Shown here piece by piece: positions 1-36,581 of a DNA stretch of 36,581 nucleotides. Position 1 is the stretch's first letter. Each line of letters opens with the position of its first letter. The DNA is from a virus. Position numbers and translations under genes: made by a program. Below the pieces are notes generated by a model. That model had not been told where the DNA came from. It saw only the letters and a program-made list of their open reading frames with translations, and did no database searches. Where the stretch lies: IMG/VR virus record IMGVR_UViG_3300024344_000053, positions 1-36,581 of that record; one strand, given 5' to 3'.

Positions 1-1439
1 CAACGTGTTTCTGAAAACGAATCAACACCGTCTTGAACTTTAATTGATTTTACATTACCAATTAATGTGTAACCTGTTCCACCAGTTCCATGATTACTAT
101 TACCAATTTGAATATATCTTAACCCTGTCACAGTAGATGGTAGATTTGATATTGTGTAAGAAGTGTTACTTGTATAATCTGAATTTGTGCCAACTTTTAT
201 CACACCTGTTGTTGTACTTTGTCTTGTAATTTCAATATAACAATCCCCTGTGGTAACACCAGTATCACCACCTGTGTATAATGATGAAGCACCACCACCA
301 TCTGTCCAAAAATTCTTTTGTCCGTTTGCTGTTCCCATTATATTCAATCCTTGCCCTGAATTTTTATAAAACATACAGAATATTCTATCGGCATTTGATG
401 TTGTTGAAATATTTCCTGCTGTATCTGTAAACTGTATGAATATAGCACCATCATTATTTGTTGTTGTATTATTGATATGAATACGTGCCACCCATTTCGT
501 ATCAGATAATGCACTTCCTAAATCATGTATTGTACTAGCTATGGTAGATGAATTATTGTATATTGTATAATCTAATTCAGAACCATCAGAATCTATGTAT
601 GGATTTCCATCACTTGATGTTCGTGTTGATGTCCAATCACTTGTAGCCATACTTACATTTGTTGTTGTATTCCCAATTACTCTACGGTAAATCTTACGAG
701 TATCTGTTTCTTCATACCTAGTATTTGCAGGAACGTTTGTTAGTGAATCTTTTTCATCTGCATAATTATTCATACTAATTTGAACATCACTTACTTCCCA
801 ATTACCTGCGTGATACCCTGACCAACCTTCTAATGTGAAAGTATCTATTGAATCAGTTGTTAACCAATCTGACGGAAAATCAACCGATTGATATGTTCTA
901 TCTGCATTTGTTCCATTTGTTCTATCTGATAAAGTAGGAAACATAGTTAAGACTACATTTGAACCATTACCAACAAATCTATAATATTTTGTAGTTCCTG
1001 TGGCTTGAAAACTTGTTGTATCTGTGAATGTATTATTTGTGGCTACTGTTTCAACTTTTACTCTAATATACGAACCATTTTCAAAGGCAAACATTAATCG
1101 TTTAGCATTACCTGAAATATTTCCATCTGCTGTATTATCAGAACCAAAACTCACACCACTATTATTTGCATTATCACCTGAATTTCTTGTGAATGTAAAA
1201 TCAATAGTGAAAGTTTTTGCATTGTATGAATTTGATAACGTTCTATATGCTTTGGCATTATTACCACTACCACCTGATTGTGTCATTACAACTTTACCTG
1301 TCGTATCAGTTGCAGTTGTTTGTGAAGCGTTGCCTGATGTAGTAAATGATGAATTGAATAAGTCTTGTTCTGTTGTCACAGTTGAACTTTCAGCACTAGA
1401 ACTTCCTTGCCATCTTCCACCTGAAAGAGCTTCAACCAT
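1..1439 (-). CDS. Tail fibre / receptor-binding protein, 3' end cut by window edge
   Basis: An open frame starts at ATG 1439 (MVEALSGGRW) and stays open to base 1, giving 479 codons with the C-terminus missing. The product is rich in Thr, Ser, Asn and Gly and poor in Cys, as in extracellular virion fibres. About residues 220-245 hold a YEETDTRKIYRR stretch, a type of motif common in phage fibre and appendage proteins. The last 150 visible residues alternate short beta strands and turns and look like a concanavalin/LamG-type jelly-roll, but that is a fold guess. It follows the fibre gene 1451-3121 after an 11-base gap, so the two are probably cotranscribed. Likely role: adhesion to the cell surface. 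Confidence 0.75.
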   Translation of the reverse strand, partial: MVEALSGGRWQGSSSAESSTVTTEQDLFNSSFTTSGNASQTTATDTTGKVVMTQSGGSGNNAKAYRTLSNSYNAKTFTIDFTFTRNSGDNANNSGVSFGSDNTADGNISGNAKRLMFAFENGSYIRVKVETVATNNTFTDTTSFQATGTTKYYRFVGNGSNVVLTMFPTLSDRTNGTNADRTYQSVDFPSDWLTTDSIDTFTLEGWSGYHAGNWEVSDVQISMNNYADEKDSLTNVPANTRYEETDTRKIYRRVIGNTTTNVSMATSDWTSTRTSSDGNPYIDSDGSELDYTIYNNSSTIASTIHDLGSALSDTKWVARIHINNTTTNNDGAIFIQFTDTAGNISTTSNADRIFCMFYKNSGQGLNIMGTANGQKNFWTDGGGASSLYTGGDTGVTTGDCYIEITRQSTTTGVIKVGTNSDYTSNTSYTISNLPSTVTGLRYIQIGNSNHGTGGTGYTLIGNVKSIKVQDGVDSFSETR

Positions 1440-1450
1440 TGTGAGTTCCC

Positions 1451-3121
1451 TCACGCAATTTGGACTTCTTGTGTATCGCTTCCGTTTTTACGTATGATAC
1501 AGAAAAGTCCATCATTGTTTGTGTCAATTTCTTTAACGTAAAATCTTGCATTATTTGCTGATGGGTTTGCAGGTTTAGTTTGAACTGTCATGTCATAGTA
1601 GAATCCTGCAAAGTTGTGAACCTCTGACCATGGAGTATCTGAACCACTTGCTGCACTAGCCCATGATGGAATAGAAGCACCGTTTGCAAAAGTTAAAACT
1701 TCCCCATCAGGTGAAGCAGGTTTTGCTAATCTTGTTAATACACCACTTGAGTTTCTATAATAAACATCACCAGAAGCGTCTGAACCAACATTGATTACAG
1801 GGCTTGTTAATGTTTTGTTTGTTAATGTATCTGCTGAAACTAATGAAACTAATGTAGAACTTGCACCTTTTGGTAATAACATTGTATTTGTTTGTGCTTG
1901 TCCATGTGGTTGTGATTTTATTGTTTGACCGTGACTGTTTGCTGTACAGTTTAATGTAATAGCACCATCATTGGTATTTCCTAGAACTTCAATTACACCT
2001 GTGCCATCTGAATCTAATTGTAAATTACCATCTGTGTTTGTGACCTCTATTTTGTTTGCGTTCATTGTCATATTATCGACAGTGACTTGACCACCTGTGA
2101 TTGTTCCTGTTGTTGTAATTGCACTTGCACCATTGTTAATAGCACCAAATCCACTTGTAATAGAACCAGAATCTAATGCCCCTGTTGTGACTATGTTTGA
2201 TGATCCTGCTGTTGGTGAAGCACCAATATCTGTTAAGACTTCACTAGCACTTCTGCCTTCCATTGTAGTTCCATCTATTCTAATAAAATCATTGTCAACA
2301 ATACCTGAACCAGCTTTTGTGACATTACCTGATGATATGCCAAAAGTTAGACTTGCTTGTTTTCCATCTAATTGTGTTTGTGCATTAGAAGATAAAGTAT
2401 TGATATATTGAAATTCTGCACTTGTGACAGTTCCATCTGCAATCTTAGTTGCGTCTATTGCTGCACTTGCTTTGATGTTTGCATTTTCAACATTAGTTAG
2501 ATTGTTTCCTGTTGCATCTGCATCATAGGTTTTGTTTGTAAATGTTGTAGTAGAATCTGCTGTAATAATTCCAGCTTCACTAGGACTTTGATTAATCCAT
2601 TTAGATGTCGAATTGTCATAAGCAAGTAAATCGTTATCTGCTATACTTGTAATATTTACGTCACCAATATCATTTAGAGAATTGACTACACCACCACCAT
2701 ATTGAATCCATTCCTTGTTTGAACCGATAGTTCTACACATTAAGATTAATGGACTTGTTGTGGATAGTGTTTCATTTGCTGCTGATAATAGTCTAATCTT
2801 TCCTGCACCACCACCTGCGTCATGTGTAATAGTGACAGATGTTGCAGTTGATTTTGCTATAAGATAGATAAGGTCAAATTCGTTTGTGTCTGTTGGTGTA
2901 ATTGTATTAAGTGTGCCATCTGCTTGAATCTCAATTAAAGTTCCTGTTGCTGCTATTGCATTAGTTGATATTGTTGCTGATTGTTTTGTAAAACCAAGCA
3001 TACCTGTTTCTGATTTGTCATGGTCAGCGTTCCAAGCGTTAACTGAAACTTGTTTAGAATTATCATTTGATCCTGTTGCTGTGACAGAGTGTGTTGTGAC
3101 ACCATAGCTTGTTCTAGCCAA
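1451..3121 (-). CDS. Tail fibre-like structural protein (556 aa)
   Basis: Low-complexity Ser/Thr/Asn/Gly protein with several stretches typical of marine phage fibres: FTNKTYD, NIKASAAIDATKI, DGTVTSAEFQYI, QTQLDGKQ, TNKTLTSPVI and GDVYYRNSSG. These short repeats usually build a trimeric beta-structured shaft; the C-terminal 70 residues (from about SDTPWSEV) look like a separate cap domain. Start ATG 3121. It lies between a small virion-like protein (3128-3661) and another fibre gene, which supports an appendage role. No enzymatic motif seen. Confidence 0.75.
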   Translation of the reverse strand: MARTSYGVTTHSVTATGSNDNSKQVSVNAWNADHDKSETGMLGFTKQSATISTNAIAATGTLIEIQADGTLNTITPTDTNEFDLIYLIAKSTATSVTITHDAGGGAGKIRLLSAANETLSTTSPLILMCRTIGSNKEWIQYGGGVVNSLNDIGDVNITSIADNDLLAYDNSTSKWINQSPSEAGIITADSTTTFTNKTYDADATGNNLTNVENANIKASAAIDATKIADGTVTSAEFQYINTLSSNAQTQLDGKQASLTFGISSGNVTKAGSGIVDNDFIRIDGTTMEGRSASEVLTDIGASPTAGSSNIVTTGALDSGSITSGFGAINNGASAITTTGTITGGQVTVDNMTMNANKIEVTNTDGNLQLDSDGTGVIEVLGNTNDGAITLNCTANSHGQTIKSQPHGQAQTNTMLLPKGASSTLVSLVSADTLTNKTLTSPVINVGSDASGDVYYRNSSGVLTRLAKPASPDGEVLTFANGASIPSWASAASGSDTPWSEVHNFAGFYYDMTVQTKPANPSANNARFYVKEIDTNNDGLFCIIRKNGSDTQEVQIA

Positions 3122-3127
3122 GTGTTA

Positions 3128-3661
3128 TCACCCTAACGTCAGCGTCCAAGTGACCTGTAATGTGTCCCCACTTACTAATGCCACAGATGTAAATGTGGCT
3201 TCGTGACCTAATATTCCTGTTGATGAGGCATTTAGGATTCCACAAAGTTGAACTGCTGAAAATGTTGCACTTGCTGTAAATGTTTTAACCAAAGTTGTGA
3301 CGTTTGTTCCTGTATTATGTGTAGGACTAGAAATTGCTCTTGATAATCCACCTGAATTAATTTCATTTGCAACTGATGTATGAGTTGCATTTGCACCACT
3401 AGAATTTTCTGACAATGCTACAAAATTACAACCTACACCACCTGCACTTGTGTTAGTATAACATTGTGCGTGGAAATAGTCACGTCCTGCATTGGTCAAT
3501 AAATTATGTTTATTTTTACAAAGTATCTGTTCGTTTTCTTTTCCTGCGTTTTTAATTACTGTGACATAACCATGTATTAGTTCATGTTCGTGTGTGTCAT
3601 TACCATGATTAACTGAATAATCAAAAGCGTCACCGTTGTTAATATTTTCCATTAAGCTCAT
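3128..3661 (-). CDS. Small virion/appendage protein of unknown function
   Basis: About 177 residues. The frame is open to 3673, but the stop TGA of the preceding gene overlaps ATG 3661 as ATGA, so MSLMEN is the preferred start. The N-terminal 60 residues are charged and His-rich (HGNDTHEHELIHG); the rest is Thr/Ser/Asn-rich with KNLLTNAGRDY-type wording (here NKHNLLTNAGRDYF), a pattern seen in phage tail and virion proteins that begin with a short beta domain. It sits just before the fibre genes. Function not assigned; a minor tail or fibre-linked protein is likely. Confidence 0.65.
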   Translation of the reverse strand: MSLMENINNGDAFDYSVNHGNDTHEHELIHGYVTVIKNAGKENEQILCKNKHNLLTNAGRDYFHAQCYTNTSAGGVGCNFVALSENSSGANATHTSVANEINSGGLSRAISSPTHNTGTNVTTLVKTFTASATFSAVQLCGILNASSTGILGHEATFTSVALVSGDTLQVTWTLTLG

Positions 3662-3879
3662 TGGTCTTTGCACCCCTTACATACAACATTAGGATATGTT
3701 TTACCGTTTTTTAATTTGCCTGTCCAATTAAGTTTGGTTGGTTCACCACAAATAATACATTCGCCTGTGCCTGTGTATGTTTTTTCTACTTTACCAAGAT
3801 GTTCTATCCATTCTTCGATAGTATTGCAGGAAAAATCATTTTCAAAATCTTTGAATGTGCCTTCCATGTGGTGTGTCAT
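3658..3879 (-). CDS. Zinc-ribbon mini-protein (73 aa)
   Basis: The C-terminal half holds CIICGEPTKLNW and then CKGC, a four-cysteine zinc ribbon; the N-terminal half is acidic. A TTG at 3891 could also start the frame, but the TAGTTC promoter element at 3909-3914 and a TATA-like CATATCC place transcription start close to ATG 3879 (MTHHMEG), which I chose. The stop overlaps the next start as ATGA. Possible nucleic-acid or protein binding; no specific role visible. Confidence 0.7.
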   Translation of the reverse strand: MTHHMEGTFKDFENDFSCNTIEEWIEHLGKVEKTYTGTGECIICGEPTKLNWTGKLKNGKTYPNVVCKGCKDQ

Positions 3880-3908
3880 ATCAATAATCAATTCCTTTAG
3901 GGATATGA

Positions 3909-3914
3909 GAACTA
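3909..3914 (-). promoter_or_regulatory. TAGTTC late-promoter element before 3879
   Basis: Reads TAGTTCTCATATCC on the minus strand. The hexamer lies 30-35 bases before ATG 3879, the same spacing as before the portal, connector and tail-tube genes. It falls at the very 3' end of the 3912-4301 gene. Confidence 0.55.
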
Positions 3915-4301
3915 TTCAAGAAGTGGATCACTCTTTAATGGTTCTGTCCTATATGCTCTCTTTACTGCTACTCTTTTGGTTCTGTTTGTTGGATCTGCTG
4001 TGAGTATGTTTACAAGTGTGTTGAATGTTTCCTTGTATTTCTCGTCATAGAATTTTGCTGCTTCAAAGTTCTGTTTACGTGCCATGTAAAGACTTGCAAC
4101 ATATTGGTTTGTAGCTTGTTGTGCTGTTGTTAAATTTCCACCTGTTAGTGGTAAAGCTTCTGCATAAGATGTCATTTGATTAGTAAAATATTGATCAGCT
4201 TTGTTTCCAAGCTGTTCCAAAATACCGTCCTCACTTTCAACATTTAATGGGACATTAAGCAAATCTTTTGTGTCCTGTAAGACAAAATATGTAAAAGCCA
4301 T
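3912..4301 (-). CDS. Head-tail connector-like protein (129 aa)
   Basis: Small, mainly alpha-helical protein (YFVLQDTKDLL, then helices rich in Ala, Lys and Glu) encoded shortly after the major capsid gene. Size, helical content and position match the gp6-like head-tail connector/adaptor class of HK97-type phages, but there is no diagnostic motif, so the call rests mainly on context. Its ATG overlaps the stop of the preceding 56-residue gene (TAATG), so the two are translationally coupled. Confidence 0.5.
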   Translation of the reverse strand: MAFTYFVLQDTKDLLNVPLNVESEDGILEQLGNKADQYFTNQMTSYAEALPLTGGNLTTAQQATNQYVASLYMARKQNFEAAKFYDEKYKETFNTLVNILTADPTNRTKRVAVKRAYRTEPLKSDPLLE

Positions 4302-4471
4302 TACTGTTCTGATTCTGCCTTTTCTATTTCTGCTTGTGTCATTTCTCTAAGGGTTTCAGTGTTTCTGACGTTAGTGTTTCCACCACCTTGAATGATACCT
4401 TGATGTAGTAATTTGTATAATGCAAATCTATTACCTGTTAAGTTCTTTTCCATAAACTCTGTTCCTGTCAT
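4301..4471 (-). CDS. Small protein (56 aa) coupled to the connector-like gene
   Basis: Begins MTGTEFMEKNLTGNRF and ends in a charged helix (EMTQAEIEKAESEQ). Its TAA overlaps the next ATG. It is the first gene after a TAGTTC/TATA promoter that puts transcription start at its ATG, so it opens the connector operon. Unknown function; perhaps a partner or chaperone of the connector-like protein. Confidence 0.7.
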   Translation of the reverse strand: MTGTEFMEKNLTGNRFALYKLLHQGIIQGGGNTNVRNTETLREMTQAEIEKAESEQ

Positions 4472-4493
4472 AATAACATTGGTTGATTACAAA

Positions 4494-4507
4494 GTTAAAG
4501 AGAACTA
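4494..4507 (-). promoter_or_regulatory. Late promoter: TAGTTC plus TATA-like TCTTTAAC
   Basis: TAGTTC at 4502-4507 and TCTTTAAC at 4494-4501 lie 31-36 and 23-30 bases before ATG 4471. This matches an archaeal leaderless promoter, with the hexamer where BRE would sit. Confidence 0.6.
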
Positions 4508-4509
4508 AT

Positions 4510-4517
4510 AAAAAAAA
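4510..4517 (-). terminator. Oligo-T terminator
   Basis: Run of eight T on the minus strand, just past the stop of the 4529-4750 gene and just before the next promoter. Archaeal RNA polymerase terminates at such U-runs. Confidence 0.5.
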
Positions 4518-4528
4518 GAGAATATGAA

Positions 4529-4750
4529 TTAGAAGTTTCCTGCTAATTCGTCTAATGCTTCTTTTGTAAGACCATACTGCGTAGAATCAATTCCCATATA
4601 CTTTATGATTTGACTTGCTCTCATCATGCTGAATTTACAATACCAACCTGATGTGACACCACAATCGTTGCAATAATCACCGTCAGGATAATGAAAGCGT
4701 CCTTCACCTTTTGCAAATTTCTTTTCGCAGACATGACATTCTTCTGTCAT
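4529..4750 (-). CDS. Zinc-finger mini-protein (73 aa)
   Basis: CHVC near residues 5-8, then a spaced CNDC and a further Cys (WYCKF), giving a likely one-zinc treble-clef or ribbon; the C-terminal half is a short helix bundle (MRASQIIKYM, LTKEALDELAG). It overlaps the upstream zinc gene by four bases (ATGA). It probably binds nucleic acid or protein; function unknown. Confidence 0.7.
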   Translation of the reverse strand: MTEECHVCEKKFAKGEGRFHYPDGDYCNDCGVTSGWYCKFSMMRASQIIKYMGIDSTQYGLTKEALDELAGNF

Positions 4751-4950
4751 TTGTGTCTAAACCCTAGTGTTTTACACTGTGCAGCTTCTGTAATGCAAAA
4801 GAATAGGTGTCCATCTTCTTCTAGTTTGATGATGTCTTTATGGTCGTCTTTTGCTTGGGATAGAAAAGCAGGTTCACCACATTCAGGACATTTTACACTT
4901 ACACATTTGAAGTCGCATTTGTTGTCGTAGCATACTTGTATAGTCGTCAT
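4747..4950 (-). CDS. Zinc-ribbon mini-protein (67 aa)
   Basis: CPEC near residue 20 with further Cys at CYDNKCDFKC and FFCITEAAQC, enough for one or two zinc sites. First gene of a two-gene unit with 4529-4750. A good TATA box 26 bases upstream makes ATG 4950 a leaderless start. It is set off from the capsid gene by a terminator, so it is independently expressed. Confidence 0.7.
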   Translation of the reverse strand: MTTIQVCYDNKCDFKCVSVKCPECGEPAFLSQAKDDHKDIIKLEEDGHLFFCITEAAQCKTLGFRHK

Positions 4951-4972
4951 TGATTTGAATATTTATGAATAC

Positions 4973-4980
4973 TATTTAAA
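4973..4980 (-). promoter_or_regulatory. TATA box TTTAAATA for 4950
   Basis: Centred 26.5 bases before ATG 4950, so the transcript should be leaderless. No TAGTTC is present upstream, unlike the late genes. Confidence 0.65.
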
Positions 4981-5012
4981 TGTGTAAAAATGGTCAGTTT
5001 TGTGTTTTTAGT

Positions 5013-5028
5013 AAAAAAAAGAAAAAAG
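5013..5028 (-). terminator. Oligo-T terminator after the major capsid gene
   Basis: TTTTTTC followed by eight T on the minus strand, about 33 bases past the capsid stop. It closes the head operon and is the clearest archaeal-style terminator in the window. Confidence 0.7.
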
Positions 5029-5060
5029 GAAAATGGAAATTAATCCAAGTTATTATACGT

Positions 5061-6098
5061 CTATGCTGAACAACCTGTCATTTTACGTCCTGCGTCATTA
5101 GTGGTCTTCAATGGTTGTAAGAATTGTCTAATTACATAACCATCTGCACCTCTGAATGGATCTCTAAATGCTTCTGCAACGGTTGCACCTTCACCTAACA
5201 ACATAGTTGATTGGTCAAAGAGTGTTGCAACAGTATTTGTAAATCCAACGTCCACTACTGTTTTTACAGTTGGGACTTTTGGTAGGTCGTAAACGTTTCC
5301 TGACATTTGTAGGTCGTCAGGTCTTGTTGCTGCATGAATAAACGTGTTTGAAAGATAGTCAGAGATTACTCTTGGGTGAACACACATCACATTTGGTCTG
5401 AAATGGTTGTCTGTAATTGTTGAGATTACATCAACTATGTCGTCCAATGGATTTCTGTTTGAAAAGTCACCTGCTGTTGTCATAGCACCCCAATCACCTT
5501 TTGCTACTGCTGTGAAAGTTTCAATTTCACTAACGATTTGTTCGTTAGCTGCTTTTGCTAATGCACCACTTGCTTGATCAATTTCAAAGCTCAATGGTTC
5601 AATAGTTGCCTTTAATCTACTTTCGTCAGATTCGTAAATGCTGACAACGTTTTTCCACAAACGTAAGTTTGCTTGTGTAAAGTTGTTAGATTTCTGATCT
5701 GCTTCTTGTAGTTCAGGAACTTTCTTACTTGCAGAGAATTTGTCTGTGATTGGCACGTTGAGTTGTAATTTTGGAACAGGAACTCTGCGTACAGCGTTGA
5801 TTGCTGCATAGTCACGCCATTGTCTTCTAATTACTTCGTCCAATAGTTGGATTACAGTAATGTTTGACAATGATGTTGCGTCAATGTTTCCTGAACGATA
5901 ATCACGTTCTGCCTGTCTAAATGTTTCATAATGGATTGGTTCAATTCTTCCTTCGCCCATTTTCAATTCAGGATTGAGTTTTGCGATAGGTGTCATTGAT
6001 TGATCTCTACTGAAATCAACACCGTCCTTATCGTGGCTACCCATGTAGAATTTACGGTTGTATGGGGAATAGGTGATTGCTACGTTATTTCGTGCCAT
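5061..6098 (-). CDS. Major capsid protein, HK97 fold
   Basis: 345 residues, a usual size. The order protease-scaffold, decoration protein, capsid protein is the standard HK97 arrangement. About residues 1-70 are the N-arm region; then a helix (LLDEVIRRQWRDYAAINAVRRVPVP), the E-loop area and a P-domain helix (IDQASGALAKAANEQIVSEIE), and a C-terminal A-domain with beta hairpins (MCVHPRVISDYL, GYVIRQF). Assignment is from this layout and helix pattern; no sequence search was possible. Start ATG 6098 follows directly on the TAG of the decoration gene. The product forms the icosahedral shell. Confidence 0.85.
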   Translation of the reverse strand: MARNNVAITYSPYNRKFYMGSHDKDGVDFSRDQSMTPIAKLNPELKMGEGRIEPIHYETFRQAERDYRSGNIDATSLSNITVIQLLDEVIRRQWRDYAAINAVRRVPVPKLQLNVPITDKFSASKKVPELQEADQKSNNFTQANLRLWKNVVSIYESDESRLKATIEPLSFEIDQASGALAKAANEQIVSEIETFTAVAKGDWGAMTTAGDFSNRNPLDDIVDVISTITDNHFRPNVMCVHPRVISDYLSNTFIHAATRPDDLQMSGNVYDLPKVPTVKTVVDVGFTNTVATLFDQSTMLLGEGATVAEAFRDPFRGADGYVIRQFLQPLKTTNDAGRKMTGCSA

Positions 6099-6539
6099 CT
6101 AAAATCCTAACCTCACTATGATTGTGTCGCCGTCGGCTGCGTCTGTTGGTTCTGCTTCCTCATTTTCGTGACCAATATATCTTCCCAAGTGTGTTTCTGC
6201 TGCAAATACACCTGTTGCTGCAACACAGTCAGAGTTGTTGTCTGCCTTTACGGCTTCGCCAACTTTTACTGCACCACCTGCTTCGGTGTAAATGTAGGTA
6301 TTGCCAACTGCACATCTAATTTCTTTGTCACCTGCTGAACCACTAGAGTTGTCAACTGTTTCAAGAGCAATAAAAATTCCTCTTGCAACTGTTCCAACTG
6401 AACTGGTTGCTGCAACTGCACGTCCATTAGCGTCAAGTGCTACTGCTTTACCTGCTGTTAAACTTGTGGAAGCTGCCACATTAAATGATTGGACTTCGAT
6501 ACCTGTTGATCTAGCCAATGCACCTTTTGTTGCTACCAT
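6099..6539 (-). CDS. Capsid decoration/stabilising protein (DUF2190-like)
   Basis: 146 residues rich in Ala, Gly and Val with alternating beta strands: LTAGKAVALDANGRAVA, GTVARGIFIAL, GEAVKADNN, then a C-terminal GDTIIVRLGF. The phrase of 'value, Gly, recycled property, GIAL' is typical of the DUF2190-like capsid cement family encoded next to HK97 capsid genes. It probably sits on the capsid surface. It lies between the protease and capsid genes with gaps of zero to two bases. Confidence 0.7.
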   Translation of the reverse strand: MVATKGALARSTGIEVQSFNVAASTSLTAGKAVALDANGRAVAATSSVGTVARGIFIALETVDNSSGSAGDKEIRCAVGNTYIYTEAGGAVKVGEAVKADNNSDCVAATGVFAAETHLGRYIGHENEEAEPTDAADGDTIIVRLGF

Positions 6540-6541
6540 TT

Positions 6542-7957
6542 TTAATCATACCCCTCGCTTATCTTTTTGAAAATAGAATCGCCTTTAACAGAACTATCTA
6601 CACTTGCTTGTCTTACAGTAAATCTTGGTTGAGATTTTGCTGATACAATACCTTTGTAGTTTTCTGCTAAGTCGTGTAATGTGCTAATGTCTAGTTTTGC
6701 TAGTTTAGCATATTCGACTTGCTCATCAATTTTTCCAAGTTGAGATTTTGCGTCTAAGATTTGATCAATCAATGGATCAACTTCTGCTGATTTGACTTTG
6801 GCTTTCAAAGCTTTTAACTCTGATTTCAATGATCTTACTTGGCTTCTTAGGGAAGCGTCTTTCTTATCATCTTCATCTTCGTCAGCGTCTTCTTTTTCCT
6901 CGTCTTCATCATTTGCTTTAGACATTTCTTCTTTGTGCTTTTTTTCTTCGTCTTCTGCTCTCTTTGCTCTTGACTTTTTGGATTCTTTATCTTTAAGATA
7001 TTCTTCCTGTCTGTCTGTCAAATCAAGCTTGTTTTCGTCTTCTGCTTCATCTTTCTCGTCTTTTTCTTCTGCGAAAAGATTTCTTCGTGTCATGTCTTGA
7101 CTTTCCTTAATTTTTTTGGGCTTATGAGAAGTATCTTTTTTGTATTCATCTTCTGTCACGCCTATCTGCTTCTTCTTTAGCAGCTTTTCTTCTGTAATAT
7201 TGTCTAATGATTCCTGTGAGATATTGGCATTTTCTGATATATCAGGGCTATTTTCTTTCTCAATGGTGTTAGATTCACCACATTCTGAATAACAAATGGC
7301 TAGTGCCTGTTCATCTAGTTCTGTTCCTGATTCAACTTTCTTCTTAATGCAGCGTTCTACACACTCGTTTGCTGCTATGATAAACTCTTTTTTCCCTGCC
7401 TTTATTGTGGTAAATCTGCCACACGTTGACCTACTTGCTTGAACTCTTGATAATTGTGATAAGCAGGTTTGTGAACCACCTGCACATTTTCCTTTAATCT
7501 CTGCCTTATCAACACCGTATGCAGGATCTTTTACTGCTGCTACGTGTGCTGCTTCAAATGAAGTAATAATAGAATTACCATCACGATATTCCTCGTTAAT
7601 GTTATCAAATACAATACTTGGTGATACAAAATTAACGTCACCTCTTTTCAAAATTTCTGCTGCCTTTGGGTTAGTAATCTCTGCTAGTCCCCATGCCTTT
7701 CCTGTTCTTTTCTCTATGCCTACTTGGATAATATCACCTACTCTGTATTTTTCCTGTTGCACCATTAAATCATCACCACTTGCTGCTGTTGGGTGGTCAA
7801 AGTCAGGTGTCAATACAAATGGTTTACCAATAAAGGAATTAAGATGTGAACGTAATGCTTTCTCTGTGACACCCCATCTGTTTAGGTTAAGGGAAGCGTC
7901 TAATAGAAAAAACTTGATGAAGTATTTATCATCATTCTCGAACTCGATTAATGCCAT
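6542..7957 (-). CDS. Prohead protease with internal Cys cassette and fused scaffold
   Basis: 471 residues in three parts. (a) Residues 1-140 resemble the assemblin/XkdF-type serine protease: FDHP (His55), VNFVSPS (Ser112) and AAHVAAVKDPAYG (second His near 128), the last being the usual 'EvSlvdvPA' region. (b) About residues 145-225 are Cys-rich (ECVERCIKKK, LAICYSECG), as in XkdF-like phage proteins; zinc binding is possible. (c) Residues 280-420 are highly charged Lys/Glu/Asp coiled coil, fitting the scaffold that the protease later removes. The start overlaps the preceding membrane gene by ten bases and has a TAGTTC element upstream. Confidence 0.85.
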   Translation of the reverse strand: MALIEFENDDKYFIKFFLLDASLNLNRWGVTEKALRSHLNSFIGKPFVLTPDFDHPTAASGDDLMVQQEKYRVGDIIQVGIEKRTGKAWGLAEITNPKAAEILKRGDVNFVSPSIVFDNINEEYRDGNSIITSFEAAHVAAVKDPAYGVDKAEIKGKCAGGSQTCLSQLSRVQASRSTCGRFTTIKAGKKEFIIAANECVERCIKKKVESGTELDEQALAICYSECGESNTIEKENSPDISENANISQESLDNITEEKLLKKKQIGVTEDEYKKDTSHKPKKIKESQDMTRRNLFAEEKDEKDEAEDENKLDLTDRQEEYLKDKESKKSRAKRAEDEEKKHKEEMSKANDEDEEKEDADEDEDDKKDASLRSQVRSLKSELKALKAKVKSAEVDPLIDQILDAKSQLGKIDEQVEYAKLAKLDISTLHDLAENYKGIVSAKSQPRFTVRQASVDSSVKGDSIFKKISEGYD

Positions 7958-8181
7958 GCTATAAAATCTAAATCTACTATTAAGAGAACTATACCTGTGG
8001 CTATACCTGCACCTGCAAATGTTGCTAATGCGTCCATAATGTCAGGCTTTCCATGTCCCATATTATCAATCAGTTCCTTTCCTACACCGAAAAAGAACCC
8101 TGACAATATCATTGGGAAATATAATACGCCCATAATGCTTAGGGCAAATCCTACAATAAAATGGGCTAGTTTATCATTCAT
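7948..8181 (-). CDS. Small membrane protein, holin-like candidate (77 aa)
   Basis: ATGA overlap with the preceding stop favours MNDKLAHF at 8181 over earlier codons. There are two or three hydrophobic segments (about residues 6-30 and 45-70) separated by a polar turn with GKELIDNMGHGKPDIMDALA. This His/Lys-Glu/Asp pattern recurs in small phage membrane proteins of unknown function (VanZ-like in style). It lies between the MuF-like and protease genes, an odd place for a holin; it could also be a virion membrane protein. Confidence 0.65.
   Translation of the reverse strand: MNDKLAHFIVGFALSIMGVLYFPMILSGFFFGVGKELIDNMGHGKPDIMDALATFAGAGIATGIVLLIVDLDFIAWH
7980..7991 (-). promoter_or_regulatory. Late-promoter element before the prohead protease
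   Basis: TAGTTCTCTTAA on the minus strand, with TAGTTC 29-34 bases before ATG 7957. It lies inside the 3' end of the membrane gene, so it would be an internal promoter for protease, decoration and capsid. Confidence 0.45.
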
Positions 8182-8660
8182 ATTTTGTTTAACCACTTTC
8201 CAATTAATTCTATACTTGCGTCCTTGTATGGATAATCAGGTATGTTTTTTTGCCATGCGTCATTCTCTTTCATGGTATCTATGATCAAGTCTAGTTTTTT
8301 CTGTGTAAGGTATTTTCTATGTTCTAACAAATATTTTTCTCTTTCCTTATCGTTGAGTTTCTTTGATGGCATACCTCTTTGTTTTATTCTGTCACTTGAT
8401 ATGTCTGTGACAATCTGTCCTGTGTCCTTTTCAACATAATAACATCTGCAATTAGGGTGGGTATCGTCAGGGATTACAGGTCTTAATGGATCATCTATGT
8501 CAAATTCTAAACCTGCTAATTCGATACAAACTTTATCATCTACCTTGTTATCTCTTTGCGTTGTATAGACTACCTTTGATGGTTTTTCTTCATCAAGGAC
8601 ATCAAACATACTAATTGCATTAACATATCTTGCTAATGCGTTTAATTCTTTAAGATTCAT
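8178..8660 (-). CDS. MuF-like minor head protein, C-terminal type
   Basis: 160 residues from MNLKELNAL at 8660; in-frame Met codons upstream exist but would lie deep in the 45-residue gene. The key signature is Cys45 followed by GLEFDIDD and then HPNCRC at residues 68-73: the 'C...l.G..f.....HpnCRC' motif of the SPP1 gp7/Mu F family, which binds the portal inside the head. The usual N-terminal helical region is missing, so this is a short, C-terminal-type version. Located two genes after the portal, as expected. Confidence 0.75.
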   Translation of the reverse strand: MNLKELNALARYVNAISMFDVLDEEKPSKVVYTTQRDNKVDDKVCIELAGLEFDIDDPLRPVIPDDTHPNCRCYYVEKDTGQIVTDISSDRIKQRGMPSKKLNDKEREKYLLEHRKYLTQKKLDLIIDTMKENDAWQKNIPDYPYKDASIELIGKWLNKI

Positions 8661-8787
8661 AGTAAATGTTTTCATGGGTTTCATTACCATTTTCATCTAT
8701 AACCCATTTTTGTGCAGTTGAAGCTTCTTCTTCATTATCTACAATGTTACCCTTATTATCAAAGAATAAAATGATAGTTTCTGTCAT
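8650..8787 (-). CDS. Acidic small protein (45 aa)
   Basis: Starts MTETIILFFDNKGNIVDNEE and ends NETHENIYYES. The start overlaps the stop of the zincin gene (TAATG) and its 3' end overlaps the MuF-like start by 11 bases, so it is tightly coupled in the head operon. The beta-hairpin-like start (FFDNKGNIV) resembles small phage proteins of unknown role. Confidence 0.65.
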   Translation of the reverse strand: MTETIILFFDNKGNIVDNEEEASTAQKWVIDENGNETHENIYYES

Positions 8788-9749
8788 TATTGATGAAGTT
8801 CCTCATAAGCTTTAAAGTATTGTTTAAGACGTGGATTAACATCTTTTACTGTCTTTGTCCCTGCTATTAATTCTGTAATTGCAGAATGTGTTTCATTTGC
8901 ATATATTTCCTTTGACCAATTCTGAACATTTTCATTTGCATAGAAATCTTTTTTAGCTTTCTTTATTTCGTCTTTTGTGAAAGCCATTGATTTTTTCATT
9001 CTTTTTTCTTTTGCCTTCCATGCGTTATCTATATTTTTTTCAGGGTTAGAAAAACTTGCAACATAATCATTCAGTGGGTAATTTCTAATCTCGTCAGAAG
9101 ATATGGTATTAGTAAATTTACTAATTTTGTCAGGTGATTCTTTTTTAATATTGTCAAATTTTGCGTGAGCAAGTTCGTGTTGAATTGTGTTATAAATGTG
9201 ATCTGTTCTGTTCATACCAACACTACTATGTATGTATATTTCCAATTCACCTGTGCCTGAATTGTATGAACCTGCATTTACACCACCAACAGAATAATTA
9301 CTTTTTTTTACAGACGAAATATTTAGACTACTAATTTGATTACGATCATCATCTGACAAACCATTCCAAGCGTCCCTAACTGCTTTTAATTGTAGGACTT
9401 TTTGTGTGGGTGTTGTGGAAATATATTTATCATAATTTTTAAGTTCTTTAGATAAAGAACTACTTATTTTAAGTTGTGATTCATTTCTAAACCCAACTTT
9501 ACCATACCCCTGTGTGTTTTTTTCAATAGGTAATACAGGCATTTCTTTGTATATTTTTTCCATAACATCTGTGTTATTTTTTGATTCTGTAATTTTTTTT
9601 CTTAGTTCTTGTGTTTCCTTAATTGCTTTATCTAATGCTCTGTAATGCCCTGTATCTTTACTATAATTATCACGACTAACTCTAAGATATTCTTCATAAT
9701 CTTCATTAATCTCTAATTTTGTATTAATCATTTGTTGTCTAATATCCAT
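8787..9749 (-). CDS. Zincin metallopeptidase linked to the portal gene
   Basis: 320 residues from ATG 9749. HELAH at 191-195 is a zinc-binding HExxH in a context (IYNTIQHELAHAKF) typical of gluzincin-like phage peptidases; NETHSAITEL near 285-295 could supply the third zinc ligand Glu. The N-terminal 120 residues are helical. The same frame stays open for 56 codons upstream of the ATG, right back to the slippery run at the end of the portal gene, and contains no ATG, GTG or TTG there, so the natural product may be a portal-peptidase fusion. Between portal and MuF it may act in the capsid or be delivered with DNA. Substrate unknown. Confidence 0.75.
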   Translation of the reverse strand: MDIRQQMINTKLEINEDYEEYLRVSRDNYSKDTGHYRALDKAIKETQELRKKITESKNNTDVMEKIYKEMPVLPIEKNTQGYGKVGFRNESQLKISSSLSKELKNYDKYISTTPTQKVLQLKAVRDAWNGLSDDDRNQISSLNISSVKKSNYSVGGVNAGSYNSGTGELEIYIHSSVGMNRTDHIYNTIQHELAHAKFDNIKKESPDKISKFTNTISSDEIRNYPLNDYVASFSNPEKNIDNAWKAKEKRMKKSMAFTKDEIKKAKKDFYANENVQNWSKEIYANETHSAITELIAGTKTVKDVNPRLKQYFKAYEELHQ

Positions 9750-9923
9750 ACGCTTATTGACTAATTCCTGCTTTATTTCCTTTTCCTGCGTTTCTTCTAC
9801 TTCGTTATCTAGTTTTTCATCTTCCTCGTCCTTATCATCTGCGTCAGGATCTTCGGTGAATTGACCGTCAGGATCTCTAGGGTGTTCGTGTTCTTTAAAT
9901 TCCGAAGCGTTCAGAGCTTTTTT
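9750..9923 (-). other. Candidate -1 frameshift site and fusion linker, portal to zincin
   Basis: The heptamer A_AAA_AAG (9917-9923) is in the right phase of the portal frame, inside a run of ten A and six bases before the portal stop TGA (9911-9913). A -1 slip continues into GCT CTG AAC and then through 56 sense codons to ATG 9749 of the zincin. The linker reads ALNASEFKEHEHPRDPDGQF and then a long acidic stretch. 'HPRDxxGqF' is a linker phrase I know from phage minor-head and portal-adjacent proteins, so it looks translated. The fusion would have about 881 residues. An assembly error in the A run would give the same picture. Confidence 0.6.
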
Positions 9924-11431
9924 TTTTCTTGGTCACTGACAAGTCCTTCTATCTTGTCTAGTATGTCAAGCTTCTTTGCGTCTAGTGCTGATTTAATTAA
10001 TTCACTGTCTATTGCCTTTGCAGACACAGGTGTTTGGTTCATGGTCTTGTTGAGTTGTTTATTGACAATATCCTGTGGTGTGTTTACAGGGACATTGACA
10101 CCTTGTTGGTCAACCTGTGGGTTTGGGCTTTGTGCCAACTCTGTCTTAAATTCTTCCAAGTTTAGTAATTCTAATAATTGGTCGTCAGGCATATTTGGGA
10201 ATATTCCTTTAATTCTTAATACTGCGTCCACTAGGTCAAACCATGATTCTATTACGATTGGTTCAAACTCTGCTCTTACTCTGACCTTTTCTAATATGTC
10301 ACCCATGCCCATCTTGCGTAGGTTTCTTTCATACCATTGTTGAGAAACTAAATCACTAATCCATTCACGTCTTGCTTTTACAACACCTTGAACAAAGAAC
10401 TGAATCTTTCCGATTAATGTAGCCCTGTTTTGATCTTCTTCCCTACCCAATAATGCACTAGGAACTGCAAAGTTTCCAATGATTATTCTTTCGTAGAAGG
10501 AAGCCAACTCTACCATTTCCTTAATCTTAGGATTTAGGTCTAATTCTTTAAACTCAATTTCATCATTTGCGTCAACTGTGACAGCATTGAAAGCACCTGA
10601 ATTTAATGAATCCAATAATGTAGCAGCGTCATTTTCTGCGTCTGCTTTTGTGCGTCCCATACGCTTCAAAATAAACATACCATATCCTGCCCACATGGAA
10701 GTAGTTATTTCAGGCATATCATATTCTACAATTCTACGCCATGCTCTTGCTGCACCTACTATTCTTTGCATTTCAGAATAGCCATACCACATAGTTCTAC
10801 GTCTTGGGCTATCAGGTCTGTTTACACAATATATCATTTCATTAGGCTTTAGTTCATCTGATGGGAATGTAGTAATTACTTTTTCAAGTGACCAATTCTT
10901 TTGGTCTAAAAATACTCTGCCCAAATCTCTTGGGTGGATAATCTTCAAAGCCTGTGGTAATCCGTTTCCTTCAAAGGCTATGACACATCTGCCAAATACT
11001 ATGGTCATTGTGATAGCGTCCTTTAGTTTCTTTTCAAAGTTAATCTTTTCATCATAGTGAATTAATTCGTTTAGTTCATCTTCATATTTTTTAAGTTCTT
11101 TAGATTTCTGTTCATCATCTAATCCATGATCATCAATCAGTTCAAATGTTGGTTTGATACCACCACCAAATGTATATTCAATTAGTTTATCTATTGTTGC
11201 ACCTGCTACACTAGAACCCCAAGCGTCCTCAAAGAACTCTAAGTCTTGGTCAGTATATGGTGGGTTGGAATACATATTGAGCATTGTATTTGCGTCTAAT
11301 CTTTTGGAAGCAGAAGCGTATGTTTTTGGAACTATGTCAGGATAAGTTTTCTTTGAGATAGTTCTGTGTGCATTACTCTTGATTGTTGCTGCTTTCTTAG
11401 TAGTTTTTTTTGTAGTCTTTCTAGCTACCAT
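9911..11431 (-). CDS. Portal protein
   Basis: 506 residues, with a Lys/Ala-rich basic N-terminus. Portal-like features: YSNPPYTDQDLEFFE near residue 50, a wing region, FGRCVIAFEG and IHPRDLGRVF, then the clip/stem region PSALLGREEDQNRATLIGKI, in which 'G..eeqN.at...' is a well-known portal phrase. The C-terminus (VSDQEKKKL) ends in the slippery A run described separately. It forms the dodecameric DNA channel at the capsid vertex and binds the terminase. Start ATG 11431 has a TAGTTC/TATA promoter at the standard spacing. Confidence 0.85.
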   Translation of the reverse strand: MVARKTTKKTTKKAATIKSNAHRTISKKTYPDIVPKTYASASKRLDANTMLNMYSNPPYTDQDLEFFEDAWGSSVAGATIDKLIEYTFGGGIKPTFELIDDHGLDDEQKSKELKKYEDELNELIHYDEKINFEKKLKDAITMTIVFGRCVIAFEGNGLPQALKIIHPRDLGRVFLDQKNWSLEKVITTFPSDELKPNEMIYCVNRPDSPRRRTMWYGYSEMQRIVGAARAWRRIVEYDMPEITTSMWAGYGMFILKRMGRTKADAENDAATLLDSLNSGAFNAVTVDANDEIEFKELDLNPKIKEMVELASFYERIIIGNFAVPSALLGREEDQNRATLIGKIQFFVQGVVKARREWISDLVSQQWYERNLRKMGMGDILEKVRVRAEFEPIVIESWFDLVDAVLRIKGIFPNMPDDQLLELLNLEEFKTELAQSPNPQVDQQGVNVPVNTPQDIVNKQLNKTMNQTPVSAKAIDSELIKSALDAKKLDILDKIEGLVSDQEKKKL

Positions 11432-11454
11432 ATAGGTAAAAATAAAAAAGAAGG

Positions 11455-11467
11455 ATAAAGAGAACTA
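11455..11467 (-). promoter_or_regulatory. Late promoter before the portal gene
   Basis: TAGTTC (11462-11467) followed by TCTTTAT; the hexamer lies 31-36 bases before ATG 11431, exactly as before 4471 and 32554. Confidence 0.6.
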
Positions 11468-11469
11468 AC

Positions 11470-11613
11470 TTAGCCCTCTAATTCCTTATCACATAGATAT
11501 TCAATAATTCTATTGCGATTAGGTAATCCTGAAATTTTGTCTTTGTTTTTGCTTCTAACTCTTTCTAATTTCAGATATACTTTCTTACTAAGGTTGAGCT
11601 GATTCCTTTCCAT
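11470..11613 (-). CDS. Small ribbon-helix-helix-like DNA-binding candidate (47 aa)
   Basis: MERNQLNLSKKVYLKLERVR, then ISGLPNRNRIIEYL. The pattern beta strand (QLNLSKKVY), helix, turn, helix fits a CopG/Arc-type ribbon-helix-helix protein, a common archaeal viral regulator; that is inferred from pattern only. ATG 11613 was preferred to 11622 because the TATA box at 11634-11641 is centred 24.5 bases before it. It sits directly upstream of the portal promoter and is divergent from the plus-strand gene at 11684. Confidence 0.65.
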   Translation of the reverse strand: MERNQLNLSKKVYLKLERVRSKNKDKISGLPNRNRIIEYLCDKELEG

Positions 11614-11633
11614 AGTATTCATAAAAATACAGG

Positions 11634-11641
11634 CTATATAA
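11634..11641 (-). promoter_or_regulatory. TATA box TTATATAG for 11613
   Basis: Centred 24.5 bases before ATG 11613. The same AT-rich stretch separates two divergent genes, so regulation may be shared. Confidence 0.55.
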
Positions 11642-11654
11642 CGTTAATTATACA

Positions 11655-11662
11655 CATAAATA
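11655..11662 (+). promoter_or_regulatory. TATA-like CATAAATA for 11684
   Basis: Centred 25.5 bases before the plus-strand ATG 11684, giving a leaderless transcript. Confidence 0.5.
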
Positions 11663-11683
11663 CATACATATTCTATTTCATTT

Positions 11684-11950
11684 ATGCCTGAACAAGAAAA
11701 CCTACTTGTTGAAAAAACTACTATTGTCAAGAACAATGAAACATTGAAAATAAAGGCAGTTCCTTTTGCTAAGGGACATAGACTTGAGATACAGTTAGCA
11801 ATAAATCCTGACAATCCTATGGATTTGGATAAGACTTTGCTACCTCTTGAAAAGTCAGTAGTCAGACAAGCAGTTGCAGGAATGACCAAGATTGTCGAAG
11901 CACCTCTATCAGAGGGTGGCTTAGGTAGTCATATTATCGTTGATGAGTAA
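11684..11950 (+). CDS. Plus-strand small protein (88 aa), unknown
   Basis: One of only two plus-strand genes. It starts MPEQENLLVEKTTIVKNNET and continues as alternating beta strands and helix (LKIKAVPFAKGHRLEIQLAI, KSVVRQAVAGMTKIVEAPL). No Cys cluster and no membrane segment. Its codon use matches the minus-strand genes, and a TATA-like box and a downstream oligo-T run frame it, so it is a real unit. Divergent from the ribbon-helix-helix candidate; possible regulator or early protein. Function not recognised. Confidence 0.7.
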   Translation: MPEQENLLVEKTTIVKNNETLKIKAVPFAKGHRLEIQLAINPDNPMDLDKTLLPLEKSVVRQAVAGMTKIVEAPLSEGGLGSHIIVDE

Positions 11951-11953
11951 TCA

Positions 11954-12082
11954 TCAACTTTCTTTTTTTTCTATTTTCTCTTGTTGTGCTTTTATCTGAC
12001 GCATTTTCCTTTCTCGTTTTTTGTCTAGTTTGACTAAATCTGCCAATAGTCTGTCAAATCTTTTCTGTGCGTCACTAGGCAT
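11954..12082 (-). CDS. Small basic helical protein (42 aa)
   Basis: Starts MPSDAQKRFDRLLADLVKLD and ends in a Lys/Arg/Glu-rich helix. Its ATG overlaps the end of the preceding 59-residue gene by eight bases. It is last in the terminase transcript and convergent with the plus-strand gene. Probably a coiled-coil or nucleic-acid binder; no family recognised. Confidence 0.6.
   Translation of the reverse strand: MPSDAQKRFDRLLADLVKLDKKRERKMRQIKAQQEKIEKKES
11959..11970 (+). terminator. Oligo-T run after the plus-strand gene
   Basis: TTTC followed by eight T, nine bases past the stop of 11684-11950. It overlaps the 3' end of a convergent minus-strand gene. Confidence 0.45.
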
Positions 12083-12254
12083 TGTCTTTCTTTTCGTCCT
12101 CTAATTCTTCCATTAAGGTCATAGCCATTACGCTTACTTTTCTAAATGTTGCATGGTCGTCTTCTGTTATCTCTTTCCCACCTGCAAATGCTAATTCAAA
12201 CCAAGCCATAATTTTCTTGTAATCTTTAATTCTTAATGATAACTCTACACTCAT
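12075..12254 (-). CDS. Small helical protein after the terminase nuclease (59 aa)
   Basis: MSVELSLRIKDYKKIMAWFE followed by AFAGGKEITEDDHATFRKV and an acidic helical end. ATGA overlap with the nuclease gene stop shows coupled translation. Perhaps a terminase accessory protein; nothing more specific can be seen. Confidence 0.7.
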   Translation of the reverse strand: MSVELSLRIKDYKKIMAWFELAFAGGKEITEDDHATFRKVSVMAMTLMEELEDEKKDNA

Positions 12255-12919
12255 GGTCTATACACTTCCCTGCTTAATGATGTCAACCCATGTGGGACAC
12301 CTGTGCCATACACATCTTCTTCTTGTATTGTGAATTTTTTACTCACTACTGTCTGTTTCTGTGAAAATCCATCTGCACCTTTAATGAATGACCTGCCAAT
12401 AAAACACGCTAACATTAGTGCCATTACGGTATCATCATGCTCTGTTCCCTCTGCCCTGTATGATACATTACCTGCTTCTGTAATATGTTCACTGAATATT
12501 GCTATCTGTCTTTTCAATTCCTCTACGTCCTTGTTGGTTGTCTTTGGGAACTTTATTCTGTTTTGTTGAAACATTCTCGCCATGAACCATACCATCTGAT
12601 TCTTTGGCATAACCCTACCTGTATTGATTTTAGATTGGTCTTTAGTTTCTCTAGTGGTGAATGTTGGTATTACATTAGGGATATGGTGTCTATACTTTAG
12701 TTCTTCAAAGACGTGTTCACCTGTGTTGTTAATCTCTACCACATAGTAGTTGAATGGTTTCTCATCATGTATCTTGGATATTAAATTCTCTACCTCTATG
12801 TATTTTCTGCCAAGCCATGTCTTGACACCCAATACGTGTATGTTATTATTCTTAATCTCAATTCCTACAAATGCAAAACTATCTCGCATTTTACCACTGT
12901 CAATTCCTGCTATTCTCAT
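12251..12919 (-). CDS. terL (nuclease part): Terminase large subunit, nuclease protein (separate gene)
   Basis: 222 residues from ATG 12919; a GTG at 12928 is possible but would precede the first beta strand. RNase H-like fold with the terminase acidic triad: GIDSGK (Asp7) in strand 1, VVEINNTGEH (Glu62), and TEHDDTVMAL (Asp162/163) in the last helix. This is exactly the C-terminal nuclease of a large terminase that cuts concatemeric DNA during packaging, but it has no ATPase domain. The ATPase is a separate gene (13516-14415) with three small genes between. The stop overlaps the next ATG. Confidence 0.85.
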   Translation of the reverse strand: MRIAGIDSGKMRDSFAFVGIEIKNNNIHVLGVKTWLGRKYIEVENLISKIHDEKPFNYYVVEINNTGEHVFEELKYRHHIPNVIPTFTTRETKDQSKINTGRVMPKNQMVWFMARMFQQNRIKFPKTTNKDVEELKRQIAIFSEHITEAGNVSYRAEGTEHDDTVMALMLACFIGRSFIKGADGFSQKQTVVSKKFTIQEEDVYGTGVPHGLTSLSREVYRP

Positions 12920-12985
12920 TTTACACACCTACGCAAGTATTGAAGAACCAATTTGTAAACCAATACCAACCACCATCATTACATA

Positions 12986-13105
12986 TCAAAATTTAGCACC
13001 ACAACCTTTGCAAGTAGAAAATCCTTTACTTGCACCGTCATTCTTTCCCCATGTCCAATTCCAACCCTGTGCCTTCTTGCATTTAGGGCATGGTTGTATG
13101 CTCAT
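12986..13105 (-). CDS. Zinc-ribbon microprotein (39 aa) inside the terminase gene set
   Basis: CPKC near residue 6 and CKGC near residue 33 make a four-Cys ribbon with a Trp-rich loop (GWNWTWGK). ATGA overlap with the preceding gene. It sits between the two terminase halves and could bridge them or bind DNA ends; that is inference. Confidence 0.7.
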   Translation of the reverse strand: MSIQPCPKCKKAQGWNWTWGKNDGASKGFSTCKGCGAKF

Positions 13106-13338
13106 TCCTTTTCTACCCACACCCATTTGCCTTCTTTCTTAGGCTTTTCAGTTAGGGATAGCAAGTTGTATGCGTTGCATAGTTTGTAAACTAATTTAGT
13201 CCTCTCAACACCTTTGAGTTCAGAATAGTATAACTCACGTTTTAGGTCGTCTATTATGTCCTGTATTTGTTGTCTGTCAGGAACTTCCCATTCAGGTTCA
13301 TTGAATGGATTATGGTTCTTTAGCCATTCACCTATCAT
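13102..13338 (-). CDS. Helical protein between terminase halves (78 aa)
   Basis: From ATG 13338 (MIGEWLKNHNPF); an earlier GTG exists. A Trp/Pro-rich N-terminus is followed by two amphipathic helices (QIQDIIDDLKRELYYSELKG, TKLVYKLCNAYNLLSL). Overlaps the previous gene by 11 bases. No known family recognised. Confidence 0.65.
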   Translation of the reverse strand: MIGEWLKNHNPFNEPEWEVPDRQQIQDIIDDLKRELYYSELKGVERTKLVYKLCNAYNLLSLTEKPKKEGKWVWVEKE

Positions 13339-13519
13339 TTCTATCACCTATCAGCTTTTCTAATATTTCATGTTGTAGCCCTATGGTTTCTTTCATGTAA
13401 TCAATCTCTTTTTGCTGCCTTTCAAACAGGTCATGTAATGCTTCTATGGAATTAGCATTGGCTTCCTGTGCTATTGTTATTTGGAATAAGTTTGGTAAAT
13501 CTTCATCATTTATTTTCAA
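13328..13519 (-). CDS. Coiled-coil mini-protein with TTG start (63 aa)
   Basis: The only plausible start is TTG 13519, which overlaps the terminase ATPase stop as TTGA, the TTG version of the usual ATGA coupling. The body is one long heptad helix (LHDLFERQQKEIDYMKETIG). It may oligomerise or act as a linker for the split terminase. Confidence 0.6.
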   Translation of the reverse strand: MKINDEDLPNLFQITIAQEANANSIEALHDLFERQQKEIDYMKETIGLQHEILEKLIGDRNDR

Positions 13520-14415
13520 TATTCCTCTACCTCATAATCCTCTGTGGATTCGTTAGTAATAACACCAAAGATACTATTCCTTGCACTTGTAAATTGACAT
13601 CTGTATTCTTGGTCAACGTCAATGTCTGTTCTCTTTAGTTCCTCGTCCATTTCCTCTTTAGTGTAAATCCACCCTATTGCGTTTGTGTAGTCGTAGTGTA
13701 GTTTCTTGTAATCATTCTCGCTTATGCTTATCTCATAGAAGAATCCTCTCTGTGAACGTGGTGTAGATACTAGGAACAAATCAGATTTGTTAGTCATAAC
13801 GATTGGTTCTACTGCGTCTAATACGACACTATCATCTACCAAGCCAAAGTGTGCAGCTTCGTCAATTAGTATAGCCTTAATCTTTGTATCACCACGTATG
13901 GCTTCTGAATTACTAGGCAATCCCTCTATCTCTGTGCCATTCTTTAGCTTGATGAGTAGGTCATTTGAATTACCATCTACTGTTTCCTGTATTGGTTTGA
14001 ATAGTTGTCTAAGCCTACCCATTACCTTTTTTGTGGTCTTTTCCCTAGTTCCTGCAATAATCATTATCCTTCCTGATTCATACTTGTGAAAAGCTTGATA
14101 CTGTATTATCCTCAAACATATCTCTGTAAGCCCTATCTGTCTGCTCTTGTTTACGTGAAATTTTAGATGTTTATCTGATAATGCCTGTTTAACCAAATCA
14201 TCTTGATGTGGCATATACTTCATTGGTAGTAATGTTGCAGGGTGTTGTGGTAATCCTACCCTATGTGAGAAACAACAGTTAGGCTTTTCATTGATATTAC
14301 CACAGAAGAATTTTAGTTTCTTTAGTTCAGCAGATATGTCTTCTTCTACTGCGTCATGATCAGTTTGGAAGCTTGGATATATGTCCTGTATTTTGTATTC
14401 CTTTTTGTGTGTCAT
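13516..14415 (-). CDS. terL (ATPase part): Terminase large subunit, ATPase protein (separate gene)
   Basis: 299 residues. Walker A variant NKSRQIGLTE (Lys90-Thr97), Walker B ILIDE (182-186) followed by AAHFG, and coupling motif VSTPRS (216-221): the packaging-motor ATPase of tailed viruses. It ends at VEEY soon after IFGVITNE, which in ordinary terminases leads into the nuclease domain, so the split falls at the natural interdomain linker. The N-terminus overlaps the small-terminase candidate by 56 bases. It powers DNA packaging at the portal. Confidence 0.9.
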   Translation of the reverse strand: MTHKKEYKIQDIYPSFQTDHDAVEEDISAELKKLKFFCGNINEKPNCCFSHRVGLPQHPATLLPMKYMPHQDDLVKQALSDKHLKFHVNKSRQIGLTEICLRIIQYQAFHKYESGRIMIIAGTREKTTKKVMGRLRQLFKPIQETVDGNSNDLLIKLKNGTEIEGLPSNSEAIRGDTKIKAILIDEAAHFGLVDDSVVLDAVEPIVMTNKSDLFLVSTPRSQRGFFYEISISENDYKKLHYDYTNAIGWIYTKEEMDEELKRTDIDVDQEYRCQFTSARNSIFGVITNESTEDYEVEEY

Positions 14416-14791
14416 GTTCTATTACTTCCTGCGAAGCAGCATAATAAGTGGATAACAGTGGTTGGATTGCTACTATACTGTCTAGTATTTTTTGTCTTTT
14501 AGTAGGATCTGTTTCTGCATGATAGTTTTCCCATGAGAACTTCATAGCTGTTTCTAGTTGGTCTATCCTCTCTAGGTGTTGTTCCCATAGCCCTTGCTTT
14601 TGTAATTCAAACTTACGCTTTTCAGTAGTTGATTTTAATTTGCCCTTGATACGGTAGAACTTTTGTCTATCCATTTTTTTCTTTCTCTTGTTAGTTTCTT
14701 GGTGGTCATGAATCCATTCTAATGAATCTGCTTCGTTTAATCTCATCACCATTGTCTGCATTACTAAAATTTCAGTATCATTTAGTGCCAT
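14360..14791 (-). CDS. Terminase small subunit candidate
   Basis: 143 residues, directly upstream of the terminase ATPase. The N-terminal 60 residues look like a helix-turn-helix (ILVMQTMVMRLNEADSLEWI, then KFYRIKGKL) in the style of small terminases, and the middle is a long charged helix suited to ring oligomers. No diagnostic residue; position and fold pattern carry the call. First gene of the packaging operon, with TAGTTC upstream. Confidence 0.65.
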   Translation of the reverse strand: MALNDTEILVMQTMVMRLNEADSLEWIHDHQETNKRKKKMDRQKFYRIKGKLKSTTEKRKFELQKQGLWEQHLERIDQLETAMKFSWENYHAETDPTKRQKILDSIVAIQPLLSTYYAASQEVIEHDTQKGIQNTGHISKLPN

Positions 14792-14820
14792 TTTTTACTC
14801 ACAAATTCATACTTTTTGTA

Positions 14821-14834
14821 TCAAAAAGGAACTA
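14821..14834 (-). promoter_or_regulatory. TAGTTC element before the terminase operon
   Basis: TAGTTCCTTTTTGA on the minus strand; the hexamer (14829-14834) lies 38-43 bases before ATG 14791, so the transcript would have a leader of about seven bases. Confidence 0.5.
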
Positions 14835-14835
14835 A

Positions 14836-14859
14836 TAAAATAAAAAAGGAAAAGAAAAG
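14836..14859 (-). terminator. T-rich terminator after 14866-15288
   Basis: Three T-rich blocks separated by single A or C bases, directly past the stop of the upstream gene and just before the terminase promoter. Confidence 0.5.
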
Positions 14860-14865
14860 TGATGA

Positions 14866-15288
14866 TTACTCATCAACTATTTCGTATCGGTAGATTTGTT
14901 TTTTTTCTTTGTCATAGAAAAAGTCGTCATAGCCAAGACTACTTGAGTTTACATCATACTCTGTTTCACAAATAGGACTACCTTTCATTTTGCCTTTTGC
15001 TGAAACTACTGTATCATGTGCTATTGCACTTGATACTGTTTTGATGTAATCATACATCTGATTCCATTCTGTGTCATATTTGCCATTTCCAAACAAAACC
15101 ATAAAGTTTGTTCTTGTTTTTGACAAACCTGCTTTGACACCATTTCCTGTAAAAAATATTCCTTCTTTGAATCCAAAAGGATTATTCTTTTTTGTGACGT
15201 ATTTTTTTCTACTTCCAAAGCCAAAAGATTCTGCCTTTAGACGCATTTCAGTGTCTATTTTGTAATAGACTTTTTGTGATTCTGCCAT
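14866..15288 (-). CDS. Protein of unknown function (140 aa)
   Basis: MAESQKVYYKIDTEMRLKAE at 15288 is chosen over an ATG six bases earlier because a TATA box is centred 25.5 bases before it. The protein is mixed alpha/beta with many Lys, Tyr and Phe residues (SFGFGSRKKYVTKKN, RTNFMVLFGNGKY, YDDFFYDKEKKQIYRYEI). Own promoter and terminator, so monocistronic; divergent from the plus-strand gene at 15367. Function not recognised. Confidence 0.75.
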   Translation of the reverse strand: MAESQKVYYKIDTEMRLKAESFGFGSRKKYVTKKNNPFGFKEGIFFTGNGVKAGLSKTRTNFMVLFGNGKYDTEWNQMYDYIKTVSSAIAHDTVVSAKGKMKGSPICETEYDVNSSSLGYDDFFYDKEKKQIYRYEIVDE

Positions 15289-15309
15289 ACCCACCCTACA
15301 AATGTAGTG

Positions 15310-15317
15310 TTAATAAA
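15310..15317 (-). promoter_or_regulatory. TATA box TTTATTAA for 15288
   Basis: Centred 25.5 bases before ATG 15288. It lies 21 bases from the divergent plus-strand TATA box. Confidence 0.6.
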
Positions 15318-15337
15318 GGTATTCATAGGTATTCATG

Positions 15338-15345
15338 TTTATATA
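15338..15345 (+). promoter_or_regulatory. TATA box TTTATATA for 15367
   Basis: Centred 25.5 bases before ATG 15367, which decides that start over the upstream ATG at 15307 (upstream of the TATA box itself). Confidence 0.65.
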
Positions 15346-15366
15346 GCCCTTGTTTGTGGGGTAGTT

Positions 15367-15777
15367 ATGGTAAACCCAAACAAAGTCATTGTAGGCTTGA
15401 GTGCAAATGAAGTCAACCAATTTGTAAAAATTGTTGATGATAAGTGCAGAGCTGATAATGATTCAAACCGTAAAGCAGCAAAAAGGGCATTACGCAGAAC
15501 AGTTGGTTCAAGTGGTGTTTCTCTTAGAGAGGAAATATACCAAAAAGCAAACAAAAGATTTGGTGTAAGCAATTACCACAAAAACAGACAACTAAAAAAG
15601 AAAAAGGAACAATACAAAGACAAAAAATTGTATGAATTTATCAACAAATTCATAGCAGAAAATAAAACACAAGCCCAAAAAGACAGACAAGTGTTGTTAT
15701 TCACATTAAGAAATGTGCAAACACAAATGCAATTCCCTATCCTTGCTGAAAACAATAGAGTAGTTATAATACCATAG
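15367..15777 (+). CDS. Plus-strand basic protein (136 aa), candidate regulator
   Basis: Starts MVNPNKVIVGLSANEVNQFV. Helical and very rich in Lys/Arg (HKNRQLKKKKEQYKDKKLYE) with a C-terminal hydrophobic strand (RVVIIP). The charge suggests nucleic-acid binding; no known HTH or nuclease motif is clear. It is one of two plus-strand genes, is transcribed from its own leaderless promoter back-to-back with 15288, and ends against a convergent membrane gene. A repressor or early regulator is a reasonable guess only. Confidence 0.75.
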   Translation: MVNPNKVIVGLSANEVNQFVKIVDDKCRADNDSNRKAAKRALRRTVGSSGVSLREEIYQKANKRFGVSNYHKNRQLKKKKEQYKDKKLYEFINKFIAENKTQAQKDRQVLLFTLRNVQTQMQFPILAENNRVVIIP

Positions 15778-15782
15778 CTACT

Positions 15783-16055
15783 CTATCTTTTCTTTTTTAT
15801 TTTTGCATAAATCATCATGGCTACTGAAATCATTGGTATTACTTCAATCATGTCCACGCCATACAGGAAAAAGTCTAGCACAGGATTAATGTGGCTAATC
15901 ATTCCCATTTCTAAGTAAAGGTCAGCGTTCCATACCATGTGTGGTATTTGTATGTAAATTATTATTGCCATGACAACAAGTGACTTTGTGGTATGTCTTT
16001 CATACCATATCCAAAATCTGTCCCAAGTGTTCACTTGAATATTCCCCATGACCAT
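15783..16055 (-). CDS. Small membrane protein (90 aa)
   Basis: About residues 24-42 (KSLVVMAIIIYIQIPHMVW) and 60-84 (DFFLYGVDMIEVIPMISVAM) are hydrophobic, with a basic C-terminal tail (KIKKKR). Two transmembrane segments are likely. It follows two secreted-type metallopeptidase genes, so a holin-like or membrane partner role in exit is possible but unproven. Confidence 0.7.
   Translation of the reverse strand: MVMGNIQVNTWDRFWIWYERHTTKSLVVMAIIIYIQIPHMVWNADLYLEMGMISHINPVLDFFLYGVDMIEVIPMISVAMMIYAKIKKKR
15787..15804 (+). terminator. T-rich terminator after the plus-strand gene 15367-15777
   Basis: CTTTTCTTTTTTATTTTT begins nine bases past the stop and overlaps the 3' end of the convergent membrane gene. 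Confidence 0.5.
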
Positions 16056-16077
16056 AACAGTATTTCAATTATTTTGT

Positions 16078-16863
16078 TCATCTACAATCACTAATTATTC
16101 CATCTACATAATCACATTGGTTGGGAATCCAACTAGGTCTTGGATAGCCAAATCCATCTTCACCGTAAATTTTGATTAACATTTGTATGTCTTCATGTTG
16201 AACTGACTTTGTTGTGTTTTTCCAAATCTCTAATGAATGATACATGATAGACCTTTCTTGACATTGACCTGCCAAACATGATGGATCATGTAAGTAATAA
16301 TGCCCTAAACCTAATCCATGTCCAAACTCATGCAGCAATATATTTCTAATGTCAATCATATCCAAATCTTTTGGTTGTAATGTTAGATTCACTTTACTGT
16401 CACCACCTATTGATATTGTAATTTTCTGTGGTGGGTAAGCTTGTGTGTATGTTGTGATAAAAGAATACTTGTGGCTACTTTTAGAAAAATCAAATCCTGT
16501 TGTGCCAAGTGATGAATCACCACTCAACTGATCAAATGTTAAAAATATATCACATTCAGGAAAATCTCTAGGTGTTTTTTTATCATGTGTATGAAATGGA
16601 TATTCATATATGGGAAAATCCCAATTTCCATTTGTTGCTTGATTAAGTTTTAGTTCCCATTCCCAAATTGCTGAACGAGTTATGTCATACATATACGGAT
16701 AGAATAATGGTTCTAATTCAGGATTAGGTGACATAATACAGGACACAGGATTATTGGTTTGGTATAATCCAAGTGTGTCCATGTAATCACCAAATGCTAG
16801 TCCCAATAGTCCAAAAATTAAAAGTGAACAAACTACTGCATAAAGTGCTGCAAAGATATACAT
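16078..16863 (-). CDS. Matrixin-like zinc metallopeptidase with membrane anchor/signal
   Basis: 261 residues. Residues 2-25 form a hydrophobic signal or anchor (FAALYAVVCSLLIFGLLGLA). Residues 178-188, HEFGHGLGLGH, are the full metzincin zinc site HExxHxxGxxH, followed by a Met-turn (SIMYHSL, about 205-211). This defines the M10 (matrixin) group. Paired Cys (SCLAGQC) lie between site and turn. The product should act outside the cytoplasmic membrane, perhaps on the S-layer or other surface proteins during entry or exit. It follows immediately on a Cys-rich microprotein gene (TAG-ATG with no gap). Confidence 0.85.
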   Translation of the reverse strand: MYIFAALYAVVCSLLIFGLLGLAFGDYMDTLGLYQTNNPVSCIMSPNPELEPLFYPYMYDITRSAIWEWELKLNQATNGNWDFPIYEYPFHTHDKKTPRDFPECDIFLTFDQLSGDSSLGTTGFDFSKSSHKYSFITTYTQAYPPQKITISIGGDSKVNLTLQPKDLDMIDIRNILLHEFGHGLGLGHYYLHDPSCLAGQCQERSIMYHSLEIWKNTTKSVQHEDIQMLIKIYGEDGFGYPRPSWIPNQCDYVDGIISDCR

Positions 16864-16950
16864 CTAATCTGCCTGTCTGCTAATATGTTCTAATAGACAA
16901 GATTTGCACATCAATTCGTCATGTTCATGACAAGAGCAATCACAAGCCAT
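16864..16950 (-). CDS. Cys-rich microprotein (28 aa)
   Basis: MACDCSCHEHDELMCKSCLL and eight more residues: six Cys and two adjacent His, a likely zinc (or two-zinc) site. It overlaps the end of one matrixin gene by 11 bases and touches the start of the other, so the three are coupled. A second microprotein at 23377-23472 shares the CxCSCH core. Confidence 0.6.
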   Translation of the reverse strand: MACDCSCHEHDELMCKSCLLEHISRQAD

Positions 16951-17602
16951 TTTTTCTTCTCATTAGCCATCTTGTGACAGCTTTGTAAATTCTAGGATTC
17001 CATCTTCTTTTGCCATATTTGTCTGTGATTCGTTTAATGTCATATTTGTTAAGATGTAGTTGTCCATTGTAAGACCACCACATTACTGACTTGCTATTGT
17101 TTGCGTCATGAGTTAGTCCCAAAGAATGTCCTATTTCATGGATAAGGACGTGAACCATATTCCAAGTCTTGATTGTGGTTCTTGTGCCAAATGGGTATTG
17201 CATTGGATATGCTTCATGTGCATTTACAGGGTTGCCATTTAATGACCAAAGATAGTCTTCATTGAATACTATTTTTCCTGCATGGCTTGTTTTAGGATAA
17301 TAGGCATAAGCCAATGTGCCTTTTTTTAGGTGTTCATCATTTTCGCTTTTGACGAAATTAATGAAAATGTCAGGGGTTTTATTTCCCCTGACACTCTTTA
17401 ATTTTAAAGGTATTTCAAAATTCCATGTTGACATGGCTAAATTTACTGCCTTTGTTTCTAATGCTCTACCCTTGATGTCTTCACTATCAACTTGTAAAGC
17501 ATAATAGACAACCTGTTTATCCCATTTGTGATTCCAATGTGTCTGATCTTCCTCTGAAAATTCTAGTTCACCATTGTTGTCACGAACATAACAAATTGCC
17601 AT
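16940..17602 (-). CDS. Matrixin-like zinc metallopeptidase, no signal peptide
   Basis: 220 residues. HEIGHSLGLTH at 155-165 is a complete metzincin site and SVMWW (Met174) the Met-turn. The N-terminal part (VVYYALQVDS, NLAMSTWNFEIPLKLK) fits the M10 catalytic fold (substrate strand and early helix). There is no hydrophobic leader, unlike its neighbour, so it may act in the cytoplasm, in the virion, or be released at lysis. It is clearly a second, diverged copy of the same enzyme type. Basic C-terminus (RWLMRRKNGL). Confidence 0.85.
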   Translation of the reverse strand: MAICYVRDNNGELEFSEEDQTHWNHKWDKQVVYYALQVDSEDIKGRALETKAVNLAMSTWNFEIPLKLKSVRGNKTPDIFINFVKSENDEHLKKGTLAYAYYPKTSHAGKIVFNEDYLWSLNGNPVNAHEAYPMQYPFGTRTTIKTWNMVHVLIHEIGHSLGLTHDANNSKSVMWWSYNGQLHLNKYDIKRITDKYGKRRWNPRIYKAVTRWLMRRKNGL

Positions 17603-17612
17603 AATATAAAAT

Positions 17613-17630
17613 AAAAAAAGAGAATAAAAG
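17613..17630 (-). promoter_or_regulatory. TATA-like CTTTTATT and T-run before the 17602 gene
   Basis: CTTTTATT (17623-17630) is centred 24.5 bases before ATG 17602. A T-run at 17613-17619 in the same spacer may also end the upstream transcript. Confidence 0.45.
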
Positions 17631-17641
17631 AAAAGTTGGTG

Positions 17642-17953
17642 TCACATTAAGGTTTTTACCTTTTTCATATCCTCTTGCAAACCGTAGTTTGTTGGATATT
17701 TTTCCATATACTTTTCGATAGTGTATATGCTCATTTTTTCACCTGTTGGTTCGAGCTCAACACCGTTGTGGTCGCCAAAGTAAATGTCATTTCCATGAAC
17801 ATTTTCTTCCAAACCGTAGATAGAGTATCTACCATTTCGTTTACCACCTGTTGGTTCGATAATGATTTCCTCAACAAACCCTCGTTTGTTATAGGTTTTA
17901 TGATACCATTCGGCTTTGCATACCACAATATCACCTACTTGATAATTTGGCAT
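17642..17953 (-). CDS. Small beta-barrel-like protein (103 aa)
   Basis: Begins MPNYQVGDIVVCKAEWYHKT, a KOW/SH3-like opening (YxVGDxV), with more strands to about residue 70 and a helical end. Such folds bind RNA, DNA or protein. Leaderless start set by a TATA box at -26. Function unknown. Confidence 0.7.
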   Translation of the reverse strand: MPNYQVGDIVVCKAEWYHKTYNKRGFVEEIIIEPTGGKRNGRYSIYGLEENVHGNDIYFGDHNGVELEPTGEKMSIYTIEKYMEKYPTNYGLQEDMKKVKTLM

Positions 17954-17975
17954 ATCAAGAGATAGTATTTTTCAG

Positions 17976-17983
17976 TATATATC
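17976..17983 (-). promoter_or_regulatory. TATA box GATATATA for 17953
   Basis: Centred 26.5 bases before ATG 17953; it lies directly past the stop of the 17984-18145 gene. Confidence 0.6.
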
Positions 17984-18145
17984 CTATTCGTTTCTATGTT
18001 TTATCATATCTGCACTTGCTATTCCTAGAATGGCTATGATTGCTGCTGCAAAAATGTCAGGGCTAATTCTTTCAATAACCCCACCTAATGCAACTAAGCC
18101 TGTTCCACAAGCTAATGCTAGATATCTTAGTTTTCCTGTGTCCAT
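17984..18145 (-). CDS. Two-helix membrane mini-protein (53 aa)
   Basis: MDTGKLRYLALACGTGLVAL followed by a short polar turn (ERISPD) and a second hydrophobic helix (IFAAAIIAILGIASA) with a basic tail. This is the size and topology of small holins, but many viral membrane peptides look the same. It follows the 18147-19160 gene by one base. Confidence 0.65.
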   Translation of the reverse strand: MDTGKLRYLALACGTGLVALGGVIERISPDIFAAAIIAILGIASADMIKHRNE

Positions 18146-18146
18146 A

Positions 18147-19160
18147 TTACCAAAAGGCTACCCACTTGAACTTAAGAAGTGGTTGTCGCATTTCCATAGC
18201 AAGGTCTTTTCTAACCATCATGTGGTTAAACCAATCAGCAATATCTATGCCTAACATTTCACCTTTTTTCATATCTTTTGGTAGCACCACTGTCAAAGTT
18301 TTAAACCAATTAAACTCATCAATGATTTTTTTCATTTCAGGATTGACATTATTTGTCATGTGCTTTGGGGTAATACTGATAAGTTTTGCAACTTTAGCCA
18401 CATTGTATGTGGTTTCTTCCAAGATGTATGCCATAAGTTTCTCAAATTCCCCTACCTTTTGGCGTTGATCTTGTTGTTTTTCAGCATGAATCATTTTAGC
18501 TTCTGCTGATTTTGTGTCTTCATTAATTTTTTTACACATATCTTCTGTGTAGATTTGTTCCAATGTTTCTGCGATTGGTCTATAACGATAATATTTTTTC
18601 ACTTGGTCTTCTAATAATGCACCCATATCTTTACACAGATTAGCTTGTCTGATTAGCATTTCAGTGTGTGGGTTTGCATAAGGATCAATTTCTTCTTTCT
18701 TTTGTTTTTCTTTAATGCTGATTTCATAATGTGCAGTATCAGGTTCTTGTTCTGTTTGTTGTTCTGCAATAGTGTAATGTTTTCCAAGTCTAATCATGTC
18801 ACCACACTCACAAACTTTTTCAAACTCATCACCAACAAAATTGTGTTCATGAGCTCTCACAGAGGTAGAGCTAAACTTAGTTCCAAATTCACTGTGTTTT
18901 TCTTTTTCTGTAAAAAGGTCATAAAACCGTTCATTACGAACATACTTTATGCCGTTTTCTATAAGTTTGGCGTTGATATAAGTAGCAAGGTCTTTTAACT
19001 TTATACCATTAATCAACCCTGATTTGACCAATGGACGTGACACATCAATGAGTTCCTTAACCAACTCTGTCTTGGTTTTGTAATCTCTATCACTAACGTC
19101 TTGCAGTTTAGCAATTAGTGTATCATGATGTTGTTTTAGCTCATCTAAGTTATCGTCCAC
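18147..19160 (-). CDS. DNA-binding-like protein with C-terminal HTH (337 aa)
   Basis: Mostly helical. Residues 40-80 hold a possible winged-helix opening (KLKDLATYINAKLIENG), about residues 105-125 carry HEHNFVGDEFEKVCECGD, a possible zinc site, and about residues 255-285 (YNVAKVAKLISITPKHMTNN) look like a helix-turn-helix. Long charged helices lie between. Its size and own leaderless promoter suggest a regulator or replication-initiation-like protein. Family not recognised. Confidence 0.65.
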   Translation of the reverse strand: MDDNLDELKQHHDTLIAKLQDVSDRDYKTKTELVKELIDVSRPLVKSGLINGIKLKDLATYINAKLIENGIKYVRNERFYDLFTEKEKHSEFGTKFSSTSVRAHEHNFVGDEFEKVCECGDMIRLGKHYTIAEQQTEQEPDTAHYEISIKEKQKKEEIDPYANPHTEMLIRQANLCKDMGALLEDQVKKYYRYRPIAETLEQIYTEDMCKKINEDTKSAEAKMIHAEKQQDQRQKVGEFEKLMAYILEETTYNVAKVAKLISITPKHMTNNVNPEMKKIIDEFNWFKTLTVVLPKDMKKGEMLGIDIADWFNHMMVRKDLAMEMRQPLLKFKWVAFW

Positions 19161-19180
19161 TACATGACATAAATAACAGC

Positions 19181-19188
19181 ATAATAAA
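19181..19188 (-). promoter_or_regulatory. TATA box TTTATTAT for 19160
   Basis: Centred 24.5 bases before ATG 19160, inside the spacer after the 19197-19325 gene. Confidence 0.55.
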
Positions 19189-19196
19189 TGGTTGTG

Positions 19197-19325
19197 CTAA
19201 TCAGAGCAATCAACTTCGCCACCACATTTGAAACATTTTTGATGGCATGGTTGAATATCTACTAAATCAGCACCACATCTTATACATATTGTGTATGTGG
19301 TATTCTCGAATATTTGTGAAGACAT
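19197..19325 (-). CDS. Zinc-ribbon microprotein (42 aa)
   Basis: CIRC near residue 14, then CHQKCFKCGGEVDC: a two-knuckle ribbon of the CxxC...CxxC type. Leaderless start from a TATA box at -27. Archaeal viruses often carry such free-standing ribbons as transcription or DNA-binding factors; specific role unknown. Confidence 0.7.
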   Translation of the reverse strand: MSSQIFENTTYTICIRCGADLVDIQPCHQKCFKCGGEVDCSD

Positions 19326-19347
19326 CTGCTTCCAATAGGTAGCCCAA

Positions 19348-19356
19348 CATTATAAG
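19348..19356 (-). promoter_or_regulatory. TATA box (CTTATAAT) for 19325
   Basis: Centred about 27 bases before ATG 19325. Confidence 0.55.
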
Positions 19357-19365
19357 GGAAGTATG

Positions 19366-19623
19366 TTAGAAAATCAAGTCCTGTTCGAACCACATTATGC
19401 GTTTTATCAGATTATGTTCCTGTTCTATGTCAATATCTTCTTCCGTATCTGTTATGATTTTATGAAAAACTTCATGTGATAATGTTGAAAGAATGTTTGG
19501 TATGCACTCTGAATGTGGTCTTAGATAAATTGCAATTCTGTTTGTGTCTTCAAAATATTCACCATAAGTTGAAACATCATCTTCTGCCATTAAGATGAAA
19601 TCAATTTTTACTGCACCTTTCAT
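19366..19623 (-). CDS. HExxH mini-protein, zincin-like (85 aa)
   Basis: STLSHEVFHKII contains HExxH near residues 54-58, followed by an acidic stretch with several candidate third ligands (EEDIDIEQEH). The preceding strands (RIAIYLRP) and the helix placement resemble the minimal core of IrrE/ImmA- or SprT-like zincins, but at 85 residues it is unusually short. Possible peptidase or a degenerate one; fourth HExxH protein of the window. Confidence 0.65.
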   Translation of the reverse strand: MKGAVKIDFILMAEDDVSTYGEYFEDTNRIAIYLRPHSECIPNILSTLSHEVFHKIITDTEEDIDIEQEHNLIKRIMWFEQDLIF

Positions 19624-19631
19624 AATTCTCG

Positions 19632-19940
19632 TTAATTACGGTAGTATAACTTTACTTTTCTCTCGTTAATTATTGTGTAGTCTTCATGCCCTAACATACC
19701 TTTTTCATATAGATATTGTAATGCTTCCCTAGTTCTTCTGATGTTAGTGTCTGCAAAATCTTTGTCTTTGATTAGTTCTTTGTGAACCAACTCACAGTAG
19801 AATTTGTATCTTGGTGGTAATTTTTCAACTAACTCTATGGTCTTGTCTTTGATAGTTTTCTTGCTGTCAAACTTAGCCCATGATGGTATTTCATAAACTA
19901 TTTTTTTAGTCAATTTTCTAGTTCCCCACAAGCTCGACAA
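19632..19940 (-). CDS. Winged-helix-like protein with TTG start (about 102 aa)
   Basis: No ATG lies near the N-terminus; TTG codons at 19940 and 19931 are the candidates, and a TATA-like TTATTTAA (19957-19964) favours the second. The C-terminal half (DTNIRRTREALQYLYEKGML, then a hairpin RKVKLYYRN) is a good winged-helix pattern. Likely DNA binding. Confidence 0.6.
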   Translation of the reverse strand: MSSLWGTRKLTKKIVYEIPSWAKFDSKKTIKDKTIELVEKLPPRYKFYCELVHKELIKDKDFADTNIRRTREALQYLYEKGMLGHEDYTIINERKVKLYYRN

Positions 19941-19956
19941 TAAAATTTGAACTCTT

Positions 19957-19964
19957 TAAATAAA
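19957..19964 (-). promoter_or_regulatory. TATA-like box for the TTG-started gene
   Basis: TTTATTTA-type stretch about 27-30 bases before TTG 19931. Confidence 0.4.
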
Positions 19965-19998
19965 AAATTAAAGTGCCAACTACATTGTGATGATTTAA

Positions 19999-20910
19999 TC
20001 AATAGTGTTTCACCATTGGTGTCACGTCCACATCTTCAACTATTGGATTAATGTCAATGTGTCCATTAGATTCTACAATTACTTCAACCATTCCAATGTC
20101 TGGCATTGTTGGTAAACCACCTTTATACATAAATGGATCAGGTAATTTCCATGCAGGTGTAGAGAATATCATAGTGTTTCTAAATCTTGCTTCTGCATAG
20201 TAATGTACGTGTGACCTAACCATTACATCTGTGTGGAATTTTCTTTTGCTGTGATCAAAGTGCATTTTTACCATTTCAACAGCTAGTGGTGTAGTCCTAT
20301 ATTGCCACCAACGTGAAAAACCTACATGATGAGTTGCGTTAAATATTTTGTTATTTACTTCAAAGTTAATTTGATAATCTGTTTTTCCTTTACCACCAAA
20401 TGCCCTGTATTGGTCAGCGTTTAATTGATTGGCAGTAATTTCTTCAAAGTTTGTTCCGTCTAAATCTACATGATATGGTGAACCTCTTGTCATTAGCATA
20501 TTGTCATAAGGTATTATTTTGATACATTTTGCAAAATCGTTTATTTCATCACCAAGATGGGTTGTCCATAATCCCCTGCCTAATGAACGTCTGTTGCCAC
20601 CATCAATAGGTTCACCATTAACTACAAACAAAACAGGTTTTTTGGTAATTTTGTCAGGTATCTTTTCAAAGATTTCCCACAGGGCTTTTTGTTGACTTGT
20701 TGGTTTTATTTCTAAACCATCTTCCCTTTCAGGATTTGGGCTACAAAGTGCGTATAAACTACCACAATGAAAATCACTACCAAACAAAACAGACTTTGAG
20801 GACATTGATCTACCAAGTATTCTGATAGCACCATCTACTGTCATTTTGTTTTTTTCAATATACTTTATCAGCTTGTTGTGCATAATATCAAGGTCTGATT
20901 TTTTACTCAT
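19999..20910 (-). CDS. Calcineurin-like metallophosphoesterase
   Basis: 303 residues from ATG 20910, which overlaps the preceding stop (ATGAGTAA). Metal-binding motifs in order: GSDFHCG (Asp46, His48), VNGEPIDGG (in place of GD..d.G), RGSPYHVD (in place of GNHE/D), THHVGFS, and RSHVHYY (GHtH-like). The relaxed second and third motifs are as in phage-encoded members, so activity is likely but the substrate (nucleic acid or nucleotide) is open. N-terminal 40 residues carry a possible HTH (MTVDGAIRILGRSMSS). Confidence 0.8.
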   Translation of the reverse strand: MSKKSDLDIMHNKLIKYIEKNKMTVDGAIRILGRSMSSKSVLFGSDFHCGSLYALCSPNPEREDGLEIKPTSQQKALWEIFEKIPDKITKKPVLFVVNGEPIDGGNRRSLGRGLWTTHLGDEINDFAKCIKIIPYDNMLMTRGSPYHVDLDGTNFEEITANQLNADQYRAFGGKGKTDYQINFEVNNKIFNATHHVGFSRWWQYRTTPLAVEMVKMHFDHSKRKFHTDVMVRSHVHYYAEARFRNTMIFSTPAWKLPDPFMYKGGLPTMPDIGMVEVIVESNGHIDINPIVEDVDVTPMVKHY

Positions 20911-21124
20911 TATTACCACCTTTCAATAGGGCATAGATTTTCTTGCTTTTTGGTGTTCTTGGTTTTGTCCTAAGTTTTGTTCCACAACATTCACACCTTA
21001 GTCTATCGGTATCAAAATAAACCCTGCATATAGAGCAGAATTTTTGTCCTAATGCGTATCGTAATCTATTTGACGAACCACCTGCTTTTTTTCTAATACA
21101 AATTCCCTTGCAAATGTTAGACAT
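20903..21124 (-). CDS. Zinc-finger protein (73 aa)
   Basis: CKGICIRKKAG at the start, then FCSICRVYFDTDRLRCECCG: one four-Cys site (CSIC...CECC) and a possible second one. Strongly basic (RTKPRTPKSKK), so probably nucleic-acid binding. Coupled by overlap to the phosphoesterase gene. Confidence 0.7.
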   Translation of the reverse strand: MSNICKGICIRKKAGGSSNRLRYALGQKFCSICRVYFDTDRLRCECCGTKLRTKPRTPKSKKIYALLKGGNNE

Positions 21125-21248
21125 CTATTTTTCCTGTCAATGCTGCGTGAATATAGTCATATTCTTTTCTAAATGTTAAGTCTTTGTCAAACAGTTTTTC
21201 AGCTCTCGATAGCCATATTACGCCCATCTTATCTATTTTCTCGTTCAT
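21117..21248 (-). CDS. Small helical protein (43 aa)
   Basis: MNEKIDKMGVIWLSRAEKLF followed by RKEYDYIHAALTG. The start lies inside the end of the nuclease gene and the stop overlaps the zinc protein, so it fits the coupled pattern. No family recognised. Confidence 0.55.
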   Translation of the reverse strand: MNEKIDKMGVIWLSRAEKLFDKDLTFRKEYDYIHAALTGKIDV

Positions 21249-21738
21249 CTTTCTTTATATCACCTATTGCTACTATTTTTTGAATAAATGAAAGAACAAT
21301 AAATGCAGACAAGTCACCAAAACAATTTTTGAATCCTGTAAATTTTGCTAGTGTTTCATTTATTGTAAACCATAACAATCCTGCCCTAGTATATCTTCTG
21401 TTTCTTTCCCTAGTTTTTGCTTCTATTGATGATTCACTGTCACAAATACCATGTATTGCTTCCCCATCTAATTCAATGTAAACTTCCTGACCTGCTACCT
21501 GCACAACAATATCACAATTATTAATTTGATAGTATTTTTTATCAAGATATATCTTACGAACTGCCATATCTTGCTCTATTACCCTACCACAACGGTTGCA
21601 AAAGACCAAGAAAACGTTGCGTTTAAAGGAAAAATGTAGTTCTGCCAAAGCCATGCAGATTTGGTCAAGCTTTTCATCATCAGAGTTTCTCTCTGATTTT
21701 CTCTGCTTACTGCGAATTATTGATTTTTTTCCTTTCAT
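21229..21738 (-). CDS. Vsr/DUF559-like endonuclease
   Basis: 169 residues from ATG 21738, which overlaps the previous stop as ATGA (an in-frame ATG at 21753 is the alternative). Core of the PD-(D/E)xK fold: NNCDIVVQV (Asp76), VYIELDGEAIHG (Glu89, Asp91), then RNRRYTRAGLLWFTIN, the 'R...y...G...i.in' end typical of Vsr-like and DUF559 nucleases. A single CNRC pair near residue 47 may bind zinc. Likely cuts or repairs DNA, or attacks host DNA. Confidence 0.75.
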   Translation of the reverse strand: MKGKKSIIRSKQRKSERNSDDEKLDQICMALAELHFSFKRNVFLVFCNRCGRVIEQDMAVRKIYLDKKYYQINNCDIVVQVAGQEVYIELDGEAIHGICDSESSIEAKTRERNRRYTRAGLLWFTINETLAKFTGFKNCFGDLSAFIVLSFIQKIVAIGDIKKDERENR

Positions 21739-21827
21739 TCTGCCATCAAACATTCAGGACATTTCTTTTTTAACTTATGATTAGGTTTCAGAAGTTTACC
21801 ACATTTTGAACATGGGACATCTACCAT
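21735..21827 (-). CDS. Zinc-ribbon microprotein (30 aa)
   Basis: CSKCGKLLKPN and CPECLMAE form a bare CxxC...CxxC ribbon with a Lys-rich loop. ATGA overlap with the nuclease gene. Confidence 0.65.
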   Translation of the reverse strand: MVDVPCSKCGKLLKPNHKLKKKCPECLMAE

Positions 21828-21828
21828 C

Positions 21829-21921
21829 TTAATCGTGTTTCATTATTAGCCTATGAAATGTAAGTTCTATTAGACCGTCCTGTGTGTCAATGAAGTGTTT
21901 GTTGCATTTTTCACAATTCAT
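21829..21921 (-). CDS. Zinc-knuckle microprotein (30 aa)
   Basis: MNCEKCNKHF with His at HF and later THFHR-like residues (LTFHRLIMKHD): a possible CCHH site. The stop lies two bases from the next start. Confidence 0.55.
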   Translation of the reverse strand: MNCEKCNKHFIDTQDGLIELTFHRLIMKHD

Positions 21922-22201
21922 GAACTTTAATCCTATGTCTGTTTTTACGCTTATGAGCTAAACAATCTTTACAAATTAGTGAATCAGCAAGACTTGAAAC
22001 CATCTTTTTATTATTACATCTAACACAAAATACATAGGTGTAATCACCATATTTTGGTAAACCCCTTCCTCTACATTTTATACAAAAATAATACTTTATA
22101 GAATATTTTGTTTGACGCTTCAATTCAAATGATGATAATTTTCTTCCACAATCTGCGTTTACACAAATATCAGATGATTCTATTCCTATTGAATGTGGCA
22201 T
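21911..22201 (-). CDS. Three-ribbon zinc protein (96 aa)
   Basis: From ATG 22201; a GTG at 22210 is in frame. Three Cys pairs or clusters: CVNADCGRKL, FCIKCRGRG, FCVRCNNKK and CKDCLAHKR, enough for two zinc ribbons, in a basic, Tyr-rich protein. Looks like a nucleic-acid-binding factor. Confidence 0.7.
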   Translation of the reverse strand: MPHSIGIESSDICVNADCGRKLSSFELKRQTKYSIKYYFCIKCRGRGLPKYGDYTYVFCVRCNNKKMVSSLADSLICKDCLAHKRKNRHRIKVHEL

Positions 22202-22202
22202 A

Positions 22203-22427
22203 TTATACACCCTTTGGTTTAGTCTTAAGAGGTTGTCGGTTGGCTACACCACATTGGGGACAAGTTATATCTGATAGTTTAACCTGTCTGAAACAATTTC
22301 TGCACCATCTTTTCTGTGTCTTGTCTTGCGTTGCGTGTTTAGTTCTATGCACAGTTTCTTTCTTTTTGTTATAATCCCCTGCTGTAATCCACACACCGTA
22401 AGATTCTTTATCACTATTCTTCATCAT
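22203..22427 (-). CDS. Zinc-ribbon protein (74 aa)
   Basis: A basic N-terminal half and then CRNCFRQVKLSDITCPQCG, a tight CxxC...CxxCG ribbon. Two ATGs (22427 and 22424) compete as start; either overlaps the upstream gene. Confidence 0.7.
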   Translation of the reverse strand: MMKNSDKESYGVWITAGDYNKKKETVHRTKHATQDKTQKRWCRNCFRQVKLSDITCPQCGVANRQPLKTKPKGV

Positions 22428-22680
22428 CACTCAAATAGAAAATAAGATGTTCTTTTTTGATATGCTCTTGTAATTTTGATATTTTCATAGGGGTTCTTTT
22501 GTCCCATGCACACCATTTACACACTCTTTCTTTTTCAGGTTCTTCTAGCTTATGCACTTGACATTCATGTGGTCTTCCTTGTCCTTGATGAAATAATCGC
22601 CATTTACCTGTCATTTCATGGTAATCCCTATCCCATACTAACTCATCAGATTCAAAATTACAAAACTTACACTTTACCAT
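22414..22680 (-). CDS. Double zinc-finger protein (88 aa)
   Basis: Begins MVKCKFCNFESDELVWDRDY with later His (CQVH), and then CKWCAWDKR with HIKKEH: two C2H2-like fingers. Such fingers are common in archaeal viral DNA-binding proteins. Confidence 0.75.
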   Translation of the reverse strand: MVKCKFCNFESDELVWDRDYHEMTGKWRLFHQGQGRPHECQVHKLEEPEKERVCKWCAWDKRTPMKISKLQEHIKKEHLIFYLSDDEE

Positions 22681-22681
22681 A

Positions 22682-23032
22682 CTATTCCCTTTTTAGTGGG
22701 TATATGTATAAACTTCCTTTAGGAAAAAGAGAGAGAGATAGAGAGTAATCATAATAAAATTTTCTTTCTTTCTTATCATAGGTAATGGAAGGGCATAAGT
22801 CTAAGAGCATTGGTTTGAGTTTGAGAAACCATGCAAGTGATATGCCTGTTCTATCTAATAGGTTAGCAGTTGTGATTCCTCTCTCTCTCTCTCTTTTTAT
22901 TTCTGCTTCACAAGTCCAACACTGTTGTTTCCATTTAGTAGTGTTGAGTTTCTTCTTAAGTTCCTCTGCTTTGCGTCTTTGTTTCTCTGCAACTGTGATA
23001 ACGTCTTTATCAAAAATTGTTTTACCTGCCAT
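22682..23032 (-). CDS. HTH-like protein carrying two GA/TC microsatellites (116 aa)
   Basis: MAGKTIFDKD at 23032 overlaps the resolvase stop by 11 bases and is preferred to an ATG further upstream. CWTC gives half a zinc site; GITTANLLDRTGISLAWFLK looks like a helix-turn-helix. Dinucleotide runs encode KRERERG in the middle and YSLSLSLFP near the C-terminus. Slippage in either run would change the reading frame. Confidence 0.6.
   Translation of the reverse strand: MAGKTIFDKDVITVAEKQRRKAEELKKKLNTTKWKQQCWTCEAEIKRERERGITTANLLDRTGISLAWFLKLKPMLLDLCPSITYDKKERKFYYDYSLSLSLFPKGSLYIYPLKRE
22725..22740. repeat. GA microsatellite, left arm of an inverted repeat
   Basis: AAAAAGAGAGAGAGA-type run; its complement appears at 22879-22897. 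Both lie inside one gene. Confidence 0.7.
22879..22897. repeat. TC microsatellite, right arm of the inverted repeat
   Basis: CCTCTCTCTCTCTCTTTTT-type run, reverse complement of the left arm over about 15 bases, about 140 bases away. Confidence 0.7.
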
Positions 23033-23405
23033 TCTTTTTCTTAAGAACACCTAGTATATCTAAGGCTTCATGGGTTATTTCTTGACCATCTAGTGTACGA
23101 AATTTGAGCTTTCTGTTATCTGACCATGCTATCAATAATGTCATTTGCCATTTGTTTTTACAAGCTTGAAGTTCTTCCCTTTCCTTTGGTGGGACATATC
23201 CGTTCTTTTTTGCCTGTATTCCTATGGTCTGATTAAACCACCCTGTTTTTACAAATGGTGGAATTGCTGTGACATCTGTAAGACCTTTTGACTTTGGTGA
23301 ACGTACAACAAAATAACCAAGTTTTCTGAAAAATGCTACTACCCTCATTTCAAAGCGATAGCCTATCAGGTAGTTCTTATTGACCAACCCTTCTAAAATC
23401 CTCAT
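23022..23405 (-). CDS. hjc-like: Archaeal-type Holliday junction resolvase (Hjc-like)
   Basis: 127 residues from ATG 23405 (a GTG at 23435 is possible). Core motifs of the archaeal Hjc nuclease fold: YRFEMRVV (Glu19), GYFVVRSPKSKG (the 'vRspgS.g' phrase), LTDVTAIPP (Asp44) and IGIQAKK (Gln64, Lys66). It would cleave four-way junctions formed during replication or recombination and so help make packageable DNA. Archaeal-type sequence supports an archaeal host. Confidence 0.85.
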   Translation of the reverse strand: MRILEGLVNKNYLIGYRFEMRVVAFFRKLGYFVVRSPKSKGLTDVTAIPPFVKTGWFNQTIGIQAKKNGYVPPKEREELQACKNKWQMTLLIAWSDNRKLKFRTLDGQEITHEALDILGVLKKKNGR

Positions 23406-23472
23406 TATGACAGGAACATCTACAATGCTTGTCACATTTCACATTAACACAACTTGTGCATTTTAATTTCAT
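23377..23472 (-). CDS. Cys-rich microprotein (31 aa)
   Basis: MKLKCTSCVNVKCDKHCRCS followed by CHNEDFRRVGQ: six Cys with two His. ATGA overlap with the preceding gene; it overlaps the resolvase start by 29 bases. Shares CxCSCH and an acidic follow-up with the 28-residue protein at 16864. Confidence 0.6.
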   Translation of the reverse strand: MKLKCTSCVNVKCDKHCRCSCHNEDFRRVGQ

Positions 23473-23711
23473 GCGTCCCCACACGTTTCTATTGAACGTT
23501 GAATACGTTCATACTGTCTTTCTCGTTCCATTTCAATAAGTGAATCAATGTCTTCTTCTTCTGAATCTTCTTTATGAATAGGATAACTTTTCAATTCACT
23601 TAATAATTTTAGGGTTTTTTCATCAAGTGGATTGCCATCTTTATCAACAATCACAATAGGTATTTTTTCGTCTTCTTCTGTCATTTCAATGTCTTCCCAC
23701 ACTTTAGACAT
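23469..23711 (-). CDS. Acidic protein (80 aa)
   Basis: Many Glu and Asp, with IPIVIVDKDGNPLDEKTL as a single hairpin and then a charged helix. DNA-mimic or adaptor function is conceivable, not shown. Confidence 0.65.
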   Translation of the reverse strand: MSKVWEDIEMTEEDEKIPIVIVDKDGNPLDEKTLKLLSELKSYPIHKEDSEEEDIDSLIEMERERQYERIQRSIETCGDA

Positions 23712-23755
23712 CTTTTGACGTGTTCAGTGTCCCAATTTTCATGACAGCAAATCAT
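23681..23755 (-). CDS. Zinc microprotein candidate (24 aa)
   Basis: MICCHENWDTEHVKRCLKCG and four more residues: CCH...H...CxxC. ATGA overlap with the preceding gene, as elsewhere. It overlaps the acidic gene in another frame by 31 bases, so support is modest. Confidence 0.4.
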   Translation of the reverse strand: MICCHENWDTEHVKRCLKCGKTLK

Positions 23756-24120
23756 TTGTATTTTCTCTTTCTTGTTTTAACAATTTCTTCATCTTCAACA
23801 ACCTCATCATCTTCTGCAATTTCTTCTTCTTCTTCTTCTAATGGAATTATGCCAACATCTTTTCCCATTAATGATTCTCTTAAAAGATTGTAATCTAATA
23901 ATAGAGATAAAACAAGTTCCTTATGTTTTCCATCTATTTCATTCCAATTTTTATAACTCAATGTTTTTTCAAGTAATGCTTCCAAATATCCTATTTCATC
24001 AAATGGCTTTCTTCCACTGACCATTTCAGTTTTAACTTTGAAGAAAAGTTCAATTAATTTTTTGTAAAGGTATTGGTTTTCAACTTTTCCTGCTTCTTTT
24101 TCTCTATCGTCAAAATTCAT
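23752..24120 (-). CDS. Helical protein with acidic then basic tail (122 aa)
   Basis: Amphipathic helices (YLYKKLIELFFKVKTEMVSG, YLEALLEKTL), then a run of Glu/Asp and a basic end (KTRKRKYK). No family recognised. Confidence 0.7.
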   Translation of the reverse strand: MNFDDREKEAGKVENQYLYKKLIELFFKVKTEMVSGRKPFDEIGYLEALLEKTLSYKNWNEIDGKHKELVLSLLLDYNLLRESLMGKDVGIIPLEEEEEEIAEDDEVVEDEEIVKTRKRKYK

Positions 24121-24293
24121 ATTCCATACCCTTTATCCATTTCACGTTTGTAAGCTTTTACTAATGCTGTTCGTAAATGTTCATCAGAAAAGCCTGATAC
24201 TTGAAGAAATTTTTCCATAGCTTCACGAAGTTCTGTATGAGTTAGACATTCTTCGTATGTCGAATTTATGAAGTCGTCACAAATTTTACACAT
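24117..24293 (-). CDS. Small helical protein (58 aa)
   Basis: MCKICDDFINSTYEECLTHT, then two helices (ELREAMEKFLQVSGF, DEHLRTALVKAYKREM). CKIC plus a later Cys/His may bind zinc. ATGA coupled at its end; the start overlaps the HNH-like gene end by eight bases. Confidence 0.65.
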   Translation of the reverse strand: MCKICDDFINSTYEECLTHTELREAMEKFLQVSGFSDEHLRTALVKAYKREMDKGYGI

Positions 24294-24540
24294 TTGGTTT
24301 TACCTCTCTAGCCTTCTTCTTTGCAGCATAATAGTTTATTGAATCCTTTCGTGTATATTGAATTAGGAACTTGATTGGTTTGTCAGGATCATGTATTTTT
24401 TGGTGACAGTGAAAATGCACATAAGCAATTATTTCAGGATCATAAGATACGTGGTGTTTGATCAGTTTGTTGCCATACCCATCTTGTGGCTTCATAAAGC
24501 ACACAATGCACATATCAGGAGTGTTTAGGTATCTAGGCAT
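24286..24540 (-). CDS. HNH-endonuclease-like zinc protein (84 aa)
   Basis: CIVC near residue 11, then LIKHHVSYDPE and VHFHCHQKIHD: the 'C..C...HH.sY.Pe......H..CH..iH' pattern of small HNH-type nucleases. Basic C-terminus. Probably a DNA nickase or nuclease; could be a non-catalytic relative. Confidence 0.7.
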   Translation of the reverse strand: MPRYLNTPDMCIVCFMKPQDGYGNKLIKHHVSYDPEIIAYVHFHCHQKIHDPDKPIKFLIQYTRKDSINYYAAKKKAREVKPNV

Positions 24541-24625
24541 TTGCCCTCACTATTGCCATTGTTTTTTTCCATGATAATGTAGAATGTTTTTTTCCACGTC
24601 TTTTGCTTTTTTGTCTTCCACTCAT
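24533..24625 (-). CDS. Highly basic peptide (30 aa)
   Basis: MSGRQKSKRRGKKHSTLSWK, then KTMAIVRANA: ten basic residues in the first 20, suited to DNA condensation or RNA binding. ATGA overlap upstream and eight-base overlap downstream. Confidence 0.6.
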   Translation of the reverse strand: MSGRQKSKRRGKKHSTLSWKKTMAIVRANA

Positions 24626-25392
24626 AATAATAACCTCTTATCTACCATTGGTGAACCCACATTGTTTTCACCTGCAACCCATTTATTGCTTTCATTTCTT
24701 GGTTCTGTTTCCTCTGTGCATAATGAACACTCAAATGTTTTTTCATTACATAGAACACCATGCTTTACACACTTTGGCACAAATCTCACATCTGCTTGTT
24801 TGTGAGAAAAAGGGGAAGGAAGACTAGGTAGGTCATTCCCATTTGTTTCCTCTATTCCTTTAACTGCATTGGGCAAAACCGAATTGGAAATGCGTGTTTG
24901 AGAACCTTCTGAATGAATAGACTTTGCAGTATTACCCCATGTTTCAGCAGGTTTAGAGGAAGCTTTTTTGAACTCGACAGGGTATGGCACATTACCACCA
25001 CATTGTATGTAGTTGGTTATCATGTGTCCAACTATCATTCCCTTTTTGTTCACATCAGTTTCGTTCACATAGTCATTGAACTTGTTGCGTAGTGCCATAT
25101 AGAATATGGCAAATTGGTCTGTGTCGTCACCTAAAGTTTTTTCACAAGCGTCAATCTTTTCCTTTAAGTCAGGTAGGATTGTTGATTGTTCTGCACTTGT
25201 AGGTGGGTTATGAACGAAGCTGTCACCTTCTTTTTTGATGTGACCACTACCGTCAGGATTTTTCCAACTTAGTCTTTTGTTGCCTTGATACTCGGATTCT
25301 ACTGCCTTGAGTACGACAGTAATTCCCTTTGTGGCACATTCAGGACAAGGTTTTGTTTCCCCTACGGTTTGTGGTCTTGGCATATAGCCCAT
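24622..25392 (-). CDS. Zinc-binding protein, two terminal ribbons (256 aa)
   Basis: N-terminal CPECATKG followed by WKNPDGSGHIK (a phrase like those in viral ssDNA/zinc-ribbon modules), a helical middle (about residues 75-140), a low-complexity linker and a C-terminal CVKHGVLCNEKTFECSLC ribbon. It is the first gene of the accessory operon, started leaderlessly from a near-perfect TTTATAAA box, so it is probably well expressed. Candidate ssDNA-binding or replication-linked protein; not proven. Confidence 0.7.
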   Translation of the reverse strand: MGYMPRPQTVGETKPCPECATKGITVVLKAVESEYQGNKRLSWKNPDGSGHIKKEGDSFVHNPPTSAEQSTILPDLKEKIDACEKTLGDDTDQFAIFYMALRNKFNDYVNETDVNKKGMIVGHMITNYIQCGGNVPYPVEFKKASSKPAETWGNTAKSIHSEGSQTRISNSVLPNAVKGIEETNGNDLPSLPSPFSHKQADVRFVPKCVKHGVLCNEKTFECSLCTEETEPRNESNKWVAGENNVGSPMVDKRLLL

Positions 25393-25415
25393 AACATTAG
25401 TGTAGAAATAATGGG

Positions 25416-25423
25416 TTTATAAA
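25416..25423 (-). promoter_or_regulatory. TATA box TTTATAAA for the accessory operon
   Basis: Palindromic box centred 27 bases before ATG 25392. The genes from 25392 down to about 20000 could be read from here. Confidence 0.7.
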
Positions 25424-25450
25424 TATGCGTATTTGGGTGTATTCAGTATA

Positions 25451-25462
25451 AAAATAAAAAAA
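25451..25462 (-). terminator. Oligo-T terminator after 25465-25752
   Basis: Seven T, A, four T, just past the stop and before the accessory promoter. Confidence 0.55.
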
Positions 25463-25464
25463 GA

Positions 25465-25752
25465 TTAGAAGGCAGTTTGATTCATTTTATGACCATGTTT
25501 CATGTCTTTCTCGGCTTGAAGTTCTTCTTCAATCATCTGTGGTATGTTTTTGCGTATTTCATCAAATCTTCCACCTTCTGCAAAGAACTCATCATTTTCA
25601 CCTACAATTTCTTGTAAGTATTTTATGTGTTCTTTGTGTCTAATTTTTTCTTTGATTGTTTGTCTGTGTGCTTTTTCTGCTTCTTCTTCCATTTGTTGAA
25701 TTTTTTTTACTGCTTCTTCCATTTGTTGTTTGTATATTTTTTCCATGCTCAT
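25465..25752 (-). CDS. Coiled-coil protein (95 aa)
   Basis: MSMEKIYKQQMEEAVKKIQQ and on: continuous Lys/Glu/Gln helix to about residue 60, then an acidic helical end. Start 25752 is fixed by a TATA box (TTATATGG) at -24.5. May be structural or a regulator partner. Confidence 0.7.
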   Translation of the reverse strand: MSMEKIYKQQMEEAVKKIQQMEEEAEKAHRQTIKEKIRHKEHIKYLQEIVGENDEFFAEGGRFDEIRKNIPQMIEEELQAEKDMKHGHKMNQTAF

Positions 25753-25772
25753 ACAATGAATATACATGAATA

Positions 25773-25780
25773 CCATATAA
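25773..25780 (-). promoter_or_regulatory. TATA box TTATATGG for 25752
   Basis: Centred 24.5 bases before ATG 25752. Confidence 0.55.
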
Positions 25781-25840
25781 GCATAGATAATTTAGTATGC
25801 CTTTTTGTCATACTATTAGGCACAAATCGGTTCTATTTTT

Positions 25841-26074
25841 TCAACCGTTTTTTTGCATAATCAAAGTTTTCAGTTCATCTATCTTATCATACATTCTTCT
25901 ATGATGGTCGTCAGCACTCTTTGTTTCCTCTACTATTTGCTGTTCTAATTCTGCTATCTTTGCCATAGCCAAATTACTATTCCTTTCTGCACAGGTAAGC
26001 TTCTTTGATATGAACCAAGTAGCTGCACCAATACTTGATACGATTGCTATTATGTATGATAAATTTTCTAGCAC
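25841..26074 (-). CDS. Membrane-anchored coiled-coil protein, spanin/holin-like (77 aa)
   Basis: GTG start at 26074, overlapping the preceding TAG (TAGTG). Residues 5-24 (LSYIIAIVSSIGAATWFISK) span the membrane; the rest is a coiled coil (KIAELEQQIVEETKSADDHH). One N-terminal helix plus coiled coil is the topology of Rz-like or other lysis helpers, and the gene follows the tail module as lysis genes often do. Not decisive. Confidence 0.65.
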   Translation of the reverse strand: MLENLSYIIAIVSSIGAATWFISKKLTCAERNSNLAMAKIAELEQQIVEETKSADDHHRRMYDKIDELKTLIMQKNG

Positions 26075-26202
26075 TATTTTTTACTTGGTTTAGGCTTATT
26101 GAGAACTTCTTTAAGTTGTGCGTTCTCTATCTGTAATGCTCTAATTATTTCCTTATCACGCAACATTAGTTTAACGTATAGGGTTTCTGCGTCATTGTCC
26201 AT
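26074..26202 (-). CDS. Leucine-zipper-like small protein (42 aa)
   Basis: MDNDAETLYVKLMLRDKEII followed by ALQIENAQLKEVLNK: a short amphipathic helix with heptad Leu/Ile. Coupled to the membrane coiled-coil gene, so the two may pair. Confidence 0.65.
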   Translation of the reverse strand: MDNDAETLYVKLMLRDKEIIRALQIENAQLKEVLNKPKPSKK

Positions 26203-26236
26203 AATTCAACAAAATTTTTACAACTAATTAGGATAA

Positions 26237-27601
26237 CTATGTTGCAAATGCTTTTGCCCATGTGCCATTTGCTCTAATCCATATTCTAAATTGTCCTGAT
26301 GTTGAATAGTATTGAACACCTACTGCACCGTTTTGATCACCAAACCAACCATTCAAATCAGAATCAGACGGTGTATTTTCTGTATTAGAAATGTAAGGGT
26401 GTATCATACTTCCTTCACTACCAACTGTTAATGCAGAATTTTTTACTTGATAACCAATTTCTGTTGCACTTTTTGAATAAACCATATCACCACCTAACAA
26501 ACTAAATCCTGTTGTAGTCATTGTAAATTCTGTCGTTCCACCAATTTGAAAATTATGACTATCACCTGTATTTACATTGTAAAGTAAACCTGTCGAAGAT
26601 TGTGAAATGTCATGGCTATAATCATTAAAGTAAATATTTCCACCTAGATAGAAATTTTTCCAAGCTGTTGACGAGTTTCCAATATCTCTTGTATCATCAG
26701 TGTCAGGATCAAAATCACCATCAACAATTACTCTAGTATCACCAATGCTCATTTTTCTATCGCCATCAATTTGAAATTCATACCAATCATTATCGTCAGT
26801 GATGTTAAACAGTAAACCATCTGAATGATTTAATGTGCTACTGTTTTGGTCAGTCCCAAAATACAATCCACTTGAGAGATATAATGTAGCCCATTCCATT
26901 GATGTAGAACCCAAGTTTTTATTTCCACTTGCAGAAGGAAGCAAATGAACATTTACTGCTGTATTAGCCACCAAGTTTGAAAGATTAACATTTGCACCTG
27001 ATGTTCCTGCTTCTAAATCAATTACTGTGCCATCTGATTTTTTTACACTAAGATTGTCACTGTTAGTTCCATCTACAAATAATGTTCTAGCACCACTAGA
27101 TGGGTTTGCAGGTGTTGTAGATGAATCATATTGTGCCAATACAAGTTTGGCTTTTCTTGCACTACCACTTGCTATTGCTACACTATCAGTAAAAACTATT
27201 CCAGCTTGTGATATTGAAACTTCCTCTTGTGAACCACGATAAATTTTGAATGTGTCACTACTTTGTTCAGGTATTCTAATTTGTAATCCGTATGCAGTAT
27301 TATTGGTGAATATTGCTTCAATACCATAGTCATTTGTTGTAAGTGCGTCACTTGCACCTGACTTTGCAGCAAATCTTAGTCTATCTACATTTGTAATATC
27401 AAATGTGTTCATATCTAAATCTGTTTCAGAAACTTGGAAAACCCCACCACTAGAACCTGAACCTGAACCTGAAACGATTGAACCACCTTGACTTTGTGTG
27501 ATAGTTCCCTGACTAGCCAAACTGTATAGTGTTTTATTTTGTTCCTGTTGGTCTTTCAGTTTATTGCCAAATGTTTTTCTCTCTTTTGCTTTACCTGCCA
27601 T
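26237..27601 (-). CDS. Tail fibre-like protein (454 aa)
   Basis: The N-terminus (KERKTFGNKLKDQQEQNKTL) is helical, followed by a GSGSGSSGG linker. The body carries repeated fibre units: NLGSTSMEWATLYLSSGLYF and DIGNSSTAWKNFYLGGNIYF, the 'lGs.s..W..lyl...l.f' phrase of phage fibres, each followed by an LLFNITDDND-like or LLYNVNTGDS-like strand. The end (GQFRIWIRANGTWAKA) is a common fibre tip phrase. Its start overlaps the hub gene stop (TAATG). Confidence 0.8.
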   Translation of the reverse strand: MAGKAKERKTFGNKLKDQQEQNKTLYSLASQGTITQSQGGSIVSGSGSGSSGGVFQVSETDLDMNTFDITNVDRLRFAAKSGASDALTTNDYGIEAIFTNNTAYGLQIRIPEQSSDTFKIYRGSQEEVSISQAGIVFTDSVAIASGSARKAKLVLAQYDSSTTPANPSSGARTLFVDGTNSDNLSVKKSDGTVIDLEAGTSGANVNLSNLVANTAVNVHLLPSASGNKNLGSTSMEWATLYLSSGLYFGTDQNSSTLNHSDGLLFNITDDNDWYEFQIDGDRKMSIGDTRVIVDGDFDPDTDDTRDIGNSSTAWKNFYLGGNIYFNDYSHDISQSSTGLLYNVNTGDSHNFQIGGTTEFTMTTTGFSLLGGDMVYSKSATEIGYQVKNSALTVGSEGSMIHPYISNTENTPSDSDLNGWFGDQNGAVGVQYYSTSGQFRIWIRANGTWAKAFAT

Positions 27602-30411
27602 TATGAAAACCTCTTAACACCCAATATCTTGCGAACAAATCCACCACGACCACCATCTGTGCCATTGATAGTATAAGTAATTTTTTTAGCTACTAATTTT
27701 ATTTTATTTGTTGCTTCACCTGTTCCCTGTTCTGCTGATGGAACTTCAACAACCTGTTCATCTTCTAAGAAAAATGAATCACCAAATCTTAGATTAGCAG
27801 GACATTCACCTTCTGTTTCTATCTCAAATGCTTGGTATCTGAATTTTTCAATTTCTAATTGTGATTTTGCGTCCTGTTGTAATTGTGTGTAGTTGGTTGT
27901 GTATGGTCTTTCCATGAATATTGGTTCAATATTTCTGCCTGTGACAGTTCCACTAGAAGCTGTTAGTTGTTTTGTAAAGTGTAAATTGTCAATAGATAGC
28001 CTAGTTCTTTGGTGGAAACCGTCACTTAATGTTGCTAATGGTGTTAAAAAGTCCCAAGCATTGTTTATTTGTCCTTCTTCTGCTGCAAATCTACCTACTT
28101 TATCATAGGATTCCATACATTGAATTGAAATCATTTTAAGATTTTTCCACTCAAATACTTCTAATACCTCTAGTTCAGGTGTCACTAAATTGGTCACAAC
28201 ATTACCCCATCTTTTTGCTGCCCTTGCTCTGTAAATTTTAAAGCCTGAAATTGGTAATGATATGTATTCCCATTCTTCATTAAATGCAACCTCAAAGTCC
28301 TGTGTGACTACATTATCTGATGTGTCATAACAGGTTGCTCTAAATCTAAATTTACCTTTGAATGGAAAAATTTCTTCATTACTACTACTGTTTATGAAAA
28401 AATATTTGAACTTGATAAAGAATGATAATGCTTCCAAAATGCCTAGTTCTTCTGTATCACTTGCGTTAAATCCTGTTTCCCCTGATGGTGTTAAGTGCAT
28501 ATTATTGGTGTCAAGGGTGGGGTTTTTGTATAAACTTCCTACTGTATAGCCTGTTGGTAGATTGTCTGATGTAGTTGGATATGGAAATTTGAAACAAGCC
28601 CAAGCACCAACTGCATAGTATTTTCCTGTTGTAAATATTCCACCTAACCATGCTGTGAAAGTATCAAAATGATATTGCCATGCTGTTGCAGAATTTTTAC
28701 CGTATGAATAATTTGATGTGCTTGAACCTGTTGATTTTAATGATGTAGCTACCCCATCTTCACTAAACACACTAATTGCAGGGTGAAAACAATCATTTGA
28801 TTTGTCATAGGTGGCATTATCTACTACCCAACCTGTTGACGTTCCTTTCCAAACATAGTTTTTACCTTCATTAATTACTGCTACCTGTGTTCCTTGTGAT
28901 GGATTTGCTGACCATTGATACATGGTTGACGCTGCTGCACCGTTGTATGGATAGTGTTGTTTCCATTGACTTCCATCATACTGCACAATTACATCTGTAA
29001 AGCCTGAAAAATCACCTGAACCTGTGCCATTAACTAACACTCGAAGACCACGATAGTAGTTTCCGTTCAATTTTAATTCAGGTGGAACTGTGCTTGTTGT
29101 CTTACAATCAACCCAAGTTCTAAAATGTTTTTCATCTTTAATCACTAAGTTTCCGTCCCAACAACCATGCCAATCAAAACTGATTGTATCTGTTGGATTC
29201 CAACCTGATGTGTGGTCAGGTGTTGTATCGTCAGGGTTTGAACCTGAACTTGTCATTAATTTATAGCCATCACCACCGTCATTTCCTGAACCACTAGATG
29301 ATGTTATTTTTGTTAATGTTGATGTGTATGGTGAATAAATAAAATCTTGACCTACCAAATTACCAAGCTTAATTTCGTCCCACTGACTAGATGTCCAACT
29401 TCCTGATGTTGTTGTGTTTGCCTGATATTTTTTACCGTCTGTGTATAGAACTCTAGCACCACTAGGATATGATTCACCTGATTGCCAATCAGGAATTAGT
29501 AGAAATGCGTCCTTATGTCCTCTAAACTTTGAGGAATTTGTTGGCATTGTTCCGTATGCTTTTGCACCTTTTGCTATCACTAAACTGCCTGTTTCATCTT
29601 CTAAAGTGCCATGTGTTGAGTAAATAGGTAGGGTATCAGTAGGATTTGTAATGGTTGGTGTGCTGCTTTGATTCTCACTGTTGCCTGAACTGAAAGTTTT
29701 TAGTTGGATTTTGTTTGCGTTGTATGTTCCACTACCCAATGTTAGATCATCAATAAACTTGAACTCATAGAAATCACCTGCACCACCTGCTGATACAGAA
29801 CTTCCTAGTTTGTTTACTAGCTCTGTTATTCCGTCATAAGCGTATGTTTCTGCTGTTCCATAATCAAAATTATTTGCGTTCCATTTTGGTAATTCGTTAA
29901 AATAAGTTGAACCTGAATTAACTATGTTCTGCTTATCAACTGCAACTTGCTTACTGCCTCTTGACGAGTTATACAAATCACATACATCTTTTGCTACATT
30001 AAATGCGTTCTCGTAGAAAAACTGTTTTGCAAAGTGTATTTGCTGTAAATGTCGTTCCATACCCATGAGGTTTACAACCAATCTAATGCCTTCCGTAATA
30101 GTTTTCTTCTGTTCTAACGAATCAACCTCGTATATTTTTTCAAATGTTGCACCGTTTTTGTCTGTTAGTTTGATGTAGATTCTGTCAAACTGATTTATTT
30201 TTGGTGTAGTTCCACCGTCTGCTGTGATAAATTGACCGTCCCTTGCGTTTAATTGTAATACTGCTGTGTTAATTTCCCCTGTTCCAACATCTGTCATGTT
30301 TTCTATTGTAATTACATTGTCTGTAATATCAATAGGTGTTGGAAATGTCCCTGCACCACTATTGTAGTCATTATCGTAAACATACTTGACTTCATAAGAC
30401 CATGTTGCCAT
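27601..30411 (-). CDS. Large tail/baseplate hub protein with carbohydrate-binding module (936 aa)
   Basis: N-terminal 200 residues (ITIENMTDVGTGEINTAVLQ, KIYEVDSLEQKKTI, NLMGMERHLQQ) look like the beta-rich hub domains of gp27/Dit-Tal-type proteins. About residues 305-348, WQSGESYPSGARVLYTDGKK and on to SSQWDEI, match a chitin-binding type 3/CBM5-12 module with its Trp/Tyr spacing. The C-terminal part (LQQDAKSQLEIEKFRYQAFE) resumes hub-like beta structure. It probably forms the tail tip and contacts surface glycans. Confidence 0.75.
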   Translation of the reverse strand: MATWSYEVKYVYDNDYNSGAGTFPTPIDITDNVITIENMTDVGTGEINTAVLQLNARDGQFITADGGTTPKINQFDRIYIKLTDKNGATFEKIYEVDSLEQKKTITEGIRLVVNLMGMERHLQQIHFAKQFFYENAFNVAKDVCDLYNSSRGSKQVAVDKQNIVNSGSTYFNELPKWNANNFDYGTAETYAYDGITELVNKLGSSVSAGGAGDFYEFKFIDDLTLGSGTYNANKIQLKTFSSGNSENQSSTPTITNPTDTLPIYSTHGTLEDETGSLVIAKGAKAYGTMPTNSSKFRGHKDAFLLIPDWQSGESYPSGARVLYTDGKKYQANTTTSGSWTSSQWDEIKLGNLVGQDFIYSPYTSTLTKITSSSGSGNDGGDGYKLMTSSGSNPDDTTPDHTSGWNPTDTISFDWHGCWDGNLVIKDEKHFRTWVDCKTTSTVPPELKLNGNYYRGLRVLVNGTGSGDFSGFTDVIVQYDGSQWKQHYPYNGAAASTMYQWSANPSQGTQVAVINEGKNYVWKGTSTGWVVDNATYDKSNDCFHPAISVFSEDGVATSLKSTGSSTSNYSYGKNSATAWQYHFDTFTAWLGGIFTTGKYYAVGAWACFKFPYPTTSDNLPTGYTVGSLYKNPTLDTNNMHLTPSGETGFNASDTEELGILEALSFFIKFKYFFINSSSNEEIFPFKGKFRFRATCYDTSDNVVTQDFEVAFNEEWEYISLPISGFKIYRARAAKRWGNVVTNLVTPELEVLEVFEWKNLKMISIQCMESYDKVGRFAAEEGQINNAWDFLTPLATLSDGFHQRTRLSIDNLHFTKQLTASSGTVTGRNIEPIFMERPYTTNYTQLQQDAKSQLEIEKFRYQAFEIETEGECPANLRFGDSFFLEDEQVVEVPSAEQGTGEATNKIKLVAKKITYTINGTDGGRGGFVRKILGVKRFS

Positions 30412-30413
30412 GT

Positions 30414-30929
30414 TTATCCTAGTCCTGAAATCAATCCATTAAATCTTAATTTACAGGTGAACATAGACCTGCCTGTATATTCGTAATCATCATCAACATC
30501 AAAATGTTCCAAGATTAATCCTCTTGCAGAAGTTGGCACTACATTAAACTGTGCTTTACTGTCATTTCTAATTCCAAATCTACCAAATGGTAAATTTCCA
30601 CTACCTGATTTTAATGTCTTAGGTTCTCTTAACCAATCTCTAAATTGTGCTATTCCTGCTGCTGCTGTTCCACTAGCTGTTGAATCAAAAAATCCTGTAA
30701 TGTCATATTCTACTATTGCTAATCCTGTGTCCTGTAATGAGTTTGGATTGTTTGTATCAGGGTTTGGATTTTCCTGTGTGACCAATGACATTGTGACCTT
30801 GTAAGTTGAAATGTGAGATTTTGCGTCAGGTGATGAAGCATTTCCGTCAAATTCTACTTTCTCAATACTTCCTGTGGCTTCGGTTTCACCTGTATTGTTT
30901 AACCTGTAAATACAAATATTTCCTGCCAT
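30414..30929 (-). CDS. Tail tube-like or minor tail protein (171 aa)
   Basis: Beta-rich with no Cys pair: GNICIYRLNN, KVTMSLVTQENP, LAIVEYDITGFF, FTCKLRFNGLISG. The fold pattern and the place just before the hub suggest a tail tube or distal tail protein. Coupled to the previous gene by TAATG. Confidence 0.55.
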   Translation of the reverse strand: MAGNICIYRLNNTGETEATGSIEKVEFDGNASSPDAKSHISTYKVTMSLVTQENPNPDTNNPNSLQDTGLAIVEYDITGFFDSTASGTAAAGIAQFRDWLREPKTLKSGSGNLPFGRFGIRNDSKAQFNVVPTSARGLILEHFDVDDDYEYTGRSMFTCKLRFNGLISGLG

Positions 30930-31543
30930 TATGGTTGAACCCCTAGTGCTTTATCTTGTAATCCTATTGTTGCTGTTCCTGTTTCTCTAACCTGATTTAA
31001 TGTATTAACTGTCTGTAAGCCACCATTATTTCTGAATCCACCTACACTTGAAATGATAACAGGATCTAACCCTAGTCTTTGTCTTTGCTGTTGTTCTCTT
31101 GTTGCAAATCCGTTTACCTCTTTTCTAATAATTCTTCTATATCGTTTGTCAAATGGGCTACCTACTGCTGTTAGTTGGTTGGCAATAGTCTTGACCAATA
31201 TTGGGACTAGCTCAACTGCTAATAATGCTGCACCTACCACAGGAATAAACCTAGTCAATAATTTTGGCATTACTTTTGGAAGAAATCGTGTAAGCATTTG
31301 TGGTATTGCTGTCATAATTGCTTGTTTTGGATTTGCAGTTGCCATAGCTGTTCCTGCACCCAATGCACCTGTGATATTTCCTAAAGCACCACCTGCCATG
31401 TCAGTTGCAGTTGTAAATTTGTCTGCTACACCTTGTCCACCTGTTTGTGGAATCTCTTTTACAGGGGTTTCATCTTTAACTGCTTTTTTTACCTCTGATT
31501 CATCTACCTTGATTTTAATCTCTAGTTCTTCTACGTCTGCCAT
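30929..31543 (-). CDS. Very short tape-measure candidate (204 aa)
   Basis: Begins MADVEELEIKIKVDESEVKK, an opening often seen in tape-measure proteins, then an Ala/Gly-rich stretch (GGALGNITGALGAGTAMATA) and a hydrophobic helix pair (IPQMLTRFLPKVMPKLLTRF, VVGAALLAVELVPILVKTIA), as in tape-measure membrane regions. The position between gp10-like/tube genes and the hub is right for one. If correct, at 204 residues the tail would be very short. A membrane or pilot protein is the alternative. Confidence 0.5.
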   Translation of the reverse strand: MADVEELEIKIKVDESEVKKAVKDETPVKEIPQTGGQGVADKFTTATDMAGGALGNITGALGAGTAMATANPKQAIMTAIPQMLTRFLPKVMPKLLTRFIPVVGAALLAVELVPILVKTIANQLTAVGSPFDKRYRRIIRKEVNGFATREQQQRQRLGLDPVIISSVGGFRNNGGLQTVNTLNQVRETGTATIGLQDKALGVQP

Positions 31544-31544
31544 T

Positions 31545-32129
31545 TTAAACCCCTATGGACGTAGATGTTTTGTCCATGTAATCACGTAATTGTCGCATTA
31601 ATTCTGCTTTGAACTTTGGATAGCCTATTCTTTTAGTGTCTGTCATAATATTTCTTGCTTCTATTCCTTTAACAAAATGACCTTTAGAGAACATTGAATC
31701 ACCATCTTCTGTTTCTGAACTTTCAGAATAAATGGATTGTGGACTACCACCACCCTGTTTTATCCAATGAAGTGCCTTTTTATTGATAGGTTCTATCCAA
31801 TGGTCTTTAGTTCCATGCTCAAAAAATAGGTCTAATGGTATTCCTTTACCGTCCCTGTCCTTGTAATCGACATAAATTTTTAGCTTAACACCTGATGATG
31901 ATACGTCAGATTCTATGACAAGTGATTGTTTGTATCTCTGTGTCATACCCCTGTCGTCACAAAGCTTTAGAAATTCTTCGCCTATTGTTCTGTGGGCTAT
32001 TGCAACTGCGTTTCTTCTTAGCCACTCTTGAACTCTAAATGAATATGAATCAAGTCTAAGTCTTGCAATCCTTCCCATCTTAAGTGATGTGAAATGATTT
32101 TTGTATTCTGTTTTTTGAAAAAATTCCAT
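31545..32129 (-). CDS. HK97 gp10-like head-tail/tail completion protein (194 aa)
   Basis: N-terminal helix (RLDSYSFRVQEWLRRNAVAI), then the diagnostic LFFEHGTKDHWIEPINKKAL, which matches the 'veyGt..H.I.pknkkaL' phrase of gp10 family proteins. C-terminal helix (KFKAELMRQLRDYMDK). It takes part in joining or finishing head and tail. The start overlaps the tube gene stop (TAATG). Confidence 0.8.
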   Translation of the reverse strand: MEFFQKTEYKNHFTSLKMGRIARLRLDSYSFRVQEWLRRNAVAIAHRTIGEEFLKLCDDRGMTQRYKQSLVIESDVSSSGVKLKIYVDYKDRDGKGIPLDLFFEHGTKDHWIEPINKKALHWIKQGGGSPQSIYSESSETEDGDSMFSKGHFVKGIEARNIMTDTKRIGYPKFKAELMRQLRDYMDKTSTSIGV

Positions 32130-32554
32130 TATGATACGCTAAGTGAATCGCCTGTAAGCTGAATCCGTCCTCGCATAACTACACCACCAACACCTTCAAG
32201 TCTTGCTACTTCAAGATGTGGTAAAGTTCCTGCTGCTGTTATTGTTTTGGTTTGACCACTAACATTCTTGGCTACAATTTTCCAAGATGTTGATGTTAAT
32301 GCACCGTTTGCGTCCCTTTGGGTTAGTGTGTTTAATGAAGCGATTTCAGGTGTTGAACATAATAAAGTAAATTGAATGAAATTATCACCTGCACCGTAGA
32401 AATAAACTACGCCACCACCACTTGTGGTCTGTCTGTCTATTGGTCTGTCAATATTTACTGTAATATCTTGCATGAGAATGTAGGTATCTGAACCAACCTC
32501 TAGGGTTAGTTTTTCATTATTTACAAGTTCTGTGACTTCACCAATATTAGCCAT
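32129..32554 (-). CDS. Tail tube-like protein (141 aa)
   Basis: Short beta-rich protein: LTLEVGSDTYILMQDITVNI, GGGVVYFYGAGDNFIQFTLL, SWKIVAKNVSGQTKTI, GRIQLTGDSLSVS. The strand order and a C-terminal strand ending in a small residue fit the tail-tube/Dit fold. First gene of the tail operon, with a late promoter at the standard distance. Major tail protein is the likely role. Confidence 0.65.
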   Translation of the reverse strand: MANIGEVTELVNNEKLTLEVGSDTYILMQDITVNIDRPIDRQTTSGGGVVYFYGAGDNFIQFTLLCSTPEIASLNTLTQRDANGALTSTSWKIVAKNVSGQTKTITAAGTLPHLEVARLEGVGGVVMRGRIQLTGDSLSVS

Positions 32555-32577
32555 ATAGAGAGTTTGAGAAAAAAGGG

Positions 32578-32590
32578 AATAACAGAACTA
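32578..32590 (-). promoter_or_regulatory. Late promoter before the tail operon
   Basis: TAGTTC (32585-32590) followed by TGTTATT; the hexamer lies 31-36 bases before ATG 32554. Confidence 0.6.
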
Positions 32591-32592
32591 TT

Positions 32593-32676
32593 CTACAATT
32601 TTCCATTGTATAGTTCTGCCATATTTTGGAATGACATTTCTGTTAGTCTTGGATTCAGGGTGTGAAAATTACTCAT
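32593..32676 (-). CDS. Small peptide candidate (27 aa)
   Basis: MSNFHTLNPRLTEMSFQNMA and on. Coupled to the preceding microprotein by an ATGAGTAA overlap; its 3' end abuts the tail promoter. No Cys and no membrane segment. Weak support. Confidence 0.4.
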   Translation of the reverse strand: MSNFHTLNPRLTEMSFQNMAELYNGKL

Positions 32677-32752
32677 GACGTTGTTTTCTAATTTCAACAA
32701 TCTCGTCATTTGGAAACTCTGCATTACAGAGGGAACATTGGACGTACATCAT
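32669..32752 (-). CDS. Zinc-knuckle microprotein (27 aa)
   Basis: MMYVQCSLCNAEFPNDEIVE, with CSLC and a later His (KQRHE). ATGA overlap with the HTH gene. Half a zinc site; might dimerise. Confidence 0.5.
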   Translation of the reverse strand: MMYVQCSLCNAEFPNDEIVEIRKQRHE

Positions 32753-33387
32753 TTCTTTCCACCTCTTTTGCGTTTTTTGAGTTCTTTCTTGATGTTATTT
32801 GCGTTGCGTTGATGTTGTATTTTGTCTGCCTTGTTGAAAGCGTTCAAAGCCAACTTTAATTCTTCAAGTCGTCTTTCTACTAGAACACCTGTGTCTTCTG
32901 CACTAATTGGTTTTTTCTTTGGCTTTGGTTTGTAGTCTGCAACCATGTCTTGTTGTTTTGATGTTAGGTTTGTCACATCAACAACTGATGATTCAAGTGG
33001 TGTTTCTTCAACAGCAATTTCTACTGTTGCAACACTTTCATCTTTTGGTTGGACAACAAACTGTTTCTTTGGTTTTTGCCACATACCCTGTCTTCGTGTT
33101 TCACAGGCTACTGCATTACGCCATGCTTCCCAAAACTCGTCTTCGTCTTCCCTAGAAACAAAGTTCTGTGGATAACAAACAGGACATGGAAATTCTTCAT
33201 GTAGTTCGTTCAAACGTGGATCGATAGGACTATGGCGTTTGAGCATATCTCTTACTTTTCCATGAATCATGTTTGACAAGTTTTTGTCATTTGGTATTTT
33301 CATTAGTTTTGCAATTTGCACTCTGCTATAACCTGCTTCGTGCAAACGTGTTGCAAAATCAATGTCTTTCTTTTCTTGTGTGGTCAT
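32749..33387 (-). CDS. HTH regulator candidate with zinc motif (212 aa)
   Basis: Residues 9-50 (LHEAGYSRVQIAKLMKIPND, then LSNMIHGK) form a clear helix-turn-helix; CPVC near residue 72 gives half a zinc site. The rest is charged and ends in a basic Lys/Arg tail (KKELKKRKRGGKK). Located in the regulator block between two tail modules, it is a good candidate for the factor that reads the TAGTTC element, though nothing proves it. Confidence 0.65.
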   Translation of the reverse strand: MTTQEKKDIDFATRLHEAGYSRVQIAKLMKIPNDKNLSNMIHGKVRDMLKRHSPIDPRLNELHEEFPCPVCYPQNFVSREDEDEFWEAWRNAVACETRRQGMWQKPKKQFVVQPKDESVATVEIAVEETPLESSVVDVTNLTSKQQDMVADYKPKPKKKPISAEDTGVLVERRLEELKLALNAFNKADKIQHQRNANNIKKELKKRKRGGKK

Positions 33388-33701
33388 TATGAAATTTCTC
33401 CTACCATTTTGTAGTCAAGTTGTTGCCACAAGAAAGGACTTACTTGTGTAAAGTAATATCCTTCTTTACCATGTGCTAAACTTACTAAGTCATTTAACAC
33501 AGTGTTCACATGAGTTGATGGAACACCAAATGCTTTTGCAACACCTTTGTATTCACGACTTAATTCATCTAAGCCTTGTCTGAAAGCAGCAATAACTCTT
33601 TCAAGCATAAACTTGTCCATTTCAAGTTCTTTAATTTTTGCAGACATTTTTGACACGTCACATTCTTCTGCTTGGACGCTTTGTGAATTGTTTGAATCCA
33701 T
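33387..33701 (-). CDS. HTH-like small regulator candidate (104 aa)
   Basis: MDSNNSQSVQ at 33701 is fixed by a TATA box 27 bases upstream. A coiled-coil stretch (SAKIKELEMDKFMLERVIAA) is followed by KGVAKAFGVPSTHVNTVLND, a helix-turn-helix-like pattern. Coupled by TAATG to the 212-residue HTH gene, so the two form one regulatory unit. Confidence 0.65.
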   Translation of the reverse strand: MDSNNSQSVQAEECDVSKMSAKIKELEMDKFMLERVIAAFRQGLDELSREYKGVAKAFGVPSTHVNTVLNDLVSLAHGKEGYYFTQVSPFLWQQLDYKMVGEIS

Positions 33702-33724
33702 GATATAGGGTATGTATTCTTGGG

Positions 33725-33732
33725 TATTTAAA
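33725..33732 (-). promoter_or_regulatory. TATA box TTTAAATA for 33701
   Basis: Centred 27.5 bases before ATG 33701. No TAGTTC is present upstream. Confidence 0.65.
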
Positions 33733-33765
33733 GTATTCTTAGTATGCATAATTAGCATACTATCA

Positions 33766-34158
33766 TCAATCCCCAATATCGTCAAAGTCAGGTTCATAAT
33801 CAGTTTCACCTATCATCTTTTCAGCAGGTTGTCCTTGTACGATAGATTCTTCAATCCATTGTTTGATTAATGCACAGCAAGTTTCTACCCCAAATGCAAA
33901 GTGTCCAAGTGATACTTTTTCACATTCAACCATGCAGAATGGTTCATCATTTAACACTATTCCAAACTGCATTGATGAAGTGTATTCTCTCATATCATCA
34001 TCAATGCTTTCTTCGCTAAATTCTTTCCAACTTGACAAAAGTGTTTCTGATATGGCTACTAATTTTTTACCAATTTGTAATAATGAATCAACTTCAAATT
34101 CTTCACTGTGCATTGTTTCATCATTCCATGTAATTTCAATTACAAAGTGTTCTGTCAT
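33766..34158 (-). CDS. Acidic protein of unknown function (130 aa)
   Basis: MTEHFVIEITWNDETMHSEE; ATGA overlap fixes the start at 34158. Very acidic C-terminus (TDYEPDFDDIGD). Mixed alpha/beta with CCALIKQWIEESI helix. Could be an adaptor or DNA mimic; no family recognised. Confidence 0.65.
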   Translation of the reverse strand: MTEHFVIEITWNDETMHSEEFEVDSLLQIGKKLVAISETLLSSWKEFSEESIDDDMREYTSSMQFGIVLNDEPFCMVECEKVSLGHFAFGVETCCALIKQWIEESIVQGQPAEKMIGETDYEPDFDDIGD

Positions 34159-34586
34159 TTCTTCAAGTCCTCTCTGATACACTGTGATAAAAATTCTTGG
34201 AAGTGATCTTCGCCAATTAATTCTATAACTTTCAAAATATTTTCAGTTGTTTTTTCTAGTCCTAGTTTTTCAAATGCTTCGCCAACTTTTACATCATAAC
34301 CATAACCTGCAATCGATAATCCTTCTAGTGTTCCTTCAAAGTCAGAAAAAGAAGGTTGGTTGGAAACCTTTGCAGACTTTGTTTTTTTCTGTTCTAGTTT
34401 CCAACTCTCTTGAATACTTGCTGCTTTTGCAACAATCTTTGAAAGACGCTTCAACAATGTTTCGTCAAGATACAATGTGCCAAGTGACTTTGACTTTATC
34501 ACAGCAGTTGTTGCAAACACATCACAGATGATTTGCTCTGACCTCTTGTCTGTTTTCAAACGTCTTGCAATTCTCTTTCGATTCAT
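34155..34586 (-). CDS. Basic helical protein, regulator candidate (143 aa)
   Basis: MNRKRIARRLKTDKRSEQII, then LYLDETLLKRLSKIVAKAAS and a C-terminal helical domain (GEAFEKLGLEKTTENILKVI). The Arg/Lys-rich start suggests nucleic-acid binding. First gene of the block, with a TATA-like box about 30 bases upstream. Function not recognised. Confidence 0.65.
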   Translation of the reverse strand: MNRKRIARRLKTDKRSEQIICDVFATTAVIKSKSLGTLYLDETLLKRLSKIVAKAASIQESWKLEQKKTKSAKVSNQPSFSDFEGTLEGLSIAGYGYDVKVGEAFEKLGLEKTTENILKVIELIGEDHFQEFLSQCIREDLKK

Positions 34587-34611
34587 TTCTACAAAGAATA
34601 CGGCAGTATTC

Positions 34612-34619
34612 TAATTAAA
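34612..34619 (-). promoter_or_regulatory. TATA-like TTTAATTA for 34586
   Basis: Centred 29.5 bases before ATG 34586, giving a leader of about three bases. Confidence 0.5.
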
Positions 34620-34662
34620 TCTTTGCCAAATTCTAAAACGGTGTTTAGACATGGGACTTAGA

Positions 34663-34680
34663 AAAAAATTATTTTTTTTT
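34663..34680. terminator. A/T palindromic terminator
   Basis: Seven A, TT, A, then nine T: a palindromic A/T block at the stop of the 34679 gene. It would give a U-run on either strand and closes the 34679-36581 operon. Confidence 0.6.
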
Positions 34681-35179
34681 AAGCTGTGACAATATCAACA
34701 CGCAAATGTATTTCTCTACCTTGAATTGGTTTACCATCATCACTTGCATTGAAAACTCTAACTCTATCAGGAAAAGAGTAATTACATTTTGGATCTGTGC
34801 TGTCAGTTGGTTTTCTTAATTCAAACTTTGCTTTGATTGTTTGCAGAACTAATTTTTGCAAGTTGTCTAAACTCTTTTCAACTTCCCTACCATCTTGTGC
34901 AGCGTCAACAATTACAAGAAGATAATGACATTGATGTTTAGTTGCTGTTGTGACATTACTTTCAACAACACCACTTGGTTCTGCTTCTTCCAAGTTGTCT
35001 GCGTTAGTGATAAATAAAAATGGGTTTGGGTGTGCTGTCAAACTGTTATTGTATGGTCTTCCTACAAAAACATCTACTAATTTACCTGACCTGCCTGTGG
35101 AATCGTAAACTGTTGCATTTGCTATGATAATGTCTTTGATTCGTGTTTTCACAGCATGGTGATCTACTTCTGTGACCAT
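34679..35179 (-). CDS. Tail terminator/completion-like protein (166 aa)
   Basis: Helix at the start (HAVKTRIKDIIIANATVY), a beta strand pair (GKLVDVFVGRP, HQCHYLLVIVDA), a long helix (EVEKSLDNLQKLVLQTIKAK) and a final strand (REIHLRVDIVTA). That order fits the alpha/beta tail-terminator (gpU/gp17-like) group, which caps the tail tube. Encoded after appendage genes and before the regulator block. No diagnostic residues. Confidence 0.55.
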   Translation of the reverse strand: MVTEVDHHAVKTRIKDIIIANATVYDSTGRSGKLVDVFVGRPYNNSLTAHPNPFLFITNADNLEEAEPSGVVESNVTTATKHQCHYLLVIVDAAQDGREVEKSLDNLQKLVLQTIKAKFELRKPTDSTDPKCNYSFPDRVRVFNASDDGKPIQGREIHLRVDIVTA

Positions 35180-35181
35180 GA

Positions 35182-35499
35182 TTACGAACTCAATAGTTTT
35201 TTGTGAACTTTAACAGACATTAATTTAGTTGTCTTTGTGTTTCCTGATTTAGTCAAAACTACCTGTGCTACATAACTACCATCTAGGTTTTGGGTTTGTG
35301 ATGATGTCATTGTCCAAGTGACAGTTGGGCTAGAAATACCTAATGTTGCTGAAAAAAGATTTGTTAAGAGGTCTTTTGTGACTAAATTTAATGAAGCACC
35401 TGTATATGTAGAAATATCTGCGTTAGTTCCGTCAGGATTCACTACTGTGATAACGTATGAATCCCCAAATTCCCCTTGCACAAATTCAATGTCTGCCAT
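35182..35499 (-). CDS. Small beta-sandwich virion protein, BppU-N-like (105 aa)
   Basis: FVQGEFGDSYVITVVNPDGT and DISTYTGASLNLVTKDL are the opening of the BppU N-terminal/Ig-like domain used in baseplates, and GSYVAQVVLTKSGNTKTTKL is its last hairpin. A stand-alone domain here, probably an adaptor between tail tip and fibres. Coupled to the repeat gene by TAATG. Confidence 0.65.
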   Translation of the reverse strand: MADIEFVQGEFGDSYVITVVNPDGTNADISTYTGASLNLVTKDLLTNLFSATLGISSPTVTWTMTSSQTQNLDGSYVAQVVLTKSGNTKTTKLMSVKVHKKLLSS

Positions 35500-36416
35500 T
35501 AATACTCATCTGTCCTAATACTTGCAGTTCGTTTTGTTATATCAGAATTACTTGCTCTTATTGTGAACTCACCATCACTTACACGCTTTGTAAGATATGC
35601 CAATGCTGCTCTTGCTCTACCTGATAATATTGATAATACGTCTGAAATTGAAACTGATTCAGATATTGTTATGTATCTTACAATAGTTCTTGCTGCAACG
35701 TCTGAAACTGTCACTGTCTGTGTAATTGTTCTAAATATTGATTGGACAATTCCAACTGAATCACTTACTGATACACTATCAGCGATTGCTCTAACAGCAC
35801 CTTTTATTCTTGCTACTGAATCAGAAATTGAAACTGAATCTGCTATTGTCCTTGCAGCACCTTTTATTCTGTTTACAGCGTCAGATATTGATACTGCTGT
35901 TTCTGTTATTGATGGTTTAAACCTGTCACTTCTTGCTACTGAATCTGTTATTGCATAAGACTTGACGTTTGTATCAAATACAGCAGGATCAAAGTAGAAA
36001 GTATCAAACACAGAACCCAAGTCGTAAATGTATCTGTTTACTGTTGGTGTAATTCTTGCTAAAACATCTGAAATAGAAATTGATTCAGTTAGTGTTCTAA
36101 TTGCAGACTTTGTTCTTGCTAGTGAATCTGAAATTGATATTGACGATTCAGTTAGTGTTCTAAAGAAAGCTACAACCCTACCCAAATTATCGCTGATTGA
36201 TGTAGATTCAGTTAATGTCCTGTATTTATCAGATACATCTGTAAGAATATCAGAAACAACCACTTCACCACCTCTTACAGTATCAAAAACATTAGGATCA
36301 AATACTGCACTATCGAATCTAGTTAGATATTCTACAATTTCTACTGTATTATGGACTGATGTGTCGAATACTGCACTATCGTAAATTGCAGGATCAAATA
36401 ATTGTGTAGATGGCAA
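35499..36416 (-). CDS. Repeat-rich appendage protein with TTG start (305 aa)
   Basis: The start must be TTG 36416, because no ATG occurs in the frame and TGA of the upstream gene lies directly before it. Two repeat classes: FDSAVFD-type units (three places, for example VFDTFYFDPAVFDTN) and about nine 'R-T-(L/I)-T/A-(E/D)-S-(I/V)-S-(I/V)-S-D-x-(L/V)-A-R' units of 23-27 residues. Such Ser/Asp repeats are typical of extended surface or fibre proteins. No Cys; ends in a less regular domain. Confidence 0.7.
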   Translation of the reverse strand: MPSTQLFDPAIYDSAVFDTSVHNTVEIVEYLTRFDSAVFDPNVFDTVRGGEVVVSDILTDVSDKYRTLTESTSISDNLGRVVAFFRTLTESSISISDSLARTKSAIRTLTESISISDVLARITPTVNRYIYDLGSVFDTFYFDPAVFDTNVKSYAITDSVARSDRFKPSITETAVSISDAVNRIKGAARTIADSVSISDSVARIKGAVRAIADSVSVSDSVGIVQSIFRTITQTVTVSDVAARTIVRYITISESVSISDVLSILSGRARAALAYLTKRVSDGEFTIRASNSDITKRTASIRTDEY

Positions 36417-36581
36417 TCATGCTACCTCTGTCCATGCTGAACCTGACCAAATGTAATCTTTGCCTGTATCTGTTTCTGACCAAATTGAGTTTGTTTGAAA
36501 ACTACTAGGTGTTGTTAATGATATTGATACTGCTGTTCCACTTCCTGCTGATACTGTATTATCCCAAAATTGAACATTCTC
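36417..36581 (-). CDS. Fibre protein, 3' end only (window edge)
   Basis: 54 codons and stop TGA. ENVQFWDNTVSAGSGTAVSI, then SIWSETDTGKDYIWSGSAWT: ETDTGKxYxWxGxxW is a familiar terminal phrase of phage fibre and appendage proteins. The stop abuts the TTG start of the repeat protein. The N-terminal part lies outside the window. Confidence 0.65.
   Translation of the reverse strand, partial: ENVQFWDNTVSAGSGTAVSISLTTPSSFQTNSIWSETDTGKDYIWSGSAWTEVA

What the first reader, a model, noticed from the sequence alone, without database searches (positions are those of the whole stretch)
8787..9923. Possible programmed -1 frameshift making a portal-zincin fusion
A_AAA_AAG in portal phase lies within ten A and six bases before the portal stop. 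The -1 frame is then open for 56 codons, has no start codon, carries a plausible linker phrase (HPRDPDGQF), and runs into a HELAH metallopeptidase. Acidic linker codons look selected. The expected products are a 506-residue portal and about 881-residue fusion, so a few peptidase copies would be built into the portal vertex. I know of portal or MuF fusions to effector domains, but not of this frameshifted portal-peptidase form.
Basis: partly seen in the sequence, partly recalled or inferred. Interest (0 to 1): 0.85.

Follow-up and report, generated by a model that had tools for sequence, protein, structure and literature searches.

The report
Frameshifted portal-to-peptidase fusion in virus
In this virus, probably one that infects archaea, the gene for the DNA-entry ring of the capsid ends in a run of ten A's, directly followed in the next reading frame by a linker that many phages use to attach enzymes to that ring, so a slip on the A's would put a few peptidase copies on it; a second, unrelated phage has the same layout with a toxin, but no one has yet shown that the slip happens.

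Summary
The portal ORF (11431-9911, minus strand) has A10 six bases before its TGA. The -1 frame is open from there through HPRDPDGQF into a HELAH ORF, with no ATG, GTG or TTG before the linker. The linker scores as coding only in the -1 frame (+16.9 bits against -65 and -74). Its phrase is a real viral motif: at least 119 viral stretches encode HPRDxDGxFT, joining portals or MuF to effectors, or starting stand-alone effectors. Of 124 distinct contexts, only two have an upstream stop in view and no start codon: this window and L159. L159 is an unrelated HK97-type phage with portal, A9, -1 frame, linker and CdiA_C tRNase, plus a Shine-Dalgarno-like sequence and a downstream stem. All 18 portal relatives whose 3' ends could be read lack the module, so conservation could not be tested. 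Best reading: an accessory virion effector joined to a minority of portal subunits by a -1 shift (ribosomal or transcriptional). Still open: a miscounted homopolymer in a plain in-frame fusion, and a CTG start overlapping the portal stop. Verdict: new variant of a known kind (portal-linker-effector fusion); the frameshifted form was not found in the papers searched.

The parts
9911..11431 (-). Portal protein, 506 aa zero-frame product
   Evidence: Pfam Phage_portal 1.5e-6 (below cut-off) and PHROG portal match; neighbours TerL, MuF-like, cement and major head proteins; 23 viral relatives
9918..9927 (-). Run of ten A; A_AAA_AAG slip heptamer at 9917-9923, six bases before the portal stop
   Evidence: Read directly; longest homopolymer of the window
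9911..9913 (-). Portal TGA stop; overlaps an in-frame CTG of the -1 frame (CTGA)
   Evidence: relatives' portals stop at about the same place
9750..9917 (-). Linker in the -1 frame, 56 codons, no ATG/GTG/TTG
   Evidence: Coding score +16.9 bits only in this frame
9858..9884 (-). HPRDPDGQF linker motif
   Evidence: HPRDxDGxFT encoded in at least 119 stretches of viral contigs
8787..9749 (-). Rest of the effector ORF with zincin-like HELAH domain (HELAH at 9165-9179)
   Evidence: SprT-like 0.035-0.066; colinear 16.1-bit match to zincin domains that follow the same linker in other viruses
8650..8787 (-). 45-aa ORF overlapping the peptidase stop (TAATG), part of the same insertion
   Evidence: the insertion is absent from all 18 relatives read
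8178..8696 (-). MuF-like minor head gene that directly follows the portal in relatives
   Evidence: Phage_Mu_F 7e-4, phageSPP1_gp7 8e-5

Best explanation
An accessory effector module (HPRD linker plus zincin-like peptidase, with a small downstream ORF) was inserted between the portal and MuF genes. It is expressed as a C-terminal extension of a minority of portal subunits through a -1 shift on the A10 run, either ribosomal (A_AAA_AAG) or by RNA polymerase adding one A. Most portals stop at the TGA, close to where relatives' portals stop; a few of the 12 subunits would carry the peptidase. Portal C-termini generally face the capsid interior (established knowledge), so the peptidase would ride inside the head and probably act in the newly infected cell. 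Shown: the DNA layout, the coding linker, the motif family, and a second phage with the same layout. Inferred: that the shift occurs, its rate, incorporation into virions, and peptidase activity.
For: A10 with the A_AAA_AAG heptamer in portal phase and a stop two codons later. Linker coding only in the -1 frame. The linker motif joins portals to effectors in frame elsewhere: 8 of 10 long motif ORFs scanned have a portal domain before the motif. All 109 HPRDxDGxFT ORFs with an upstream stop in view have a start codon before the motif; in the wider set of 124 contexts only the window and L159 do not. L159: HK97-type portal (3e-78), A9, stop three codons later, -1 frame, no NTG codon, linker, CdiA_C (2e-10), with an SD-like AAGGGGAA about 10 nt upstream and a 10-bp stem 5 nt downstream. 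The other conserved window genes show no frame breaks against relatives. Precedent for A_AAA_AAR -1 shifting in archaea: PMC5009743.
Against: No RNA structure after the window's run. No relative carries the module, so no conservation. L159 was found by a scan that demanded an A run, so its run is not independent, and 8% of its contig folds as well as its stem region. Both records are metagenome assemblies, where losing one A from a longer run would give the same picture.
Confidence: 0.52

Rival explanations
1. The real genome (or most of the population) has 11 or 8 A, so portal, linker and peptidase are one continuous 881-aa ORF and all portal subunits carry the peptidase. The break is an assembly error or a phase-variable homopolymer allele.
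For: In-frame portal-linker-effector fusions are common. Homopolymers are the usual place for lost bases, and one lost A gives exactly a -1 phase in both cases.
Against: The zero frame stops within two codons (window) and three (L159); expected for 6-19% and 8-21% of single-base losses. The window's stop sits where relatives' portals end. Other conserved genes are unbroken.
Confidence: 0.22
2. The effector is a separate protein started at the CTG that overlaps the portal stop (CTGA) by coupled re-initiation, giving MNASEFKEHEHPRDPDGQF...
For: Stand-alone effectors begin 8-13 codons before the motif in a similar way, for example MSEFNEQDHPRD; the CTG is at the matching distance.
Against: CTG starts are rare; any TGA stop creates an NTG codon in the -1 frame; no motif ORF examined needs CTG; L159 has no NTG codon before its motif; no SD-like sequence at the right distance.
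Confidence: 0.16
3. Only the 320-aa peptidase from ATG 9749 is made and the linker is a remnant of an old fusion.
For: An ATG is present.
Against: The linker still scores as coding and matches the full motif consensus; only a weak AGGAA about 15 nt before the ATG; this would drop the linker that stand-alone effectors keep.
Confidence: 0.06

Closest known systems
Portal- and MuF-fused virion effectors / polyvalent proteins (Iyer et al. 2017, PMC5512222)
   Same: Effector domain attached to the C-terminus of a portal or MuF protein for delivery with the virion; zincin-like peptidases are the commonest polyvalent domain
   Different: There the fusions are single ORFs; here the effector is in the -1 frame behind an A10 run, so only some subunits would carry it
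MuF polymorphic toxins (Jamet et al. 2017, PMC5576092)
   Same: Effector genes at the portal-MuF position, 20% of MuF toxins with a metallopeptidase domain
   Different: The window's effector is linked to the portal side and its MuF-like gene is separate and has no extension
Programmed -1 frameshifting at A_AAA_AAR (dnaX, phage tail G-GT, archaeal Mg chelatase; PMC5009743, PMC3711429)
   Same: Slip heptamer, quick zero-frame stop, C-terminal extension; archaeal examples exist
   Different: Those two papers contain no mention of a portal; the window has no downstream structure
Nitrososphaera viennensis provirus Nvie-Pro1
   Same: Portal with a FNPYHDERGRF motif followed by an overlapping effector ORF (RelA/SpoT)
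   Different: Its effector is in the +1 frame and has its own GTG start

Membership tests
Programmed -1 ribosomal frameshift | Slippery heptamer X_XXY_YYZ in phase just before the zero-frame stop | tested here: met
   A_AAA_AAG at 9917-9923, stop at 9911-9913
Programmed -1 ribosomal frameshift | Open, coding -1 frame without its own start | tested here: met
   CTG is the only near-start
Programmed -1 ribosomal frameshift | Stimulatory element (upstream SD-like or downstream structure) | tested here: not met
   Window: no structure, GAAGGA too far upstream. L159 has both
Programmed -1 ribosomal frameshift | Conservation of site and frame in relatives | tested here: inconclusive
   No relative carries the module; one independent analogue, L159
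Programmed -1 ribosomal frameshift | Fusion product observed | not testable with these tools
   Needs proteomics or reporters
Portal-linker-effector fusion | HPRD-type linker between portal and effector | tested here: met
   Motif and context match, but out of frame in the record as it stands
Zincin-like metallopeptidase | HExxH plus a downstream third ligand | tested here: inconclusive
   HELAH present; third ligand ambiguous in the alignment; profile matches weak
Phage portal protein | Portal profile match and gene order TerL-portal-MuF-protease-capsid | tested here: met

The most novel reading that the evidence does not exclude
Tailed viruses of both archaea and bacteria use a programmed -1 shift at the end of the portal gene to decorate only a few of the twelve portal subunits with an injected effector, as a dosage device distinct from full portal fusions and from separate cargo genes.
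Probability: 0.4. Interest if true: 0.82.

Novelty: new variant of a known kind. Interest (0 to 1): 0.64.

Why it matters
If true, it is a simple way to set how many effector molecules a virion carries without disturbing the portal ring, which is fixed at twelve subunits, and it would place recoding at the portal gene, where the papers searched here report none. The linker motif also gives a practical handle: it marks virion-linked effectors (tRNases, ADP-ribosyltransferases, NUDIX, zincins) across viruses, and motif ORFs without a start codon flag recoding candidates.

Tried and rejected
Peptidase relatives by protein scan of viral contigs, phages, solved structures and the relatives' own records: none, and one search has no positive control. 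An exact HELAHAKF DNA scan found only an unrelated zincin-type ORF in L034. A pattern scan for other records of the same junction gave one chance match, L013. AlphaFold models of the peptidase (single sequence) and portal (10 rows) were too poor to use, so the location of the portal C-terminus rests on general knowledge. Two genome-contig scans for host proviruses found nothing; a thaumarchaeal host is suggested only by TerL similarity to Nvie-Pro1. Rhizobium phage RHph_N28_2 looked like a third case, but its motif ORF has GTG starts. Broken TerL as a sign of poor assembly was rejected: the split is conserved in relatives. The papers on corynephage phi16 and Wolbachia phage held portal plus frameshift terms but concern other genes.

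Full report
WHAT IS THERE. The portal ORF on the minus strand (11431-9911) ends in CAA GAA AAA AAA AAG CTC TGA; the ten A's are at 9918-9927. Stepping back one base opens a frame that runs without a stop through ALNASEFKEHEHPRDPDGQFTEDPDADD... into a HELAH-containing ORF ending at 8787. No ATG, GTG or TTG occurs in the first 56 codons. The fusion would be 881 aa and 101 kDa.

IS IT CHANCE? A10 somewhere in this A-rich coding sequence is unremarkable (P = 0.45 by codon shuffling), and related portals end in lysine-rich tails with runs of 4-8 A. The coincidence that matters is position: the run fills the short overlap between the portal frame and the linker frame. The linker is coding in the -1 frame only: +16.9 bits against -73.5 and -64.7, where in-frame stretches of the window's genes have a median of 22 and off-frame stretches a 95th percentile of -13.5.

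RELATIVES. Twenty-three viral contigs carry a related portal. In all 18 whose portal 3' end was read, the portal stops at nearly the same place and the MuF-like gene (window 8178-8696) follows at once, overlapping it. The peptidase plus a 45-aa ORF is therefore an accessory insertion, and the site's conservation cannot be tested inside the family. The other conserved window genes align to relatives without frame breaks, which speaks for a sound assembly in general. TerL is closest to the Nitrososphaera viennensis provirus Nvie-Pro1 (28.5% identity, E=4e-18), so the host is probably a thaumarchaeon. In that provirus the portal ends in FNPYHDERGRF and is overlapped by a RelA/SpoT effector ORF.

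THE LINKER IS A VIRAL MOTIF. The context is consistent: [WF]-x-E-x-x-H-P-R-D-x-D-G-K-F-T followed by Gly/Ser-rich sequence. In a first Pfam scan of ten long ORFs, eight carry a portal domain before the motif (PF06381 or PF06074), one of them followed by a PBECR3 nuclease; L155 adds a portal followed by a weak ParB_N match. Others are MuF-PBECR3, NUDIX, Acb1, ADP-ribosyltransferase, Zeta toxin and LPD13 proteins. Among annotated phages, the FP_Brigit portal contains the motif, as does a long ORF next to TerL in Orimi01 that is annotated hypothetical. Zincin-like domains lie downstream of the same linker in L066, L070, L089, L115 and L135; the window protein aligns colinearly with them at 16.1 bits, but an unrelated zincin-type ORF in L034 scores as high, so this shows zincin character only.

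THE START-CODON TEST. If the linker ORF were an ordinary separate gene it should have a start codon before the motif. All 109 HPRDxDGxFT ORFs with an upstream stop in view do. With a wider motif definition over all fetched loci there are 124 distinct contexts: 45 with more than 150 codons before the motif, 61 with a shorter N-terminus and a start codon, 2 without any start, and the rest running off a contig end. The two are this window and L159.

A SECOND CASE. L159 (IMGVR_UViG_3300011008_000300) was found by a scan for A6G followed by the motif. It has an HK97-type portal (PF04860, 3e-78), a run of nine A, a TAG three codons later, and in the -1 frame the linker FDESEHPRDEHGRFTDK and a CdiA_C tRNase domain (2e-10). 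Its nearest annotated portals are from phages of Firmicutes and others at about 35% identity, and it shows no sign of kinship to the window virus. No NTG codon precedes its motif. It carries AAGGGGAA about 10 nt upstream and a 10-bp stem starting 5 nt after the run. The fold is good for its composition (z -2.1 to -3.8 for 80-91 nt) but 8% of 91-nt windows in that contig fold as well. The scan required an A run, so the run itself is not independent evidence; the out-of-frame, start-less layout is.

MECHANISM AND RIVALS. A -1 shift, by ribosome or by polymerase, explains the run, the phase, the missing start, the coding linker and the second case. A homopolymer miscount in a continuous fusion explains the same facts except the quick stops at the natural portal end: within two codons is expected in 6-19% of single-base losses and within three in 8-21%. 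A CTG start overlapping the stop (CTGA) would produce a protein resembling stand-alone effectors in the window, but L159 offers no such codon and no motif ORF examined depends on CTG. Against programming in the window: no downstream structure and no conservation. I give about 0.52 to the shift, 0.22 to miscount or phase-variable fusion, 0.16 to the CTG start and 0.06 to the ATG-only peptidase.

KNOWN OR NEW. Portal and MuF fusions to effectors are known (PMC5512222, PMC5576092), and archaeal -1 frameshifting at A_AAA_AAR is known (PMC5009743). A frameshift at the portal-effector junction was not found in the papers searched; that library lacks most subscription journals. I therefore rate it a new variant of a known kind.

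Noticed in passing
12251-14415: TerL is encoded as two ORFs, ATPase (PF03237) and nuclease (PF17289), with small ORFs between; the split is conserved in all relatives, so it is a family trait.
   Followed up: partly
16078-17602: Two adjacent matrixin-like metallopeptidase genes (PF00413, 1.4e-7 and 4.6e-24), unusual cargo for a tailed virus.
   Followed up: partly
19366-19623: 85-aa ORF with another HExxH (HEVFHK), a possible fourth zincin-type gene in the window.
   Followed up: no
L035:5813-6445: Thaumarchaeal provirus Nvie-Pro1 has a RelA/SpoT-domain ORF overlapping the portal end, the same position as the window's peptidase.
   Followed up: partly
L162, L163, L165: HPRD-type linker inside portal or portal-adjacent ORFs of annotated phages FP_Brigit, Orimi01 and a Helicobacter pametensis prophage, none annotated as carrying an effector.
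   Followed up: partly
L012:1474-2936; L007:7171-7690: Portal ORF of L012 and MuF-like ORF of L007 look frame-broken compared with sister contigs.
   Followed up: no
23022-23435: Nuclease-like gene with a weak match to the Holliday-junction resolvase Hjc (0.03); several relatives carry it between TerL and portal instead.
   Followed up: no
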